From: Desulfurococcaceae archaeon AG1
GTDB lineage: Archaea > Thermoproteota > Thermoprotei_A > Sulfolobales > AG1
DNA length: 64,000 nucleotides
Direction: 5' to 3'
Assembly (NCBI GenBank): GCA_003116855.1
Contig: BEWT01000015.1
Span: 101,445-165,444 of the forward strand
The translations under genes were made by a program, and so were the position numbers. The notes beneath the pieces are model-generated. The model made no database searches and was not told the DNA's origin. It saw only the letters and a list, made by a program, of their open reading frames with translations. Below are positions 1-64,000 of the stretch, piece after piece. Position 1 is the first letter of the stretch; each line of letters begins with the position of its first letter.

Positions 1-1
1 C

Positions 2-55
2 ATAATCATAGCGGCTATAGCTGCTATAATAAGGATCCTTAGAAGGAGGTCGTAA
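2..55 (+). CDS. C-terminal end of an upstream gene (partial)
   Basis: Only the last 17 codons are in the window. They encode a hydrophobic Ile/Ala-rich segment followed by an Arg-rich tail and a TAA stop. The stop overlaps the ATG of the next permease gene (TAATG), which implies translational coupling. A C-terminal membrane anchor with a basic tail is usual in archaeal family-5 peptide-binding proteins, so the missing gene may be the receptor for the permeases that follow. That is inference from position and composition. Confidence 0.5.
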   Translation: MIIAAIAAIIRILRRRS

Positions 56-1032
56 TGGGGTTCACCTCCTATATATCCCGTAAGGCGGCCCAGCTGGCAG
101 TGGTTATGTTTATAGGTATAATTGTGTCTTTTTTCATGTTCCGCCTACTCCCAGGAGATCCTACCGCGTCTCTTCTAGATCCGAGGCTAGATCCCGAGGC
201 CAAGATCGAGATAATAAGGAGATTCGGTCTAGATAAACCGCTCTACGAGCAGTTTATTCTCTATATCACGAACATCCTTAGAGGGGATTTCGGGATCTCC
301 TTCAGCTATACTGGTATGTCTGTCTCTGAGGTGATCTTTGGGCAGAGGCTCATAAACACATTGGCCCTGATGTCAACGGGGATCGCATTGTCAGCTGTTA
401 TAGGGACGCTGCTAGGCTTAGCTATAGGCTGGAGATCTGGGGGTATTCTTGATAGAACCTTCACGGGGCTCCTATACCTGGTATTCTCGGCCCCGGTGTT
501 CTGGGTAGCCCTCCTCATACAGTTCTATCTAGGCTATCAGGCTGGCTTAATACCTATTAGTGGTACTTCATCGTATATAGGTGTTGATGTTGATTTCACC
601 ACATATCTAGCTGACTATATGTTGCATATGGTGGGTCCTGTAATAACTCTTGCTTTCTTCTTCATACCTAGCTATTATATATACATAAGGAATGTTGTCT
701 CCAGCATGAAGGGCGAGGATTTCGTTGTTACTCTAAGGGCTGTGGGGCTTAGCGAGAGGATCATTTTGGTGAGACATATAGCGAGGCATGTGGCGATACA
801 CACGCTCACCATAACATCTAACCAGTCGCCTCTACTCGTGACAGGGGCTGTCTTCACAGAAACAGTCTTTGGGTGGAATGGTATTGGGAGGCTTCTCTAC
901 GACTCTATCTTAAGGGCTGACTATCCGGTGCTTCAGGGGATATTTATTTTAACGATCCTTGTGGTTGTTATCACTAACATTGTTACTGATGTTATTTACT
1001 ACCTAATAGATCCGAGGATCAAGGTTAGGTGA
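55..1032 (+). CDS. dppB: ABC transporter permease, dipeptide/oligopeptide type (DppB/OppB)
   Basis: Inner permease subunit of a peptide- or oligosaccharide-type ABC importer in the cytoplasmic membrane. The 325-residue protein has the family layout: an N-terminal helix (about residues 10-30) followed by the FRLLPGDP motif, an extracytoplasmic loop, then five more membrane segments. The EAA loop that contacts the ATPase is visible at about residues 228-245 (RAVGLSERIILVRHIARH). The C-terminus ends in the typical YYLIDPRIK. It overlaps the preceding stop codon and lies 6 nt before DppC, so both are in one operon. No ATPase subunits follow; they must be upstream of the window or shared. Confidence 0.92.
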   Translation: MGFTSYISRKAAQLAVVMFIGIIVSFFMFRLLPGDPTASLLDPRLDPEAKIEIIRRFGLDKPLYEQFILYITNILRGDFGISFSYTGMSVSEVIFGQRLINTLALMSTGIALSAVIGTLLGLAIGWRSGGILDRTFTGLLYLVFSAPVFWVALLIQFYLGYQAGLIPISGTSSYIGVDVDFTTYLADYMLHMVGPVITLAFFFIPSYYIYIRNVVSSMKGEDFVVTLRAVGLSERIILVRHIARHVAIHTLTITSNQSPLLVTGAVFTETVFGWNGIGRLLYDSILRADYPVLQGIFILTILVVVITNIVTDVIYYLIDPRIKVR

Positions 1033-1038
1033 CCTGGC

Positions 1039-1872
1039 ATGAGGTCTTCAGGCTCTGTGATAGCATCGCTAAGAGATCCAGCGATACTGGCTGGCTTGGT
1101 ATCCCTGCTGGCTATGATCATGTTCTCCTTAACGGGCTTACTGCTATCCCCATGGGATCCTAACCTGATCAGGGGAGATCCATTGAGCCCTCCCTCCCTA
1201 GCACATCCCCTAGGTACTGATGATATTGGTAGGGATGTTGCTGCCATGATCTATAGGGGGGTTCTTACATCGATATTCATAGGGGTTTCCGCGGCGATTG
1301 TTACAACGATCCTAGGGCTTGTGGTGGGGATAATAGCATCGATATTCAGGGGCTTTGTAGATGCGGCTATGATGAGGATTGTTGACTTCCTCCTAGCAAC
1401 ACCCTCCCTCGTCCTCGCATTAATACTAATAGCATTTCTAAAGCCAAGCATATATAACGTGATACTCGTGCTCGCAATAACAGGCTGGCCCGGTGTTGCA
1501 AGGATAGTGAGGGCTCATTCGCTGCAAATCCTCTCAACAGGCTATGTGGAGGCAGCCAGAGCCCTGGGAGCAAGTTCCTGGCATATAGCGTTGAGACACC
1601 TAGTCCCGGCATCGATCCCTGTAACCCTGGCTGCTATAGTGACCACAACAAGGGCGGCTGTCCTGCTAGAAGCTGGGCTAGGCTTTCTAGGGCTGGGTGA
1701 TCCTTCAGCGATAAGCCTTGGAACAATCTTATTCTATGCAAGAAGATCGGCAGCCCTCGCCTCGGGGGCATGGTGGGTCATAGTCCCTGCGGGGCTTCTC
1801 ATAACAATCATAGTGTTTGCACTAACAATGATCTCGATAGGGATAGAGAGCAGAACTTTAAAGAGGGAGTAG
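1039..1872 (+). CDS. dppC: ABC transporter permease, dipeptide/oligopeptide type (DppC/OppC)
   Basis: Second permease subunit of the same importer. The 277-residue protein has an N-terminal membrane segment, the HPLGTDDIGRDV motif after the first loop (family signature of DppC), and an EAA loop with RALGASSWHIALRHLVP. The ATG follows the dppB stop by 6 nt. The gene is followed by about 200 nt of non-coding sequence, so the operon ends here without the usual DppD/DppF ATPase genes. Confidence 0.92.
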   Translation: MRSSGSVIASLRDPAILAGLVSLLAMIMFSLTGLLLSPWDPNLIRGDPLSPPSLAHPLGTDDIGRDVAAMIYRGVLTSIFIGVSAAIVTTILGLVVGIIASIFRGFVDAAMMRIVDFLLATPSLVLALILIAFLKPSIYNVILVLAITGWPGVARIVRAHSLQILSTGYVEAARALGASSWHIALRHLVPASIPVTLAAIVTTTRAAVLLEAGLGFLGLGDPSAISLGTILFYARRSAALASGAWWVIVPAGLLITIIVFALTMISIGIESRTLKRE

Positions 1873-2022
1873 GCTCTTGTTTTTATACGCCGCGAACGAT
1901 CATGTAATGTCTAGATCTATATCCTCGTCATCCTATGTTTAGCCCACACTAAACCACAGATAGATCGGGAAAACTACCTAATCTTATAGAAAGCTGTGAT
2001 AGCTGCTAGGCTACTAGATCTC

Positions 2023-2042
2023 TTAAGATATATTAAGATATA
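2023..2042 (+). promoter_or_regulatory. Tandem decamer at a TATA-box position
   Basis: TTAAGATATA occurs twice back to back (2023-2032 and 2033-2042), about 40-55 nt before the TTG start of the deacetylase gene. Each unit can serve as an archaeal TATA box. The 10-bp period puts both on the same face of the helix. The 1873-2080 gap holds no other structure that I can see. Confidence 0.5.
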
Positions 2043-2080
2043 TTATGAGCATGCTAAGGAAATGATACAGGGTGCGTTGA

Positions 2081-2926
2081 TTGTACCATGTCTGCTTAAC
2101 ATTTGATTTCGATGCATACTCTCCCTGGATAGCTAGGAGGCTGACTAACTATACTAACCTATCTAGAGGTGAGTTCGCATCAATAGGGGTTAAGAGGATC
2201 CTGAGGCTATTGAGGGATCACAATATAGAGGCTACTTTCTTCGTTCCAGGCCATACCGCTGAGCATTTCCCAGAAGAGGTGGGTTTAATAAAGGATCATG
2301 GGCACGAGGTCGCCCACCATGGCTATATACACGAGCCTCCGGAGACTCTGGGAGGTCCTGAGGAGGAGAGGAGAGTGATTGTAAAGGGGATCGAGGCTCT
2401 CAAGAAGACCGCTAATATAGTTCCCAAAGGCTATAGATCGCCCTCGTGGGCTTTGACGAAATATACACTCTCTATTCTGGAGGAGCATGGGATGATCTAT
2501 GACTCGAGCCTCATGGGTAATGACTATACACCGTATAGGCCTCCGCTCTATCTCGAGGTGGATAGTGAGGGGAGGGTTGTTAGGGGGCCTCTCTCGAGGC
2601 TCGTAGAGATCCCGGTTCACTGGAGTCTTGATGATTACCCGCACTTTGAGTATGTTAGGTTCCAGAGCTATGTGCTTCACGGGCTATACTCTGTGAGTGA
2701 TGTGCTTGAGAACTGGATCCTTAGTTTCGAGTATATGGTTAATAACATGGATGAGGGTGTTATAGTATATACCTTCCACCCCGAGGTTGTTGGCAGGGGG
2801 CATACGATGATCTTTCTTGAGAGGCTGATAAGCCATATCAAATCACATGCGAAAAAATATAGAATAAGCTTCTCAAAAATGATCGATGTTGCCAACAAAT
2901 ATAGAGAGAAGCTGGGTATAGTATAG
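2081..2926 (+). CDS. Polysaccharide deacetylase family protein (NodB fold)
   Basis: Metal-dependent hydrolase of carbohydrate esterase 4 type that removes acetyl or similar acyl/amide groups; the archaeal substrate is unknown. The NodB motifs are all visible: TFDFDA at residues 7-12 (catalytic base and metal Asp), HHGYIH at 79-84 (metal histidines), GYRSPSW at about 118-123, and TFHPEVVGRG near residue 232. The layout resembles the PuuE/allantoinase-like subgroup. The TTG start directly follows an in-frame TGA, so no longer start exists. No signal peptide is present, so a cytosolic role is likely. It is followed by a PLP enzyme gene with its own promoter. Confidence 0.85.
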   Translation: MYHVCLTFDFDAYSPWIARRLTNYTNLSRGEFASIGVKRILRLLRDHNIEATFFVPGHTAEHFPEEVGLIKDHGHEVAHHGYIHEPPETLGGPEEERRVIVKGIEALKKTANIVPKGYRSPSWALTKYTLSILEEHGMIYDSSLMGNDYTPYRPPLYLEVDSEGRVVRGPLSRLVEIPVHWSLDDYPHFEYVRFQSYVLHGLYSVSDVLENWILSFEYMVNNMDEGVIVYTFHPEVVGRGHTMIFLERLISHIKSHAKKYRISFSKMIDVANKYREKLGIV

Positions 2927-2946
2927 AGATCTTCACAGTATATTCT

Positions 2947-3072
2947 ATGCTTTTCATTGGGAAGCCTGGGTTTGTATTTGAGCAGGCTCTATACCTTTCA
3001 ACAATAACCAGGGCTGGGCTAGTAGGCTTCATGCCTGTGGAGGCTGTTTCAAGGACTCTGTGGCTTTTGTAG
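2947..3072 (+). CDS. Possible small protein, 41 aa, unknown
   Basis: A short open frame begins with ATG 20 nt after the deacetylase stop and ends just before the TATA box of the next gene. The peptide is moderately hydrophobic and has no motif that I recognise. It may be a short co-transcribed gene or chance. Confidence 0.22.
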   Translation: MLFIGKPGFVFEQALYLSTITRAGLVGFMPVEAVSRTLWLL

Positions 3073-3077
3073 ATAGC

Positions 3078-3086
3078 TATTTATAC
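3078..3086 (+). promoter_or_regulatory. TATA box for the PLP enzyme gene
   Basis: TATTTATAC is centred about 26 nt before position 3108. This places the transcription start downstream of the upstream-most GTG (3101) and supports the TTG at 3116 as the true start. A GGTG that could pair with 16S rRNA lies at 3105-3108. Confidence 0.5.
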
Positions 3087-3115
3087 TTCAGAGCAATATA
3101 GTGTGGTGCAGCCAA

Positions 3116-4120
3116 TTGATTCCAAGGATCCTTGATCTCCCGAGGTTCAGGCTGATCAACACTATGTCGCCTCTCGAGAAGGCTGTTAATCTTAGCAGGG
3201 AGCTGGGCATCGATCTCTATATTAAGAGAGACGATCTTTTGGAGCTAGCGCTCGGAGGCAATAAGGTTAGGAAGCTCGAGTTCATCTTGGGAGATGCTCT
3301 TAGGAGGGGGTGCGATACATTGATAACCACTGGGGCTGTTCACTCCAACCATGCTAGGCTTACCGCTGCTGCTGCTAGAAAGGTTGGGCTTGAGGCTTAC
3401 CTTGTTCTCACACCTCCTGGTCCGAGGGATCCTAAGGGTAACCTGCTCCTCGACAGGCTTTTTGGTGCGAAGGTGATCTATGTTGATTCCCGTGAGGAAG
3501 CCGACGAGGCTATGGAGAGGCTTGCAAGGGATCTTGAGGGGAGGGGTAGGAAGCCATATATAGTTAGGCGTGGTGGTGCATCTCCCCAGGGTGTTATGGG
3601 CTATGCTTTAGCCGCATACGAGATCTTGATGCAGGCTTATGGGCAGGGTATCAAACCCAACTATATTGTTCACGCAACAGGGACTGGGGCTACCCAGGCC
3701 GGGCTTATCCTTGGATCTAGGTTGGTTGGGCTGGATGCAAAGATCATCGGGATCAGTGTTGGTAGCCCCGCGGATAAGATTAAGAAGGAGGTTCACAGCC
3801 TAGTCCTTGAGGGCGCTAAATACGCTGGGATTAAGGGCTTCGATATAGATCCCGAGGATATAGTTGTGATCGATAGATATACATACGGAGGCTACGGATC
3901 AATAACAAAAGAAGTGGTCGAAGCAATAACCCACGTTGCTAGAAAAGAAGCATTGCTACTAGACCCAGTCTATACGGCTAAAGCAATGCTGGGCCTCATG
4001 GATCTCGTTGATAAAGGCTATATAGAGAAAGAATCTAAGGTGATCTTCATACACACAGGAGGAATACCAATAATATTCCAGTACGACAACATACTAGCAC
4101 AATACACTCCAGAAAGCTAA
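3116..4120 (+). CDS. PLP-dependent D-cysteine desulfhydrase / ACC deaminase family protein
   Basis: Fold-type II PLP enzyme of the D-cysteine desulfhydrase/1-aminocyclopropane-1-carboxylate deaminase group, which deaminates small amino acids to a keto acid and ammonia. The Schiff-base lysine is in GGNKVRKLEF (K50 from TTG 3116). GAVHSNHARLTAAAA follows, as in the family, and TGTGATQAG forms the phosphate-binding loop. The C-terminus has the usual FIHTGGIPIIF. Length (about 334 aa) fits. A GTG at 3101 would add five residues, but the TATA spacing argues for TTG 3116. The exact substrate cannot be read from sequence. Confidence 0.85.
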   Translation: MIPRILDLPRFRLINTMSPLEKAVNLSRELGIDLYIKRDDLLELALGGNKVRKLEFILGDALRRGCDTLITTGAVHSNHARLTAAAARKVGLEAYLVLTPPGPRDPKGNLLLDRLFGAKVIYVDSREEADEAMERLARDLEGRGRKPYIVRRGGASPQGVMGYALAAYEILMQAYGQGIKPNYIVHATGTGATQAGLILGSRLVGLDAKIIGISVGSPADKIKKEVHSLVLEGAKYAGIKGFDIDPEDIVVIDRYTYGGYGSITKEVVEAITHVARKEALLLDPVYTAKAMLGLMDLVDKGYIEKESKVIFIHTGGIPIIFQYDNILAQYTPES

Positions 4121-4232
4121 AAATCCTAACACCTCAGCTTCACAGCGATCTTCTCACCCTCCATACCTAACAGATCACTCATTCTAACAGCACGCTGCAT
4201 AGGCATGAACGCTATATGTTTGTGCTATAGTC

Positions 4233-4259
4233 ATAACCACTACGGTTATAGTGGGTTAT
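4233..4259 (+). promoter_or_regulatory. Inverted repeat next to a TATA box (possible operator)
   Basis: ATAACCACTA (4233-4242) and TAGTGGGTTAT (4249-4259) are complementary except for one extra base, separated by 6 nt. The repeat abuts an AT-rich TATA-like stretch at 4257-4267, about 100 nt before the heptad-repeat gene. The position suits a repressor or activator site. The rest of the 4121-4365 gap shows nothing else. Confidence 0.4.
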
Positions 4260-4365
4260 TTATTTAAGATAGATAGCATTCCTAGTATAGGAATATGCCG
4301 GAAGAGATCACAGTAATAATAACCATTCTGGGCACTTAATACCGATCCTAGCCACTCTTGGGGGT

Positions 4366-4908
4366 ATGACATACTTGCTTGAGAGGAAGTTCGCGTTAAT
4401 AGAAGCAAGGTTCAGAGAAATAGACAAGAGATTCGAAGCTATAGACAAAAGGTTCGGGGAGATAGACAAGAGGTTTGATGAGATCAAGAGCTATATAGAT
4501 TCGAGGATCGTGAGGATAGCTGAGGCCTTCAGATCTTATCAGGAGTTCTTTATAATAGAATATCTATCTTATCAAGGCATAATCAGGGCTCCTCTAGAGG
4601 CTGATATGCTTAAGAGGGAGGCTTCTAGGATGATGAGACTAGCAACAATGAACCCTCTAACCAAGGAGGAGTGGGAGAAGATCAAGTATTATTTAGAGAA
4701 GGATCAGTTAACACTCGAAGAGGCATTAGAGTTCAGGGAGCTTGCTAGAAAGGTTACAGACGAGTATGGTGATAGACCCGAGGCTTGGAAGCTACACATA
4801 CTAGCATCAATAAGAGTAGGAGAAGCGATGAGGAGGAAAAAAGAAGAAATGATGAAGAAGAAAGAGAAAGAAAAACAGGAGAAAGAAGGATCTAAGCAGG
4901 AAGGTTAG
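4366..4908 (+). CDS. Heptad-repeat coiled-coil protein, unknown function
   Basis: 180 residues. Residues 5-45 are a strict coiled coil built of RFxEIDK-type heptads. A helical middle part (residues 50-150) follows, ending in a Lys/Glu-rich tail with no secondary motif. The N-terminus resembles that of the coiled-coil nuclease-like protein at 59984-60739, but the PD-(D/E)XK core is absent here. Archaeal proteins with such N-termini are often oligomeric and poorly characterised. It stands alone, with a possible operator upstream. Function is not assigned. Confidence 0.7.
   Translation: MTYLLERKFALIEARFREIDKRFEAIDKRFGEIDKRFDEIKSYIDSRIVRIAEAFRSYQEFFIIEYLSYQGIIRAPLEADMLKREASRMMRLATMNPLTKEEWEKIKYYLEKDQLTLEEALEFRELARKVTDEYGDRPEAWKLHILASIRVGEAMRRKKEEMMKKKEKEKQEKEGSKQEG
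4399..4482 (+). repeat. 21-bp tandem repeat encoding heptads
   Basis: Four units of 21 bp (4399, 4420, 4441, 4462), each beginning ATAGA and encoding one heptad of the coiled coil. The last three units are closely similar; the first has diverged. Confidence 0.7.
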
Positions 4909-5082
4909 GTTTAATACTAGCTATTCTACACTTAGCTTCGTTATCACCAGGATCTCTTCGGTGGGATCTCCTTAGTTCTGTAGGAAGCCCTTGTATATTG
5001 GTATATCCCTGCCTATCCTATTGGGGCTTTGCTCCGCGCTATATATGAGGTTATATGAGGTTTGAGTGGATGCTGGCTTCTA

Positions 5083-5793
5083 CTACCTCATTGTGAGGAT
5101 CTTTTTCATAGCTCTAGCGTTCTCAAGCATCCAGTGGTTGTTATTGAAGAATACATATACTTTTCTAGGGTTTAGCTCTATCACAGCCCTTGCTATTTCC
5201 TCGAGCTCCTCCTCTGTGTATTCGTATGAATACCATGTCTGCCTACCATGGAGTCTTAGGTAGACGATATCGTTACTCGAGACTATCCACGTACCTATCG
5301 GCGAGTCTATAGATACAAGCGTGATCCCAATCTCGCGGCATATCCCTACCGTGTCCTCGTTAAACCAGCCAGGGTCTCTGAGCTCTAGCGCCATCCTCTC
5401 ACCCAGCCCCGTTGCCTCCACAAACCTCCTAAGCCTTGTGAGAGACTTCTCATTCATCTTAAATGCTGGGGGCATTTGGAATAAGTAGAAATCGATATAA
5501 TCATCAAGCGGTGCAAACAACCCCCTAAACCTACGCCATATATTCAGAGAACCCTCACCAAGCCTCCTAAGATGCGTTATACTCCTATGAACCTTCACAG
5601 CCCAGCGAATCCCAGTAGCCTCAGTTCTCCTCCTCCAGCCAGCCACCTGGGCTGGAAACGGGAATCTATAGAAGGAAGCGTTCAGCTCAACTGCATTAAG
5701 CCCCGAATACCTCAAATACCAATCAAAAGACAAATCCTCATTCCAATCATAAAGCCACCCGGAAGTACCTACATATACCTCCACCAATACCAC
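5083..5793 (-). CDS. DUF72 (YecE-like) family protein
   Basis: TIM-barrel protein of the DUF72/YecE family, whose biochemical role is not established. Family marks are VGTSGWLYDW at the N-terminus, YSGLNAVELNASFYRFP, WAVKVHRSITH, ELRDPGWF and VYLRLHGR followed by the WYSYEYTEEELEEIA segment. The length (236 aa) is normal. A second DUF72 member of a different subgroup lies at 29938-30732. The start is taken as ATG at 5793. Confidence 0.85.
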   Translation of the reverse strand: MVLVEVYVGTSGWLYDWNEDLSFDWYLRYSGLNAVELNASFYRFPFPAQVAGWRRRTEATGIRWAVKVHRSITHLRRLGEGSLNIWRRFRGLFAPLDDYIDFYLFQMPPAFKMNEKSLTRLRRFVEATGLGERMALELRDPGWFNEDTVGICREIGITLVSIDSPIGTWIVSSNDIVYLRLHGRQTWYSYEYTEEELEEIARAVIELNPRKVYVFFNNNHWMLENARAMKKILTMR

Positions 5794-5926
5794 CTACTAA
5801 CCCTAAATCGTTTGTCCCCTTTCAATTCCATAGCAGATCGACTCGCATAAGATCTCTATCTGGTTTGCTCAGTTCTATACTAGAACGGCTTATAAACCTA
5901 CGGCTAGAGTCTAATATTTAGTTCTG

Positions 5927-6118
5927 ATGGTGCTAGCCGATCTGTATAGAGTTAGGGGCAAGGAGGGTCTTAGACTTCTTCAGAATGTTCTAAGGGATGC
6001 TTACCTCTTGGGGTGTGATCAGCATGCATGGGGTGACAGATACGAGAGACGGGGATCTCCTGTTAGACTCTTGCGAATGATGATCCTTGTGCTATGTTTT
6101 TATTATGTTTATGATTAA
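5927..6118 (+). CDS. Possible small protein, 63 aa, unknown
   Basis: An ATG at 5927 lies about 34 nt after the centre of a good TATA box (CTTATAAAC, 5889-5897), the spacing expected for a leaderless archaeal gene. The peptide has a charged helical N-terminal half and a hydrophobic C-terminus, and no recognisable motif. It could be a small gene or the stub of a decayed one; the promoter may also serve only the downstream receptor gene. Confidence 0.35.
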   Translation: MVLADLYRVRGKEGLRLLQNVLRDAYLLGCDQHAWGDRYERRGSPVRLLRMMILVLCFYYVYD

Positions 6119-6182
6119 TAGGTTTAGGAGAACTTTGGAGAGTTTATAAGTGTGGTAAGTTAATAGCGTGCGGGAGATCTAT

Positions 6183-7826
6183 ATGAGGAGTGGTCTTTCG
6201 AAGATATCCCTGGTTGTGGCTGTGATAGTGATAATAATAGTTGGTGCTGTAGCCTCTGCGTTGATATTTATGCAGCAGGCCCCGGCTAAACAGCCCGCGG
6301 CTCCTGCAACAACGCCAACTACACCTACGCCAACGATAACGCCGGGGCAGGCTGTGGTTAGTAAGAAGGATACTCTTAAGGTGGCGCTTGGAACTGATCT
6401 AGATACTGTTGATCCTCATGGGCAGACATCGATAACGGTTCACAACGTTCTGAGGCATGTATATGAAACCCTGGTGTGGCTTGATGAGAAGGGTAATGTT
6501 ATCCCGTGGCTTGCTGAGAGGTGGGAGGTCTCTCCAGATGGGTTGACATATACATTCTATCTTAGAAAGAACGTTAGATTCCACGACGGCTCTGAGTTCA
6601 ACGCAACGGTGGTTAAGGCTAACATAGATAGGTGGATAGATCCTACTACAAGGGTTCCTCTAAGATCACAGCTAGGGCCTGTGAAAGGAGCAGAGGTGGT
6701 TGATAGATATACAGTCAAGATCTACCTGAACGAGCCTTTCGCACCATTCATAAGGGCTCTCACAAGCTACCTCCTAATAACCAGCCTCGATGTTATCAAG
6801 AAGTTTGGTAACGCCACAATCACCGATGTTGTTGGCACGGGACCCTATAAGTTCACCTCCTGGGAGAAGGGTAAGAGGGTGGTGCTCGAAAGGAACGATG
6901 ACTACTGGGGTCCTAAGCCTCCTATAAAGAGGATAGAATGGCTAATAATACTAGAGGCATCGACAAGACTATCAGCACTACTAGCAGGAGATGTGGACTT
7001 CATATACGCAGCCCCAGCCCCCGACCTCCCAAGACTATCAGGAGACCCCAGGGTTAAGGTCATAACGCCTGCTAGCAATCTAATAATGTTCGTCGCCCTA
7101 GCACCTAAAGGACCTCTCAAGGATCCGAGGGTTAGACAGGCTCTCAACTATGCAATAGATAAAGAAGCTATCATTAACAGCGTGCTATACGGGTTAGGGA
7201 TCCCGGCCGACGCCCCGATCCCACCACACTTCTTCGGCTATGCTAAGATGAAACCCTACAACTATGATCCCGAAAAAGCCAAGAGACTGCTAGCTGAGGC
7301 TGGATATCCAAACGGGTTCAAAATTGTGCTCCTACACTCAGTAGGAGGATCAGGCTACGTGCAGGATAAACAGCAGGCCGAAGCTATACAAGCCTACCTA
7401 TCCAGAATCGGGATCCAGGTCGAGCTAAGAACAGGCGACTGGCCATACTACATAGCATCACTACTCAAACCCACAGACCAGCTCGAATGGGATGCAGCCC
7501 TAGTGGGTGTTGGACCGCCAATCGCTGAGGCATTCTTCACACTAAACAGCCAGTTCACCTGCGGACAAATACCTCCTAAGGGGATAAACATAGCTAGATA
7601 TTGCAACCCACAAGTAGATCAATTGATAGACGCTGCAGCCAAAGAACTCGACGAAGCTAAGAGAGCAGAGCTCTACAGAAAAGCCATAGAGATAATATGG
7701 GAAGAAGCCCCATGGATATTCCTCCACACACAGAAGCAGTTCTTCGCAGCATCATCCTCCCTAGAAGGAATATTCGTATACCCAAGCGGGCTCCAAATAT
7801 ACTTCCAGTACGCGTATTTCAAATAA
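6183..7826 (+). CDS. Extracellular solute-binding protein, family 5 (peptide/nickel type)
   Basis: Receptor that captures a peptide or oligosaccharide outside the cell for an ABC importer. Residues 4-30 form a signal/anchor helix, followed by a Pro/Thr/Ala-rich linker and the SBP_bac_5 domain (LKVALGTDLDTVDPHG, WEVSPDGLTYTFYLRKNVRFHDG, GTGPYKF, RQALNYAIDKEAI). ATG 6183 is chosen over GTG 6168 because GGGAG precedes it by 7 nt and the TATA box (TTTATAAG, 6142-6150) puts the transcript start near 6172. No permease or ATPase adjoins, so it may work with the dppBC pair 4 kb upstream; that link is inferred. Confidence 0.9.
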   Translation: MRSGLSKISLVVAVIVIIIVGAVASALIFMQQAPAKQPAAPATTPTTPTPTITPGQAVVSKKDTLKVALGTDLDTVDPHGQTSITVHNVLRHVYETLVWLDEKGNVIPWLAERWEVSPDGLTYTFYLRKNVRFHDGSEFNATVVKANIDRWIDPTTRVPLRSQLGPVKGAEVVDRYTVKIYLNEPFAPFIRALTSYLLITSLDVIKKFGNATITDVVGTGPYKFTSWEKGKRVVLERNDDYWGPKPPIKRIEWLIILEASTRLSALLAGDVDFIYAAPAPDLPRLSGDPRVKVITPASNLIMFVALAPKGPLKDPRVRQALNYAIDKEAIINSVLYGLGIPADAPIPPHFFGYAKMKPYNYDPEKAKRLLAEAGYPNGFKIVLLHSVGGSGYVQDKQQAEAIQAYLSRIGIQVELRTGDWPYYIASLLKPTDQLEWDAALVGVGPPIAEAFFTLNSQFTCGQIPPKGINIARYCNPQVDQLIDAAAKELDEAKRAELYRKAIEIIWEEAPWIFLHTQKQFFAASSSLEGIFVYPSGLQIYFQYAYFK

Positions 7827-7927
7827 CAAGTAATATTAGCCAAAACCGATCTTTTTTATCTCCTAAATACCGCATCCATCGAGAAGAACAAATGCTGATT
7901 ACCATGGTTTATGAGATGTATAAGGGC

Positions 7928-8006
7928 TGGTGCGGCGGCCGGGATTTGAACCCGGGATTTCCGGCGTGGCAGGCCGGCGTCCTAGACCAGGCTAGACGAC
8001 CGCCGC
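7928..8006 (-). tRNA. trnG: tRNA-Gly (anticodon GCC), CCA encoded
   Basis: Read on the minus strand the sequence folds as a standard tRNA: acceptor stem GCGGCGG/CCGCCGC, D-arm GTCT...AGGAC, anticodon stem CCGGC/GCCGG with loop CTGCCAC (anticodon GCC), and T-arm CCGGG-TTCAAAT-CCCGG. The discriminator is A (7931) and CCA is encoded (7930-7928). There is no intron. Confidence 0.95.
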
Positions 8007-8031
8007 CTATTATATCTTAGTATGGGTGGGG

Positions 8032-8041
8032 CTTATATTTA
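8032..8041 (-). promoter_or_regulatory. TATA box of tRNA-Gly
   Basis: On the minus strand TAAATATAAG lies 26-35 nt before the tRNA 5' end, the expected position for an archaeal box A. Confidence 0.6.
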
Positions 8042-8151
8042 TCTCCTAGCTTTGCCGCATGATTGTTTCTCGATACTTGTGCTGTTTTGGCTTGGGTAGG
8101 GTGTTACGTTTTAAATATATTTTTCTTGTATTGTTAGTATTGGTTTCTGTA

Positions 8152-9612
8152 GTGGGGCGTGGTGTGCTTTTTAGTGGGAAGGGGGCTGTTCTTGTGGTTG
8201 TTGTTCTTGGTGTTTTTATGAGTGCTGTTGATGTTACAATAGTTGTTCTCGCCCTCCCCAGCATTGCACAGGATCTCGGCTCTGGTCTTGGTCCTGTGGT
8301 CTGGGTTATACTCTCCTACTCCCTCGTGATCTCCTCCCTCACAACCCAGCTGGGGAGGCTTGGCGATGCTTTTGGTAGGGGTTTCATGTATAACCTCGGT
8401 CTCATCATATTCTCCCTCGGTTCTCTATTATGTGGTTTATCGACGAGCGGTTCTATGCTCATAGCATCTAGGGTTATTCAGGGTATAGGGGCCTCGATGA
8501 TCCAGGCTAATAGCGGGGCTGTCATAGCTGATCATTTCGAGAGCTGGGAGAGGGGGAGGGCTTTCGGCTACACAGCACTCGGGTGGAGCATGGGTGCTAT
8601 CGTGGGGATCCTTCTCGGAGGCTTGGTTGTAACCTATGCCGGGTGGAGATATATATTCTTGATAAACGTCCCCATAGGATTAATACTCTCCATCATAGGC
8701 CTCAGGGTTATAAAGAGTAGGCGGGGAATCCCGGGGTGTTTCGACATCCCCGGAGCATCGATCCTCTTCTTTCTTCTCCTCCTGGTATCGATAGCATCCT
8801 ATAGATCTATATTTGAGGGTCTCTCACAAAGCGTATCTATACTCACGGCTGCATGCCTCTTGCTCCTCGCACTCTTCATACTGGTCGAGAAGAGATCTTT
8901 GGAAATCTCTTCAGAGAGATCCCAGTGCCCAGTAATAGACCTCGGGATCTTTGGTAATAGATACCTATCATACTCACTCCTAGCAGCATTTCTCCAAAGC
9001 GTTGGCATGTTTGCATCATCATTCATACTAACCCTCTACCTCCAGGGCGTAAGGGGTCTCACACCCCTTGAGACATCATTGCTCTTGCTACCAAGCTACC
9101 TCATATCCAGCATGATAGCACCAATAGCTGGGAGGCTATCCGATAGATATGGCTCTAGAATCCCTGCAAGCCTCGGAATATCCCTCATGCTCACATCCTC
9201 AGCGATCTATGCATTAATACTAAACCCCGGAATGCCCCTGGAATACATAGTGATCATATCGATCGTGGGGGGCATAGGATCCTCGATCTTCTTCCCAGCA
9301 AACAATAGAGCTGTGATGGTGAGCGCCTCAAGCGACATATACGGAGGAGTCTCGGGACTCCTAAGAACACTTAACAACATAGGCACACTGCTAAGCTACT
9401 CAATAGCTATAGCGATCTCATCAACAACTGTTCCAAGGGAGATCGCCCTCACAGCATTCCTAGGCGAAAGAGTTATCGGGGGCATCGAAGCCGGCTTTGT
9501 AGAGGGCCTCAGATCCTCGTTCGCGGTATCAGCAGCAATACTCCTACTCACACTCATCCTATCGATCCAGAGGGGGGAGGAGGATTTAAAGCATGGGAAC
9601 ACCACTAGATAG
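8152..9612 (+). CDS. MFS transporter, DHA2 (EmrB/QacA) type
   Basis: Proton-driven multidrug-type exporter with about 14 membrane segments. DHA2 marks are FMSAVDVTIVVLALPSI in helix 1, LGRLGDAFGRG in the first cytoplasmic loop, SRVIQGIGASMIQA, and the motif-C-like GWSMGAIVGILLGGL. The open frame begins at ATG 8059, but a TATA box (TTTTAAATATAT, 8109-8120) lies inside it. GTG 8152 (or GTG 8164) just before helix 1 is therefore the better start. It is followed by the HIT gene after 21 nt. Substrate unknown. Confidence 0.85.
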   Translation: MGRGVLFSGKGAVLVVVVLGVFMSAVDVTIVVLALPSIAQDLGSGLGPVVWVILSYSLVISSLTTQLGRLGDAFGRGFMYNLGLIIFSLGSLLCGLSTSGSMLIASRVIQGIGASMIQANSGAVIADHFESWERGRAFGYTALGWSMGAIVGILLGGLVVTYAGWRYIFLINVPIGLILSIIGLRVIKSRRGIPGCFDIPGASILFFLLLLVSIASYRSIFEGLSQSVSILTAACLLLLALFILVEKRSLEISSERSQCPVIDLGIFGNRYLSYSLLAAFLQSVGMFASSFILTLYLQGVRGLTPLETSLLLLPSYLISSMIAPIAGRLSDRYGSRIPASLGISLMLTSSAIYALILNPGMPLEYIVIISIVGGIGSSIFFPANNRAVMVSASSDIYGGVSGLLRTLNNIGTLLSYSIAIAISSTTVPREIALTAFLGERVIGGIEAGFVEGLRSSFAVSAAILLLTLILSIQRGEEDLKHGNTTR

Positions 9613-9633
9613 GGGATAGCTATACATCGCTGC

Positions 9634-10071
9634 GTGTTCTGCGAGATAGTGCGTGGGAGAGAAGCATCGTGGAGGATCTATGAGGATAACGAGATCATAG
9701 CATTCCTAGACAAATACCCAATAAGCTACGGCCACGCACTAATAGCACCTAAAGAGCATTACGAAAACGTTATAGAGACACCCCCAAACCTAGTCTCAAG
9801 AGCATTCATAGTAGCAAGAGCCCTAGGAAAAGCAGCTATAAAAGGGCTTGGCGCTAGTGGTTTCAGAATAGTCACCAACACAGGATCCTCAGCAGGACAG
9901 ATCATATTCCACTTCCACGTCCACATAATCCCAAGATACTCATACGGAGACCCAGGACCCATAGAACCAAGATCAGAGATCACAGAAGAAAAAGCTAGAG
10001 AAATAGTTGAGAGCTATAAAAAAGCCCTAGAAGATAGAGAGATAAAACGCATGATAGCAGGCGAAGCATAA
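9634..10071 (+). CDS. HIT-family nucleotide hydrolase/transferase
   Basis: Small histidine-triad protein (145 aa) that hydrolyses nucleoside phosphoramidates or dinucleotide-type substrates. The active-site triad HFHVHIIPR is at residues 93-101. FLDKYPISYGHALIAPKEH and the C-terminal helix match the family. Most relatives start with a CxFC zinc motif; here the first Cys codon (9631-9633) lies just before the only acceptable start, GTG 9634. Upstream in frame are only an ATA and a stop, so the first Cys is lost unless ATA is used. It follows the MFS gene closely and may be co-transcribed. Confidence 0.9.
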   Translation: MFCEIVRGREASWRIYEDNEIIAFLDKYPISYGHALIAPKEHYENVIETPPNLVSRAFIVARALGKAAIKGLGASGFRIVTNTGSSAGQIIFHFHVHIIPRYSYGDPGPIEPRSEITEEKAREIVESYKKALEDREIKRMIAGEA

Positions 10072-10206
10072 CCATTTACCCTAGTATTCTTTAACCCAGT
10101 CAACAGGGATCTCTACCCATATGCTTCACTAAAGCACCGATATGCACTAAACTCATCTAGTGCTCAAAAATAGCGGTGCGGGATTGATTTATAAGATCTT
10201 TTCCCA

Positions 10207-10234
10207 GGGATCTGGTTATAGATCCCTTATTTTT
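10207..10234 (+). terminator. Possible terminator between convergent genes
   Basis: GGGATCT (10207-10213) and AGATCCC (10220-10226) form a 7-bp stem with a 6-nt loop, followed by TTATTTTT. It lies in the gap between the HIT gene and the convergent TRAP permease gene. Archaeal termination mainly needs the T-run, so the stem may be incidental. Confidence 0.3.
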
Positions 10235-12353
10235 CGGTCTCTGGGGCTGTTTTCTTAATCCTTGTCGAGGCTATTATGCTTCCAAGCCCTATTGGTAGTG
10301 CTATTATGTTTAGGATCTCGCTTGGTATGATCATCATGATCCCGGTTATTGCTAGCACTATTCTCAAGGGCTTAGCGATCTCCCCCTTATGGTAGCCCAC
10401 GTTTGCGAGGGTTAGGAACCATATCCCCGCAAGGATTGCTGCGACCCTGGTTATGGTTAGGAGTGCTGCTTCTTGTGGTGGTGAGTGTAGGAGCACTGGT
10501 ATTATTAGGATCGATGCTCCCCAGTATGAGTATACGAAGGATATGGAGTATATGTGTTTTGGTAATGCTACGAGGGCTGCTTTAACCCCTGCCTTTATAG
10601 GATCGAGCTTAAATACCGCAGCAGCTGCGAAGGCTGAGAGGGCTACCGGGGGCGTTACATCGGCTAACATTGCCATGTAGAATAGAAACATATGGGTTGA
10701 GAGTGTAGCGGTATCCTGCGGTATCCCTATGGATGTTGCAAGCCCTATTATTGCTGGGGCTGTTAGTAGTGATGAGAGCACATAGGTTGCTGTTGGAGGA
10801 ACCCCCATGCCCAGGACTAGTGAGAAGCCCCATGCGAAGAGTATTGCTAGCACAAGGTTGTTCTGTATTATTGATAGCAAGGCTAGTGTGAATTTCTGGG
10901 ATAACCCGGAGATCACCACCATGCTCATGATCACGTTGGCCATGGCTATCGATGCACCTATAGATGCCATCGGTATAAAGCCTTCTTGAAACCCTACCCA
11001 TATGTTCTTGATCCTCGGCCTGAGATCCTTATCAAAAGCTGCGAGGATTATTGAGAAGACAATAGCTATTGTTACTGCAAGGGATACGCTATACCCAAGG
11101 AAGATCAGGGCTAGTATTAGGAAGGCAGGAGCAAACACATGGATCTTGAAAGAACCCTTCTCAGAAACCACGACAGGTTTTAACCCAGCCTTCCTCGAAT
11201 AGTACTCGTTATAGAGGTATATGGATGATATATATAGAAGGGCTGGGATGATAGCCATGATCACAACACTGCTATAGGGTATAGCGAGGATCTCAGCCAT
11301 TATAAAGGCAACAGACCCGAGAATAGGCGGGGTTATTATAGCAAGAGTCCCAGCATTAGCAGCAAGCCCAGCAGCCGAGAGATCATCATAACCGGCTGCT
11401 TTGAAGATAGGCTTCATGGTAGAGGATATAAATGTAGTGTCAGCAGCCCCAGATCCAGAAACCATACCCATCCCAGTCCCCATGAGGGTGGCAACCCTGC
11501 CCACGCTAGCAGGGCTCCTACCCATCCTTGAGAGAAAAGTTCTAGCCATAGCCTCACCATACCCCAGGGCTCCTAGGATCCCGGCTAGTATTGTGAAATA
11601 AACCACATACTTTAGAGAAACACCTGTTACGAGTCCGAAGAGCGCTGCCTCGCTCTCAATATAGATCTTCCCAACGAGATAGTCTATCGAGAAGCCTGGA
11701 TGGGACCATGGGGGTGGGAGGCCTGGTGCGTAGATGTTATAGAGTATAAAGATCGTTACGAGGAGAGGCATCTCAGGCCCGACAAGCCTGAGGACAAGCC
11801 CCATTAGGAGGAGAACCTCTGACCAGCCCATATAGAGATCGGTTGGGAGAGGCAACACAGCCCTGTAGATCAGGTTCTCATAGTCATACACCATATATAG
11901 ATACGGAGGTACCGCTGCTGCGAGGCATACTAGGTCTAGATACCTAGCCTTTCCACTGCTCCTCAGAACGAGGGGTGAGAGAATGGCTACGAACCATACT
12001 AACATGATCAGAGTACTGTAGAGGGGGCTTTTGAGAAAAAGAGCCAGCTGGATTGTTGGTATCAGTGTCAGTATAGAGGTTATATAGGCGATCGCAAGCC
12101 TAACCCTACCTATCCTCGGTCTAGCTGTGTAGGAGAGTAGAAACCCTACTAGCAGTATGAAGAACACATGTGTTGCTCTCTGCAACTGCGTTAGATCCAG
12201 GATACCTATTCTATATAGATATGATAACGGCGTGTAGGGGTGGAAGATGAGGTATAAATGGTATAGGGAGGCTATTATAGCTATAACGCCCAGGGCTTTT
12301 TTAACAAGATCCTTTGCATGGCTCTCCCCCAAATGATTTTTCAAAACAAACAC
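10227..12353 (-). CDS. TRAP transporter fused permease (4TM/12TM, TAXI type)
   Basis: Membrane part of a TRAP-TAXI uptake system; it couples solute import to an ion gradient. The 708 residues start with a DctQ-like group of helices and continue into the DctM-like core. The core shows MGTGMGMVSGSGAADTTF, GLAANAGTLAIITPPILG and VLGMGVPPTATYVLSS. About four extra C-terminal helices match the DUF3394-like extension of fused TRAP permeases. Translation starts at ATG 12353, about 26 nt after the TATA box, so the mRNA is probably leaderless. The receptor gene lies downstream of the divergent DUF1850-like gene in this view and has its own promoter. Confidence 0.92.
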   Translation of the reverse strand: MFVLKNHLGESHAKDLVKKALGVIAIIASLYHLYLIFHPYTPLSYLYRIGILDLTQLQRATHVFFILLVGFLLSYTARPRIGRVRLAIAYITSILTLIPTIQLALFLKSPLYSTLIMLVWFVAILSPLVLRSSGKARYLDLVCLAAAVPPYLYMVYDYENLIYRAVLPLPTDLYMGWSEVLLLMGLVLRLVGPEMPLLVTIFILYNIYAPGLPPPWSHPGFSIDYLVGKIYIESEAALFGLVTGVSLKYVVYFTILAGILGALGYGEAMARTFLSRMGRSPASVGRVATLMGTGMGMVSGSGAADTTFISSTMKPIFKAAGYDDLSAAGLAANAGTLAIITPPILGSVAFIMAEILAIPYSSVVIMAIIPALLYISSIYLYNEYYSRKAGLKPVVVSEKGSFKIHVFAPAFLILALIFLGYSVSLAVTIAIVFSIILAAFDKDLRPRIKNIWVGFQEGFIPMASIGASIAMANVIMSMVVISGLSQKFTLALLSIIQNNLVLAILFAWGFSLVLGMGVPPTATYVLSSLLTAPAIIGLATSIGIPQDTATLSTHMFLFYMAMLADVTPPVALSAFAAAAVFKLDPIKAGVKAALVALPKHIYSISFVYSYWGASILIIPVLLHSPPQEAALLTITRVAAILAGIWFLTLANVGYHKGEIAKPLRIVLAITGIMMIIPSEILNIIALPIGLGSIIASTRIKKTAPETEK

Positions 12354-12374
12354 CTAGTAGTAAAACAGTGGGAA

Positions 12375-12384
12375 GATATAAATA
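12375..12384 (-). promoter_or_regulatory. TATA box of the TRAP permease gene
   Basis: TATTTATATC on the minus strand is centred about 26 nt before the ATG at 12353, which predicts a leaderless transcript. Confidence 0.55.
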
Positions 12385-12517
12385 GCTGGGTACCATATAT
12401 GCTGCGGCAAAACAAGCATTCCATATCCTTCTAAAGAGATCTCGATCACTGATGGCTAAATAATCCATAACCATAACAAGCGGGTAAATATTAGCTATCA
12501 ATATGAATACATTATAG

Positions 12518-13003
12518 ATGACAAGCCTGGGGGCTATAGCGATATCTATCACACTACCGATCATATTGGTATCGATCGCATTATTCGTGATATCTATTTA
12601 TCTCGATAAAGAGCTCTTGATCGTTGTTGAAAACAACACAGTCACGGTGCTCCCAGCATCATGTGGATCAAAGATATATGTTGTGTTTAACAACTCGGTA
12701 ACAGGCTCGCGGGTTGAGATTACATATAGATATTGCAGGTCTTTTGAGGGGAGATATATGATCACGGATAGTGCTGCTTACGAGTACTACTCAATGGGGT
12801 TTATGGATGTTAACAAGTCTATCTCAAGCTATAGAGGGGAGTATATAGCATTCTGCAGCGAGAGCAGTATCTATATAGGGATAGATGGTTTTGGAAGGCA
12901 TGTTCCGCCAGGGTCTTGTATAGTGGTTACAAGCCTGGGCATGGTTTTAAAAAACATGTTGAGAGAGATCCCGGGTTTCCCGTGGATCTCTATCCCTACT
13001 TAA
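12518..13003 (+). CDS. DUF1850-like membrane-anchored protein of the TRAP-TAXI locus
   Basis: 161 residues with one N-terminal membrane helix (residues 6-28) and an extracytoplasmic beta-rich domain. The segment FNNSVTGSRVEITYRY, followed by ITDSAAYEYYSMGF, has the pattern of DUF1850, a domain that often accompanies TAXI-type TRAP transporters and whose role is unknown. The match is by pattern, with weak overall similarity. Unusually it lies on the strand opposite to both the permease and the receptor. Its 3' end overlaps the receptor's 3' end by 8 nt. Four Cys residues lie in the extracytoplasmic domain. Confidence 0.6.
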   Translation: MTSLGAIAISITLPIILVSIALFVISIYLDKELLIVVENNTVTVLPASCGSKIYVVFNNSVTGSRVEITYRYCRSFEGRYMITDSAAYEYYSMGFMDVNKSISSYRGEYIAFCSESSIYIGIDGFGRHVPPGSCIVVTSLGMVLKNMLREIPGFPWISIPT

Positions 13004-14036
13004 CCACACCTATCTCTCTATAGTATTTCAAAGCACCCTCGTTATACGGTATAGTTCCTCCTATGTATTTCACGGCATTCTGGGGAGTCGTATCCTTCGC
13101 CGGGGCTACTGCTTTCTGGAGTAGGTCTAGGTGTTCGAACACCGCTTTGGTTATCTTGTAAGCAACATCGGGCGGTGTATCCTTATGACAGACAAACATG
13201 TTCCAGAAGCTGAGGGTCTGGATATCGCTATCCGTACCATAGATGTTCTTTGGTATAGTGCCTGGTGCAGCGATGCCTGGGTATCTCTTTGAGAACTCAC
13301 TGATCACATCGTCTGTCACTGGTACCAAGTAGATCTTCTGACCCCTCTGGGCAAGCGTTTTCGAGAGCTCCAGCACAGAGCCCGTAGGTACTCCCCCGCT
13401 CCAGAAATAGGCATCTATAGTCCCGTCTCTTAACGCGTTAGCACTCTCCTCGGCCCCCAGTCTCTCCCATTTTGAGAAATCCTTAGAAGGATCTATCCCT
13501 ATTATTCGGAGGAGTAGGAGGGCTTCAACCTCCGTACCGCTGCCAGGGGCTCCTGTGGATACCCTCTTACCCTTGAGATCCTGGAGGGTCTTGATACCCT
13601 TGTCGGCCGTTGTTACTATGTGGAGGTAGTTTGGATACATAGCCCAGAGGATAGAGATAGGTGCTGTGGCGTTCTTAAACCTATCATGCTGCCCTGTATA
13701 GGCTAGATAGGCCGAGTCTGGGAGAACAGCTGCGCAGTATATTACACCGTTAGCGAGATCAGTCTTATCCCTTATGAGGAGCAGGTTATCTATAGACGCT
13801 GCTGTCTGGATGCTTGTAGCACTGATATCGGTGTAGTTGGATATGATTCCAGCCACGGTTGCTCCGTAGTAGTAGTAAACACCACCCACACCCCCTGTAG
13901 CGATCACTACTTTGTATTTAATCGACTGCCCAGCCTGCCCGGCTAGCTGGTTATATGCTACGAAGCCCGCGATTATGGCTATAACTATTACAGCTATTAC
14001 TACATATAGAGCTGTTTTTGACAGAGCCTTCAACAT
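12996..14036 (-). CDS. TRAP transporter solute receptor, TAXI family
   Basis: Extracytoplasmic receptor of the TRAP-TAXI system, 346 aa. Residues 8-30 are a membrane anchor/signal. The TAXI fold is marked by VVIATGGVGGVYYYYG, LQDLKGKRVSTGAPGSGTEV, GTIDAYFWSGGVPTGSV and a C-terminal part with YREIGV. Family members bind organic acids, glutamate/glutamine or related solutes; the ligand here is unknown. It has its own TATA box at about 14066-14076, suggesting higher expression than the permease. Confidence 0.92.
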   Translation of the reverse strand: MLKALSKTALYVVIAVIVIAIIAGFVAYNQLAGQAGQSIKYKVVIATGGVGGVYYYYGATVAGIISNYTDISATSIQTAASIDNLLLIRDKTDLANGVIYCAAVLPDSAYLAYTGQHDRFKNATAPISILWAMYPNYLHIVTTADKGIKTLQDLKGKRVSTGAPGSGTEVEALLLLRIIGIDPSKDFSKWERLGAEESANALRDGTIDAYFWSGGVPTGSVLELSKTLAQRGQKIYLVPVTDDVISEFSKRYPGIAAPGTIPKNIYGTDSDIQTLSFWNMFVCHKDTPPDVAYKITKAVFEHLDLLQKAVAPAKDTTPQNAVKYIGGTIPYNEGALKYYREIGVVK

Positions 14037-14065
14037 AGAAATCCCGTGCAGGATTATCTCCGGGG

Positions 14066-14076
14066 AATATAAATAT
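14066..14076 (-). promoter_or_regulatory. TATA box of the TAXI receptor gene
   Basis: ATATTTATATT on the minus strand lies about 30-40 nt before the ATG at 14036. Confidence 0.5.
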
Positions 14077-14277
14077 CTAATTAAAAATATATTAAAACTT
14101 TATAGTATATAGTCCTGGTATGTTGATCCGCATAAATGGGATATAGATCGATAGCTTGGATTCTATATCATCCTAGCAAGCGATCCTTAACAACCTAGGA
14201 AGGCTTAGATAAGGCTGACACACCGGCCTGATGCTTTTAATATGCTTGTGGTTATAGAATATCTGTGGGCCGTGAGT

Positions 14278-15495
14278 ATGGAGGATAGGGATGACTATGA
14301 CGATGTAAGCATGGATAGAGATCTTGAGAGGTATCTGAGGTATCTAGAAAAATCTGTTAGAGAGCTTCAGGTTGAGAAGAAAAGCCTTATGGACGAGCTT
14401 GGCCAGTGCAGAATAGAGCTTGAGAAGATGCTCCAACCACCCCTCATAGAGGCCGTCGTGATAGACGTGCTGCCAGACGGTAGGGTTATTGTTAAAAGCT
14501 CAACAGGCCCTAACCTCATCGTTGGTGTGAGCAGCAGGGTTGACCCCTCAGGTTTGAGACCAGGTGTTTCTGTTGCCCTTAATAACAGGGGGTCAGAGAT
14601 CGTTGAGATCCTCGGGACTAGAGAGGATCCTTTGGTAACTGCTATGAAGCTCGTTGAGAAGCCCAAGACAAAGTACTCCGATATAGGGGGGCTGGAGGAG
14701 CAGATCAGAGAGATAAGGGAGGTTGTCGAGCTACCTCTAAAGAACCCAGAGCTTTTCAGAAAACTCGGGATCGAGCCCCCCAAGGGTGTTCTCCTCTACG
14801 GACCCCCAGGTGTAGGTAAAACCCTCCTAGCAAGAGCCGTTGCTGGGGAGACGAATGCTACATTTATAAGGCTTGTAGCCTCAGAGCTAGCCCAGAAATT
14901 CATAGGAGAAGGGGCTAGGATAGTTAGGGAGGTTTTCGCACTCGCTAGGAAGAATGCACCATCTATAGTGCTTATAGACGAGATAGACGCTATAGCTGCT
15001 AAGAGGATAGATATCGGGACAAGCGGTGAGAGAGAGATCCACAGAACACTCACACAGCTCCTAGCAGAGCTCGACGGATTTGACCCGCTTGATAACGTTA
15101 AGATCATAGCTACTACGAACAGGATAGATATCCTAGACCCAGCTATCCTTAGACCGGGGAGATTCGATAGAATCATATACATACCCCTACCGGATAAGAG
15201 GGCTAGGAAGGAGATCTTCAGGGTTCATACGAGGAGGCTGAACATCAAGGGAGAAATAGATCTAGATATGCTTGCCTCAATAACAGAGGGAGCCTCTGGA
15301 GCAGATATAAAGGCTATATGCACCGAGGCAGGCTATATAGCTATAAGGGCTGGGAGGGACTATATAACCCTCGAAGATCTTGTTGAAGCTGCTAAGAAGA
15401 TCATGAGTAAGAAGGGATCAGGGATATCAGGAGTAGTGGATGTCGAAACACCACCCACAGCACAGAATAAACAGGCCGCTTACCAGCATATCTAG
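14278..15495 (+). CDS. pan: Proteasome-activating nucleotidase (PAN)
   Basis: Hexameric AAA ATPase that unfolds proteins and feeds them to the archaeal 20S proteasome. The N-terminal coiled coil (residues 20-50) is followed by an OB-type domain and an AAA module with [11 protein letters not shown], Walker A GPPGVGKT, Walker [13 protein letters not shown] and RPGRFDR. A TATA-like box (14235-14244) puts the transcript start near 14265, so ATG 14278 is preferred over ATG 14242. The C-terminus is YQHI. The usual hydrophobic-Tyr-any (HbYX) end that docks into the 20S ring is not terminal; an A-Y-Q triplet lies two residues inside. Next genes are a PUA protein and a PAC2 protein. Confidence 0.93.
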
Positions 15496-15529
15496 CCGGG
15501 GTTTGTTTTTGCAATATAGAGAGCACTTC

Positions 15530-16027
15530 ATGGTTCAGAGACCATCTCCGAAAACCCTTGCAAGGCTTAGGGCTATAGCTGATTACCAGTTCTTCCCAGG
15601 TGCTGGCGAGGTCTTGGTGCCTGATAACGCTAGGGTCTTGGTTTCGAGAAACACTGGGAGGGTTAGGGCTGTGGTTGGGGATATGGGGATTCTTGCTAGT
15701 ATAAGGGCTTCTGATTATAGATATATCCTTAGATACCCGGGTGCAAGGCTTCTCCACGCCTCAACCGAGCCCCCGCTCCTAAGGGTTTTTGTTGCTAACG
15801 AGGTTGCTGACGAGATAAGGAGGGGTGGGAATCTATTTGCAAGGCATGTTCTATATATAGACGAGGATCTCAGACCCTGGGATGAGGTTCTAATAGTTGA
15901 TGAGGATGACAGGCTATGCGGTGTTGGGAGGCTCCTCCTATCACCGAGCGAGATTCTATATTTTACCAGGGGAGTTGCAGTATTAACTAGGGATAGTGAG
16001 TGGAGCGGTGGAGGAGTAGAAGGATAA
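15530..16027 (+). CDS. PUA-domain protein
   Basis: About 165 residues. The C-terminal half has the PUA RNA-binding fold as seen in archaeosine transglycosylases and pseudouridine synthases: DLRPWDEVLIVDEDDRLCGVGRLLLSPSEI with GVAV following. The N-terminal half (SPKTLARLRAIADYQFFPGAG) resembles the domain that precedes PUA in archaeal TGT-like proteins. An RNA-related role, tRNA or rRNA, is likely. ATG 15530 is chosen because the longer frame from 15440 overlaps pan. It overlaps the PAC2 gene by 28 nt, so the two are translated from one mRNA. Confidence 0.75.
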   Translation: MVQRPSPKTLARLRAIADYQFFPGAGEVLVPDNARVLVSRNTGRVRAVVGDMGILASIRASDYRYILRYPGARLLHASTEPPLLRVFVANEVADEIRRGGNLFARHVLYIDEDLRPWDEVLIVDEDDRLCGVGRLLLSPSEILYFTRGVAVLTRDSEWSGGGVEG

Positions 16028-16746
16028 GGATTATTGTTACAGAGCCTCTGGAAGCTATGAGGAGGAATGGAGAGCTAGTCCTGATCACTGGCTTCCCGGG
16101 ATTCGGTGCTGTTGGGTATATAACGACGAGATATATTGTTGAGGCTATGAAGCTCAAGAGGATAGGCTATGTGATCACAAAATACATGCCCGACGTTGTC
16201 TCGATAGAGGGTGATAGGAGATTCAGCTTCCCCCACGAGATCTACTCGAAGGAGGGGAGCGGCTTAATAGTGCTTGTCAACAGTATTGTGCCAAACATAC
16301 ATGAGAGGGTCGAGTTCGCCGAGTCTATTGTTAGATGGAGTATTGAGAACAAGATCAACGAGATCATATTAATAGGAGGCCTAGACCCTAGTGTTAGGAG
16401 ATCCCAGGATGATATCCTCAGATGGACTGGGAATAGCTGGGGTAAGAGGGTTCTGAAGGAACCAACAATGGATAGGGGTCTCATAATAGTGGGGCCTCTA
16501 GCAATAATACTGATGTTCACAGAGATCCTTGGACAGCCAGCAACAGTTATACTACCCTATGCCGAGAGGGAGAGACCAGATCCCAGGGCGGCTTCGGTTG
16601 CTGTTAAGAAGATCTCAGAGATCTTTGGCGTAGAGATAGATATCCAGGATCTCATAAAACATGCAGAGACAATGGAGGAGATAGAGAGGAAGATAAGGGA
16701 GCACATGGAGATCCCTGAGAAGAGGGTCACAGGCTATCACATGTAG
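16000..16746 (+). CDS. PAC2 family protein (proteasome assembly chaperone-like)
   Basis: 248 residues of the PAC2 family, archaeal relatives of the eukaryotic proteasome assembly chaperone PAC2. The motif LITGFPGFGAVGYITTRYIVEAMK near the N-terminus, the central ILIGGLDPSV and the GLIIVGPLAIIL segment fit. Being two genes after PAN strongly suggests a proteasome-linked role, although the function of archaeal members is not proven. The GTG start at 16000 lies inside the PUA gene; no ATG is available nearby. Confidence 0.85.
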   Translation: MERWRSRRIRIIVTEPLEAMRRNGELVLITGFPGFGAVGYITTRYIVEAMKLKRIGYVITKYMPDVVSIEGDRRFSFPHEIYSKEGSGLIVLVNSIVPNIHERVEFAESIVRWSIENKINEIILIGGLDPSVRRSQDDILRWTGNSWGKRVLKEPTMDRGLIIVGPLAIILMFTEILGQPATVILPYAERERPDPRAASVAVKKISEIFGVEIDIQDLIKHAETMEEIERKIREHMEIPEKRVTGYHM

Positions 16747-16823
16747 CTAGAAACACCGAACAATTTGAAGAATATCCATGAAGACGGGATTTGGCTTATA
16801 TCTAAAACAAGCCCTAGACAGGA

Positions 16824-17195
16824 TTATACGTTGATCATGACCTGCATAAACATGCCGTGGATCTGTGGAAGATCTATGGTTGCTGTAGATCCAGAATCGT
16901 TTGTAGGCTCCTTCCTAACATAGAGAATAGATCCCGCTTCTCTATTGCTTGACAGCTTCTCGGATCTTGTTGCTTTGAGCACGAGATCAACTATAGCCTC
17001 GCAGGTAGCATTACCATCAACCCTAGCCATAAAGTCCCCAATCCTTATAGCCTTCTCACCACCCAGGAGATCTATTGAGGGCTTCACATAGGCCTCTATA
17101 CCATGCACAGACCTAAGGATCCTCGCAGCCTGGAGCGCGAGCCTTAGGAGCTTAAAGCTATCCTCATCAGACCCTCCTAGAACCTCTATATCCAA
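16824..17195 (-). CDS. Conserved-looking hypothetical protein, 123 aa
   Basis: Soluble, alpha/beta-like composition: a first helix (SFKLLRLALQAARILRS), then AYVKPSIDLLGGEKAIRIGDFMARVDG. I do not recognise the family. The last about 30 residues are less regular. It is convergent with the PAC2 gene and divergent from the small gene at 17253. The TATA-bearing gap between 17196 and 17252 could serve both. Confidence 0.55.
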   Translation of the reverse strand: MDIEVLGGSDEDSFKLLRLALQAARILRSVHGIEAYVKPSIDLLGGEKAIRIGDFMARVDGNATCEAIVDLVLKATRSEKLSSNREAGSILYVRKEPTNDSGSTATIDLPQIHGMFMQVMINV

Positions 17196-17252
17196 GGATA
17201 AGCCCCGGGAATCCAGCTTATCAGCCCCCCAGCCTTATAAGCACGGGGAGCC

Positions 17253-17507
17253 ATGGCCGTCTGGTTTGCTCACATGAGATCCCCTCTAGGGACTAGTGTG
17301 AGGATAGGCTATGTAGCGATAATAGATGTGGGGGATAAGAAAGAACTCGAGGATCTTGCTAGAAAGCTTGGATCCTATAGACTCGAAATCCTATGCCCAG
17401 AAAACCTTGATGACCTTTATAAAGCATCAACACTAGATCCAGACGCGGTTGATACTATGAAGAGTTGCGGAGATAGATGCTGCGTTTTAGTAGCATATGC
17501 CCAGTAG
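17253..17507 (+). CDS. Small hypothetical protein, up to 84 aa
   Basis: A TATA box (CTTATAAG, 17233-17240) predicts a transcript start near 17262, so the true start may be ATG 17274 (77 aa) rather than ATG 17253. The protein has a YVAIIDVGDKKELEDLARKLG segment of alpha/beta type and a C-terminal CGDRCC cluster. Together with Cys near EILCP this gives four Cys that could bind metal or form disulfides. No family recognised. Confidence 0.5.
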   Translation: MAVWFAHMRSPLGTSVRIGYVAIIDVGDKKELEDLARKLGSYRLEILCPENLDDLYKASTLDPDAVDTMKSCGDRCCVLVAYAQ

Positions 17508-17597
17508 ATCTGTGTTCCGAGACAGCTAGACAGTCTTAGAACCATATATAGCATAGACTGTTTATTTAGGCTTAGGAACAACATCTAGGGAACAGGC

Positions 17598-19328
17598 TTG
17601 AGCAGTAATAGCACTATGAGTGGTGCGAGAGCCCTCCTAGAGATGCTTAGAGGCTATGAGGTTAGACATGTATTCGGATTACCTGGAGAGACCACGCTAG
17701 AACTATATATGGAGTGGCATAACTACCCAGAGATCAAGCATATAATGGCTAGGGATGAGAGGAACGCCTGCTACATGGCAGACGCCTATGCCAGGGCTTC
17801 TTATAAGCCTGGTATCTGTGAATCTCCAAGCCCTGGTGCGGCTCACATAGTCCCTGCTGTTGTTGAGGCCTATAGATCCTCTGTCCCAATGATAGCTATC
17901 ACGACAGATGTCCCCCTCCATCTTGAGAGGAGGAACATGCTCACATCATATGATCAGTCATCGATCTTCAGAGCGATTACCAAGGAGACTATAACGATCA
18001 CAAGGGCGAGCGAGATACCCCATATAGTGAGGAGGGCTTTTAGAATAGCAACAACGGGAAAGCCTGGACCTGTTCATCTAAGAATACCCATGGATGTTTT
18101 GGAAGAAGAGACCGTGTTCAGCGATATCTATGCTCAGAAGGAGTTCTCGAGATACCCTGGGCATAGGTTTGCCGCTAGCACCGATTCGATCAAGAAAGCC
18201 CTAGATCTCATCTTAAGCAGTGAGAACCCCCTCATAGTGTGTGGGCAGGGAGCGCTATACTCACAAGCATGGGATGAGGTTAGGGAGCTTGCAGAACTCC
18301 TCGGAATACCTGTTGCAACCACAACGATGGGTAAGGGGTGCTTCCCAGAGGATCACCCACTATCGATCGGTGTTATAGGTGCTAGGGGTGGGACGAGCTT
18401 TTCCAACAAGATCCTTAGTGAATCTGATCTCGTATTCTATATAGGAGCAGATCTCGACTCCATAGCAACCAACACATGGAGCCTCCCAAAACCTCTAGAG
18501 GGTAGAAAGATAATCCATCTAGATATAAGCGAGGCTAATGTTTCGAATAACTATCCAGAAGCCCTGAGCCTCATAGGGGATGCAAAGGCTACGTTGAGGG
18601 TTATGATAGATATGCTGGGTAGGAGGATTGTGAGAGATTATGAAGAGAGCCCTAGGATTAGGGATCTTATTGCTAGGAGGAGGAAGTACGAGGAATCTCT
18701 GAAGAAATATATGGATTACGGGGAGCTTGTAAACCCTCTAAGGCTTGTGAAGGAGCTTGAGAGAAAAATCCCAGGAGATCACTTGATAGTAGCAGACCCA
18801 GGTGTGGGAGCGATCTACATGCTAGCCTTCTACAAAGTCAAAAAAGCTGGGAGAAGTATTATAACCAACTACTCTATAGGATCTCTCGGATACGCTATAC
18901 CAGCCTCCGTGGGGGCTTATTTCGCAAGGCCTGATAGCTATATTGTGGTTCTAACGGGCGATGGAAGCTTTGGACTCAACACTGGGGAGCTTGAGACGAT
19001 AGCCAGGGTTAGGGGTAATATAAAGATCTTCCTGTTCAATAACAATAGCTATGGCTGGATAAGGGCTGAGATATTCTATAAACACGGAGCAGGGTTCTTT
19101 GCAACGGATTTCAAGCCTGTGGATTACGTTAAAATAGCTGAGGGCTTTGGGATAGAGGCTATGAGGGTAGAGAGTAACAACGAGATCGAGAGAACACTGG
19201 ATAGAGTATTTAGGAACAGAGATCCGGTCTTAGTCGAGGTCTTGGTAGAGCCTCAGGATAAGCTATGCCCACCAGTCCCAGCATGGGTTAGAAGAGCCGA
19301 GGAGCTTGGTGTGAAGTATATCTATTAG
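17598..19328 (+). CDS. Thiamine diphosphate-dependent enzyme, acetolactate synthase-like
   Basis: 576-residue ThDP enzyme of the acetolactate synthase/pyruvate oxidase/oxalyl-CoA decarboxylase superfamily. The N-terminal PYR domain has VFGLPGETT and the catalytic Glu in RDERNA (E54). The central domain follows from about residue 200. The C-terminal PP domain has the ThDP/Mg motif GDGSFGLNTGEL...FNNNSYGW. Related archaeal enzymes form acetolactate or act on other 2-keto acids. No small regulatory subunit or other branched-chain amino acid gene is nearby, so biosynthetic ALS is uncertain. The start is TTG 17598; ATG 17616 is an alternative. A TATA-like box lies at about 17559-17567. Confidence 0.85.
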   Translation: MSSNSTMSGARALLEMLRGYEVRHVFGLPGETTLELYMEWHNYPEIKHIMARDERNACYMADAYARASYKPGICESPSPGAAHIVPAVVEAYRSSVPMIAITTDVPLHLERRNMLTSYDQSSIFRAITKETITITRASEIPHIVRRAFRIATTGKPGPVHLRIPMDVLEEETVFSDIYAQKEFSRYPGHRFAASTDSIKKALDLILSSENPLIVCGQGALYSQAWDEVRELAELLGIPVATTTMGKGCFPEDHPLSIGVIGARGGTSFSNKILSESDLVFYIGADLDSIATNTWSLPKPLEGRKIIHLDISEANVSNNYPEALSLIGDAKATLRVMIDMLGRRIVRDYEESPRIRDLIARRRKYEESLKKYMDYGELVNPLRLVKELERKIPGDHLIVADPGVGAIYMLAFYKVKKAGRSIITNYSIGSLGYAIPASVGAYFARPDSYIVVLTGDGSFGLNTGELETIARVRGNIKIFLFNNNSYGWIRAEIFYKHGAGFFATDFKPVDYVKIAEGFGIEAMRVESNNEIERTLDRVFRNRDPVLVEVLVEPQDKLCPPVPAWVRRAEELGVKYIY

Positions 19329-19354
19329 AACACAGGATCTATAGGGATCGGGGA

Positions 19355-19996
19355 TTGGAGACGGAGCAGAGGGTTAAGGAAGCTATATATAGGTATCTAG
19401 CAGGTGATAAGAGCTATGAGGATCTGTTAAAGACGTTGCCAGAGATCCAAGGGGATCTATCTAGAGTAAGGCTAGCTATGGAATATATATCAAGAGGAGG
19501 GGATCCAGAGAGGATCTCAGATCTCTTGAGCTGGAGGGATTTCGAGGAGTTCGTCTCAAAAGCCATGGAGCTAAACGGCATGGATGTTGCTAGAGGGATA
19601 AGAGCCCCACCACCAAGAGGCTTCGAAATAGATGTCCTCGGAGTAGACACAATATCCAGGATAGCCCTCATGGTTGACTGCAAGCATTGGGGCAGGGTTA
19701 GGGGGATTTCGAGCGTCTCAGTCTCAATGATAGAGAGGGCTAAGAGAGCTCTCTCAAGATGCGACCTAATAGCCAGGATCCTTGAGAGCTTTAGAGAGGC
19801 TAGAGAACTCTACCTAGCTATAGTTACACTTAGAGAGACTAGCATTAGGAGCTATGGTAACGTATTCATAGTCCCTATATATAGGTTTAGGGATTTCCTG
19901 CAAAACATAAAGCTATACTCAGAAGAGCTGGGCATAGAACCCCTACCCAACCCATGCTTTCTCAGATATTCTCTAGATAGTTATCTATCAAAGTGA
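19355..19996 (+). CDS. PD-(D/E)XK nuclease-like protein (Mrr-type)
   Basis: 213 residues. An N-terminal helical part is followed by a restriction-endonuclease-like core: DFEEFVSKAMELNGMDV (Glu helix), GFEIDVLGVD with D93, then MVDCKHWG (D108-x-K110), the usual order of motifs. A metal-dependent DNA or RNA nuclease is likely. It starts with TTG 26 nt after the ThDP enzyme gene and may share its transcript, but no functional link is evident and no methyltransferase is adjacent. Confidence 0.72.
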   Translation: METEQRVKEAIYRYLAGDKSYEDLLKTLPEIQGDLSRVRLAMEYISRGGDPERISDLLSWRDFEEFVSKAMELNGMDVARGIRAPPPRGFEIDVLGVDTISRIALMVDCKHWGRVRGISSVSVSMIERAKRALSRCDLIARILESFREARELYLAIVTLRETSIRSYGNVFIVPIYRFRDFLQNIKLYSEELGIEPLPNPCFLRYSLDSYLSK

Positions 19997-20052
19997 GTTC
20001 CAAGGTTTCTAGTATGTGGAGCTAACTATTGCTGTAGGGCTGCGTTTCTAAG

Positions 20053-20074
20053 ATCTCGTAAAATATTACGAGAT
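20053..20074. repeat. Perfect 9-bp inverted repeat
   Basis: ATCTCGTAA (20053-20061) and TTACGAGAT (20066-20074) are separated by 4 nt. It lies between the 3' ends of convergent genes, in the 185-nt gap 19997-20181. It could be a bidirectional transcription-end structure or a protein site. Confidence 0.5.
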
Positions 20075-20181
20075 ATTTAATGTATACTGGCAACTCCCGA
20101 CCCTCACGGCATATTAGCAAGGACTTTAGGGACGAGCGCCCAGTAGTTGAAGGTTCCTTAAGAAGGATCCTATTTTGAGCT

Positions 20182-21375
20182 TCAGAGTAGTTTTTCCACA
20201 TAGTTAGCAAATATTTTTGAGAGTTCTTTTTTGTCGAACTTACGTGCTACGGATCTTATCTTCTCTCTATCAAACATGCCCAGGTTTTGAGCCATGCTTG
20301 CTATCCCTTCTCCTATTTCTTTTGGGTCGTTGGTGTCGAGATACACTCCCAGATTATTGCTTTTTATGAAGTACTCTATATGTGAGGGGCTTGGTCCGAA
20401 GGCTAGTATTGGTAGCCCTGCAGCTGCATACTCATATATAACTGTTCTTGTGCTGGTTATGTTCCATGGATCCTTCTGTCTAGGTCTGCCTAGCAGGGCT
20501 AAGTCGGATAGTATTAGTTCTTTCACCATCGATTCCCTCTCCAAGTATCCTGTGAATATAACATCATTCCCGAACCCTTTGCTCTTTGCAAGCTTCATGA
20601 GGCTTTCTTTTAGGGGTCCTTCCCCTATGATTTTCAATCTTATCCTCCCGCTACCAAGTATTTTTCTCGCCTCGCCAAAGCCCATGATGATCTTATCTAC
20701 CATATGGTATCTCCAGCTCAGATCGCCTAGAAACACTGCCTCGACATAGCTCTTATCCTTTCTATGTGTGATTGCTCCATATATTTTATCATAGAGCTCT
20801 ACATCAACACCGTTGTGGATAACCTCGATATTCTTAGCACCAGCTATCTTCTCGAGAGCTATTTTCTGAGCCTCTGTGACAGCGATCAAGAGATCTGCTT
20901 CAGCATAGATATCGCCTAACCCCCTATAATAGATAGACCTGGAGAATCTCCTAAACAACCCACCAGAAACATGGAGCTCTATAAGGTCGTGAACATCTAT
21001 AACAAACGGGACGCCAAGAGATCTTGAGAGCCAGTGACCGAGATAAACAGCATCAACCGGGGGGTGGGCGGAGATAACCAGAGAGGGTTTAACCTTCTCA
21101 GCATAGCTGGAGACAGCGGGCCTAAGCATATAGATATTCCTGAGGAAAGTAAGGATCCTGCCAAGAGATCCGGATCCTATGGTTGGGTAGTTTATAACAA
21201 GCTCCCCATGATCACCAATCCTGATACCACCACCAACCCTCGGAGTAACCTGGATCACGGTAACATTATGACCCCTCCTCCTAAGCTCTCCCACGAAATA
21301 ATAGTTCCTAATACCATTAGCAGTCTCAGGCGGAGGATAGAAACCAACTATATAGATTATATTCAACACAAACAC
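20182..21375 (-). CDS. Glycosyltransferase family 4
   Basis: GT-B fold transferase of 397 aa that adds a sugar from a nucleotide-sugar donor to a glycan or lipid carrier. The N-terminal domain starts with IIYIVGFYPPPETANGIRNYYFVGEL. The C-terminal donor domain has IHNGVDVELYD, KIIGEGPLKESL, VIFTGYLERESM and the terminal E-x7-E-like segment RTVIYEYAAAGLPILAFG. It precedes no other gene on this strand; the GT2 gene upstream ends 8 nt before its start, so the two form an operon in the glycan island. Confidence 0.88.
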   Translation of the reverse strand: MFVLNIIYIVGFYPPPETANGIRNYYFVGELRRRGHNVTVIQVTPRVGGGIRIGDHGELVINYPTIGSGSLGRILTFLRNIYMLRPAVSSYAEKVKPSLVISAHPPVDAVYLGHWLSRSLGVPFVIDVHDLIELHVSGGLFRRFSRSIYYRGLGDIYAEADLLIAVTEAQKIALEKIAGAKNIEVIHNGVDVELYDKIYGAITHRKDKSYVEAVFLGDLSWRYHMVDKIIMGFGEARKILGSGRIRLKIIGEGPLKESLMKLAKSKGFGNDVIFTGYLERESMVKELILSDLALLGRPRQKDPWNITSTRTVIYEYAAAGLPILAFGPSPSHIEYFIKSNNLGVYLDTNDPKEIGEGIASMAQNLGMFDREKIRSVARKFDKKELSKIFANYVEKLL

Positions 21376-21383
21376 CCAGCATA

Positions 21384-22343
21384 CTATGACTTATTCTCAC
21401 ACCATCTATACTTGCCGCTCTCCCAATACCTCTTTACAAGGCTTGGTAGCTCTCCATATTTTGACTCGTCATACCTTGGCAGCTTCTCGATCATATCCCT
21501 AATGATCCTGCATCCAATCTCCTCAAGATCCCCTGTCCCATAGATCTCCTTAGCCTTCATAGAAGCGTATTCCTCATAGGAGATCCCCTTCTTAGCCGCT
21601 TCATAGAATCCAGATTTATCACGCCACCAGAGATCTCTGATGGCGAGCCTCACAGGTTTTTTAACAAGGGCTAGATGTACCCCTAGGATCTTGTCTATAT
21701 AGACTACCTTATATAGCCATAATGGGGCGATAAGGAGTTCAAATTGAAGTCCACTGACATATACTTCCTTGTATTTCAGTCTCTTGGAATATGTATAGAG
21801 CCAGTGCTCTACTTGATAAGGTTTATCGCTGCATACGTGGTAAATATCGCCACAGAGAGCTAGCCATGGCCAGTAAATAAGGTAATGTCTCCTAGGATCC
21901 AGGCTCTCTATGAGAGCCCTAATAAAACTGACCGAATCCTCCTTCAAGACATAATCTCCATCCCAGAAAAGGATCCATCTATAGCTAGTCTCAGCCAGAA
22001 TCATATTCCTCTTGTCTGCAAGACTGCCTGGAGGGATCCAGCGGTACTTTATATTTAACCCAGCCTCGTCTCTGAGTCTCATGACAATGTTAGGGGTATT
22101 ATCGCTAGACGAGTCAAAAACTACATATTCATCAACCAGATCCTTTATAGATAACAAAGCAGGCTCAATCCATTCCTCTTCATTATATACAGCAACCATA
22201 GCCGAGATCCCCTGAGGCCTCTTCCTAGGATCTTCCCTTAATCCCGCATAGAATGCTATCGATGAGACTATATTTCTTAGAGCAAAAGTACCTCTTCTAC
22301 CCAGTATTCTTCGAATAATAACTCTATAATAACTTCTCCTCAT
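21384..22343 (-). CDS. Glycosyltransferase family 2
   Basis: GT-A fold transferase, 319 aa. Visible parts are MVAVYNEEEWIEPALLSIKD, EYVVFDSSSDNTPNI, LADKRNMILAETSYRWILFWDGDYVLKEDS (DxD-type DGD metal site). The C-terminal half lacks strong motifs. No membrane helices. It is the first gene of the two-gene minus-strand operon with the GT4 at 20182-21375. Confidence 0.85.
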   Translation of the reverse strand: MRRSYYRVIIRRILGRRGTFALRNIVSSIAFYAGLREDPRKRPQGISAMVAVYNEEEWIEPALLSIKDLVDEYVVFDSSSDNTPNIVMRLRDEAGLNIKYRWIPPGSLADKRNMILAETSYRWILFWDGDYVLKEDSVSFIRALIESLDPRRHYLIYWPWLALCGDIYHVCSDKPYQVEHWLYTYSKRLKYKEVYVSGLQFELLIAPLWLYKVVYIDKILGVHLALVKKPVRLAIRDLWWRDKSGFYEAAKKGISYEEYASMKAKEIYGTGDLEEIGCRIIRDMIEKLPRYDESKYGELPSLVKRYWESGKYRWCENKS

Positions 22344-22516
22344 TCTCCCCTAATAAGCAGTATAGTTCATGGCTTATAATCGTTAGGAGGACTGGGTTCT
22401 CCAACACTACTCACGGATTTGGCGCCGGTTATATTAATAATCATAGTGATAAGCCGCTCTAAGCCGGATAGCATGTCTCCAATATATTTCTTCTACCTCT
22501 CTAAGCTGTTGATACG

Positions 22517-23617
22517 TTATAGGCCTAGATAGAATATTGCTGCATATGCTCCTAGGAATATTGGTACGCCTATTGGGAGTGCTTTTCTAGCCCATTCTCT
22601 GAAGCTTATGTTGTTTGTATATGCTATTACTATGTTTGGGACGTTGCCGGGGATTAGGAAGCCTCCTGATATTATGAGGGATACTAGGAATGATTTTATC
22701 TGCATGATCTCCATCTCTGGTGTTACTATCGCTGCTACCAATGTAGCATTGTCAAGAGCTGCTGAGGTGCTTCCGAATAGATAGAGTGCCTGGGGGTTTA
22801 GATGGGCTATGTATCTCTCCACCACTGGATCGAATGAGTGGCCCAGGAGGACTAGTGCGAATACGAAGATATATACCTTCACAGCCCTTATGATCGCTTC
22901 TCTATACCCGCTGCCCCCATGCCCATGGGATCTTGTTTCTATAACCTCAACCTCTCTTGCGATTGTCTCTATTGATGTGAGAGCCCTCTTATAGATGATC
23001 CAGCTGGCTATCGAGCATATAACAACTATGGCTAAGACATAGTCCCATAGTAATCTCATGAGGAAGAAGAAATCAGCATGGTAAGGCTCGCCCGAGAGCT
23101 TAGCAACAGCTATGGTTGATAGAGGCTCACCAACAGGTGTTAGAGCAGCCCCAGCACCTATAGCATATGCAGGCAATACTAGGAGAGAGACCCTAGCCCT
23201 CGGGGGAAGACCTATTGTCTTGGCTATCTCAGCTATTATAACAGAAGCCACTATCGCGGAGATAAAGCTACTCCCAAGCCCTAGGAGGAAAACCAGGATC
23301 GCGTAGAGAGCTGGCAGAGAGATCCCCCGAGACCTCTTGAGAAAACCGCCTAGAGAAGCCCTGTATTTTTCAAACAAAAGCCCAGCGATCAAAACAGCCT
23401 GAAAGATCCCGAAGGGTATCTCACGAACAGTAACAGGGGTAATGAAAGCCTCTAGCAGTAGCTTAAAACCAAGAGTCCCAGCAATAGCCGAAGCAGTAAA
23501 ACCCATTACTAGGAAATAGATCTCGAGGTTCTCCTCAACCCTCCTAGATACAAGAGGCCCAATAAGCACAGCAACCAGAACAGCTATCAAAGCATAGAGA
23601 ACCAGATCCTCGGACAA
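22517..23617 (-). CDS. DUF1646 family membrane transporter (putative cation/anion transporter)
   Basis: About 10 membrane segments, 366 aa. The family pattern is clear: FLLGLGSSFISAIVASVIIAEI, AGAALTPVGEPLSTIAVAKL, STSAALDNATLVAAIVTPEM and GGFLIPGNVPNIV. Members resemble the NhaD/arsenite-permease (ion transporter) superfamily, but their substrate is not known. A His-rich loop (SHGHGGSG) lies mid-protein. It stands alone, divergent from the MFS gene at 23795. Confidence 0.82.
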   Translation of the reverse strand: MSEDLVLYALIAVLVAVLIGPLVSRRVEENLEIYFLVMGFTASAIAGTLGFKLLLEAFITPVTVREIPFGIFQAVLIAGLLFEKYRASLGGFLKRSRGISLPALYAILVFLLGLGSSFISAIVASVIIAEIAKTIGLPPRARVSLLVLPAYAIGAGAALTPVGEPLSTIAVAKLSGEPYHADFFFLMRLLWDYVLAIVVICSIASWIIYKRALTSIETIAREVEVIETRSHGHGGSGYREAIIRAVKVYIFVFALVLLGHSFDPVVERYIAHLNPQALYLFGSTSAALDNATLVAAIVTPEMEIMQIKSFLVSLIISGGFLIPGNVPNIVIAYTNNISFREWARKALPIGVPIFLGAYAAIFYLGL

Positions 23618-23721
23618 TCCAGGCCATCCGCTAGAGAGTATTGGTTGGGGCTAATAAGGCGATGAATATAGGCGAACTATACTTGCATTGCTAAACACTT
23701 TAACCAGGGTTCAACTGCTTA

Positions 23722-23738
23722 ATAATACGCAGTATTAT
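23722..23738. promoter_or_regulatory. 7-bp inverted repeat over a TATA-like sequence
   Basis: ATAATAC (23722-23728), GCA, GTATTAT (23732-23738). The left arm is part of a TATA-like stretch about 60 nt before the MFS start, in the gap shared by the divergent DUF1646 and MFS genes. It could be an autoregulatory operator for either. Confidence 0.35.
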
Positions 23739-23794
23739 GGAGAATCACGTGGGGTGTATAGGTCTCGACACACTATGGGGGTTCCCTGAAGCAT

Positions 23795-24934
23795 TTGGGC
23801 CTAGCCCTTGCATCTCTATCCTTCTTCTCAACACTCCTTCTAAGGATATATTGGGGCTCTCTGGCTCCTTATCTAATTTCTCGAGGAGTTAGTGAGGAGC
23901 TGATCGGTCTTGTGGGGAGCGCTTTCTTCGCCGGATACGTGGTCTCCCAAATTCCCGGAGGTATTCTGGGTGATAGGAAGGGTCCCGGGTTTGCTATGGG
24001 TCTTGGTCTTATATTTTCAGGTTTTTTCAACACCCTCTTCTATCTAGTGGATAGCGAGTCATGGGTGTGGGTCTCTTTAGCGGTAGGTCTTCTCTCCGGT
24101 ACTGTTTATGGGCCCTCTGTAAAGCTTGTCAAGATCCTCTTTCCCCAAAATACTGAGAGAGCTATGGGGGTCTACAGTGTTGCGTGGTCCCTCCCCTTTC
24201 TCACCGCTCCATGGCTTATCTCTGGTGTTGTGGAGAGTGGTGATCCTGGCTATGTCCATATGGTCGTTGGGATTCTATGCATCTCTGTGGGGGCGGCTGA
24301 TCTTGTTCTCTTAAGGAGGGTTGGTGCGAGGGATCCTGGTCAGGTTCTAGGCGATCTTATACCGACACTATGGCGTTATAGAGGGTCTCTCGTTCTTGTA
24401 AGCCTTGGCGGTTTCCTAACCCTATATTACAACTGGGTTATAGCCTATTGGACGCCCTACTATATTGTTCTCTCAGGTTTTAGCACTGTAGAGGCATCCC
24501 TAGCTATGAGTGTCTTCTCCATAGCAGGTTTGGTCTCAATGCCCCTGGCAGGGATCCTTGCATCGAGGCTGGGTGTTATGAGGCTCATGATCGTGGATCT
24601 AATTCTATACTCAGCATCAGGGATCCTTTTATCCCAATACCCCTCAGGATCGCTGCTCCTCCCCTTAATGACTATTCTGGGTTTTACCAGGTTTGTCACA
24701 ACGCCCCTCAACTCAACAATACTCTCGATGATCTTCCCGCGATCCGTGCTCTCAACAGCATCCTCTATAGTAAATACCTTCTGGCAGCTGAGCGGTGCAG
24801 CAGCACCGATCATAACAGCGATATTGTTAAAAGCAACGAGCCCCGGAAATGCTATGTTAGTCTCATCCCTAGCACCCCTCTTAGCAGCGATCCCATACTC
24901 ACTCTTAGCTAGAACATTACGCCCAAGATCCTAG
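23795..24934 (+). CDS. MFS transporter
   Basis: About 12 membrane segments, 379 aa. The loop 2-3 signature GGILGDRKGPGFAMGLG and the equivalent in the second half (LAGILASRLGVMRLMIVD) are visible. The pattern resembles nitrate/sialate/hexuronate-type symporters, but the substrate is not deducible. The TTG start directly opens a membrane helix; a CTG at 23786 would add three residues. It stands alone. Confidence 0.85.
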   Translation: MGLALASLSFFSTLLLRIYWGSLAPYLISRGVSEELIGLVGSAFFAGYVVSQIPGGILGDRKGPGFAMGLGLIFSGFFNTLFYLVDSESWVWVSLAVGLLSGTVYGPSVKLVKILFPQNTERAMGVYSVAWSLPFLTAPWLISGVVESGDPGYVHMVVGILCISVGAADLVLLRRVGARDPGQVLGDLIPTLWRYRGSLVLVSLGGFLTLYYNWVIAYWTPYYIVLSGFSTVEASLAMSVFSIAGLVSMPLAGILASRLGVMRLMIVDLILYSASGILLSQYPSGSLLLPLMTILGFTRFVTTPLNSTILSMIFPRSVLSTASSIVNTFWQLSGAAAPIITAILLKATSPGNAMLVSSLAPLLAAIPYSLLARTLRPRS

Positions 24935-25006
24935 CCCCGCCTCCCAAAGACTCTTCACACCGCCCATGGTTGGTTTGGAGAGCCTCTTATGAGGCTTTAC
25001 CCAGCC

Positions 25007-25498
25007 TTAAGCAATCCTGCGTCTACGGCTTCTCACAAGGAGCACAGCACCTATAGCTGTTAGGATAAGCCCGAGCACTACGGCTAGCCATGATAGACGG
25101 TGCACGCTATCAGCCGCCACGTAGAACACTAGGTCGAACGCTGACATGGCTAGAAAAGCAGTCTCGCTCAAGCTATAGATGTTCTCCATATAATGAGAAG
25201 CGTTTGGGATCAGCTTAACATGCTCCCCGAGATGCTGGATGCCGAGAGACTCGCCGTGCTCCCCTATAAGTTCTACAAGCCTATCGGTGTAGAGTGACAG
25301 GGTCTTTAGAGCCCTCATGATCTTCTCATACTCCTGTGAGTGTATAACGTTATAGAGCTTGACAACGTAGTGTTCCAGTTCCTCCTCAGGCTCCGCGACA
25401 TATCTCCACGCAATCCCTAAGATCGCGATGACTCCAAGCCCTATTAGGAGTAGGCAGAGCCCGAATCCTAAGAGAAAGCCTCCAAAGGTTGAGGCCAT
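25007..25498 (-). CDS. Membrane protein with two helices and an extracytoplasmic helical domain
   Basis: 163 residues. Hydrophobic helix at 8-32, a helical soluble domain with several His and Glu (HYVVKLYNVIHSQEYEK, GEHGESLG), a second helix at about 133-155, then RSRRRR at the end. This topology would put the domain outside and both ends inside. No family recognised. The following 328-nt gap (25499-25826) holds only the TATA box of the next operon. Confidence 0.6.
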   Translation of the reverse strand: MASTFGGFLLGFGLCLLLIGLGVIAILGIAWRYVAEPEEELEHYVVKLYNVIHSQEYEKIMRALKTLSLYTDRLVELIGEHGESLGIQHLGEHVKLIPNASHYMENIYSLSETAFLAMSAFDLVFYVAADSVHRLSWLAVVLGLILTAIGAVLLVRSRRRRIA

Positions 25499-25785
25499 AG
25501 AGGCCCCCTATAGGGTGTTTTTCAAAAAAAAACTAAAGGGCTGATTGGAGGGCTTGGAGCAAGGGTTTAGCCAGCATGGTTGCTGGATAGCATGCTGATC
25601 AGTCCTATAGGCTTGACAGGAGCCATGAACCCATAGGGGTAGAGATATATGTGATGTGAGAGTCTTAGGTATTTTCGCTGGATCGGGGTGATGGTTTCAC
25701 CCAGATCCTAGTGCTGCTTATGCTTGCCTTGATTCTGCGTTTTTAAATTAGAATTATCAAAGATCCTGGGGATCCTCGGCTATTG

Positions 25786-25795
25786 ATTTATAAGC
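25786..25795 (+). promoter_or_regulatory. TATA box of the ECF transport operon
   Basis: GATTTATAAG lies about 35 nt before GTG 25827, the start of the first gene of the operon. Nothing else was seen in the 25499-25826 gap. Confidence 0.5.
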
Positions 25796-25826
25796 TTTTA
25801 CCTAGATTTATCAGTGGTGATCATGG

Positions 25827-26111
25827 GTGGTTTATGATATCGTTTTAACAGCAATCGGTGTTATCGTTCTCCTCGCTGGGCTGGCTATGTTTGCTATGAA
25901 GAAGAGCGGGTGGATGCTAGCCGTAGCTGTAGGTGCTCTGTGGCTCCTCGCCATGGGGATCTATGCTGCTTACAGAGCCAGCGGTTTCTATGGTCCCGTG
26001 GGTCTTGCTGCTGGGAGTGCTGGTCCTCTTGTGACAACGATTATCGGCTTCCTGATCTTCTTTCTCGGTGTTGGGGCGTTTCTATATATTATGAGAAAAC
26101 GTAGGGGGTGA
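25827..26111 (+). CDS. Small membrane protein of the ECF operon, 94 aa
   Basis: Three hydrophobic segments (about residues 4-24, 30-47, 64-88) and a basic tail RKRRG. The GTG start follows the TATA box closely. It ends 2 nt before the ATG of the next frame, so it is translated with the transport genes. By position it may be an accessory of the S component (compare CbiN-like small subunits), but sequence alone does not show this. Confidence 0.65.
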   Translation: MVYDIVLTAIGVIVLLAGLAMFAMKKSGWMLAVAVGALWLLAMGIYAAYRASGFYGPVGLAAGSAGPLVTTIIGFLIFFLGVGAFLYIMRKRRG

Positions 26112-26113
26112 TC

Positions 26114-26197
26114 ATGGTGGCAGGCGTTGCTAAGGGTATCTGGGGGGTTAGTATAGTAATAGCGATCCTGTTTGTAGCCCTCTTCATATATATATAG
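26114..26197 (+). CDS. 27-aa membrane helix, probable N-terminus of the split S component
   Basis: ATG 26114 opens a frame for one membrane helix (VSIVIAILFVALFIYI) that ends in TAG at the 3' edge of an ATATATATATA tract (26186-26196). Removing one TA unit joins it in frame to AYDIVSKGIGPDKAS and on into the next feature. It is therefore read as the first helix of the S component, cut off by a 2-nt expansion. Alternatively it is a separate one-helix subunit. Confidence 0.5.
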   Translation: MVAGVAKGIWGVSIVIAILFVALFIYI

Positions 26198-26250
26198 CAT
26201 ATGATATTGTTAGCAAGGGTATAGGGCCTGATAAGGCTTCGACATGGCTT

Positions 26251-26970
26251 GTGACACAGCCCTTCGTGGTGCTTGGGAGGGATTTCTGGTTCGCTGTTGC
26301 AGGGATTCTATGGATCGTGGGGACTGTGATCTTCGCTCTAGAGATTAGTGGTAGGACTATAACTAGGAGGGGTATTGTTAAGGTTGATCTCAGGTGGGAT
26401 GCTGTAGACGTATCGGTAACGGCTTTAACAGCAGCACTATATGGGGGAGCATTAGCAGCCACTGGAGGGATCCCGATAATCCCTGGCTTTACGTGGGTGA
26501 GGCCTGGTAACGCACTGGCACCTCTCTTTGGCATGCTCTTCGGAGTCCCAGGAGCCCTTGGAGTTGCTATAGGCAACTTTATAGCAGATGCCCTGACGGG
26601 GTATCTAAGCATTGGGAGTATTGGGGGCTTTATAGGTAACTTCATAATAGCGTGGGTTCCGTATAAGTTTATGAGGGATCATAGCCTTAGGAGTCCGAGA
26701 AGCCTTATAGAGTACTACATATGGGGAGACATATGGGGAGGCGTTATAAGTTCTATCTGGTGCTCACTCTACATCTCATGGTGGCTAGATCTATTGGAGC
26801 CGGTGATAGGGCTTCCAAGAGCCCTTGTATGGGGCTGGTTCGCGCCATGGGTTATATTTAACAACGCTGTGGTTACAACGACACTCACACCGATACTTGG
26901 ATACCTTCTATACCAGCCGATAAAGATGAGGGGGCTCTACTGGAAGGATAGGATCAGATTCGCATCCTAG
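26251..26970 (+). CDS. ECF-type transporter S component (putative), main frame
   Basis: Membrane substrate-capture subunit, 239 aa in this frame. It shows about six helices. The pattern VRPGNALAPLFGMLFGVPGALGVAIGNFIAD followed by GSIGGFIGNFIIAWVPYKF is typical of ECF S-component-like proteins and gives the docking surface for EcfT. The GTG at 26251 is the first start in this frame, but 18 upstream codons continue the protein sensibly back to the TA tract, so the natural N-terminus is probably ATG 26114 after frame correction. The ligand is unknown; the following amidohydrolase gene hints at a nucleobase-like compound. Confidence 0.75.
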   Translation: MTQPFVVLGRDFWFAVAGILWIVGTVIFALEISGRTITRRGIVKVDLRWDAVDVSVTALTAALYGGALAATGGIPIIPGFTWVRPGNALAPLFGMLFGVPGALGVAIGNFIADALTGYLSIGSIGGFIGNFIIAWVPYKFMRDHSLRSPRSLIEYYIWGDIWGGVISSIWCSLYISWWLDLLEPVIGLPRALVWGWFAPWVIFNNAVVTTTLTPILGYLLYQPIKMRGLYWKDRIRFAS

Positions 26971-26991
26971 CCAGGAGCGTGTAGAGGCCCA

Positions 26992-28287
26992 ATGGGGCTT
27001 ATAGGGGTTAGAGGGCGTATACTAACACTGGATCCCGAGAAACCTTTTTTCAAGGACGGGCTTGTGATTTTTGATCAGGATGGCTATATATTGGATGTAA
27101 CGGATCTCGAGAGTGGTAAGAAGTACTCGCCAGAGATCATTGTTGGTAGTGAGAAGAGCATAGTGATCCCAGGGCTTGTTAACACACATAACCATATCCC
27201 AATGTATCTATTCAGAGGGATCGGGCTTAATCTCACAGGCCTAGAATGGCTCAAAAAGATCTGGTCCATGGAGGCATGCCTAAAACCATGGCATATATAC
27301 TGGGGAGCACTTGCAGGGATAGCAGAGCTCCTAATGACAGGCACAACACTCTTCGGAGATATGTATTTCTACGAAGAGGAGGTGGCTAGAGCAAGCAGGG
27401 ATGCTGGTATAAGGGCATCCCTCTCCCTAGGGGTTATAGAGCTGTTCGAAGGGCCTCCGAAACACACTATAGAGGAGTCGATATCCTTCGCAGAGAATAT
27501 GAGTAGAGGAGAGCTTGTAAGAGGCATGATCGGGGTCCATGCACTCTACTCCGTTACAGGCGATTCTGTTAGAAAGGCTGCCGAGGCCTCTGTAGAGAAG
27601 AGCCTGAGGATCCATATGCATTTCGCAGAATCCATGGACGAGGTTAGGAGGGTTAGGGATATGTATGGATCAACACCGACAGAAGCCGCTGAAAGCCTGG
27701 GGCTCTTGAGAGCATCACCCCTCCTAGCCCATGCTGTCTATATTGGTGACAACGATCTCGAGCTGCTTGCTAAGAGAAAGCCCTATATCTCCTACTGCCC
27801 CTCATCAATCATGGCCTGGGGCTCCGGGGTTGCGAGGGTTCTCGAGATGGTTGAGAGAGGCATAGAGGTTACTATGGGGACTGATGGGCCCTTAACCTCG
27901 GGATGGATGGATATCTTGCTCGAGATGAGGATAGCTATTGCTGTCCAGAGCTCTAAATATTCTAGACCATATGCTCTAGATCCCCTGGATCTCCTGAGAT
28001 CCTCGATATTAGGTGGGGCGAAAGCCCTGGGTTGGAGTGATGTTGGGATGCTTAGGAAGGGGTATAGAGCGGATCTAGTTGTGCTCGAGCCCACAATACC
28101 CACGGATCTCGATGATCCATCCTCAGTAGCTAGGGCTATTGTCTGGCTGGGAGGCTTTTCCGTGAGGGAGGTTTTTGTTAATGGGAGGCACGTGGTTTCC
28201 GGAGGCATGGTTAGGAGCATAGATCTTGGTAGGGTTTATAACGAGCTTTTGAGGGCTAGGAGTGATATTCTCTCAAGGTGTGGCTAG
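26992..28287 (+). CDS. Amidohydrolase, MTA/SAH deaminase - TrzA/ATZ group
   Basis: Metal-dependent hydrolase/deaminase of the amidohydrolase superfamily, 431 aa. Metal and active-site residues are visible: NTHNH (H66, H68), RIHMHFAE (H208, H210, E213), AHAVY (H247) and TMGTDGP (D298). Relatives deaminate 5'-methylthioadenosine, S-adenosylhomocysteine, cytosine, guanine or s-triazines. The gene lies inside the ECF operon: 21 nt after the S component and abutting EcfT. It therefore probably acts on the imported compound. Confidence 0.88.
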   Translation: MGLIGVRGRILTLDPEKPFFKDGLVIFDQDGYILDVTDLESGKKYSPEIIVGSEKSIVIPGLVNTHNHIPMYLFRGIGLNLTGLEWLKKIWSMEACLKPWHIYWGALAGIAELLMTGTTLFGDMYFYEEEVARASRDAGIRASLSLGVIELFEGPPKHTIEESISFAENMSRGELVRGMIGVHALYSVTGDSVRKAAEASVEKSLRIHMHFAESMDEVRRVRDMYGSTPTEAAESLGLLRASPLLAHAVYIGDNDLELLAKRKPYISYCPSSIMAWGSGVARVLEMVERGIEVTMGTDGPLTSGWMDILLEMRIAIAVQSSKYSRPYALDPLDLLRSSILGGAKALGWSDVGMLRKGYRADLVVLEPTIPTDLDDPSSVARAIVWLGGFSVREVFVNGRHVVSGGMVRSIDLGRVYNELLRARSDILSRCG

Positions 28288-29094
28288 TTGGGCGAGGTAG
28301 GGCTCTATGTAGAGGGTAGGAGTGTTATCCATAACCTCGACCCTAGGGTTAAGCTGCTCTGGTTCGTCTTTGTCTTGGCAGCGTCTATTGTGTGTCAGTT
28401 CGATGGATCTGTTGCTGTCTTTATTTTCCTATCCCTGGTAGTTGGTATGGCTCTAGCTGGTCTTCCTCTTAAGAGGCTCTTGCTCATAGTAGGCTATAGC
28501 ATTGTGTTCTTCATAGTAACGATCCTTGTGTGGGCTAGCTATTACCAGGATGTTGGGAGATATCTATTCACATTCGCTGGTGTTAGGGTTACGGATGTGG
28601 GCCTGCTTGTGGGGACTGGGAAGTTCTTCCTAATAATAAACCCGATAGTATCGATGCTTATATTCTTCTCCACAGTAAAGCCATACGATCTAGTCCAGGT
28701 TTTCTCAAGGATAGGACTGCCCTATAAGGCTGGCTTCATGCTCCTACTCTCGCTAAGAATGCTCTCCCTAGCTGTGTCTGAGCTTAGGAATATAATGGAT
28801 GTTCAGAAGGCTAGGGGTATAGAGGTTGATTCGAGGAATCCCTTCAAGAGGGTTGCTAACCTCATTCCGGTTTTTGTACCGCTTGTTATAAGGATCATGG
28901 GGCTTGCGTGGGAGTTGAGCATAACCCTCATGGTGAGGGGTTTCGGTTATTCTAGGGAGAGGAGCTATGCATTTCCACTAAGGTGGGGCTCTAGGGATAC
29001 GATCGCCATTATATTGATAGCCATATTCTATACAGGAATAATAGCTGTGAAGCTGGCGGGCTTCTCAACATACTATATGATCGCTGGGGTGTGA
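28288..29094 (+). CDS. ecfT: ECF transporter transmembrane protein EcfT
   Basis: Membrane coupling subunit, 268 aa. It starts with the family feature HNLDPRVKLLWFVF, has about five helices, and carries the two Ala/Val-Arg-Gly signatures that contact the ATPase (QKARGIEV and MVRGFGYSRER). TTG 28288 follows the amidohydrolase stop with no gap. EcfA starts 4 nt after its stop. Confidence 0.9.
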   Translation: MGEVGLYVEGRSVIHNLDPRVKLLWFVFVLAASIVCQFDGSVAVFIFLSLVVGMALAGLPLKRLLLIVGYSIVFFIVTILVWASYYQDVGRYLFTFAGVRVTDVGLLVGTGKFFLIINPIVSMLIFFSTVKPYDLVQVFSRIGLPYKAGFMLLLSLRMLSLAVSELRNIMDVQKARGIEVDSRNPFKRVANLIPVFVPLVIRIMGLAWELSITLMVRGFGYSRERSYAFPLRWGSRDTIAIILIAIFYTGIIAVKLAGFSTYYMIAGV

Positions 29095-29097
29095 GGC

Positions 29098-29973
29098 TTG
29101 GGATACGCTGTCGAGGTTAGGAACCTCTGGTTTAGATACATGCTCTCTGAGGAATGGGTTCTGAGGGATCTAAGCCTAGCTGTTGAGGAGGGGGAGTTTA
29201 TAGTTATAATGGGGCCCTCTGGGTGTGGGAAATCAACACTCCTCTACATACTCTCGGGAATAATACCCAACATGATCAGGGGCGAGGTTAAAGGCGAGAT
29301 CAAGATCCTTGGGAGGGATATTAGGGGGCTAAAGCCCGAGGAGATCACGAGGAGCGTGGGCTTTGTATTCCAGAACCCCGATTCCCAGCTAATAATGCCC
29401 ACGGTTCTCGAGGAGGTTGTTATGGGTCTTGAGAACCTGGGGCTAGATAGGGGTGAGATCCTTGGCAGGGCTAGGGAGATCCTAAGCTATGTGGGACTTG
29501 ATAAGAAGAGCAACATGCCACCAAGATCCCTCTCAGCTGGTGAGAAGCAACTCTTAGCAATAGCGTCTGTGCTTGCAATGAGACCGAGGATCTTGATCCT
29601 TGACGAGCCAACCTCAATGCTAGATCATGTTGGCACTATGAAGGTTCTAAGCCTGATAGAGAGTCTCAAGAAAAACCTAGGGATCACTGTAATCGTTGTT
29701 GAGCACAGGATCGAGTGGGCTGTTGAGATAGCTGATAAAATCGCTATAATGGATCGAGGAACCGTGGTTGCTTACGGAGAACCGTCAAAGATCTTCAGCA
29801 ATCCAGAGCTTATTAAGAAGACCGGTGTGAGACCACCGATGATCAGTGAGGTTTTCTATGAATTAATAGATAGGGGAGTAAAGGTTAACAGGATCCCTAT
29901 AACCACCAAAGAGGGGATAGAGGAGCTTAGGAGGCTTCTAGGGAGATCCGCTAAACCCGGTACTCTGACCTAG
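29098..29973 (+). CDS. ecfA: ECF transporter ATP-binding protein EcfA
   Basis: ABC ATPase, 291 aa. Walker A GPSGCGKST (residues 39-47), Q-loop FQNPDSQL (typical of ECF ATPases), signature LSAGEKQ, Walker B ILILDEPTSMLD and H-loop VVEHR are intact. It is the only ATPase in the operon, so it would work as a homodimer. The TTG start overlaps the 3' region of the ecfT unit closely. The 3' end overlaps the convergent DUF72 gene by 36 nt. Confidence 0.92.
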   Translation: MGYAVEVRNLWFRYMLSEEWVLRDLSLAVEEGEFIVIMGPSGCGKSTLLYILSGIIPNMIRGEVKGEIKILGRDIRGLKPEEITRSVGFVFQNPDSQLIMPTVLEEVVMGLENLGLDRGEILGRAREILSYVGLDKKSNMPPRSLSAGEKQLLAIASVLAMRPRILILDEPTSMLDHVGTMKVLSLIESLKKNLGITVIVVEHRIEWAVEIADKIAIMDRGTVVAYGEPSKIFSNPELIKKTGVRPPMISEVFYELIDRGVKVNRIPITTKEGIEELRRLLGRSAKPGTLT

Positions 29974-30732
29974 CTTTTGGTGTAATAGATACTTGAATCT
30001 CTTAGCGTCATCCCACATATAGATATTATTAAATAGGGCTAGGGCTTCTCTACGATTGCTCGAAACAAGCCTGTTATATAGTTCCTCGAGATCCTTGTCG
30101 GTATATTTATATCTATAGTTCACCTCACCGCCTCCTAGTCCGTGTAGTCTTGTGTATAGGGGGATCTCGCTATCCTGTGTGCATGGATCTCTCCTAAGGA
30201 TATCGACTATATGTATGATTCTGTGTTTGTTTAGGAGGCTGCAGAGCTTCTCTCTATTCTCCTCATCGTTCCAAGAACCTCTCGGCTCCCATCCGAGCTC
30301 GAAGCCCTTCTTTGTGATTGTTGAGAAGAAATCATCGATCCATCTCAATGCCTGATCACTATATCCCAGCGATGGTGGTGTTTGGAATACAATGAACCTA
30401 GCCCTCAGTTCTCTGGCGTATTCTTCAACAATCTCCCAGGCCTTTAAATTCCTCTCCGTCGGTCTTAGAAGCCCGTATTCTGAGGGGTCTCCCTCAAGCT
30501 TCCTCTTCATCCTCTTCATTGTAGGGCTCTTACTACTATGAGTTACAACCTGCCAGGCTTTAACACTGAATATAAAGCCCTCCGGGGCTTCCCTCCTAAG
30601 GATCCTTGCCTTCTCAACGGGTGGGGGATCATAGAATGTCTCCTGGATCTCAACTATATCGAGGGTTCTGAAAACCTCTCTCCTCGATCTGGGGAAGCCG
30701 CAGGTACCCACGAGAATCATAAACTCCCCCAA
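29938..30732 (-). CDS. DUF72 family protein
   Basis: TIM-barrel DUF72 protein, 264 aa, of a different subgroup from the one at 5083-5793. Marks are VGTCGFPRSRREVFRTLDIVEIQETFYDPP, FIFSVKAWQVVTH, FIVFQTPPSL, LGWEPRGSWN and YTRLHGLGGGEVNYRYKYTDKDLEEL. Internal Met at 30720 (MILVGTCGF) is a likely alternative start. Its 3' end lies inside ecfA. Function unknown. Confidence 0.85.
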   Translation of the reverse strand: MGEFMILVGTCGFPRSRREVFRTLDIVEIQETFYDPPPVEKARILRREAPEGFIFSVKAWQVVTHSSKSPTMKRMKRKLEGDPSEYGLLRPTERNLKAWEIVEEYARELRARFIVFQTPPSLGYSDQALRWIDDFFSTITKKGFELGWEPRGSWNDEENREKLCSLLNKHRIIHIVDILRRDPCTQDSEIPLYTRLHGLGGGEVNYRYKYTDKDLEELYNRLVSSNRREALALFNNIYMWDDAKRFKYLLHQKLGQSTGFSGSP

Positions 30733-30763
30733 GGATTCCTCTATGCTGACAAGCTCAGGATCT

Positions 30764-31081
30764 CTACTCCTCCGGCGGGTAGTATGGTGAGTCGTAGAAG
30801 CAGTAGAGCTTTTTCTTCCTATAGCTATCCTTGGGCTTTACAAGATGCTTTCTAACAAGCCCTGCTTTTGAAAGCTTGTTAAGCATGTAATAAACAGCAT
30901 CTCTTGAGACCCCAAGTGCTTTGATTATCTCATCAGCAAAAGCACAGCCATTAGGCGTTGATCTTAGGAATCTCAGAATATCGCCCCCAATAAGGTCTAG
31001 CCTAGGCCCCTCAGAAGATCTCATCCTCTCCAGATTATTCCTAATAACTATTAACGGAGAGTCATCCACAACAATCACCAA
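30764..31081 (-). CDS. Winged helix-turn-helix regulator, small
   Basis: 105 residues. The centre GGDILRFLRSTPNGCAFADEIIKALGVSRDAVYYMLNKLSKAGLVRK is an ArsR/MarR-like wHTH domain. TTG 31081 is the farthest start; GTG 31078 or 31069 fits the TATA box (about 31096-31104 on the minus strand) better. It ends 31 nt before the DUF72 gene, which may be in the same transcript, and is divergent from the VapBC relic. Its target is unknown. Confidence 0.75.
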   Translation of the reverse strand: MVIVVDDSPLIVIRNNLERMRSSEGPRLDLIGGDILRFLRSTPNGCAFADEIIKALGVSRDAVYYMLNKLSKAGLVRKHLVKPKDSYRKKKLYCFYDSPYYPPEE

Positions 31082-31217
31082 ACAATCATCACCATAGAGA
31101 TTTATAAAAGACCAACAAAACCTTTAAGAACATACACACTAGAATCGGAACCGCAACCCAACCCCTATGCTAAGTTCACTTATTATTTTTAATAAAACCA
31201 TGTACCTGGTAAGAAGC

Positions 31218-31463
31218 TTGAGCGTTACGATCTGCTTTAGGATTAGTAAGGAGCTTAAAGAGAAAATAGATAGAATGAGACATATCAACTGGAACGAGGT
31301 TGTCGAGAAAGCCATAATGGAAGAGATCAGGGGACAGGAGATACTCTTATCAAGAGACAATGAGAGAGCCTTAAGAGCGCCTATGCTCATAGACTTGCTA
31401 AGGAGAAAGACGCCCAGCTGGAATAGTGCTGAGGAAATTAGGAGATGGAGAGAGGGGAGATAG
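31218..31463 (+). CDS. vapB: VapB-type antitoxin
   Basis: About 81 residues: an N-terminal ribbon-helix-helix pattern (SVTICFRISKELKEKIDRMRHINWNEVVEKAIMEEI) and a C-terminal toxin-binding tail with NSAEEIRRWREGR. A TATA-like stretch at 31182-31195 favours TTG 31218 over ATG 31200. It overlaps the vapC relic by 19 nt, the usual VapBC arrangement. The partner toxin is broken, so the antitoxin is now unpaired. Confidence 0.75.
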   Translation: MSVTICFRISKELKEKIDRMRHINWNEVVEKAIMEEIRGQEILLSRDNERALRAPMLIDLLRRKTPSWNSAEEIRRWREGR

Positions 31464-31937
31464 TTATAGATGCATCAGTAGCTGTTAAATAGTTTGCTGA
31501 GGAGGAGTATAGCGATCTAGCTATAAAGTTAAAGGATCTACGTGTAAAAGGAGAAATAGATCTCGCAGCCCTTCCATGATCTACTATGAAGTGCTTAACG
31601 CACTAAGATACTCGGGATCATTCAAACCAGAGGAGCCGGGATTAATAGCACGATTGCTGGAAGATCTTCAGATCCGACTTTACCCCTAAATTCCGCTGTA
31701 ATGGCTGGAGCTGTCAAGCTCTCGCCGAGATACGGCATCACAGTATACGATGCATCATATCTCTCCCTAGCCAAGCACCTTAACATCGTAGTATATACTA
31801 CTGATGATTATATTACTGATAAGGAATTACTAAGAAAGGCTTCAGGGTTTAAAAGAGCGATCCACATAAGGATCTCGTTTGATCAGCAAGGAGTTTCATC
31901 AAAAAAGGCGGCTTTATGTGGTACTCAACATATCTAA
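31445..31937 (+). pseudogene. vapC: Broken VapC (PIN-domain toxin)
   Basis: Reading three frames in turn gives a full PIN protein: IVIDASVAVK-FAEEEYSDLA at the start, MIYYEVLNALRYSGSF in the middle, and LSPRYGITVYDASYLSLA...YTTDDY at the end. Lesions: an in-frame TAG at 31490-31492 where the family has Trp, and two one-base losses, in or near the C-runs at about 31569-31571 and 31683-31686. The ribonuclease is thus inactive unless the sequence is wrong at three places. Confidence 0.85.
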
Positions 31938-32249
31938 AGTAGCTGTTAAGGGGATCTATAATCGGTATGATACGTAGAACGATAAATAGCCCCACAACCC
32001 TAATGATCATTTTAACCTAAATCATTGAGGCAAGATCTATCTTCTATAGATAGTCAACGACACCAACGGGTATGGGGATATATAGTAAGTAAAATAAATA
32101 ATAAATAATGAATATTGTAAAGAGGATCAAGACCACATGGAGACATGTATGAACCTACCTCATGATACTACCTCACATAGTAGTTGCAGAGATAAAGTTC
32201 AACAGATATGCAGCAATACCATATAGATAGCATCAGATATAGATAAAGT
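31938..32249. other. Gap without recognised genes
   Basis: AT-rich sequence between the vapC relic and the transposon relic. I see no coding frame, tRNA or strong repeat. Together with 32411-32660 it forms an empty stretch around the relic. Confidence 0.5.
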
Positions 32250-32410
32250 TCGGGTTTCATAGCAGTTTGTATTTTTTGATACCAGCAGCTCAACTCCTGG
32301 CCTTATTAGCCCCCACACTTTGGGAGTATCTTCTATCCATAACTCTTCATCGCTTAGGATAATACAATGTCCTGGCTTTCTTTACCCTGCTTGCTTAGGT
32401 CTTTATAATA
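32250..32410 (-). mobile_element. tnpB 3'-end relic with right-end hairpin (most degenerate copy)
   Basis: Read on the minus strand it aligns block by block with the relics at 46287 and 59500. EELWIEDTPKVWGLIRPG stands where the others have EGELWVGVTPNGWRP. A weakened hairpin and the end block GCTATGAAACCCGAAC then follow. The more distant block with CCTGGCTTTCTTTACCCTGC also matches the 59.5-kb copy. Only the last part of the transposase gene and the right end remain. Confidence 0.55.
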
Positions 32411-32660
32411 TACCGCATTATAGATGTGTTTAATATTGGTGTTTTTATGGATGTGACTGATAAGTAATAGATATTAGATATTAATAGAAGAAGTATTAAG
32501 GGTTCACCTTAATGGATCATGTATCGTTTTTGCAGACTAACTATCTTTCCCTTGAGAGTTATTTCACCTGGGGTTCATATGACTGGAAGGGTAACTATAA
32601 GAGTTTTACTAAATCCTCTTATTTCTAAGGCTGGCGATTTCATATTGGTTTCATATGTAT

Positions 32661-33377
32661 CTAGGTATGTATAGTATGTATAACAGGCCCTCCAGCAAGG
32701 CTTTTTTCAAGGATGCGTATTAATGCTGTCGGTATTAACCAACGTACTTTTTTGGAGTTTAGGAGCTTAAATGCGATTCTCCTGGTGAGCGGGGCCTCTT
32801 CGATGCTGATTATCTCTCTGGTTCTTTTACCTAGTAGTATTGAGTAGAGAGCTATGTTGTCTAGGTTTGCTGGTTGCCAGTTATTTGGTTTCACTGCTTT
32901 GAGGAATACGCCTGGGGCTTCGTGGTCTCTTTTTAGGCATTTTATCTCGAAGTCTGAGAATATGGCTTTCATATCATTTGGTTCGTAGCGCCAGTAGTCG
33001 TGTGGGTATGCGTGGTAGTGGAAGCCTCTGGAACGTGTTGTGATATATATGTGCCCGCCTGGTTTTAGAACGCCCTTCATGTTGTTGATCACGAGTCTCC
33101 AGTTTTTCACATGTTCGAGAACCTCTGTTGATATGACCACGTCGAATGAGTTTGGGCCGAAGTGGTCTAGCAGTTTCTCTGCTGGTAGGACTATATCGAC
33201 AAACTTCCCAGGCTCTATATCCACACCTATATATTCTCTGGGTTTGAGGAATCTTTCTATGAATGGTCTAACACTACCATTAACGTACTTACTACCTACT
33301 TCTAATACCCTCTTACCAGCAAACTCTTCTGCCTCAGCATGCTCAATAAAGAACTCTATCACAGATACATGGCACAT
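32661..33377 (-). CDS. SAM-dependent methyltransferase (class I), intact copy of a duplicated pair
   Basis: 238 residues. The SAM-binding motif is RVLEVGSKYVNGSVRP, followed by YIGVDIEPGKFVDIVLPAE, FDVVISTEVLEHVKNW and LKPGGHIYITTRS, as in Methyltransf_11-type enzymes. The target is not known; the island context suggests sugar or glycan methylation. A close paralogue, out of frame, lies at 39614-40305. The partner methyltransferase that should follow on this copy is a relic at 33490-34149. Confidence 0.88.
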   Translation of the reverse strand: MCHVSVIEFFIEHAEAEEFAGKRVLEVGSKYVNGSVRPFIERFLKPREYIGVDIEPGKFVDIVLPAEKLLDHFGPNSFDVVISTEVLEHVKNWRLVINNMKGVLKPGGHIYITTRSRGFHYHAYPHDYWRYEPNDMKAIFSDFEIKCLKRDHEAPGVFLKAVKPNNWQPANLDNIALYSILLGKRTREIISIEEAPLTRRIAFKLLNSKKVRWLIPTALIRILEKSLAGGPVIHTIHT

Positions 33378-33489
33378 GAGGAGACACCCATTTAGCCCAA
33401 CCTTGATTTCACAAGCTAGTATTTATAACTTTGTTTATATTCCAGTTGCAACACGAAGCGCTATTAATAATATAATATAATTATTAAAT

Positions 33490-34149
33490 TATTATATTCT
33501 TTCCAACGATGGGGTTTGTCTCGAAATCCTTCTCGGTATCTTCATAAAGTTCGAGAAAGGGTTTTAAGATCTTTTTAGCCCTCCCCATGTTCCTCAAGGT
33601 AGTCAGATTATAGAGATCAGCTCTCAATAATTCAATTCCTCCTCCACTTTTAGCGAGATCTTTAAGGGGTTCTTTTAATTCAGAGCGCCTTTCGGAAGGT
33701 CTATATATAGAATGATAGCCTCGGGATCAGCTGTATGGGAGAAGAGAAGCAATGTTCCCCCTTTGCTGTCCCGATTTCAAGGAGCAGTCTGGGTTTTTAC
33801 TCCTTAACAATTTCCAATAATCTGGTGATCTCGTATTTAATCTGAATCGGCCTGATAGAAAGAGCAAGGTATTCAAAGGAGAAAGCGAATTCAACAGCAT
33901 CATAGATGTTATTAAGCTTCTCAATTTCTCTTCTTATCTTTCGAAGAATTATTGGGTTCCATAGTTTCATCATATTGGAGTAGTATATAGAGCGTAAAGG
34001 CTCTTTTAGAAACGAAGGCATTGTTCTATATAGGTGTAGAAGACCGGTTGGTTTCAAGATCACGTCCTCCTCCACTTAGAGAACCTTGCCAGATCTGCAA
34101 GCTTGACGTCTGATAAGGAGATCTTCTTAGCACCACCTAGTGAGGACAT
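33490..34149 (-). pseudogene. Relic of a CmcI-like methyltransferase
   Basis: The open part (34075-33797) encodes AVEFAFSFEYLALSIRPIQIKYEITRLLEIVKE, clearly matching residues of the intact paralogue at 40262-41092 (KLAFSFTYFGVSIRPAQVENEI). After its stop the homology goes on across stops and frames: SKGGTLLLFSHTADPEAI for motif I and beyond, then a diverged tail to about 33500. A possible earlier N-terminus in another frame begins at 34149. Several stops and shifts show that it is dead. Confidence 0.75.
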
Positions 34150-36105
34150 AATAACCCATCGCAAGTTATTAATTATAGAGGTTCTGGGTAATAAATCTTC
34201 ATGTTACACAGTTTCGGGCTATATCTCGGTGTCTAACTGCTCTCTCGCGTTGAGCCTCACAACCTTTTTGTTTTCTTTATGCTTTATAGTTATGGTATCA
34301 AAGTCTATTGATATGATTTCATATGCATATATATTGCAAGCACTCTCTGGGGTGGGCTGGTTTTCGTTTACAGTTTCTTAGCGATGCTTAAGCGATTAAA
34401 GGTATCAGCAAGGAACAATCTTTGATCCGTAAAAATCAACGAAGACGGGCTGCGATGTTCGGTTAATATTCCTTAACACTAAGTCGCTGTCCTTTTCTGT
34501 AATATGCTCAAGCATGTCTATTAGCAGGTATTATTCATTTTTTCTTGTTAAGTGGGAGATTCTTGCGTTTTTATCTTAAGATCCAAATATAAAGTAATAT
34601 ATTTTTCAGCATCTATTTATGAAATTTAAAACCTAAAGGCTCTGGACTCACGCTAAATTACCGTAACAGAACTAGCTACCCTTCATCTTATTTTATTAAT
34701 GATTCTCGTATATGTTCCAGAGCGTCTGACGAGGCAGTAATAGTTAAATGCTTTATCCTTAAAAGTAGCATTGTCTCATCCTCTGCTACCCTTTTCCTTG
34801 TACTTCCTAAGAGATCCTTAATATCGGAGCTTGAAAACTACCTTACTACCTTTTCCTTCTAAAATATCACTACAACACTACATCTGCTTCTTTCGATTAA
34901 GTTCTTTAAGACGAGCTAGGATAATATTAAATCTTAATTCCTTGATCAAAACCTTCTTAAGGCTTAGATGTCTGTTCAAAAGCTCATTCAAGAGTTTCGC
35001 GTTTTTCATACTTTGTGTCAGGTTCAACATATAGACCCCTAACCTATAAAGAAAGCTCATCCCATGACCCCTCTTGGCCAGTCTGATCGTCATCTTGGAT
35101 AGAATCCGGGCGTTTCTAGTTTTGCCTGTATTCCCCCCACAGCGGAAGTCAGCTTCTGATCTCTATTCTGTGTAATTTTACAACTGGTTTATGTACATTA
35201 GAATTAGAAGGTGTAGTAACGAAGATATCAGGAAAAGGCCTATTACTGCAAACTATTGTCTTGATCCAAGGGTGATTGCTGCTGAGAGGATCATTGAAGT
35301 TGGTTTCCTGTAAAGGCGGTATTAAGCCAGCGGAGCTATTGCTGGCAGCATAGACTCCTTGAGAAGCCTTGCTGAGAGGATTGGGAGATACTTGGTAAGG
35401 GAGAAGTAGATCGAGAACGATAGGAGGGATGAAAAGACAAAGAGATCATCTATAAAAATGGAGGCTATAGAGAATAGTAAGGATAATGCGAGGAATGCGA
35501 AGTCTAAGAGTAGCAATAGATCTATTGTCAAAAACATATCTAGAAACCCTATAGGAGCGCCCATAGATCCTTAGAATCAGTGCTAGAGAGAAAATCTCCA
35601 AGATTAATGATGGAAGATCTAGGAGCTTTGGGAACATGGGAAGCAAGCAGTGCCAAAATATTTATCAATGTGGAGTTAATCTGCCTAGATACTGTTAAGA
35701 TCTCCTAGAGATCTAAATGCTTATGCCAAACAGCTGAGACTCTGCAAATATATAGCGGTATAGAGATGCTTTTAGAAATCCGCTTAATTGGGGGCTCTAG
35801 TGTAACGAATTATAGCAATGGCATCCTCCATACTCTCTGCTAAAGGCTAATGGTTGAAAGCGAATAAAGCGGGGCATCGATGATGCGAACCGCCTATACG
35901 TTTCCTCACGTATGGATGAGCAGTATATCGTGGGGAAAAACAGAAGCATAAGAGATCTCTTTCAAGGATATAGCTAAGCGAGGTCTTATAGGGGAAACCA
36001 GGTTTCTTTCAAGTCACATAACACTGGTTTAAAGGACTCTCTAAGAGAGGGATGATGTAAAGGGCTAGTGAATTCTAATGGCAACTATAGCTTAGACTTT
36101 GTGAA
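34150..36105. other. Gene-poor, degenerate stretch
   Basis: About 2 kb without a credible intact gene. On the minus strand short open fragments look once-coding: near 34430-34540 (a 36-aa frame with QPVFVDFYGSKI), 34200-34370 (SIDFDTITIKHKENKKVVRLN) and 34690-34830 (DETMLLLRIKHLTITASSDALEHIRES). On the plus strand, 35190-35310 encodes a short MYIRIRRCSNEDIRKRP peptide. I cannot assign them to families. The pattern fits decayed island genes. Confidence 0.45.
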
Positions 36106-36141
36106 AGGATAAGGTATAAATATCTGTGATTATTAATCCCT

Positions 36142-37065
36142 ATGGTGTGTTTGTCTGCTTGCAGGATTAAAATCTGTCCTAAAGTCTAGGGAGATCTTCA
36201 GTAATTGGGTCACGCTGGGGTTAAAGTATGCTTTATATAAAGGGGGCGTGCGGCATGTAGATAAGCTCACAGCCAGGTGCAGGGATGGGAGTTCCATGGA
36301 GCTGAACCCTGAGATATATGCATCTGTGATCTATCTCTATGCCGTAGGTTTCTCGATAAACTCGACTGTAGATCAGGAGCTATATCTATATGCCGGCTCG
36401 ATCTAACTATAGACCAGCTGGTTGAAGAGTTCTCCTGGTTATCTGATCGTAAACTCTGCCAAGTCCTAAAGAATAGCATTGCTAGCGGCAGGATCAGGAG
36501 AGAAGGTGATACGTGGATTGTAGATGGCATTAAATTTAAGGAGTTGAGATTCACCGTAGTGGAGGTCTTTCTAACAGATCACTGGCCATTGAAAGGATTA
36601 GATCTTAGGGGTAGGGAGGTCTTGGATATAGGAGCTTATATAGGAGACACAGCATTATACTTCCTAGCCCATGGAGCTAAGAGAGTTGTGGCTGTCGAGC
36701 CCCACCCAGCAGCATATAAAGAGATGATGAAGAACCTTGAGCTGAACAACGTTAAAGACAGAGTGGTGCCTATAAACGCTGCTGTAGGCGGCTCCAAAGG
36801 CTATACAAAGATCCCAATAGATATCTCGGTCTCGGATGCTGGTGGAATGAATGCGCTTAGGTATAGGGATGAAACGACTTCTGGTAGTTATGTTGAGGTT
36901 CCTATAGTGGTATTAGAAGATCTCATGGGATACTTGGAAGAACCATATATGATTAAACTAGATTGTAAGGGCTGTGAGGCAGAGATCCTGCATAAAAGCT
37001 CTGATCGTCTAAGAATGTTCCAGGCGATCTTAATGGAATATACAGATATGCTGAGGCTCCCGTAG
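36142..37065 (+). pseudogene. FkbM-family methyltransferase, frameshifted and truncated
   Basis: A TATA box (about 36112-36119) leads to ATG 36142. The N-terminal part (SREIFSNWVTLGLKYALYKGG...MELNPEIYASVIYLYAVGFS) ends in TAA at 36406-36408. The continuation (DLTIDQLVEEFSWL) is in another frame and runs into the open part from TTG 36544, with SAM motif REVLDIGAYIGDTALYFLAHGAKRVVAVEPHP. The frame ends at 37065 right after a segment that recurs, diverged, in the next feature. At least one frameshift and an early stop mark it as a relic, although the SAM-binding core is open. Confidence 0.7.
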
Positions 37066-37069
37066 TTAC

Positions 37070-37324
37070 TTGAGAGATCTTATGGATTATCTTGAGGATC
37101 TCTATATGATCAAGTTGGATTGCGAGGGTTGTGAGTGGGAGATTCTGAGGAGAGATGCTGATCTTTTAAGGAAGTTTCAGGTGATCTTAGTGGAGTATCA
37201 TAGAGGAAACTATAAAGATATAATCGGTAAGCTCAAGGAAACCCATAAGTGCAGAGATCATTATTATGAACCGCTCTCGAAACAGTCAGGATACGGTGTG
37301 CTAGTATGTATGAAGGATCCGTGA
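37070..37324 (+). pseudogene. C-terminal fragment of a second FkbM methyltransferase
   Basis: 84 codons starting with RDLMDYLEDLYMIKLDCEGCEWEILRRDADLL, a diverged repeat of the end of the preceding gene (EDLMGYLEEPYMIKLDCKGCEAEILHKSSDRL), and continuing to a complete FkbM C-terminus (SKQSGYGVLVCMKDP). The two pieces look like remains of tandem paralogues joined by a deletion. Confidence 0.65.
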
Positions 37325-37383
37325 TTATATGCCAGCAATATCAAGGGCTTCCATTATATCTACCTGTAATATAGAGAAAGCCC

Positions 37384-37517
37384 ATGTCAATATTTGCCGA
37401 CATTCCAGTTTATGGAAAAGCTAAATACGCTAAGCACCTGGTAAGACTATGAAAGAATATGGGATCTGTTATAGAGAAGCAATAGGTCTGCTGAGATCAT
37501 ATGTAAATCCCGGTTAA
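37384..37517 (+). pseudogene. Possible relic of a glycosyltransferase N-terminus
   Basis: Two abutting short frames, ATG 37384 (MSIFADIPVYGKAKYAKHLVR) and ATG 37449 (MKEYGICYREAIGLL), overlap at ATGA. Read together they resemble the first strand-helix unit of GT-B glycosyltransferases. The assignment is weak. The rest of the 37325-37558 gap holds nothing recognisable. Confidence 0.3.
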
Positions 37518-37558
37518 ACAGAACCTTGAGATCTTAACGAGCTTGTGTGGCTTGTGCT

Positions 37559-38554
37559 CTAAGTTTTATTGGCTAGACATCTAGATACGAAAGTGATAAG
37601 ATCCTCTCCTCTTTCTCTGGACTCAATTAGATCGATAAAGCCGCATCTCTGCACTATCGCAGCAAATAGTTTTCTCCTCCTACCTCTAAGTTTTTTGAGC
37701 GTGTGAACCAGCGTCTCGTAGAGAGCTAAATGAAGAGTTTCGTATAATGCTGGATAATTTATTGGGCTCTTCTTGATAGAGGCTCTTACAATGTTATAAA
37801 GGTATATTAAGGGCATTGAGAAGGGTGCAAGTGTCCATAGGGGTTTTCTCACGAAAAAACCTTCATGCCTATAATATTGTAGAGCCTCGATCCGAGCGTA
37901 TTTGGCCCATTTTCTCCATCTTTCTTTAGCGTTTTGTTGCCGGAGATAGAAGTGGAGGATATAATAATTCTCAGGCAGCTCAAGCACTCTGCCTTTAACT
38001 TCGGGGAGCTCGTGGATGAGTCCTCTAAACACTGTCTTTGTTTTTCTAAATATTCTAATATGTCTGTTTGGGTATAATGGTCCTAGAACCGGCTTTCCGT
38101 TCTTAATATTCACGAAAGTTACTGAGAAGCCATCATAAACATCTCCATATTTGTTTATAAGCTTCCTAAGCTCGTTCTTTAAATTACTTCCAAGCCTCTC
38201 ATCCGTATCAAGGTGAAGGATCCACTCATGTGAAGCTTTACTCAATGCATACATCCTATTAGGTTCGACATACTCCCACGACTTTCTCTGGTAAACCTTA
38301 GCACCATATCTTTTAGCTACTTCTAGCGTGTCATCAGTGCTATAGTTGTCTACAATTATTATTTCATCAACCACATCGCTAACATTATCTAGCAGATATA
38401 CAAGATCTCTCGCGGAATTCCTTGTGAAAGTAATGAAGGAGATCGTTGTTTTCCCCGCTACTTTATTATTAATTGGCCAGTAATAAAAATTAACCTTAAG
38501 ATTACTTCTATACCCTGGAAGTTTCTCGATCTTGATTGTGTCTAGCATGGGCAC
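37559..38554 (-). CDS. Glycosyltransferase family 2
   Basis: GT-A transferase, 331 aa, of the group related to bacterial lipopolysaccharide core GT2 enzymes. Marks are ISFITFTRNSARDLVYLLDNV, EIIIVDNYSTDDTLEVAKRYGAKVY, EWILHLDTDERL (DxD) and PNRHIRIFRKTKTVFRGLIHE. The C-terminal 110 residues contain amphipathic helices. It ends the minus-strand group with the adenylate kinase gene, 24 nt apart, although the functions differ. Confidence 0.85.
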   Translation of the reverse strand: MPMLDTIKIEKLPGYRSNLKVNFYYWPINNKVAGKTTISFITFTRNSARDLVYLLDNVSDVVDEIIIVDNYSTDDTLEVAKRYGAKVYQRKSWEYVEPNRMYALSKASHEWILHLDTDERLGSNLKNELRKLINKYGDVYDGFSVTFVNIKNGKPVLGPLYPNRHIRIFRKTKTVFRGLIHELPEVKGRVLELPENYYILHFYLRQQNAKERWRKWAKYARIEALQYYRHEGFFVRKPLWTLAPFSMPLIYLYNIVRASIKKSPINYPALYETLHLALYETLVHTLKKLRGRRRKLFAAIVQRCGFIDLIESRERGEDLITFVSRCLANKT

Positions 38555-38578
38555 TTCGAATGAGACTTATAAGAGTGA

Positions 38579-39217
38579 CTATATATGGTGCATTTTCTCT
38601 ATTATGAGGTTTTCGAGTATTGATGCTAGCTCGCGCGCTGCTTTTTCAGCTTCTCCCTCTCTATTATAAACTATGTTTACGGTTGCTCCTGTGAATGATG
38701 CTACTACTAGTGCTTCTATTCTGTTCATTCTCATCATCTCCTCTATGATTGCCGGGTCTGCGTAGTCTTTTCTAACTCTCGTCTTATCCCTGGCTTGTCT
38801 TGATAGGATCTCTTCTGGCGATGCCTCTATAAGGATAATGGCGTCTGGCTTTAGCTCCTGCGCAACGTGTAAAGGCAATCCTGGCCAGTAGCCTGAGGGT
38901 GTTCTTATCAAGAGGTGTGTATCTACTATCAGCAATCCTTTCGAGCCTTGGAGTTCTTCTGAGGCGCTTCTAATCATCATCCTGGCAGCCTCAGCCTGGT
39001 TCTCAACCTGGATCCTTATCGGAAGCCCCCTAATCTCATCCCTACTCCTCACAACACCCACTAGAGAGAGCCTCTTAAACATATAATCACCATAGTTGAG
39101 CACAACGGTTCTCAAGCCCCTGCCCGAAAGGATCTTGACCGAGAGATCGACCACAGTCGACTTACCAACACCCGGAACACCAACAACAATAGCTACTGGG
39201 AACGGGTGCCTGAGCAA
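38579..39217 (-). CDS. adkA: Archaeal adenylate kinase
   Basis: Phosphotransferase that equilibrates ATP, ADP and AMP. The 212-residue protein is of the archaeal AdkA type: P-loop GVPGVGKST (residues 13-21), LNYGDYMFKRL, RDEIRGLPI, VDTHLLIRTPSGYWPGLP and ARDKTRVRKDYA lid region. It is a housekeeping gene within an otherwise unstable area. A TATA box on the minus strand (about 39244-39256) precedes it. Confidence 0.93.
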   Translation of the reverse strand: MLRHPFPVAIVVGVPGVGKSTVVDLSVKILSGRGLRTVVLNYGDYMFKRLSLVGVVRSRDEIRGLPIRIQVENQAEAARMMIRSASEELQGSKGLLIVDTHLLIRTPSGYWPGLPLHVAQELKPDAIILIEASPEEILSRQARDKTRVRKDYADPAIIEEMMRMNRIEALVVASFTGATVNIVYNREGEAEKAARELASILENLIIEKMHHI

Positions 39218-39613
39218 AGAACCCCCATAGCAGCATAGCTATGAAGAATATATATACTCACAAGGATCTACAAAGTGATCTGGTGTTGCGGGACACATCG
39301 ATCCTTACCCTGGTGGTCACACTATCTCTGAGGCATAAACCAGAGGATCTAGAGTACTTGGAAAGAGCTATGAGATACAGCGGCTTATAAGAGATCCGAA
39401 GCCCCGGGTTTCAGCCCCCAATCCTACGGCAGATCTATGTGTATGGATAACCCTTTTAGAGGACTCTCGATCCAAAGAAGATCTGTTCCATCACCCTATG
39501 CTTAATACTTTCAATAGATGTCGTAGATGCGTGACACGCTACATAGTTCTAGCCCAATATTTTCTGCTAGACTATGCATGGATTAGTGTTATCCAGTAAC
39601 CATCGGAACTTCT
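39218..39613. other. Intergenic stretch with a possible 35-aa frame
   Basis: The adkA promoter lies at about 39244-39256. On the plus strand a 35-codon frame starts at GTG 39283 (LRDTSILTLVVTLSLRHKPEDLEYLERAMRY) at leaderless distance from the same AT-rich box and stops at 39390. It is too short to judge. Nothing else was recognised up to 39613. Confidence 0.3.
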
Positions 39614-40305
39614 TTATCGTAATCTTTGTAAGCGGGAGAGCTTTCCCAATAGTACTAGCGTGTCTCTGATCTTTGAATTTAAAAGTAATCTATATTTTCT
39701 AGTTAGCGGCATCTCCTCAATGCTTACTATATCTCTTGTCCGTCTACCAAGTACTATGGAGTAAAGAGCTATATCCGATAGGTCTGTCGCTACATAGTTA
39801 TCCGGCTTCCTAGCCTTAAGGAATACTCCTGGAGCTTCATGATCCTTGATCAGTTTGATGATCTCAAAGTCAATGAATATCCTCTTCATATCCTCTACCT
39901 CGTATCTCCAAAAATCATACGGATAGCCATGGAATGGGAAGCCCTTAGAACGGGTCGTGATATATATATATATCCTCCGCGCTTCAATACCGTTTTCATA
40001 TTATTTACTGCCAGCCTCCAATCCATAACATGTTCAAGCAACTCTGTGGCAATTACAACATCGAAAGATTCGCGTCCAAAATGATCTATGAGTTTCTCAA
40101 CAGGCAGGATCAGGTCAACGAATTTCCCAGGCTCTATATCCACCCCAACATATTCTTTTGGGCGAAAGAATCTCTCAATTAACGGACGCACACTTCCATT
40201 CACATATCTGCTGCCAACCTCCAAGACCCTCGCACCACTGAACTCCTCAGGCTCGGCATTCTCAATGAAGAACTCTAACACTGACATATGACACATAGAC
40301 CACAC
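39614..40305 (-). pseudogene. SAM-dependent methyltransferase, frameshifted copy
   Basis: Paralogue of the intact gene at 32661-33377. The first frame (40305 to 39895) carries SAM motif RVLEVGSRYVNGSVRP, YVGVDIEPGKFVDLILPVE and FDVVIATELLEHVMDW, and loses homology after GGYIYI. The rest is in a second frame that re-enters at GFPFHGYPYDFWRY and includes DHEAPGVFLKARKP. The switch is at an alternating AT tract (39960-39973); deleting one TA restores a single protein. It overlaps the next methyltransferase gene by 44 nt. Confidence 0.85.
39960..39973. repeat. (TA)7 tract at a frameshift
   Basis: Fourteen alternating A/T bases. The homologous position in the intact paralogue (about 33042-33049) is shorter and in frame. 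One unit less here gives an open reading frame. Confidence 0.85.
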
Positions 40306-41092
40306 CTATCCCAGCCCAACCCTGGCCCTTATCGTTAATTATTTCAACGTACTTATAAGTTTGTTTAATCTCTTGCCAGAATCTATGCACACCAACCAAG
40401 CCATCTGGATCGTGTCTTTTATCATGTGGCAGGATATCGTGGAACGCAACAATCCCGCCTTTTCTCACTAACTGTGAATACATCTCGAAGTCCATTTTAA
40501 CGCCCTCGTACGTGTGGTCAGCGTCTATGAAAAGGAAATCCACCTTTCTGCCAGCCAGTATCGATTTAACTTTTTCGAGCGTAGCTGGGTCGTGGGAGTC
40601 TCCTCTTACAAAGTATATCTTCTGTCTCTCTCTGGCAAACGCTCTATAGATCGGGATTCTCCACTTCGGATATCCGGCTCCAAACATCCCTCCTGGGAGG
40701 TCCACGCTTATAATTGTTGCATCGGGATCGGCCACCTGGCAAAATAAGAAGAGCGTACCCCCCATAGCAGTTCCTATTTCAAGAACAGTTTTTGGTTTTA
40801 TTTCGCTGACAAGCATCAGTAATTCACGTATCTCGTTTTCAACTTGTGCTGGCCTTATAGAAACGCCAAAATACGTGAACGAAAACGCTAGCTTCACAGC
40901 GCTTTCTATATCATTAACACCGGCGGTAAGCTTTCTAAGTTTACGGGCTGTTAAAAAGGCTAAAAAATATACCAAGCCACTTTTATAGAGAAGATAGCGG
41001 GAGGCTTTCTTAACAAACGCTCCCAGCCCCTCTTCTTTAAGGACTCTTCTCCCCTCTTTGATAATGAACCTGATCTCCTTCAGCAGAACCAC
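40262..41092 (-). CDS. CmcI-like SAM-dependent methyltransferase, intact copy
   Basis: 276 residues. N-terminal helical part, then SAM motif KTVLEIGTAMGGTLFLF, ATIISVDLPGGMFGAGYPKWR, KVDFLFIDADHTYEGVKMDFEMY and GGIVAFHDILPHDKRHDPDG. These match the cephalosporin hydroxylase (CmcI)/Methyltransf_24 group, which often methylates sugars in surface glycans. It overlaps the downstream methyltransferase (39614-40305) by 44 nt. A decayed copy of this gene is at 33490-34149. Confidence 0.88.
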   Translation of the reverse strand: MVLLKEIRFIIKEGRRVLKEEGLGAFVKKASRYLLYKSGLVYFLAFLTARKLRKLTAGVNDIESAVKLAFSFTYFGVSIRPAQVENEIRELLMLVSEIKPKTVLEIGTAMGGTLFLFCQVADPDATIISVDLPGGMFGAGYPKWRIPIYRAFARERQKIYFVRGDSHDPATLEKVKSILAGRKVDFLFIDADHTYEGVKMDFEMYSQLVRKGGIVAFHDILPHDKRHDPDGLVGVHRFWQEIKQTYKYVEIINDKGQGWAGIGVVYVSYVSVRVLH

Positions 41093-41276
41093 CTCTTGTT
41101 CTTATTATCACTCTTCTATCCTCTCTATCAAATTTATAAGCAAAGCTGACCGTTCTCCCCACCCGCTCCCAGATAACCCTAGCACTTCCACATACTAGGT
41201 TACCCTCGAACCTATCGAAGCTCTCAACACGATCTAGTGCAGCACAGCTCTCTATCGCTTTTAACAGCTTTAGCAA
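41037..41276 (-). CDS. Possible small protein, 79 aa, unknown
   Basis: Starts with TTG and overlaps the methyltransferase N-terminus by 56 nt in another frame. The first 62 residues (AIESCAALDRVESFDRFEG, VIWERVGRTVSFAYKFDRED) look protein-like with beta-strand character; the part in the overlap does not. It may be a diverged or truncated gene. No family recognised. The 41277-41577 gap upstream contains the palindrome listed below. Confidence 0.35.
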   Translation of the reverse strand: MLKLLKAIESCAALDRVESFDRFEGNLVCGSARVIWERVGRTVSFAYKFDREDRRVIIRTRGGSAEGDQVHYQRGEKSP

Positions 41277-41474
41277 TACTGCCTATGCCCGCGAAGAGTC
41301 ACGAGAATGAATCTTCCCTCAAGCGGGCTCCCTCTATTACAGCCAGTCTTCTGAACACATTAATATCCCTCTCACTCTTTGTCTATGGCTAGAACGCTTG
41401 CATACTTTGTCATCCTTTAACCATATCCTGGTCTCGTGGTTTAGAATATTATGGGGCTCTGTTGAGCGTTGCAT

Positions 41475-41499
41475 CATGCTATACGTTACGTATAGCATG
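41475..41499. promoter_or_regulatory. 25-bp palindrome upstream of the rhamnose operon
   Basis: Arms CATGCTATACG (41475-41485) and CGTATAGCATG (41489-41499) are perfectly complementary around TTA. It is 45-70 nt before the TATA box (TTTATATTAAA, about 41544-41554) and about 80 nt before ATG 41578, where an activator or repressor dimer would sit. No second copy was seen in the window. Confidence 0.55.
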
Positions 41500-41577
41500 T
41501 ACAGCTATACATCCCCTTGATCCGCCCCTGGCTTTTATATCTCTTTATATTAAACTATCGTTGGGTAGAGCGCCTCT

Positions 41578-42648
41578 ATGGCTTATCCAATGGTCTCGAT
41601 TATCTGGCTTAACTATAATAGTAAACACATAATCGATCTTGTTCTGAGGTCTCTTGAAGCCGTCTTTGACATTGATTATCCTAGGGATCGTTATGAGCTT
41701 ATAGTGGTTGATAACGGCTCTAGCGATGGTAGCTTTGAGACTATAAGGGGTTTTGTTGAGAAGAGATCCGGGGCCAGGAAGAAGATCATAGGGCTTGATC
41801 GTAACCTTGGCTTCTCTGGGGGCAATAACGCTGGTTTCAGGGCTAGGGATAGAGATGCGAAATACGTTGTTCTCCTAAACAACGATGCCGTTCCCAGCAA
41901 AGATAGTCTGAGCATCTTTGTCGAAGAGATGGAGAAGCGCCCCTACCTAGGCGGCGCCCAAGGAATAATAGTGGATCCTAGGACAGGGCTTGTCGATACT
42001 GCTGGGGACTATGTCAGCGAACACCTATTCCCATTGGCGTATCTGCGTGGGAGATCTCCAAACGATATGGTGAGGCCGCTCTACATCTCATATCCAAATG
42101 GTGCCTACTCTATCTGGAGGGTTGATGCTGTGTTAAAGGCTAACAAAACCGAGAGGATGTTCTATGACGAGCTCTTCGCATACTGTGATGACATTGTTCT
42201 GGGACTCAAAATCTGGGACTCGGGCTATAAGGCCGCATCCTTCCCCTACATAGTTGCTAAGCATAGTAGGGGCTCAACACTTGGTAGGCATTACTTAGCA
42301 CAGGTGCTTCATAGCTTTAAATGTATATCATTTCTCTCCCACATATCATCCCTTAGCCTGTCTAAGAGGCTTATGACGAGAAGCCAGATCATTAAAATGA
42401 GCATATTAGTGCAGATGAAATTTTTGCCCAAACCCATCCTTGGAAAGATATGGAGGGCTTGGAGTGATGGGAAGAAACTGGGGTTAGAGGTTCGGGATAG
42501 CGAGGGATTTATCGATGTGAGTAAAGCCCCCTTAGTTAGGTTTGGCAGCATAGCTGATAAAATCCTGGGCCTAATCCTCCCAAGATACATGATCATGGAG
42601 AGAATGAGGAAAGCCATAGAAGAGGCCTACAGACTTGATGAGGCGTGA
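41578..42648 (+). CDS. Glycosyltransferase family 2 (rhamnosyltransferase-like)
   Basis: 356 residues. SIIWLNYNSKHIIDLVLRSL, LIVVDNGSSDGSFETI, LDRNLGFSGGNNAGFRA and VVLLNNDAVPSKDSL place it in the WbbL/RfbF-type subgroup of GT2, many of which transfer rhamnose. The ATG lies only about 30 nt after the TATA box centre, so the mRNA is probably leaderless. It opens the operon of dTDP-rhamnose genes, which fits a role as user of that sugar; the acceptor is unknown. Confidence 0.88.
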   Translation: MAYPMVSIIWLNYNSKHIIDLVLRSLEAVFDIDYPRDRYELIVVDNGSSDGSFETIRGFVEKRSGARKKIIGLDRNLGFSGGNNAGFRARDRDAKYVVLLNNDAVPSKDSLSIFVEEMEKRPYLGGAQGIIVDPRTGLVDTAGDYVSEHLFPLAYLRGRSPNDMVRPLYISYPNGAYSIWRVDAVLKANKTERMFYDELFAYCDDIVLGLKIWDSGYKAASFPYIVAKHSRGSTLGRHYLAQVLHSFKCISFLSHISSLSLSKRLMTRSQIIKMSILVQMKFLPKPILGKIWRAWSDGKKLGLEVRDSEGFIDVSKAPLVRFGSIADKILGLILPRYMIMERMRKAIEEAYRLDEA

Positions 42649-42727
42649 CCGGGCGTGGTTCGGTCTAGAGGGGCTGGTTGTTTATTAATCCCTTCCTATA
42701 TAATTGATTGGCTGCATGGTGCTCATT

Positions 42728-43792
42728 ATGGATGGTGTTGTGCTTGTAGCTGGTGAGGGCACAAGGCTCAGGCCCCTGACATTCACTGTCCCCAAACCGT
42801 TAATACCTATTATGGGGAGGCCTTTGGTATCGTATGGCCTTAGGGGTCTTATGTCAGGGGGTGTGGATAACATTGTCTTTGTTATAGGGCATCTTGGGGG
42901 TTATTTTATTGATTATTTTGGCGATGGCTCTAGCATTGGTGTTAGGATCTCGTATGTTACGCAGGAGAGGAGGCTTGGGATAGCCCACGCTATATATAGG
43001 GCGATCGAGTCAGGGGCTGTGAAGGGAAGCTTTGTTGTATATCTTGGTGATAATTATTTTGGCGATGATATAGGGTTTATAATGAGATCCTTTGCTGAGG
43101 GTGATCACGATGTCTATATAGTGCTTACAAGGACAAAGGATCCCTCTAAGTTTGGCTACGTACTCCTAAGGGATGGGAAGGTCTATAAGCTGATCGAGAA
43201 GCCCAGAGATCCCCCGCCAGGTGGCTACACACTCTCCGGGCTATATATGTTCAGAGACCCGGATCTTGTTGCAAGAGCCTTCAAAGATCTTAAGCCTAGC
43301 TGGAGGGGTGAGTATGAGATCACAGACATGATCCAGTGGTTCATAGATAGAGACTATAGCGTGGGCTATAGTGTTGTGACAGGCTGGTGGAAAGATGCTG
43401 GAAGCCCTAGCGATCTCCTAGAACTCATCTACCTAATGCTAGATAAGGTTGACGAGAGGATCGAGGGGGAGGTTAGGGGTGAGGTGATTGGGAGAGCCGT
43501 CATCGAGAAGGGAGCCATTATTGAGGGAAGGATCGTGGGGCCCGCATATATAGGTAGAGGAGCCTATATCTCGAGGGATGCGATCATAGAGCACTATGTT
43601 GATGTGGAGAGTGGAAGCAGGATCCTTGGTGGAAGCCTTACTAGATCCCTAGTACTCGAGGAGGTTGAGATAAATGCCAGCAGAGCTAGGATCGTTGACT
43701 CGATAATCGGTAGAAGCTCGAAGGTTGTGCTGGGAAACGGCTCATACTCTATTATTACTGGTGATTATAGTAGGATAGTCCAGGGTGCATAG
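42728..43792 (+). CDS. rmlA: Glucose-1-phosphate thymidylyltransferase, long archaeal type (RmlA)
   Basis: Makes dTDP-glucose from dTTP and glucose-1-phosphate, the first step to dTDP-rhamnose. The nucleotidyltransferase domain has GEGTRLRPLTFTVPKPLIPI, VVYLGDNYF, SKFGYVLL, IEKP and the GGYTLSGLYMF segment. The C-terminal 110 residues carry left-handed beta-helix-like hexapeptides (GRAVIEKGAIIEGRIVGPAYIG), as in long RmlA proteins. ATG 42728 matches the usual family start; TTG 42704 and ATG 42716 are in-frame alternatives. The canonical LAAG is LVAG here. It overlaps the next gene by 8 nt. Confidence 0.9.
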   Translation: MDGVVLVAGEGTRLRPLTFTVPKPLIPIMGRPLVSYGLRGLMSGGVDNIVFVIGHLGGYFIDYFGDGSSIGVRISYVTQERRLGIAHAIYRAIESGAVKGSFVVYLGDNYFGDDIGFIMRSFAEGDHDVYIVLTRTKDPSKFGYVLLRDGKVYKLIEKPRDPPPGGYTLSGLYMFRDPDLVARAFKDLKPSWRGEYEITDMIQWFIDRDYSVGYSVVTGWWKDAGSPSDLLELIYLMLDKVDERIEGEVRGEVIGRAVIEKGAIIEGRIVGPAYIGRGAYISRDAIIEHYVDVESGSRILGGSLTRSLVLEEVEINASRARIVDSIIGRSSKVVLGNGSYSIITGDYSRIVQGA

Positions 43793-44801
43793 GTTGCGTA
43801 TCTTCATAACAGGAGGAGCGGGATATATAGGATCAGTGCTCACCAGGCTTCTCCTCAGTAAGGGTTATAGAGTGACGGTAGCGGATCTCCTTCTCTTCGG
43901 GGATATGGGGATCAAGGAACTTGTAGGTGAGAAGGGTTTCAAACTGCTTAAGATCGATGTTAGGAGTATAGATATGGATGCTATTAGGGGGCATGATGTT
44001 GTTATAGATCTAGCCGCTATATCGCAGCCAGACCCTTCTGGAAAAATAGATCAGGGTCTATTCTACGAGATGAACGCAGTATCTCCCGTAAGGGTTGCTA
44101 GTCTATCCATGAAGGGCTGTGTAGAGAGATATGTATTCGCCTCAACATGCAGTGTCTACGGATTCCAGGATAGGGTTGTTAATGAGGATTCGGAGCCAAA
44201 CCCCATAGAGAGCTATGCTAAGATGAAATACGCTGCTGAGAAGAGGATCAGGGAGATAGCTGGAAAGAGATCCGTGATCCTCAGGATAGCCACTGTATAT
44301 GGCTATTCACCTAAGATGAGATTCGATCTAGTTGTAAACGCAATGACATTATCGCTGTATAAGCATAAGAAGATAATGGTTGGGAGACCAGGAACCCAGA
44401 TGAGGCCAGTGGTTCACGTAGGCGATGTGGCTGAGGCTATGCATCGGGTTATTGAGGCTCCGGGCGATATTGTGGGCGGTGAGATCCTTAATGTAGGCTC
44501 TAATGATCAGAACTACAGGATAGCAGATCTAGCTGGGGAAGTGTGCAAAGCTGTTACGAGCGAATGCAGGATCGAGTATTATGGTGATCCAGATACTAGA
44601 TCCTATGTTGTTGATTTTACAAAGATCTCGAGGCTTGTGGGATTCAGAGCTAGATATAGTGTTGCCGATGGTACTAGAGAGGTTTATAGAGCTCTTAAGA
44701 ACGGTCTCATCTCGGACGAGCCTTGGACGAGGGTTATAGATTGGTGGAGCTATCTCCACTCCCAAGGTGTTGTTAAAGTCACGGGGGTTAGTGATCTTTG
44801 A
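43785..44801 (+). CDS. Extended SDR epimerase/dehydratase in the rmlB position
   Basis: NAD(P)-binding sugar-nucleotide enzyme, 338 aa. The cofactor motif is TGGAGYIGS (residues 9-17), the catalytic YAKMK is at 144-148 and the active-site loop reads STCSVYG (120-126). True dTDP-glucose 4,6-dehydratases (RmlB) have TDEVYG at this point, with Asp-Glu needed for dehydration; both are missing. The neighbours are RmlA, RmlD and RmlC, so the gene holds the RmlB slot but may be an epimerase, reductase or an atypical dehydratase. It overlaps rmlD by 4 nt. Confidence 0.85.
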   Translation: MHRLRIFITGGAGYIGSVLTRLLLSKGYRVTVADLLLFGDMGIKELVGEKGFKLLKIDVRSIDMDAIRGHDVVIDLAAISQPDPSGKIDQGLFYEMNAVSPVRVASLSMKGCVERYVFASTCSVYGFQDRVVNEDSEPNPIESYAKMKYAAEKRIREIAGKRSVILRIATVYGYSPKMRFDLVVNAMTLSLYKHKKIMVGRPGTQMRPVVHVGDVAEAMHRVIEAPGDIVGGEILNVGSNDQNYRIADLAGEVCKAVTSECRIEYYGDPDTRSYVVDFTKISRLVGFRARYSVADGTREVYRALKNGLISDEPWTRVIDWWSYLHSQGVVKVTGVSDL

Positions 44802-45694
44802 GGATCCTGGTGACAGGCGGTTCAAGCACTCCTGGCTATAAGCTTGTTCTAAAGCTTGCTGAGAGGGGTTATGATGTCTATGCCCAATACTACTCCCACG
44901 AGATCCCCGAGATCCCTGGTGTTAGGAGGGTGAGGCTTGACCTCAGGGATAGCGATAAAATCATCGATGTTCTCGGGGATATCAAACCCAGCATTATTAT
45001 ACATACAGCAGCTGTTGGGGATGTGGATCTCTGCGAAACTAATAGGGATTTTGCTTGGAGGGTTAATGTTGAGGCTACTAAAGCTATCTCTAGGTTTGCG
45101 TCTAGAAATAGATCTTTCTTGGTTTACCTATCAACAGACTATGTTTTTGACGGTGAGAGGGGTATGTATAGAGAGGAAGATACCCCCAACCCGGTGAATT
45201 ACTATGGGTTGACAAAGCTTGTTGCCGAGGGTATTGTTGCCTCCTCAACTGAGGATCATGTTATTGTTAGGGCTAGCCATATATATGGTTTTGGCATGGG
45301 TAGGGTTAATTTTGCGAGACACGTGGTAGAATCGCTGAGCAAGGGTCAGCCTGTAAGGGCTCTTGTGGATCAGTGGCTTTCACCAACCCTAAACACGCTT
45401 CTAGCCGAGGCGATAGTGGAGATTGTTGAGAAGGGTTTGAGAGGACTCTTCCATATTGCTGGTGAGAGAGTGAGTAGATATGATTTTGCCAGAGCTATTG
45501 CTAGGAGGTTTGGTTTTAAAGAAGATCTTATCGAGCCAATAACATCGAGGGATATTGTCTTTAAGGCTAGAAGGCCTAGGGACTCGAGCCTTAATACAGA
45601 GAAGGCTAAGCAGCTGCTCAAAACACCTTTCCATAGTCTCGATCACTCGCTAGAGATCCTCTATAGAGAGTGGCTCTCAGCGAGGGGTGTTTAG
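44798..45694 (+). CDS. rmlD: dTDP-4-dehydrorhamnose reductase (RmlD)
   Basis: Last step of dTDP-L-rhamnose synthesis: NADPH-dependent reduction of the 4-keto sugar. It is 298 aa with MRILVTGGSSTPG, HTAAVGDVDLCE, YLSTDYVFDGE (residues 110-120) and YGLTK (136-140), the family hallmarks, and RARRPRDSSLNTEK-like KARRPRDSSLNTEK near the C-terminus. The ATG... start is TTG 44798 inside the end of the preceding gene. rmlC starts directly after its stop. Confidence 0.92.
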   Translation: MRILVTGGSSTPGYKLVLKLAERGYDVYAQYYSHEIPEIPGVRRVRLDLRDSDKIIDVLGDIKPSIIIHTAAVGDVDLCETNRDFAWRVNVEATKAISRFASRNRSFLVYLSTDYVFDGERGMYREEDTPNPVNYYGLTKLVAEGIVASSTEDHVIVRASHIYGFGMGRVNFARHVVESLSKGQPVRALVDQWLSPTLNTLLAEAIVEIVEKGLRGLFHIAGERVSRYDFARAIARRFGFKEDLIEPITSRDIVFKARRPRDSSLNTEKAKQLLKTPFHSLDHSLEILYREWLSARGV

Positions 45695-46252
45695 ATGCCG
45701 TTCAAGAGCTTTAGAAGGCTTAAGATCCCCGATGTAATATTGATCGAAGCTGAGAGGTTCAACGACGCTAGAGGCTTCTTCTCAGAGCTCTATAAGAGGA
45801 CAGACTACCAAGCCCACGGGGTTTTCCACGACTTCGTCCAGGCTAACCTCAGCTATTCAAGGAGAGGCGTTGTGAGAGGACTTCACTACCAATTAAAACC
45901 AATGGAACAGGGTAAGCTGGTCACAGTAGTCTCGGGAAAGGTGCTTGACGTAGCCTTAGATGTTAGGAGAGGCTCCCCATGGTACGGCTCACACGTGGCT
46001 GTAGAACTATCACCAGGACTCCTCCTATGGATCCCCCCAGGATTCGCACACGGCTTCCAAGCCCTCGAAGATACCTACTTCTTATATTTGGTAACCAAGG
46101 AGTATAGCCAGCAGCATGAGAGATGCGTTAGGTGGGATGACGAGGAGCTTGGGATAGAATGGCCTATTAAGGAGAACGTTATAGTGAGTGATAAGGATAA
46201 GAAATGCCCACCATTAAGAGAAGCTGAAACAAACTTCGAATACCCCATATAG
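45695..46252 (+). CDS. rmlC: dTDP-4-dehydrorhamnose 3,5-epimerase (RmlC)
   Basis: Epimerises dTDP-4-keto-6-deoxyglucose at C3 and C5. The 185-residue cupin has AERFNDARGFFSELY, RRGVVRGLHYQ (catalytic His in RGLHYQ, 61-66), KLVTVVSGKVLDVALDVRRGS and WIPPGFAHGFQAL. All catalytic-region motifs are present and the length is standard. It is the last gene of the operon, adjacent to rmlD with no gap, and is followed by a transposon relic. Confidence 0.94.
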   Translation: MPFKSFRRLKIPDVILIEAERFNDARGFFSELYKRTDYQAHGVFHDFVQANLSYSRRGVVRGLHYQLKPMEQGKLVTVVSGKVLDVALDVRRGSPWYGSHVAVELSPGLLLWIPPGFAHGFQALEDTYFLYLVTKEYSQQHERCVRWDDEELGIEWPIKENVIVSDKDKKCPPLREAETNFEYPI

Positions 46253-46286
46253 AACATCCAGTAACCAAAATATTTAGGAGAGAGTA

Positions 46287-46440
46287 AGGGTTTAGGTTTC
46301 ATAGCGGTTGTTTTTATATCAACCGCTCTTCCCTTAGTTTCACTGGCCTCCACCCGTTTGGGATGACCCCAACCCGCAGCTCCCCCTCATAGCTTTGCCC
46401 TGGTTCACTGCTGTGGGAACTTCTACATCCTGGATCTACC
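46287..46440 (-). mobile_element. tnpB 3'-end relic with right-end hairpin
   Basis: On the minus strand the sequence reads EGELRVGVIPNGWRPVKLREERLI-stop in one frame, the same ending as the relic at 59500. It then forms a perfect 8-bp hairpin (CAACCGCT/AGCGGTTG; 46320-46327 with 46303-46310, 9-nt loop) and ends in GCTATGAAACC. Nearly the whole upstream part of the transposase gene is missing. It lies 35 nt after rmlC. Confidence 0.7.
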
Positions 46441-47436
46441 GTAAAAATAATAGAGCTTACACTGTGTTCTCATAGAACTATGAGTTTAATATCATTTTTA
46501 TAAACCCTCATGAAATCCGGAACAGTTGGTTACGGCTAACATAGACGGCTAATCTGTTGATGGGATGTTCTATATGATAGCATTCCAGCCTCGTCAGGCG
46601 CCTAAGAGCCTGTAAGGAAAACAGTATGATATGTATTATGTGCTAGGCTAAGGCTTTAAGGGTTTTATTAATCTCTTTAAGAGATCAATTTATAAGAACG
46701 CGTGTATATTGTGATATATTGTCATCACGGTTCTCAAGATCCTCTGTATCTATTGAGGTTTTGCACAGGCTAGCAGTGTTCACGATGCTCAAAGATTTGC
46801 TCCTGCGTGTCCAGACGATCTTAAGGCAGATCCCTAGGTTGTCTTGGCTCTCGGACAGTCTTAGAATAATCTCTTAAAACACGACTATGCCTTTGAGACT
46901 CAATCTCCAAGCTTCCAAGATGCCTTAGATTAAAGATTAATTTATTGTTCACCTTCAGTGCGAGGTATTTCGAGTCACGAAAGTAAACGGCTTGAGTCTA
47001 GCAGCGGTATCGGTGTGAAGGATTTTTTATCATTCCGCTGGCCTAACGTGAACTTTCACCATGCTAGGTTTCTCTCCCTTGCTATGGGAGGATTTTTGTG
47101 ATTAATTGACAAAGGCTCCTTATATCTATCAGGGATACTTATATTTGGCTTAGCCTAGTTCCACGTATTATGTGTGGAGAAAATATCTTCTTTTATTAAA
47201 TAGCACGCCTTTGGGTTAATGAATCATACTTTGGAGAGTAGATAAGGTAAAGTTATGGAAAATACATAGGCTTAATTAATAGCTTTAAACTCTAATAGAT
47301 TCTAATAAAGGCTTTTCTTAGGCAGATAGTTCTTATATGTTGATATCCCAATATGGATAGGCTTTTCTCGATTTGAGCAAATCGATCCGATGTTTTTATG
47401 TGTAAAGATCTTCACCACATATTAGATATATTCTGA
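46441..47436. other. 1-kb intergenic region with one possible small gene
   Basis: No recognisable gene in most of this stretch. One 52-codon frame (TTG 46719 to 46877; SSRFSRSSVSIEVLHRLAVF start, helical and basic) lies at leaderless distance from a good TATA box (AATTTATAAG, 46688-46697). It may be a small expressed protein. Nothing else was seen. Confidence 0.35.
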
Positions 47437-48561
47437 CTACTGAGGATCTTCATTTAATCCCTGTCTGAATATTTTCTCTACATTTTCTGCCGTTTTATCC
47501 CATGTCAACTCTTTTGCTGTTCTTAGACCGTTTTTCCTCAGCTCTTCTGCTAAGTTCTCATCAGTTAATATTCTGAAAATAGCCTTAGCCATACTCTCAG
47601 GATCCTCTGGTGGGACTACAAGGGAGTTTACCTCGTGGAAACAGTAATCCTCTGTTCCATATCTGGTAGTGACTACAGGGGTTCCACAGGCCATGGCTTC
47701 AAGGGGCGGTAGTGGAGAGCTCTCATAAGGCGATGGGTTTACCGCAACGTCGGCCATGGAGTAAAGCTCTGCCAGCTTTTCGTCTGACGGATTCACGAAG
47801 TATTCTGTTGGAACTGGAGATAGCTTAGCTAGCCTAGGATCATCGCCATAGAGAATCAACTTCAATTTAAGGTTAGAACTCTTACGGATAATGTTTAAGG
47901 CTTTATATATATAATTCAAATTACCTGCTTTACCCCTCTTACCGAGCGCGATGATAGCTTTAACATCCCTCCTCTTTTCCACATTCCTTGGAAAGAAGAC
48001 GCTTGTATCAACACCTGGGAGAACCACCGGCCCTTCACGACCTATTTCTTTTCTTAGCATCCCATTAACCCAAGAGGAATTAACAATCCACTTCATTGGA
48101 AGATAGTAGGTCTCTTTAGCTATATGATAGAGATAAGGATCTGAGGCGAAGAAGAGGGGCTCATAATGTTGTATATAGTAGAAAGGGCGTCCTTTACCAC
48201 TCCCATATACAGCATGGGCTGAGAGGCAGTATGTAGCTACATTTATATCCACATCATCTGGGATTGCGAGGGCTAGGATTTTATTACGATCTATGTAATA
48301 TGGGATCTTGATTTTCCCTAGAAGCCAGTTACTTAGCAAACTGATCGAGAATCTTCCCTTAAAGGGAATATAGATCGAATACTTTGACTCAGGATATATT
48401 ATTCTCACCTTATCACTAAATCGAAACCATTGATGTCTTGGAGTGCCAAGACTAGTTATAGTTACTTCATGGCCTCTCTTGGCCAGCCTATTTGCCACCT
48501 CAAATATAACCCTTGTGCCCCCAGTCCTACGGGTGCTCCACAATGCAAAGTTAATCTTCAT
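47437..48561 (-). CDS. Glycosyltransferase family 4
   Basis: GT-B transferase, about 374 aa. N-terminal domain: FALWSTRRTGGTRVIFEVANRLAKRGHEVTI. Donor domain: VLPGVDTSVFFPRN, AIIALGKRGKAGN, ELYSMADVAVNPSPYESSPLPPLEAMACGTPVV (the E-x7-E motif region) and GTEDYCFHEVNSLVVPPEDPE. A TATA box (TTTTTATAAATA, minus strand, about 48594-48605) puts the transcript start near 48571, so ATG 48561 is preferred to ATG 48579. It stands alone at the end of the glycan island. Confidence 0.88.
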   Translation of the reverse strand: MKINFALWSTRRTGGTRVIFEVANRLAKRGHEVTITSLGTPRHQWFRFSDKVRIIYPESKYSIYIPFKGRFSISLLSNWLLGKIKIPYYIDRNKILALAIPDDVDINVATYCLSAHAVYGSGKGRPFYYIQHYEPLFFASDPYLYHIAKETYYLPMKWIVNSSWVNGMLRKEIGREGPVVLPGVDTSVFFPRNVEKRRDVKAIIALGKRGKAGNLNYIYKALNIIRKSSNLKLKLILYGDDPRLAKLSPVPTEYFVNPSDEKLAELYSMADVAVNPSPYESSPLPPLEAMACGTPVVTTRYGTEDYCFHEVNSLVVPPEDPESMAKAIFRILTDENLAEELRKNGLRTAKELTWDKTAENVEKIFRQGLNEDPQ

Positions 48562-48579
48562 CCTTCTGCCCCGATACAA

Positions 48580-49355
48580 AAGTTAATCGCAAGATATTTA
48601 TAAAAACATCAAGCTGTTCTACTACTGTTTCGGATTTCATGAAGACTTGTATGGGTTGATATCAATATTGATTATAGGGAGGGCTTAAGGAGGTCTATAA
48701 TGCTAGGGTAGTGGGGAAAGTTTGGAAGAACATGTTAAGGAGCCATATAGATATTGCTAAATCAAGAGCAGACAGTGTTTCGAATTTAATAGGAATTATG
48801 ATAGTTGATCTAGCTATCGCCTAGACCTATGGAAATGCAGGAAACGGTTTAAACCTTCACTAAAACAGGTTTTAAGAGTAATTAGAAGATCCTAGCATGT
48901 ATATGCAATGAAAGGATCTTCGCATTAACCATATACCCATAGCATTACTACGCTCATCACTTACACACAAGCTCCTTCCCAAAATCCATTTGTAGTTTGC
49001 GGGTTTGTAGAGTTTTATTGAACACCGCCGGGTAGTCTTAAAGATTAAAGATATTGCAGTAAAATAGCATAGATAGTAGTTATCAGATAATATATAGCAC
49101 TACTACCACCCCTCGACGCCTATATAGCTATTAAGGTAGGTTTTGCTGCTATTGAAACGATCCTGCATTTGTAATAGCTTAAAGTTATTGAGTACTCCGG
49201 CTCAACAAACAGTCCAGAAGCTCTGTTGCAGAGCTAAGGAATGTCCTATAGAACCTTGTATTGGCAGAATTGTTTTTGGTTTAGTTTGCTGTGTGTTTAA
49301 CTTTCTTATTGTTAAACTTATTAGTTGTTTAGCTCGATACTATGTGGTGTGTTCT
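48580..49355. other. Intergenic region with a decayed coding fragment
   Basis: At 48655-48825 the plus strand has coding-like pieces in two frames (IDYREGLRRS, then EVYNARVVGKVWKNMLRSHIDIAKSRADS) interrupted by stops. They look helical, and a PaREP1-like origin is possible but not shown. From 48826 to 49355 nothing is recognisable. An open frame from 49143 merely extends the antitoxin gene upstream. Confidence 0.35.
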
Positions 49356-49610
49356 ATGAAGGGTGTTTCTTTTGAGGCTAAGGTTAGTAGGAAGAGGTTG
49401 ATCTCGATTCCTAAGGCTGCTGCTGAGGCTGTTGGTATTAGTGAGGGTATGAGGGTTAGGATAACTGTTGATGATGGTAGGCTGATCATAGAGCCTGTGA
49501 GGGATGCTATATGGTATGCTCTCCATGGTCCTAAGATAGGCTATATAGGCTTTGAGGAGCTTGAGGGGGAGAGTATGCGTGAGCAGGAGAGGATTAAGAA
49601 TTCTGGTTGA
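49356..49610 (+). CDS. AbrB/SpoVT-type antitoxin
   Basis: About 84 residues. The N-terminal swapped-hairpin domain reads FEAKVSRKRLISIPKAAAEAVGISEGMRVRITVDDGRLIIEPV, and the C-terminal tail (IGFEELEGESMREQERIKNS) would bind the toxin. ATG 49356 is taken although the frame is open to 49143; the upstream part is Cys-rich and unlike the family. It overlaps the PIN toxin gene by about 32 nt. Confidence 0.82.
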   Translation: MKGVSFEAKVSRKRLISIPKAAAEAVGISEGMRVRITVDDGRLIIEPVRDAIWYALHGPKIGYIGFEELEGESMREQERIKNSG

Positions 49611-50028
49611 TACATTCTTTATATTGCCGGTGCTTGGTTTTAAAACTGATAATGCTATACTAAACTCATTACCCTTGCTAAGGTTGTGTGATGTCTATTA
49701 CAGTGATGTGAGCATCCTTGAAGCCCTATGGAAGATAGTAAGGGTTATCAAGGATAGGGAGCAGGCTAGAATAGTTCTGGAGGGCGCCGGGCTATTGGGA
49801 TCATCGTTCAAACGCGTGGAGATCGATGGGAAAGCTCTCGGGATAGCTATAGAGCTGTATTTGAAGGGGCATAAGGATCTTATAGACAATATCCTCTACG
49901 GAGTCTCGATCTCCAAGAACCTCAAGCTCTTAACGATAGATAAAGAGCTGAGGATCTTCATTAAAAACCAAGGATTAGAAGACACATTACTATACCCCGA
50001 AGAGCTCGCTAGAGCCTTAGGCATTTAG
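49579..50028 (+). CDS. PIN-domain protein (VapC-type toxin)
   Basis: Putative Mg-dependent ribonuclease of the PIN fold, about 149 aa. RILVDTFFILPVLG gives the first Asp. SDVSILEALWKIV carries the conserved Glu, and the segment KDLIDNILYGVSISKNLKLLTIDKEL carries the later acidic residues. GTG 49579 is the likely start; the frame is open to 49552. Paired with the AbrB antitoxin by overlap. Unlike the pair at 31.2 kb, both members are intact. Confidence 0.8.
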   Translation: MSRRGLRILVDTFFILPVLGFKTDNAILNSLPLLRLCDVYYSDVSILEALWKIVRVIKDREQARIVLEGAGLLGSSFKRVEIDGKALGIAIELYLKGHKDLIDNILYGVSISKNLKLLTIDKELRIFIKNQGLEDTLLYPEELARALGI

Positions 50029-50287
50029 CTGCGGCAGAATCTTAATATAATAGCTAGAGGATCGACCTATATCTCCTGCCATTTGTTTACGCTGTGACGA
50101 ATGTTTTGAGGGCTTTCTAGAACAGATCTATTTAATAATGTTATAAAGGGATCGATGATCCTGCGAAGAAAGCTGAAGAGAGTAAACGCGATTTCCAAGC
50201 TAGCAAGCTCTTTGCCTTCGAAAAGCCTATAAAGGGAGTTTGCTTCAATGTGGCCATAAGTTTAACTGTTATATTATTGATCTTGAT

Positions 50288-50479
50288 ATGGTGGGTATTA
50301 TTGAGTCGGTATTCTGGTTGTTCTTCGCAGCGTGGGGTTTTCACAGTGTTCTCTTAGTCTTATCTATGCTTATCACTTCCACGTATGGGCGATATTATGG
50401 ATGTTATGGAGGTTTTCTGGATCTTGTTACCAGCTTGGGGGCCTTGTTCTTGCTATATTTAAGTCCAGGATTTTTCTGA
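50288..50479 (+). CDS. Possible small membrane protein, 63 aa
   Basis: ATG 50288 opens a frame for two hydrophobic helices (IIESVFWLFFAAWGFHSVLLVLSMLI and LVTSLGALFLLYLS). The gap 50029-50583 in front of the orphan ATPase holds only this. It could be a small membrane protein or a remnant of a permease. Confidence 0.3.
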   Translation: MVGIIESVFWLFFAAWGFHSVLLVLSMLITSTYGRYYGCYGGFLDLVTSLGALFLLYLSPGFF

Positions 50480-50583
50480 CTAACCTCTATTTGGTGTGTC
50501 TCTCTAGTGTTATGAAAAGTTGATTGTGGGTGACGTTATGTTTATAGGTCTTGATGGGGGATTTATCATAGAGCTGTAGAGAT

Positions 50584-51651
50584 TTGCCTGCTGTAGAGCT
50601 TGTTAGTGTTACTAAGAGGTTTGGTAGGACTGTCGCTGTTGATAGTGTTAGTTTTAGTGTTGAGAAGGGAGAGCTCTTCACGATTCTTGGTCCTTCTGGG
50701 TGTGGTAAGACTACTACTCTTAGGCTTATTGCTGGGCTTGAGATCCCTGATGGTGGTAGGATCTATATTGGTGGTAGGGATGTTACTTGGAGTAAGCCTT
50801 ATGAGAGGAACACTGCTATGGTTTTTCAGAACTGGGCTTTATGGCCCCATATGAGTGTTTTTGATAATATAGCCTATGGATTGAGGGTTAGGAAGGTCCC
50901 TGGGGATGAGGTTAGGAGGAGGGTTAAACGGATCCTCGAGATCGTTGGTCTTGAGGGGCTTGAGAACCGCTATCCCCACCAGCTCTCGGGGGGTCAGCAG
51001 CAGAGGGTTGCTTTGGCTAGGGCTCTTGTGGTTGAGCCGGAGGTCCTCTTGCTAGACGAGCCTCTGAGCAATCTAGATGCGAGGCTCAGGATCTCGATGA
51101 GGAGCGAGATCAGGTCTATGCAGAAGAAGCTAGGGATCACAGCTATATATGTTACACACGATCAGGAAGAGGCTATGTCGATCTCGGATAGAATAGGTGT
51201 TATGGATAAGGGGAGGATGATCCAGATAGGAAGCCCGGAAGAGATCTATAGAAACCCGAGAAACCTCTTCGTAGCAACATTCATAGGAAAAAGCGCCACA
51301 ATAGAGGGGAAGATCATAGAGATAAACAGCGACATAGTCGAGATAGAAACACCAGGAGGCAGAATAAAAGCCCGCTGGATGGATAGAGAAAAACCAATAA
51401 CAGGCGGTAGAGCAGTGATAGTGATAAGACCAGAAGAGACAAGCATATCGAGACAGCCAAAAGGACCATGCATAGAAGGGGTATTGAAAAACACATCATT
51501 CCTAGGAGACAGAACCCAAGTAACAATCGAAATAGGAGGCAGAGACATAATCACATACACAGACCCACGAGAAACAGAAACACTAAGATCGAGAGAAGCA
51601 TCAAAAATATACCTATGCCTAGAAGAACCACCAAAAGCATTCCAAACATAA
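50584..51651 (+). CDS. ABC transporter ATPase, MalK/UgpC type
   Basis: 355 residues. Walker A GPSGCGKTT (36-44), Q-loop VFQNWALWPHM, signature LSGGQQQRVALARAL, Walker B VLLLDEPLSNLD and VTHDQEEAM are intact, followed by a C-terminal TOBE/OB regulatory domain (about residues 230-355). Such ATPases drive sugar, polyamine or metal importers. No receptor or permease gene adjoins, so it may serve several transporters. The start is TTG 50584. Confidence 0.9.
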   Translation: MPAVELVSVTKRFGRTVAVDSVSFSVEKGELFTILGPSGCGKTTTLRLIAGLEIPDGGRIYIGGRDVTWSKPYERNTAMVFQNWALWPHMSVFDNIAYGLRVRKVPGDEVRRRVKRILEIVGLEGLENRYPHQLSGGQQQRVALARALVVEPEVLLLDEPLSNLDARLRISMRSEIRSMQKKLGITAIYVTHDQEEAMSISDRIGVMDKGRMIQIGSPEEIYRNPRNLFVATFIGKSATIEGKIIEINSDIVEIETPGGRIKARWMDREKPITGGRAVIVIRPEETSISRQPKGPCIEGVLKNTSFLGDRTQVTIEIGGRDIITYTDPRETETLRSREASKIYLCLEEPPKAFQT

Positions 51652-51682
51652 AAACACCCAAACACAGATCATAACGAGCATA

Positions 51683-52195
51683 ATGAGCAGTCAAAACATC
51701 ACCATACCCGAGAGGATCGTTAAAAAAGCCAAAGAGCTAGGAATAGATATAACAGACATAGTGATCGAAACACTAGCAGAGAAGCTAGGAATAGATCCCG
51801 TAGAAGAGCTAGAAGCACGCACAGAGCTGGCGAAAAAATACCTAGAAGAAGGAATAAGACTCACAGACAGCAACCCCGTACAAGCATCAGAAAAACTCTA
51901 CAAAGCCGCGGAAGAAGCTGTAAAAGCAGCAGCAAAGATCCTCAACCTACCAGTAATATCAAACGTTAAAGAGAGAGGCAGATGGACAGCAACGGATCTA
52001 GAGAAAGCTGTAGAGACACTGAGCAAGAAATACGGAGAGCAGATAATACTCTGGTGGGACGCTGCATGGACTCTTCATGTCTGGGGGTTCCACGAGGCTA
52101 AACTAGATTCAGAAGCTGTGAGAACGAGGATCCCGTATATAGAGAAAATGATCCAGCTCCTCGATATGCTGAAAACACGATCCACACCCACGTGA
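51683..52195 (+). CDS. PaREP1 family protein
   Basis: 170 residues, all helical. The core EEGIRLTDSNPVQASEKLYKAAEEAVKAAAKIL, followed by WTATDLEKAVETLSKKYGE and WWDAAWTLHVWGFHEAKLD, is the PaREP1/PaREP8 pattern, a crenarchaeal family related to HEPN-type domains and often multi-copy. Function not established. An N-terminal helix set (residues 5-45) precedes the core. Only 31 nt separate it from the orphan ATPase. Confidence 0.8.
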   Translation: MSSQNITIPERIVKKAKELGIDITDIVIETLAEKLGIDPVEELEARTELAKKYLEEGIRLTDSNPVQASEKLYKAAEEAVKAAAKILNLPVISNVKERGRWTATDLEKAVETLSKKYGEQIILWWDAAWTLHVWGFHEAKLDSEAVRTRIPYIEKMIQLLDMLKTRSTPT

Positions 52196-52359
52196 TCTCG
52201 ATCCTGATAGCATTGCTCCACCCATATAGAAGAAGATCTATATGATCGAGAGACACATATACGGTATCTCAGCATCAGAGTATCCTGGTTACACGTTTGC
52301 TTCTTGGGTTAATCCTTGGATAATAGTCATGTAGATCCTTCGTGGGATGAAAAAGATCT

Positions 52360-54507
52360 TTATTTAAGGTCTATTTTGCCCGTTTCTTGCAGGGTATCTA
52401 TGTTGTATGTTTTTATTGATTCGTGGGATATTGTGTAGATCGTGTCTCCTATGTATATCGATCTTGATGCCCCCTCATGGCTTAGTATTGCTTTGAGTTC
52501 TAGCTTATTATTCTCAATGCTTATCACCGCTATTCCCGATAGTATTCCGTCTTTCGAGATCATCCTGGTTGTTATGGGTATTAGTAGCAATCCTCTCTCG
52601 AGGTTTATTGTTACTGCGTGGTGGTCTCCTAGTGCTTGGCTCCAGGCGTTCTCGATTTTTAGCACTGCTGTTTCGACTATGTTTCTAGGATCTTTTGTGT
52701 TGAAGAGCGAGATTTTCAGGCTATTGTTCTCGATCCCTATTCCTAGCAGTGTTTCTCTTGCTAGTGGGTGTAGGTATTCGCTAAAGCCTGGGATCTTTAT
52801 GTATCCGAGGATCTCTGGCTTCTCTGGGTTGCTTATATCTATAGCGTATAGTGGGTCGATCTGTCTGAATGTTACTAGATAGAATATATCTCCCACAAGC
52901 CTTGCAGCATAGATCCTCTCCCCCTCGGCAAGCCCTTCGAGAATACCCACGATCTTTCTATCTGCTAGGGATGCTATGTAGACGTTATTCACAGACTCTC
53001 CCTGCGGGTTAGTGCCTATATATATGAAGGGGATTGGGGATGGGGGTAACCTGATCATCTCCCTGGTTGTTGGAATAACCATGGTTCTTGTGGTGCGGTT
53101 AGAGCCTGCTATACACTCTATAATAGTTACCGTGGCATTCACAGCAGTGCTTTTGGTCTCTATACGTGCATAGCTTGCCATGATACTAGCGCTTATATTC
53201 CTACTGGTTGTTGCAACCACGAGGTGTTCTTTATACTCCTCTATGGAGAACTGATCCAGGATACTCCCAGGAACCTCTATATAGCCCCTATACATCGTCT
53301 CAAGATCCCTAACATCTATAACATGGATCCTCGATGTGTCTCTAAAAACCTCTGTTGATAGCTTTTGCGAGGCGTTAGACACTATAGCCTGTGCTTCGCT
53401 TAGATCTAGTGTTGATAGGTATTTACTAACAAGCCCGAGGGCCTTGTAATAAGCGCCCCTCCCAACAAGCTCGAGCACTTGGGAGGATATATTGCTAGGC
53501 ATATAGCCCGCAAGGATCTCTAGGGCTCTCGCCATAGCCTTGTAATAAGCCGGGTTTATAGACACCACATATAGCCTCGAGGCACTCATATAGATCCAAC
53601 TGCTATAAGACATTAGTAGAGAGAACTCCCTATGACCTCCTCTTGAGAGATCTATAGAGGCTATTGTTACAAAAGAGCTGGGCATAGGGTCTACTTGGAA
53701 CACAAGCCCTGGATCTATTGGGACACCGTTAACAGAGGGGGTGGTGTTAACAATAGCTGGCATCGATATTACTAGATAGACCGTGCCATTGATCATCCTA
53801 GCACCAGATATATAGCCTGTATAGACTATCCTAGCAATTTCAGAGGGTCTCGAGGGGGTGGATATATCGTATATATAGATAGAGGTGTTCCCAGCCATCC
53901 TAATAGGAGGAGCTATTACAGAGACCCTGGGGATTGGAAGAGGCTCGATAGCAACGCGATCCTCTCGGGCTATTACGGCAAGCCTATCACCCCATAGAAA
54001 GACCCCATGTATATACCCATCAATAGATATTGAGGCTAGGATCCTGAGACCCTGGGGATCCACGATAAAAGCCCTACCACCAGAGGCAACGACTATTAAT
54101 CTACCATCGGTCTTAACAATATCGAGCTCATCAACCCCCACAACCTGGACATTAGTTGTGGAGAAACTAGCAGGAGGAACCGGGGCGGGAGAACCGCCTT
54201 GAGATGCTGTAGGTGTAATTACAGCCCTGATAGCATCAGCGGCATATGGATATCCATAGGCTTCTTCCAAGCTGCTGAGGAGACCCCAGATCTCCTCGTA
54301 GCTTGAGAAGCTCCTTAGATTGCTGAAACCTATGAGCCCACCGCTACCCACGCCTCCTGGTGTCTGGGTTTTCTGCGTAGATGGTGGGATATATAGTGAT
54401 GTGAGGATCGCTATGGATGCTATGATCATGAGGGCTATTGATATGCTTACTAGAACAAACCTGGATCTATGCCTACCCATACTCGGATTGGGAGAAGTGC
54501 TAGCCAT
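52360..54507 (-). CDS. Secreted beta-propeller domain protein (PF09826-like)
   Basis: About 715 residues. An N-terminal membrane helix (FVLVSISIALMIIASIAIL) is followed by a Pro/Gly-rich linker and a long beta-rich domain. The entry motif STTNVQVVGVDELDIVKTDG is typical of the archaeal C-terminal beta-propeller family (distantly WD40-like). Repeated blades of the form YIYDIS, IASIDLS, IHVIDV, YAIDISNPEKPEILGYIKIPG are visible. It is probably anchored outside the membrane; function unknown. ATG 54507 is preferred to TTG 54519 because GGAG precedes it. Confidence 0.85.
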   Translation of the reverse strand: MASTSPNPSMGRHRSRFVLVSISIALMIIASIAILTSLYIPPSTQKTQTPGGVGSGGLIGFSNLRSFSSYEEIWGLLSSLEEAYGYPYAADAIRAVITPTASQGGSPAPVPPASFSTTNVQVVGVDELDIVKTDGRLIVVASGGRAFIVDPQGLRILASISIDGYIHGVFLWGDRLAVIAREDRVAIEPLPIPRVSVIAPPIRMAGNTSIYIYDISTPSRPSEIARIVYTGYISGARMINGTVYLVISMPAIVNTTPSVNGVPIDPGLVFQVDPMPSSFVTIASIDLSRGGHREFSLLMSYSSWIYMSASRLYVVSINPAYYKAMARALEILAGYMPSNISSQVLELVGRGAYYKALGLVSKYLSTLDLSEAQAIVSNASQKLSTEVFRDTSRIHVIDVRDLETMYRGYIEVPGSILDQFSIEEYKEHLVVATTSRNISASIMASYARIETKSTAVNATVTIIECIAGSNRTTRTMVIPTTREMIRLPPSPIPFIYIGTNPQGESVNNVYIASLADRKIVGILEGLAEGERIYAARLVGDIFYLVTFRQIDPLYAIDISNPEKPEILGYIKIPGFSEYLHPLARETLLGIGIENNSLKISLFNTKDPRNIVETAVLKIENAWSQALGDHHAVTINLERGLLLIPITTRMISKDGILSGIAVISIENNKLELKAILSHEGASRSIYIGDTIYTISHESIKTYNIDTLQETGKIDLK

Positions 54508-54562
54508 ACAGATCTCCAAGAGCTATTTGGTAGAGTTAAAATAACTCTAGGCTTTGCACACC

Positions 54563-55375
54563 ATGTATAAGATCTTTAACACTATAGCTTCCAAGGAAAT
54601 ATGCCTTGGTGATTGTTTGAAAGAATTCTCAGGCAGGGTTTGCCTCGTGATCGGTGGTAGTGGGGGTGTTGGGGAAGCCCTCGTAGAGATCCTTGTGGAG
54701 AGGGGGTGCACCACGATCTTCACATATGCTGCTAACGCTGCAAAAGCCCTCGGGATTGTTGAGAGACTGAGAGGCTCGGGATCTATAGAAGCTCTTAGGC
54801 TCGATGCTACGGATTATAGAGATGCTCAGAGGGTTGCTGAGTATATCTCGAAAAAACATGGTTCTCTAAACCACCTCGCAGTGCTCCACGGCCTCTCAAG
54901 AGCAGATCTCTGGAGAGCATCCTGGGACTCGCTATCCCTCGAGGACTATCTAGAGGTCTTTAGAGTGGATTTCGGAGGCTTTTTCAACGTTGTCAAGGCT
55001 TTTAAAAACCTTCTCGAGAGATCCTCACCAGCATCCCTAGTGGCTATATCATCAACACCCGCCCTCGTAGGAGATATAGAGGGCTATCCATACCTAGCTG
55101 CAAAGGCAGCTGTAGCAGCCTTCGCAAAATCCCTAGCATATACCCTCGCACCGAGGGTGAGGGTAAACATAGTGGCGCTAGGATCTATAGAGACTAGATG
55201 GATAGAATGGCTTGATGAGAAAACAATAGAGAGGATCAAGGCCTCAATACCCTTGAAGAGAATCGGAAAACCCCGCGAGGCTGCCGAGGCGATAGCCTTC
55301 CTACTAAGCGATAGATCCTCATACATAACAGGGCAGGTGTTGATCGTGGACGGCGGGGAGGTGGTACCAACATGA
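54563..55375 (+). CDS. Short-chain dehydrogenase/reductase, FabG-like
   Basis: NAD(P)-dependent oxidoreductase, about 270 aa. Cofactor motif GGSGGVGEA, AVLHGLS (NNAG-equivalent), SLVAISSTPAL with the catalytic Ser, and YPYLAAKAA (Tyr-xxx-Lys) are present, as is the C-terminal SSYITGQVLIVDGG. The start could be ATG 54563 or TTG 54617, which follows a GGTGA by a few nt and is closer to the usual family N-terminus. It precedes the interrupted acyl-CoA synthetase gene, so a role in acyl or hydroxyacyl metabolism is plausible. Confidence 0.88.
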   Translation: MYKIFNTIASKEICLGDCLKEFSGRVCLVIGGSGGVGEALVEILVERGCTTIFTYAANAAKALGIVERLRGSGSIEALRLDATDYRDAQRVAEYISKKHGSLNHLAVLHGLSRADLWRASWDSLSLEDYLEVFRVDFGGFFNVVKAFKNLLERSSPASLVAISSTPALVGDIEGYPYLAAKAAVAAFAKSLAYTLAPRVRVNIVALGSIETRWIEWLDEKTIERIKASIPLKRIGKPREAAEAIAFLLSDRSSYITGQVLIVDGGEVVPT

Positions 55376-55449
55376 GTAGGTGGAGAACCCTGGAGCCGCA
55401 CCAGCTATACGATCCATGGGTTTTAGAGTTTCCTAAAAGATTTAGATGA
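55372..55449 (+). CDS. Possible 25-aa frame overlapping the SDR stop
   Basis: ATG 55372 overlaps the SDR stop (ATGA) and encodes MSRWRTLEPHQLYDPWVLEF and a few more residues before TGA. The overlap suggests coupling. It may be the remains of an acyl-CoA synthetase-like N-terminus or simply chance. Confidence 0.25.
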   Translation: MSRWRTLEPHQLYDPWVLEFPKRFR

Positions 55450-55494
55450 GATAGAGAAGAATATAGTTAAATAATCGATCTTGACGATACATAG

Positions 55495-55507
55495 GTTTAA
55501 ATATATA
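55495..55507 (+). promoter_or_regulatory. TATA box of the acyl-CoA synthetase gene
   Basis: GTTTAAATATATA lies about 50 nt before TTG 55550, the inferred start of the interrupted synthetase. Confidence 0.45.
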
Positions 55508-55549
55508 GCTCTTTTTGCAAACTATTATGGTAAATACGGGGGTTGAAAA

Positions 55550-55633
55550 TTGAAATACCCCTGGAGACCTGGTTATGATCTAACAATCGATAGAATGATC
55601 AAGACAGCATTGCAGTATAACCCTGGGGCTGTT
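55550..55633 (+). pseudogene. Acyl-CoA synthetase, 5' fragment cut by the TnpB element
   Basis: TTG 55550 opens KYPWRPGYDLTIDRMIKTAL followed by QYNPGA, the expected N-terminal region of an ANL-family synthetase. The match ends at about 55633. The sense continues 1.5 kb later at about 57120 with DEIVYRTRSGVERYSYSKAYERM, which joins the large frame from 57188. The exact junction needs an empty-site sequence. Confidence 0.65.
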
Positions 55634-55668
55634 TTCTTTTTGATGTTCTCAGGAAATGTTTGTAAGCT

Positions 55669-57138
55669 TTGGAGATATCTTTAACCATTGGAATTTACAC
55701 TATTAGAGAAGGAAGGCTATTCACCATCAATACTATAGGGAAAGTTTATAAGGCCCTCACCAAACATATCCTGGTGGGCTGCTTCTTACAAGCATCCCTA
55801 GCGCTTGCTGACGATGGAGAAGATGCTTTGATTATTACGAGAACGGTTATTGTTAGATCTGAGAGGATACCTAAAAAGTTATTCAGGTTTTTCATTGAGC
55901 TTGAGGGTATGTATAGGAATATTGTTGAGCAGCTAGTAATACATGCTGCTAGGGAGGAGATAACGTCATTCATAAAGCTAAAGGCTTTAAAGTATAGGGA
56001 GATGCGTAACCTCTACCCACATTTGCCTTCCCACTATGTTCATACAGCTTGTCAGGATGCATCTACGAGGGTTAAGAGCTTCTTAAAATTGAAGAAAGAG
56101 GGATCAACGAATAAGGAATACCCTAGTGTTAGGAGGATCTCGATATGGCTTGACGATCATCTATGGAAATTAGATGGTTTAATGAGAATCGGTATATCAA
56201 CGCATAAAGGATGGGTTCATATAGATCTAATACCTCACAAGCAGTTCTATAGATACTATAACACTGGCTGGAGATTAGCTTCTGAGGCGAGGATAAAGCT
56301 TGATAGAAAGGAAAGAAGGTTGATCGTCTATCTCATTTTTAGAAAGGATGTTAGGTTATATAAGCCTAGTGGTTATATAGCTGTGGATGTTAATGAGAAC
56401 AATGTAGCAGTGCTTATAAACAGAAAGGCATATCTACTAGAAACAAATATTGAGAGAGTAACACTCGGCTATTATTATAGGAGGAAGAGGATTCAGGAGA
56501 AATACGATAAGATCTGTGGTGTTAAATGCCGCGCTAAGAGGAAGATCTTGAGGAAGCTTAGGGAGGAAGAGAGAAAGGAGGATACTAGGTGGAAAATAGC
56601 GAACATAATAGTTAGGGAGGCATTAAAACATGGATATGGTGTTGTTCTCGAGGATCTCGGTGATAAGCCTGCTACGAACATGATCTCTAGGATCAAGGAT
56701 GATCAGCTTAGACACAGGATCTTCCAAGCAGCGTTTAAAGGCATTCAGAGAGCTATTGAGGAGAAGGCTAAGGAGCACGGTGTACCAGTAATCTATATTA
56801 ATCCTAAGAACACATCAAAACAATGCCCAATACACAGGGTAGAAATAAGGTATAACGGCTCTAGAATAGGTGTATGCTCGCTGGGTAAGGAGAAGTGGCA
56901 TAGGGATGTAGTTGCATGCTATAATTTGTTATTCAAAGCCCTGGGTGGTGATGGGAGCATCGCTCCAAGCCACCCAGGGCTCAACCTAGATGGGAGCCCC
57001 ATGCCGTTGGGCTCGACGGCAGCCCATGACCTCACAGGGATCCCAAGATCCCTGTGGGCGAGGTTGAAGTCCCTGGATATGAGAGAACATCAAGCAATAT
57101 TAAAAATATCCAGGGACAAACGACGAGATAGTATATAG
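55669..57138 (+). CDS. tnpB: RNA-guided endonuclease TnpB family protein
   Basis: RuvC-type nuclease. Catalytic residues are intact: IAVDVNEN (D240), VLEDLGD (E328) and WHRDVVAC (D413), numbered from TTG 55669. A zinc-ribbon-like stretch (QCPIHR...VCSLGKEKWHRD) lies between the last two. The first about 50 residues are unlike the family, whose members start near IVRSERIPKKLFRFFIELEG; TTG 55828 is therefore a likely true start. The last codons (RRDSI and stop) seem to lie outside the element, in the disrupted synthetase gene. TnpB proteins cut DNA guided by RNA made from the element's right end. Confidence 0.88.
   Translation: MEISLTIGIYTIREGRLFTINTIGKVYKALTKHILVGCFLQASLALADDGEDALIITRTVIVRSERIPKKLFRFFIELEGMYRNIVEQLVIHAAREEITSFIKLKALKYREMRNLYPHLPSHYVHTACQDASTRVKSFLKLKKEGSTNKEYPSVRRISIWLDDHLWKLDGLMRIGISTHKGWVHIDLIPHKQFYRYYNTGWRLASEARIKLDRKERRLIVYLIFRKDVRLYKPSGYIAVDVNENNVAVLINRKAYLLETNIERVTLGYYYRRKRIQEKYDKICGVKCRAKRKILRKLREEERKEDTRWKIANIIVREALKHGYGVVLEDLGDKPATNMISRIKDDQLRHRIFQAAFKGIQRAIEEKAKEHGVPVIYINPKNTSKQCPIHRVEIRYNGSRIGVCSLGKEKWHRDVVACYNLLFKALGGDGSIAPSHPGLNLDGSPMPLGSTAAHDLTGIPRSLWARLKSLDMREHQAILKISRDKRRDSI
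57033..57056 (+). repeat. 10-bp hairpin in the 3' part of tnpB
   Basis: CACAGGGATC (57033-57042), loop CCAA, GATCCCTGTG (57047-57056). A perfect stem within the region that would be the scaffold of the guide RNA. Confidence 0.6.
57069..57117 (+). repeat. 12-bp inverted repeat at the element's right end
   Basis: GTCCCTGGATAT (57069-57080) and ATATCCAGGGAC (57106-57117), with 25 nt between. It marks the right end of the insertion and probably the last stem of the guide RNA before the guide sequence. Confidence 0.6.
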
Positions 57139-57187
57139 AACTAGATCAGGTGTTGAGAGGTATAGCTATTCAAAAGCCTATGAGAGG

Positions 57188-58690
57188 ATGAACTCCCTCG
57201 CAGCAGCGCTCTCAAGCATGGGTGTTAAGAGAGGGGATAGGGTTGCTACTCTCGATTGGAATACGCATTGGCATTACGAAGCATATTTCGCTATACCAAT
57301 GATGGGTGCTGTTCTACATCCAGTTAATGTTAGGCTAGCTCCCAGCGAGATTGAGTATGTTATGAACCATGCGGAGGATAGGGTTGCTATAGTGCACTCA
57401 GACTTCCTCAAGCTCCTAGAGATCGTAGCACCAAGGGTTAAGAGTCTAGAGCATGTTATTGTAGTCGATGCTGACAGTGCTCCTGAGAGGCTGGGAAATG
57501 CTAGGGTCTATCTGTACGAGGATCTCGTGAGATCCCATAGGGAGAGCTATGAGTGGCCAGAGATCTCTGAGAACGAGGTTGCGGGTATAGGGTATACTAG
57601 TGGAACCACAGGCCTGCCCAAGGGAGCGTTCTTCACACACAGGCAGATAGTTATACACGCAATGTCTGTAGCCCTCTTCACTTCCGCATCCCCCCTCATA
57701 GGGCTGAACGCATCCTCAACGCTCCTCCACATAGTCCCGATGTTCCATGTATTCTCGTGGGGCTTGCCCTATGTTGCAACCCTCTTAGGGGCTAGGCAGG
57801 TTTATCCAAACAGGCTTATCCCCTCCGTCTTGTTAGAGCTCATAGCCGGTGAGAGGGTTACCCACACAGCAGGGGTTCCCACGATACTCTATATGCTTCT
57901 AACAGACCCTTCGAGCCCCAAATACGATCTAAAGGGTCTGAGGTTCATAAACGGAGGCTCAGCAATCCCCGAGGGTTTAGCAGAGCTTGCTAGAAAGAGG
58001 GGTATAGAGGTTATAGTGGGCTATGGCCTGACAGAAACAGCCCCGGTTCTAACAATAGCAAGCCCCCCGCCCGGTCTGCTCAAAAGCCCCGAGCTGGGTA
58101 AACTACTCCTGAGAACTGGGTGGCCTATGCCCTTAGTAGAGATAAGGGTTGTTGATCCTGAGGGGAAGCCTGTGCCGAGGGATGGGAGGACTATGGGTGA
58201 GATTGTTGTGAGAGCCCCCTGGCTGACCCCTGAATACTATAGAGATCCTGTTAAGACTGAGGAGCTCTGGAGGGGAGGATGGTTGCATACAGGCGATATA
58301 GCTGTGTGGTTCGAGGACGGCTCTGTATTGATAATGGATAGGGATAAGGATGTGGTTAAAAGCGGAGGTGAGTGGATAAGCAGTGTGAGGCTTGAAGATG
58401 CTATAAGCACACACCCAGGCGTCTCCCAGGTCGCGGTTATAGCTGTGAGGAGTGAGAAGTGGGGTGAGAGACCCGCAGCCCTCATAGTCCCGAAACCAGA
58501 GTGGAGGGGTAAGATAACGCTTGAGGAGGTGAGGAGACATCTCGAGGATAACTATGTTGCCAAGGGACTGATACCGAGGTGGTGGCTTCCAGACATAGTT
58601 ATAGAGGTTGAGAGTCTTCCCTTAACAAGTGTGGGTAAGATTGCTAAGAGGGTGCTTAGAGAGCAGTACAAGGATCTAGTGGTTGGTTAG
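57188..58690 (+). CDS. Acyl-CoA synthetase (ANL family), 3' fragment of an interrupted gene
   Basis: AMP-forming ligase that activates a carboxylic acid as acyl-AMP and acyl-CoA. The frame contains DWNTHWHYEAYFAIPMMGAVL, the P-loop YTSGTTGLPKG (136-146), GYGLTETAP, GWLHTGDIAVW, DRDKDVVKSGGEWIS and the catalytic Lys in SVGKIAKR. The fatty/medium-chain subgroup is likely. Upstream codons to about 57120 continue the protein without a start; the first 28 or so residues are before the insertion (55550-55633). An internal start at ATG 57188 would make a protein lacking about 50 N-terminal residues; activity is uncertain. Confidence 0.85.
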   Translation: MNSLAAALSSMGVKRGDRVATLDWNTHWHYEAYFAIPMMGAVLHPVNVRLAPSEIEYVMNHAEDRVAIVHSDFLKLLEIVAPRVKSLEHVIVVDADSAPERLGNARVYLYEDLVRSHRESYEWPEISENEVAGIGYTSGTTGLPKGAFFTHRQIVIHAMSVALFTSASPLIGLNASSTLLHIVPMFHVFSWGLPYVATLLGARQVYPNRLIPSVLLELIAGERVTHTAGVPTILYMLLTDPSSPKYDLKGLRFINGGSAIPEGLAELARKRGIEVIVGYGLTETAPVLTIASPPPGLLKSPELGKLLLRTGWPMPLVEIRVVDPEGKPVPRDGRTMGEIVVRAPWLTPEYYRDPVKTEELWRGGWLHTGDIAVWFEDGSVLIMDRDKDVVKSGGEWISSVRLEDAISTHPGVSQVAVIAVRSEKWGERPAALIVPKPEWRGKITLEEVRRHLEDNYVAKGLIPRWWLPDIVIEVESLPLTSVGKIAKRVLREQYKDLVVG

Positions 58691-58862
58691 AGAACATAGG
58701 GTTGAGGCATAGCACTCCTCCCAGCAGAGATATGCGAGATCACGATAGCCAGGTTCCGAGGTGATGTTAGAAGCTAAGAATCCCGGTCTAATGCTGCATT
58801 CCCACGATCTCCTTGCATCTCAGGATCTTTTTCACTTTTTCTTTCTAGCTGTAGGAGGGTGT

Positions 58863-59462
58863 TTAAAGATCTCTATATATGTTGAATAGCATGGATATTG
58901 TTCTCTTTGTTGTCGGCTCTTTTCTCTCTACATATCTTCCCGCTATGTTTATATGCGTCCTCAAGCCTTTCAGAGAGGCTATGGCTTGTTCTACTGCTCT
59001 AGCCTCTTCCCTTGTGATTTGTTCCTTATTATCATAGCTGTGTTTCGCTATATATCTCTCTAGGTTCTCAGCTATTCTTCCCAGCTTCTCCCTATGGATC
59101 TCTAGGATCTGTTTTCTCTCGACCCCACCTCTACTCCTTAGGATCGATTTTAGGTGTTTTAGGCAGAAAACAGCCCCGGATCTTCTATAATCCTCAAGCT
59201 TGAGGCACTCTCTATAGAGCCTTATATATCTATCCTCAGCATCCTCGGAGTATCTACACATGAAACACACCTCCGAGGGATCCTTATCACACTCTACAAG
59301 CCTATCGAGAGATTCTAGAGAGCTTCTCAGAGCATCTAGATATAGTATTGAGACACCAAGCCTGTCATATAGCTTCTCAGCCGTGCCAAGCAATAGCCGT
59401 AGCCAGTTGCTTCTGATCTCATGATGGTTTATAAGGACTGATATTGAATCGCAGTTCTGCAA
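58863..59462 (-). CDS. Hypothetical protein with CxxC and CxxH (possible zinc site)
   Basis: 199 residues, mainly helical. CFMCRYSEDAEDRYIRLYRECLKLEDYR and, later, FCLKHLKSIL give two pairs (CxxC, CxxH) that could bind zinc; a DUF6062-like pattern comes to mind but is unproven. A second half of long helices (ENLERYIAKHSYDNKEQITREEARAVEQAI). ATG 59462 is close to TATA-like TATATAA at 59474-59480 on the minus strand. Function unknown. Confidence 0.65.
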   Translation of the reverse strand: MQNCDSISVLINHHEIRSNWLRLLLGTAEKLYDRLGVSILYLDALRSSLESLDRLVECDKDPSEVCFMCRYSEDAEDRYIRLYRECLKLEDYRRSGAVFCLKHLKSILRSRGGVERKQILEIHREKLGRIAENLERYIAKHSYDNKEQITREEARAVEQAIASLKGLRTHINIAGRYVERKEPTTKRTISMLFNIYRDL

Positions 59463-59499
59463 TGATGGAACATTATATAAGCTCTACTATTTTTATGGG

Positions 59500-59755
59500 G
59501 ATGCCCGCCCAACGATGAGGGTGGGGATAGAGACCCGAGGGGCGGGTTAAAGAAAAAAGCCCAGGATGTGGGGGTTTCCCCACAGCAATGAACCAGAGCA
59601 ATGCTATGAGGGGGAGCTGTGGGTTGGGGTCACCCCGAATGGGTGGAGGCCAATGATATGGGCTCCGATGAAAGGAGCCCTGAGGCCGAGGAAGCCAAGG
59701 GAAGAGCGGTTGGTATAAAAATACCACCGCTATGAAGCCCGAACCCCATCTCCCG
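59500..59755 (+). mobile_element. tnpB 3'-end relic with right-end hairpins (longest copy)
   Basis: Plus-strand frame EGELWVGVTPNGWRPM...RKPREERLV-stop matches the relic at 46287. A 42-nt extra segment contains a perfect hairpin, GGGCTCC (59660-59666) and GGAGCCC (59674-59680). The end hairpin AGCGGTTGGTAT/ATACCACCGCT (59705-59731, one bulge) is followed by GCTATGAAGCCCGAAC. Upstream, PTMRVGIETRGAG-stop is also in frame. The 59756-59983 gap beyond holds nothing recognisable. Confidence 0.68.
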
Positions 59756-59983
59756 CCGCGTCGAGCAGCAATAGCTATTACTCTTGAGGGCTTATATAGA
59801 TACTCGGCCGGATTGTTGTAGAAGCCTCGATATCTTGAAGAGTTCTCCCTGATTGGTGTTTATTCTTGGTTCTTTGTTGTTTCTTTTCTATATCTGGGGT
59901 TTCTATATGATTTTGTAGGATTGCTTGGTGAGAGACGTGTTGCTATGGTGAAGAGTGGAAATGCTGTAGAGAATCGGCTCTGT

Positions 59984-60739
59984 CTAGAGGGTTGGTCTTT
60001 TGACGAGTTCTCTTGTTGATTCTATTAGCCATACTCCTTTTTCTTCGGCTTTCTTGGGGTCGCCGATGTATTTTAGGCAGTAGAGCACTATGATGACTTT
60101 TCCTGCGAATTTATCTGGCCATTTCTTTCTAGCCCTCTCAACCCTCTTTACAAGTCTGTCAATGAGTTTCTCGCTAGCTCTTGTCTTGGCCTCGCCAACG
60201 ATCACGATACCATTATGCGAGCCATATATATCGAACTCATACCTCTTATCAAGCACAATAGATCCGAGGCTTATCTCTAAACCTTTCTCTCTTAAAAACC
60301 CATCGACAACGATCCTAGCCTCCTCCTCGATAGAGATTGTTAAGTTCTCAAGGATCCTCTCAATCCTGGGGACACTTGCTTTCAAAGCGGAAACATCGCT
60401 CTTAAGAGTTGAGACATCGGATTTTAAAACAGAGACATCGCTCTTCAAGGTAGAAACGTCGGATTTTAGGGTTGAGACATCAGCCTTTAAAGTTGATACA
60501 TCGGATCTCAGCAACCCTATATCGTCTCTAATCTTTGGTATATCGGTTTTTATCGCAACCAAATAGCCCTCCAGGGTTGAGAGCCTCTTATCAACTTGTT
60601 TGAACCCCTCTCTAACATAGTCGGTCAGTGCTTTGATCGCTTCAGCAATTATTCTAAGATCCTCAGACCTTGCCTCCTCAAGAGCCCTCTTAACGGCTTT
60701 CTCAACGATCTCCTTGAGGATTTTCAGATCTACGGACAT
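59984..60739 (-). CDS. Coiled-coil protein with PD-(D/E)XK nuclease-like domain
   Basis: 251 residues. N-terminal helix, then a coiled coil of near-identical heptads (LKSDVST repeated, residues 76-125), then a restriction-like core: YEFDIYG with D170, GIVIVGEAKTR with E183 and K185, and a following helix. This is the pattern of archaeal DUF3782-like nuclease-fold proteins, whose substrates are unknown. ATG 60739 precedes a 200-nt gap with a TATA-like AT-rich box. No neighbouring partner gene is evident. Confidence 0.78.
   Translation of the reverse strand: MSVDLKILKEIVEKAVKRALEEARSEDLRIIAEAIKALTDYVREGFKQVDKRLSTLEGYLVAIKTDIPKIRDDIGLLRSDVSTLKADVSTLKSDVSTLKSDVSVLKSDVSTLKSDVSALKASVPRIERILENLTISIEEEARIVVDGFLREKGLEISLGSIVLDKRYEFDIYGSHNGIVIVGEAKTRASEKLIDRLVKRVERARKKWPDKFAGKVIIVLYCLKYIGDPKKAEEKGVWLIESTRELVKRPTL
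60378..60503 (-). repeat. Six 21-bp tandem repeats encoding heptads
   Basis: Units start at 60378, 60399, 60420, 60441, 60462 and 60483, most ending in ACATCG, each encoding one LKxDVSx heptad. Similarity between alternate units is higher (GATTTTA versus CTCTT types), which suggests growth as 42-bp doublets. Confidence 0.75.
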
Positions 60740-60878
60740 CAGCGTACCAATAATTAGTGCTTCTCTAAAACTTATATAAGCCGGGCAAGAATGATTGCAT
60801 TGAATCTATAGATCTTGGGGGTCTGTCTCTACCATGTATATATAGATAGTTGTGCTGGCTTAATAGATCTTGGGGCTT

Positions 60879-60911
60879 GGGATGCGTTACTGGTTTTTGG
60901 TAACGCGTCCC
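60879..60911. promoter_or_regulatory. 12-bp hairpin in front of the HtrA gene
   Basis: GGGATGCGTTAC (60879-60890) and GTAACGCGTCCC (60900-60911) pair over 12 positions with a single T-G wobble and a 9-nt loop (TGGTTTTTG). It is 24 nt upstream of the TATA box (AAAAATATAT, 60935-60944) of the protease gene. It could be an operator, an RNA structure or a terminator for leftward or rightward transcription. Confidence 0.5.
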
Positions 60912-60977
60912 GTTGAGGGCTTGCTGTGTTGCTGAAAAATATATTGGTTCACGTGATCGGTATTGTGGCTGGTTGGG

Positions 60978-61916
60978 ATGGTTGGGGTTAGGGATTTTAG
61001 TATTGAGATTGCTGGGATTGTTGAGAGGGTTAGGGATTCGGTTATAACTGTTGTTGTTGAGGCCATAGATCCTTTATCAATGCTTGAAGCCCCTGTTAGG
61101 GGTGTTGGTTCTGGCTTCATAGTTGGTGAGGATCTCGCTCTAACGAATAGCCATGTTGTTGGCTCTGCTATCGAGGCTAGGGTTATCTATAGCGATGGCG
61201 AGGTTGGTGTTGGCAGGGTTCTTGCCAGGGATCCTTATAGAGATCTAGCCCTCCTCGAGGTTGAGAGCAGGGGTAGGCGTGTTAGGATGGGTGATTCTGA
61301 TAAGGTTAGGATAGGAGAGCTTGTAATAGCCCTCGGATCCCCCCTCGGGATGCCTGGACCCTCGGTAACGCTCGGCGTTGTTAGTGCTAGGGGTAGGACT
61401 ATCGTTGCCGATGAGGGGAGAATAGTCCTCGAAGATCTCATACAGACAGACGCCGCGATAAACCCAGGCAACAGCGGTGGTCCTCTAATCAACATGGACG
61501 CCGAGGCTATAGGCGTCACAACAGCCATGATCCCGTTTGCACAGGGAATAGGCTTCGGAATACCCATAAACCATGCCAAGAGATTCATAACACTGATCTC
61601 TAAATACGGAAGACCAGTGAGAGCATGGATCGGTGTCTTCGTAGCACCACTAACACCAGAGATCGCGAGAATGATGGGGCTCGAAAAAGCAAAAGGAGTA
61701 GTCGTTATCAGAACAATCCCCGGAAGCCCTGCAGAAGCCGTTGGAATAAGGAGGGGTGATGTGATCCTCAAGGTAGGGGGTAAGGAGATCTCGACGCCTG
61801 GGGATCTTAGAAACACTATAGAGGATAACATAGATAGAGGAGAGATCGAGATAGAGCTTATTAGAAGGGGCTATGTGAGGGTAGTGAGTGTCCCAATAGT
61901 TGTTGAGGAGCTATAG
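60978..61916 (+). CDS. HtrA/DegP-like serine protease with PDZ domain
   Basis: Trypsin-fold protease of 312 aa. The catalytic triad is intact: TNSHVV (H59), YRDLALLE (D89) and NPGNSGGPL (S166). The C-terminal PDZ domain has KGVVVIRTIPGSPAEAVGIRRGDVILKVGGKEI. No signal peptide or membrane helix is present, so the enzyme should be cytosolic, unlike most bacterial DegP proteins. ATG 60978 fits the TATA box (transcript start near 60967) better than TTG 60963. It ends 5 nt before the convergent Dph2 gene. Confidence 0.92.
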   Translation: MVGVRDFSIEIAGIVERVRDSVITVVVEAIDPLSMLEAPVRGVGSGFIVGEDLALTNSHVVGSAIEARVIYSDGEVGVGRVLARDPYRDLALLEVESRGRRVRMGDSDKVRIGELVIALGSPLGMPGPSVTLGVVSARGRTIVADEGRIVLEDLIQTDAAINPGNSGGPLINMDAEAIGVTTAMIPFAQGIGFGIPINHAKRFITLISKYGRPVRAWIGVFVAPLTPEIARMMGLEKAKGVVVIRTIPGSPAEAVGIRRGDVILKVGGKEISTPGDLRNTIEDNIDRGEIEIELIRRGYVRVVSVPIVVEEL

Positions 61917-61921
61917 TTCTA

Positions 61922-62950
61922 TCACCATGGGAGTGTGTAGTTCTCAAGCCTTCCCGTTAGAGCCATTCTAGCCTCTGCTGGTGTGAGGACTGGTTTGTGG
62001 AAATCGTCTAGATCGTCTGTCGGTATTCTGGGGCATGCTAGGATTACATAGGCATCTATCTCCTGTCTATCCATGTTTAGGAGAGTCTCTCTGGTTATCA
62101 CGCTTGCTATGATCTCTATAGCTCTTCCACCCCTCTTCTCTATAAGGCTTCTCAGGTAACCCCTATACCAGGGTCTGCCCTGCCCCTTGATACCGTCTAT
62201 CAAGACCCATGTTTTTGCATCCATAGCCTTCTGGATCATGTAGAGCCTCTTCCTAAGGATCTTCTCAACCTCCTGCGTTAGATCCACAGCTCTCCCCTCA
62301 TAAGGATCGATCTTGACCAAGGGCTTCCCAGGAATAGCGAGCCCCAGTCCGAGGGCGTGGAAAACGCCCCCAGAGATCACTACATAAGCATCAACCACGC
62401 TCCTCACGGAATATGGTTTTGAATAATCACACCCAACGATCCCGGGACCCCCACTGTGGATCAAGACCTCGAAGTGTTTTGAAAGAATCTCAGCAACCCT
62501 GGGGACTTGTTTAGCATGCTGTATGGTTGAGAAGAGAGCAATCCTCTTAACACCCCTCCCGCGAAGGATCTCAATAGCCTGGTTAACGATCTCCTCAGAG
62601 ACCTCTAACAAGCTATAGGCTGGGATGAAGAGCGTCCTAAACCCGGGCTTGTAGAACAGATACTCAACATGCCCTATATGCACCAAGAGATCAAAGCCTC
62701 CCTGGAGGGCCTCAACATCGTCTAGAACACACGCACCCCACGAGGGTGATGCTGAGAAGACAATCTCAACCCCACCTAGCCTTTTCCTAAGCTCACCGTC
62801 TATATATGGGATCAGGGGTTTGAGACCGTCGGGCAGCTGGATCAAGATCCTCTTAGCCGAGATCCTCCTAACCTCCTCGACAATCCTATCGATCTCGAGA
62901 TCATAGCCAATCTCACTAACACCGCTTGGGGCACTAGATCTCACGGGCAT
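61922..62950 (-). CDS. dph2: Diphthamide biosynthesis enzyme Dph2
   Basis: Radical-SAM-type 2-(3-amino-3-carboxypropyl)histidine synthase, which modifies a His of elongation factor 2. The three iron-sulfur cluster cysteines are in SWGACVLDD (C74), GIVGCDYS (C174) and ILACPRIPTDD (C306), as in archaeal Dph2. The length (342 aa) is standard. Starts at ATG 62950. It is a housekeeping gene without functional neighbours here. Confidence 0.93.
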   Translation of the reverse strand: MPVRSSAPSGVSEIGYDLEIDRIVEEVRRISAKRILIQLPDGLKPLIPYIDGELRKRLGGVEIVFSASPSWGACVLDDVEALQGGFDLLVHIGHVEYLFYKPGFRTLFIPAYSLLEVSEEIVNQAIEILRGRGVKRIALFSTIQHAKQVPRVAEILSKHFEVLIHSGGPGIVGCDYSKPYSVRSVVDAYVVISGGVFHALGLGLAIPGKPLVKIDPYEGRAVDLTQEVEKILRKRLYMIQKAMDAKTWVLIDGIKGQGRPWYRGYLRSLIEKRGGRAIEIIASVITRETLLNMDRQEIDAYVILACPRIPTDDLDDFHKPVLTPAEARMALTGRLENYTLPW

Positions 62951-63061
62951 CGCCTCACAAGAATCTTTATACTCATCACAGCACCAATTAATTAACCACT
63001 AGGTGGCATTTATCTCGCAGCCATGGATCTCTAAATAATAGTCTGTATAGAGGGATCCGGG

Positions 63062-64000
63062 CTAGGTGTGGGCTCTAGCGTAGAACTGGGAGATCTCTCT
63101 CCATGTTTCCTCATCAAGCTCTATACCTTCTCTAACCCTCTCCCTATATTTTCTCTCCTCAGGCTCTCCCGGGATCAGGACCTCGCTATAGCCCTTTGCC
63201 GGCTGTGTGTTCTTTATAGTTTTTATCAGCATCTCTATTTTTGAGAGATATTCTTCTCTATCTATGAGCCTTGATGGGTCGAGGGCTGCTACTATGAATC
63301 CTCCCTGCCTCATCGATCCCGCGGGTACTTCTACGCTTAGAATACCGCCTCCAAGGATTCCTGCGAGGATCTCTACTGCGAGGGATATTGCGTATCCCTT
63401 GTATCCCCCGAAGGGTAGGAGTGCGTAGAGTGAATTCGGGTCTCTCGTGATCTCTCCTTTCTCATCTATAGCTACACCCTCTGGCAGGATCTCTCCTTTC
63501 CTCGAAGCAACTATTGCTTTGAAATGGGCTATAGCGCTTGTAGCCATATCGATCACTATGGGCTCGCTCCTGGTGGGGAATGATATGCTGAAAGGATTAG
63601 TACCAAACACAGGTTTAGCCCCTCCCCAAGGAACAACCATAGGATTCGCATTAGTTGCTGCAAACCCTATAAACCCTTCTCTAGCAATCATCGAGGTATA
63701 GTAGGCAAGCATGCCAACATGCCCTAGGTTGCCGCATCCAAGCACCCCTACCCCGTACTCCCTAGCCCTCTCGATAACGAGCATTGTTGCCTTATAGGCT
63801 ACAGGTATTCCGAGACAGCTGTTCCCATCGGCCTTAATGAATACACCACTATCCCTCAGGATCGATAGATCCCCGCAGGGCTTGATAAACCCCTTCTCAA
63901 TAGTATCGAGATAATACCTAACCCTAACCACTCCATGGCTATCAACACCCCTTAGGTTAGCTGCGACAAGGTGATCCGCTATGATCGATGCATCCTCACT
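63062..64000 (-). CDS. Malate/L-lactate dehydrogenase-like protein (Ldh2/YlbC family), partial
   Basis: NAD(P)-dependent oxidoreductase of the Ldh2 family (malate, lactate, ureidoglycolate or sulfolactate type). The frame is open to the window edge and reads DASIIADHLVAANLRGVDSHG before the first internal GTG (63931). It therefore begins outside the window. VLGCGNLGHVGMLAYY, NPMVVPWGGAKPVFGTNPFSI and DMATSAIAHFK are family motifs, and ALLPFGGYKGYAISLAVEILAG gives the C-terminal cofactor region. Substrate cannot be assigned. Confidence 0.9.
   Translation of the reverse strand, partial: SEDASIIADHLVAANLRGVDSHGVVRVRYYLDTIEKGFIKPCGDLSILRDSGVFIKADGNSCLGIPVAYKATMLVIERAREYGVGVLGCGNLGHVGMLAYYTSMIAREGFIGFAATNANPMVVPWGGAKPVFGTNPFSISFPTRSEPIVIDMATSAIAHFKAIVASRKGEILPEGVAIDEKGEITRDPNSLYALLPFGGYKGYAISLAVEILAGILGGGILSVEVPAGSMRQGGFIVAALDPSRLIDREEYLSKIEMLIKTIKNTQPAKGYSEVLIPGEPEERKYRERVREGIELDEETWREISQFYARAHT

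What the first reader, a model, noticed from the sequence alone, without database searches (positions are those of the whole stretch)
46287..46440. Dispersed family of tnpB 3'-end relics that keep only the guide-RNA-forming part
Three loci (32250-32410 minus, 46287-46440 minus, 59500-59755 plus) keep the same piece: the last transposase codons ending REERL(I/V)-stop, a right-end hairpin and the end block GCTATGAARCC. The 46- and 59-kb copies are well conserved over about 110 nt although the rest of tnpB is gone. In TnpB systems this segment makes the guide RNA, with the guide taken from DNA just outside the right end. Retention of only this segment could mean stand-alone guide RNAs working in trans with a TnpB elsewhere. 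Known: guide RNAs from the 3' end of tnpB. Inferred: that these are expressed or selected.
Basis: partly seen in the sequence, partly recalled or inferred. Interest (0 to 1): 0.66.

Follow-up and report, generated by a model that had tools for sequence, protein, structure and literature searches.

The report
Miniature transposons carrying only guide RNA
Two of the three spots flagged in this archaeal genome are copies of a tiny transposon (about 250-350 bases) that has lost both its protein genes but kept what looks like a complete guide-RNA gene, probably to borrow a DNA-cutting enzyme made elsewhere in the genome; the third is a badly decayed copy.

Summary
The 46-kb and 59-kb loci are real members of a family with about 30-35 copies in this 2.0-Mb archaeal genome. 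They are not bare 3' relics: nearly all copies also have a left end, so they are complete miniature elements of 234-359 bp (left end, TATA-like box, predicted guide-RNA scaffold, right end, then host DNA as guide). Full elements in relatives show the family is IS607-type (serine-recombinase TnpA plus TnpB), not IS605. One empty site in a relative gives a clean GCC|guide junction without target duplication. One same-family tnpB (443 aa, RuvC motifs intact) lies elsewhere in the genome. Protein-less copies occur in several other genera of the order; across them the scaffold stems covary (0 of 500 shuffles reach the observed score), and different internal deletions all spare the scaffold. I favour guide-RNA-only IS607 elements that use TnpB in trans to cut empty sites. 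Expression and activity are untested. The 46-kb copy looks dead (two stems deleted, TATA-like box mutated), the 59-kb copy intact, the 32-kb copy heavily decayed. Within this genome alone most stems show no covariation beyond shuffles, so any selection acts on lineages, not on each copy.

The parts
59396..59398 (+). GCC flanking the left end of the 59-kb copy: candidate target/TAM
   Evidence: GCC at this place in 21 of 24 aligned own copies (G in 24 of 24) and in nearly all copies of other genera; one empty site shows GCC next to the right-flank sequence
59396..59747 (+). Complete miniature IS607-type element, long form (59-kb copy, L001), including the GCC
   Evidence: Alignment of own-genome copies with both ends; interrupted ORF rejoins in frame
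59473..59481 (+). TATA-like box TTATATAAG, 27 nt before the start of the first predicted RNA stem
   Evidence: 25-28 nt spacing in 10 own copies including this one; same motif upstream of the tnpB start in L033
59500..59747 (+). Predicted guide-RNA (omega-RNA) scaffold: stem 1 CCCGCCC/GGGCGGG, core from about 59560, right-end hairpin
   Evidence: Covariation across 36 protein-less copies; stem 1 compared with coding copies
59566..59718 (+). Remnant of the last 50 tnpB codons (MWGFPHS...PREERLV-stop), no intact gene
   Evidence: tblastn to L033 TnpB, 88% over 50 codons
59706..59730 (+). Right-end hairpin GCGGTTGGTAT/ATACCACCGC
   Evidence: Sequence; helix 6
59748..59767 (+). Predicted guide of the 59-kb copy (ATCTCCCGCCGCGTCGAGCA), host DNA next to the right end
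   Evidence: Right boundary fixed by alignment; role inferred from known TnpB systems
46534..46536 (-). GCC flanking the left end of the 46-kb copy: candidate TAM
46287..46536 (-). Miniature element, short form (46-kb copy, L023), decayed: about 36 nt with stems 4 and 5 deleted, TATA-like box mutated to CAGTGTAAG
   Evidence: Alignments
46304..46326 (-). Right-end hairpin of the 46-kb copy
   Evidence: Sequence
46267..46286 (-). Predicted guide of the 46-kb copy (TACTCTCTCCTAAATATTTT)
   Evidence: Right boundary by alignment
32248..32470 (-). Heavily decayed copy; only the right end (about 32248-32300) is clearly recognisable
   Evidence: 44 nt at 84%

Best explanation
The loci are non-autonomous miniature elements of an archaeal IS607-type transposon. 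Internal deletions removed tnpA and tnpB but left a compact guide-RNA cassette: left end with a TATA-like box, omega-RNA scaffold, right end, with the guide taken from host DNA just beyond the right end. Shown: two-ended structure, copy number, IS607 affiliation, GCC junction without target duplication, stem covariation across genera, a same-family tnpB elsewhere in the genome. Inferred: the elements were moved by an IS607 TnpA in trans, and their RNA loads the resident TnpB, which cuts the GCC-plus-guide sequence of empty sites so that the element is copied back, raising retention and spread. Selection acts on lineages that can still move; individual insertions, such as the 46-kb and 32-kb copies, then decay.
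For: Both ends in nearly all aligned own copies. Full elements with IS607 TnpA (NF033518, 228.8 bits, cut-off 110) plus TnpB and the same ends in relatives. No Y1 transposase in the genome. Empty site in G177 with GCC|guide junction and no duplication; several interrupted ORFs rejoin in frame. The resident tnpB L033 is 443 aa with D207/E287/D363 kept. Covariation in 36 protein-less copies: score 0.215 against 0.143 shuffled (0/500), 73 double-change cells against 29, slid controls far lower. Different internal breakpoints (own long and short forms, two kinds in G027, one shared by G016/G036/G049/G094/G125, one in G032) all spare the core. TATA-like box 25-28 nt (10 own copies) or 33-35 nt (relatives) before stem 1 or the core. 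Scaffold core groups with the resident full copy in G016 and G027 and, loosely, in the own genome. Guide-RNA places outnumber close tnpB, e.g. 10:1 in G094 and 12:2 in G066.
Against: No transcript or activity data. Within the own genome covariation does not exceed shuffles for most stems, and stem 1 inside the relatives' short elements does not exceed shuffles. G001 and G123 hold copies but no intact tnpB of the family was found. One decayed element with both ends but no core exists (L208). Most searches used the core as query, which favours core-retaining copies. No cognate tnpA was found in this 94.8% complete assembly.
Confidence: 0.62

Rival explanations
1. Ordinary MITEs: the scaffold is kept only because it lies next to, or is part of, sequence that TnpA needs at the right end, and copies share it through recent transposition bursts. 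No RNA function.
For: Own copies drift without compensatory excess; many carry damaged frames and stems; some genomes keep copies without an intact tnpB.
Against: About 190-250 nt are kept, much more than a usual recombinase end; stems covary across genera, including internal stems 4 and 5; stem 1 takes different sequences in coding and protein-less copies; a TATA-like box stands at near-constant spacing.
Confidence: 0.2
2. The covariation and the match to the resident tnpB are inherited from full-length elements: short copies arise again and again from the local element, or are overwritten by gene conversion, so selection acts only on full copies.
For: Short copies group with the resident full copy in G016 and G027, and G016 cores are 87-89% identical to their own full copy.
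Against: Stem 1 sequences such as GACGCCTC/GAGGCGTC and CCCGCCC/GGGCGGG are not seen in any full copy examined, where coding holds CCTGCCC/GGGCAGG in most, and the GACGCCTC short lineage is shared by genomes of three families.
Confidence: 0.14
3. Some copies have been taken over by the host as regulatory guides or antisense RNAs.
For: Several insertions lie inside or beside genes or tRNA genes.
Against: No insertion site shared between species was seen; guides are simply adjacent host DNA; the resident TnpB of the family keeps its catalytic residues, so a nuclease-dead repressor is not indicated.
Confidence: 0.04

Closest known systems
IS607-family transposons with TnpB (e.g. the RAGATH-18 reRNA systems, PMC11061315)
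   Same: Serine-recombinase TnpA plus TnpB, guide adjacent to the right end, TAM next to the left end
   Different: Here the RNA overlaps the tnpB 3' end (in PMC11061315 it is separate), the candidate TAM is GCC instead of AGGAG or GAGGG, no Rfam family matches, and most copies have no protein gene
IS200/IS605 TnpB with omega-RNA from the tnpB 3' end (PMC8612924, PMC10278001)
   Same: RNA overlapping the 3' end of tnpB, guide taken beyond the right end
   Different: No Y1 transposase in this genome; the full elements in relatives encode an IS607 TnpA
ORF-less IStrons (PMC4227781)
   Same: IS elements with their ORFs removed that persist in genomes
   Different: IStrons keep a group I intron and were not described there as guide-RNA sources
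Stand-alone omega-RNA loci reported for IscB (recalled from memory; paper not held)
   Same: Guide RNAs without a linked nuclease gene
   Different: IscB, bacterial; here a two-ended IS607 element in several archaeal genera

Membership tests
IS607 family | TnpA serine recombinase with MerR-like HTH | tested here: met
   Met for full elements of the family in relatives (L081: NF033518 228.8 bits; Resolvase plus MerR). The copies here and L033 lack tnpA
IS607 family | Insertion without target-site duplication | tested here: met
   One empty site in G177; in-frame rejoining
IS200/IS605 family | Y1 (HUH) transposase TnpA | tested here: not met
   No PF01797 match in the genome; TnpA of full relatives is a resolvase
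MITE / non-autonomous element | Short, no gene, both ends of an autonomous relative, many copies | tested here: met
TnpB omega-RNA | Structured RNA conserved at the tnpB 3' end up to the right end | tested here: met
   Covariation in protein-less copies across genera; not beyond shuffles within the own genome
TnpB omega-RNA | TAM beside the left end and guide beyond the right end, together forming the empty site | tested here: met
   (one empty site)
TnpB omega-RNA | Expressed, bound and used by TnpB | not testable with these tools
   No RNA or biochemical data
RNA-guided TnpB (resident nuclease) | RuvC D/E/D residues and zinc finger | tested here: met
   L033: TNB domain PF07282 50.1 bits, D207/E287/D363, PDB TnpB matches; NF040570 63.8 bits, under its cut-off of 100
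Known Rfam families | Match at or above gathering score | tested here: not met

The most novel reading that the evidence does not exclude
A long-lived lineage of protein-less 'guide-RNA-only' IS607 transposons lives in several archaeal families, each copy carrying its own promoter and an omega-RNA whose scaffold keeps pace with the resident TnpB, so that one nuclease gene serves tens of dispersed guides as a distributed homing drive.
Probability: 0.4. Interest if true: 0.8.

Novelty: new variant of a known kind. Interest (0 to 1): 0.58.

Why it matters
TnpB is thought to help its own transposon persist by cutting empty sites. If miniature elements carry only the guide-RNA gene and draw on one TnpB, RNA-guided retention can be parasitised in trans, and a genome can hold about 30 natural guides for one nuclease. 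That allows a direct test of why omega-RNA and tnpB separate, and is a natural parallel to CRISPR systems with separate effector and guides. It also points to an archaeal TnpB with a short candidate TAM, GCC.

Tried and rejected
IS605 membership: rejected (no Y1 transposase; IS607 TnpA in relatives). Same-family copies in viruses: no TnpB relative and no right-end pattern in viral contigs. Guides aimed at viruses: none for the 46-kb guide; two 18-nt exact matches for the GC-rich 59-kb guide, which I take as chance in a collection of this size; not followed. Nucleotide empty sites for an own-genome copy within the same family: nothing useful, only tRNA matches; found instead within another genus, where a second candidate (L178) was too diverged to read. 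Rfam: no match. Several key papers on TnpB/IscB were not held, so precedence could not be checked fully.

Full report
Observation. The 46-kb and 59-kb loci match each other well, and the 59-kb copy finds 38 matching stretches in the own genome. The 32-kb locus shares only the right end. Aligning the copies with their flanks shows a common left end, GCCRTAGCCARCTGTTTC.., and right end..TATGAARCCCGAACCCC, with no conservation outside them. The elements are 234-359 bp long: a long form near 350 bp and a short form near 285 bp that lacks stem 1. In window coordinates the two copies are 59396-59747 (+) and 46287-46536 (-).

Family. The genome holds one tnpB of this family, L033 on contig 6, with the same ends, 443 aa, and the expected D, E and D positions. 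Its tnpA has been lost. In relatives from other families of the order the same ends enclose a serine-recombinase TnpA and a TnpB; the TnpA is called IS607 by NCBIfam at twice its cut-off. No Y1 transposase is present in the own genome. The only resolvase found in the own genome belongs to a different IS607 element on contig 4. The assembly is 94.8% complete, so a cognate tnpA may be missing from it.

Target. GCC sits at the left boundary in 21 of 24 well-aligned own copies and in nearly all copies of other genera, with no G before it in the own set. One insertion in G094 is matched by an empty site in G177..ACTTGAAGCC|CGGGATTGAG.. against ..ACTTGAAGCC[element]TAGGATTGAG.., so there is no target duplication. 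Among own copies several interrupted ORFs (L001, L003, L008, L028) rejoin in frame. The sequence right of the element, the predicted guide, is therefore simply the host DNA that stood next to GCC.

Scaffold. Across 36 protein-less copies my six named stems pair in 90.6% of cells against 85.7% for shuffles, with 18 pairs changed on both sides against 11.0 and a covariation score of 0.215 against 0.143 (0 of 500 shuffles for each); slid structures score 0.04-0.08. RNAalifold finds three of these stems unaided. The stems were named by me from these sequences, which favours them somewhat, and the shuffles do not keep relatedness. Within the own genome alone the signal is not beyond shuffles for most stems, and stem 1 within the relatives' short lineage is not either. 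Stem 1 nevertheless differs as a pair between coding copies (mostly CCTGCCC/GGGCAGG), own short copies (CCCGCCC/GGGCGGG) and the relatives' short copies (GACGCCTC/GAGGCGTC).

Promoter and deletions. A TATA-like box lies 25-28 nt before stem 1 or the core in the 10 own copies where it matches strictly, and the same motif precedes tnpB in L033; in relatives the left end's TTTATAAG lies 33-35 nt before stem 1. The deletions that made short elements differ between the own long and short forms, G027, G032 and the lineage shared by G016/G036/G049/G094/G125, yet all spare the core. A left-end search in the own genome found two truncated left ends and no intact two-ended copy without the core; one decayed core-less two-ended remnant turned up later (L208).

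Distribution. In a sample of 197 genomes of the order 25 have scaffold matches, with 1-2 close tnpB each in most of those examined and none intact found in G001 and G123. Selected genomes hold 2-12 scaffold places. Cores of short elements group with the resident full copy in G016 and G027 with good support, and at least four label changes are forced on the tree. This fits pairing with the resident TnpB, but also repeated local origin or gene conversion.

Verdict. The elements are established as IS607-type miniature elements that retain the guide-RNA part. Working in trans with TnpB is the best-supported function, at 0.62, and rests on comparative evidence only. The 46-kb copy lacks stems 4 and 5 and has a mutated TATA-like box, and is probably dead; the 59-kb copy is the one to test.

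Noticed in passing
window 55622-57122 (+): A different TnpB-only element: ORF 55669-57138 (489 aa), left end near GGGGCTGTTTTCTTTTTGATGTT, right hairpin CCCTGGATAT..ATATCCAGGG. Three close copies elsewhere (L035-L037); its ends resemble those of the intact IS607 element on contig 4 (L080/L031).
   Followed up: partly
L005 and L015, left flanks: Pieces of that second IS607 family's ends lie directly beside insertions of the first family.
   Followed up: no
L133 (G027) TnpB: TnpB orthologue with N instead of D at the third RuvC position (EMNRQK): possibly nuclease-dead.
   Followed up: no
L004 right flank; L014 flanks: Insertions directly beside or between tRNA genes.
   Followed up: no
L098 (G049:C53): Insertion inside what reads like an amino-acid permease gene; keeping GCC gives a plausible rejoined frame (..LLTGRVAFALARED..).
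   Followed up: partly
L203, L204 (viral contigs): Exact 18-nt matches to the 59-kb guide; probably chance.
   Followed up: no
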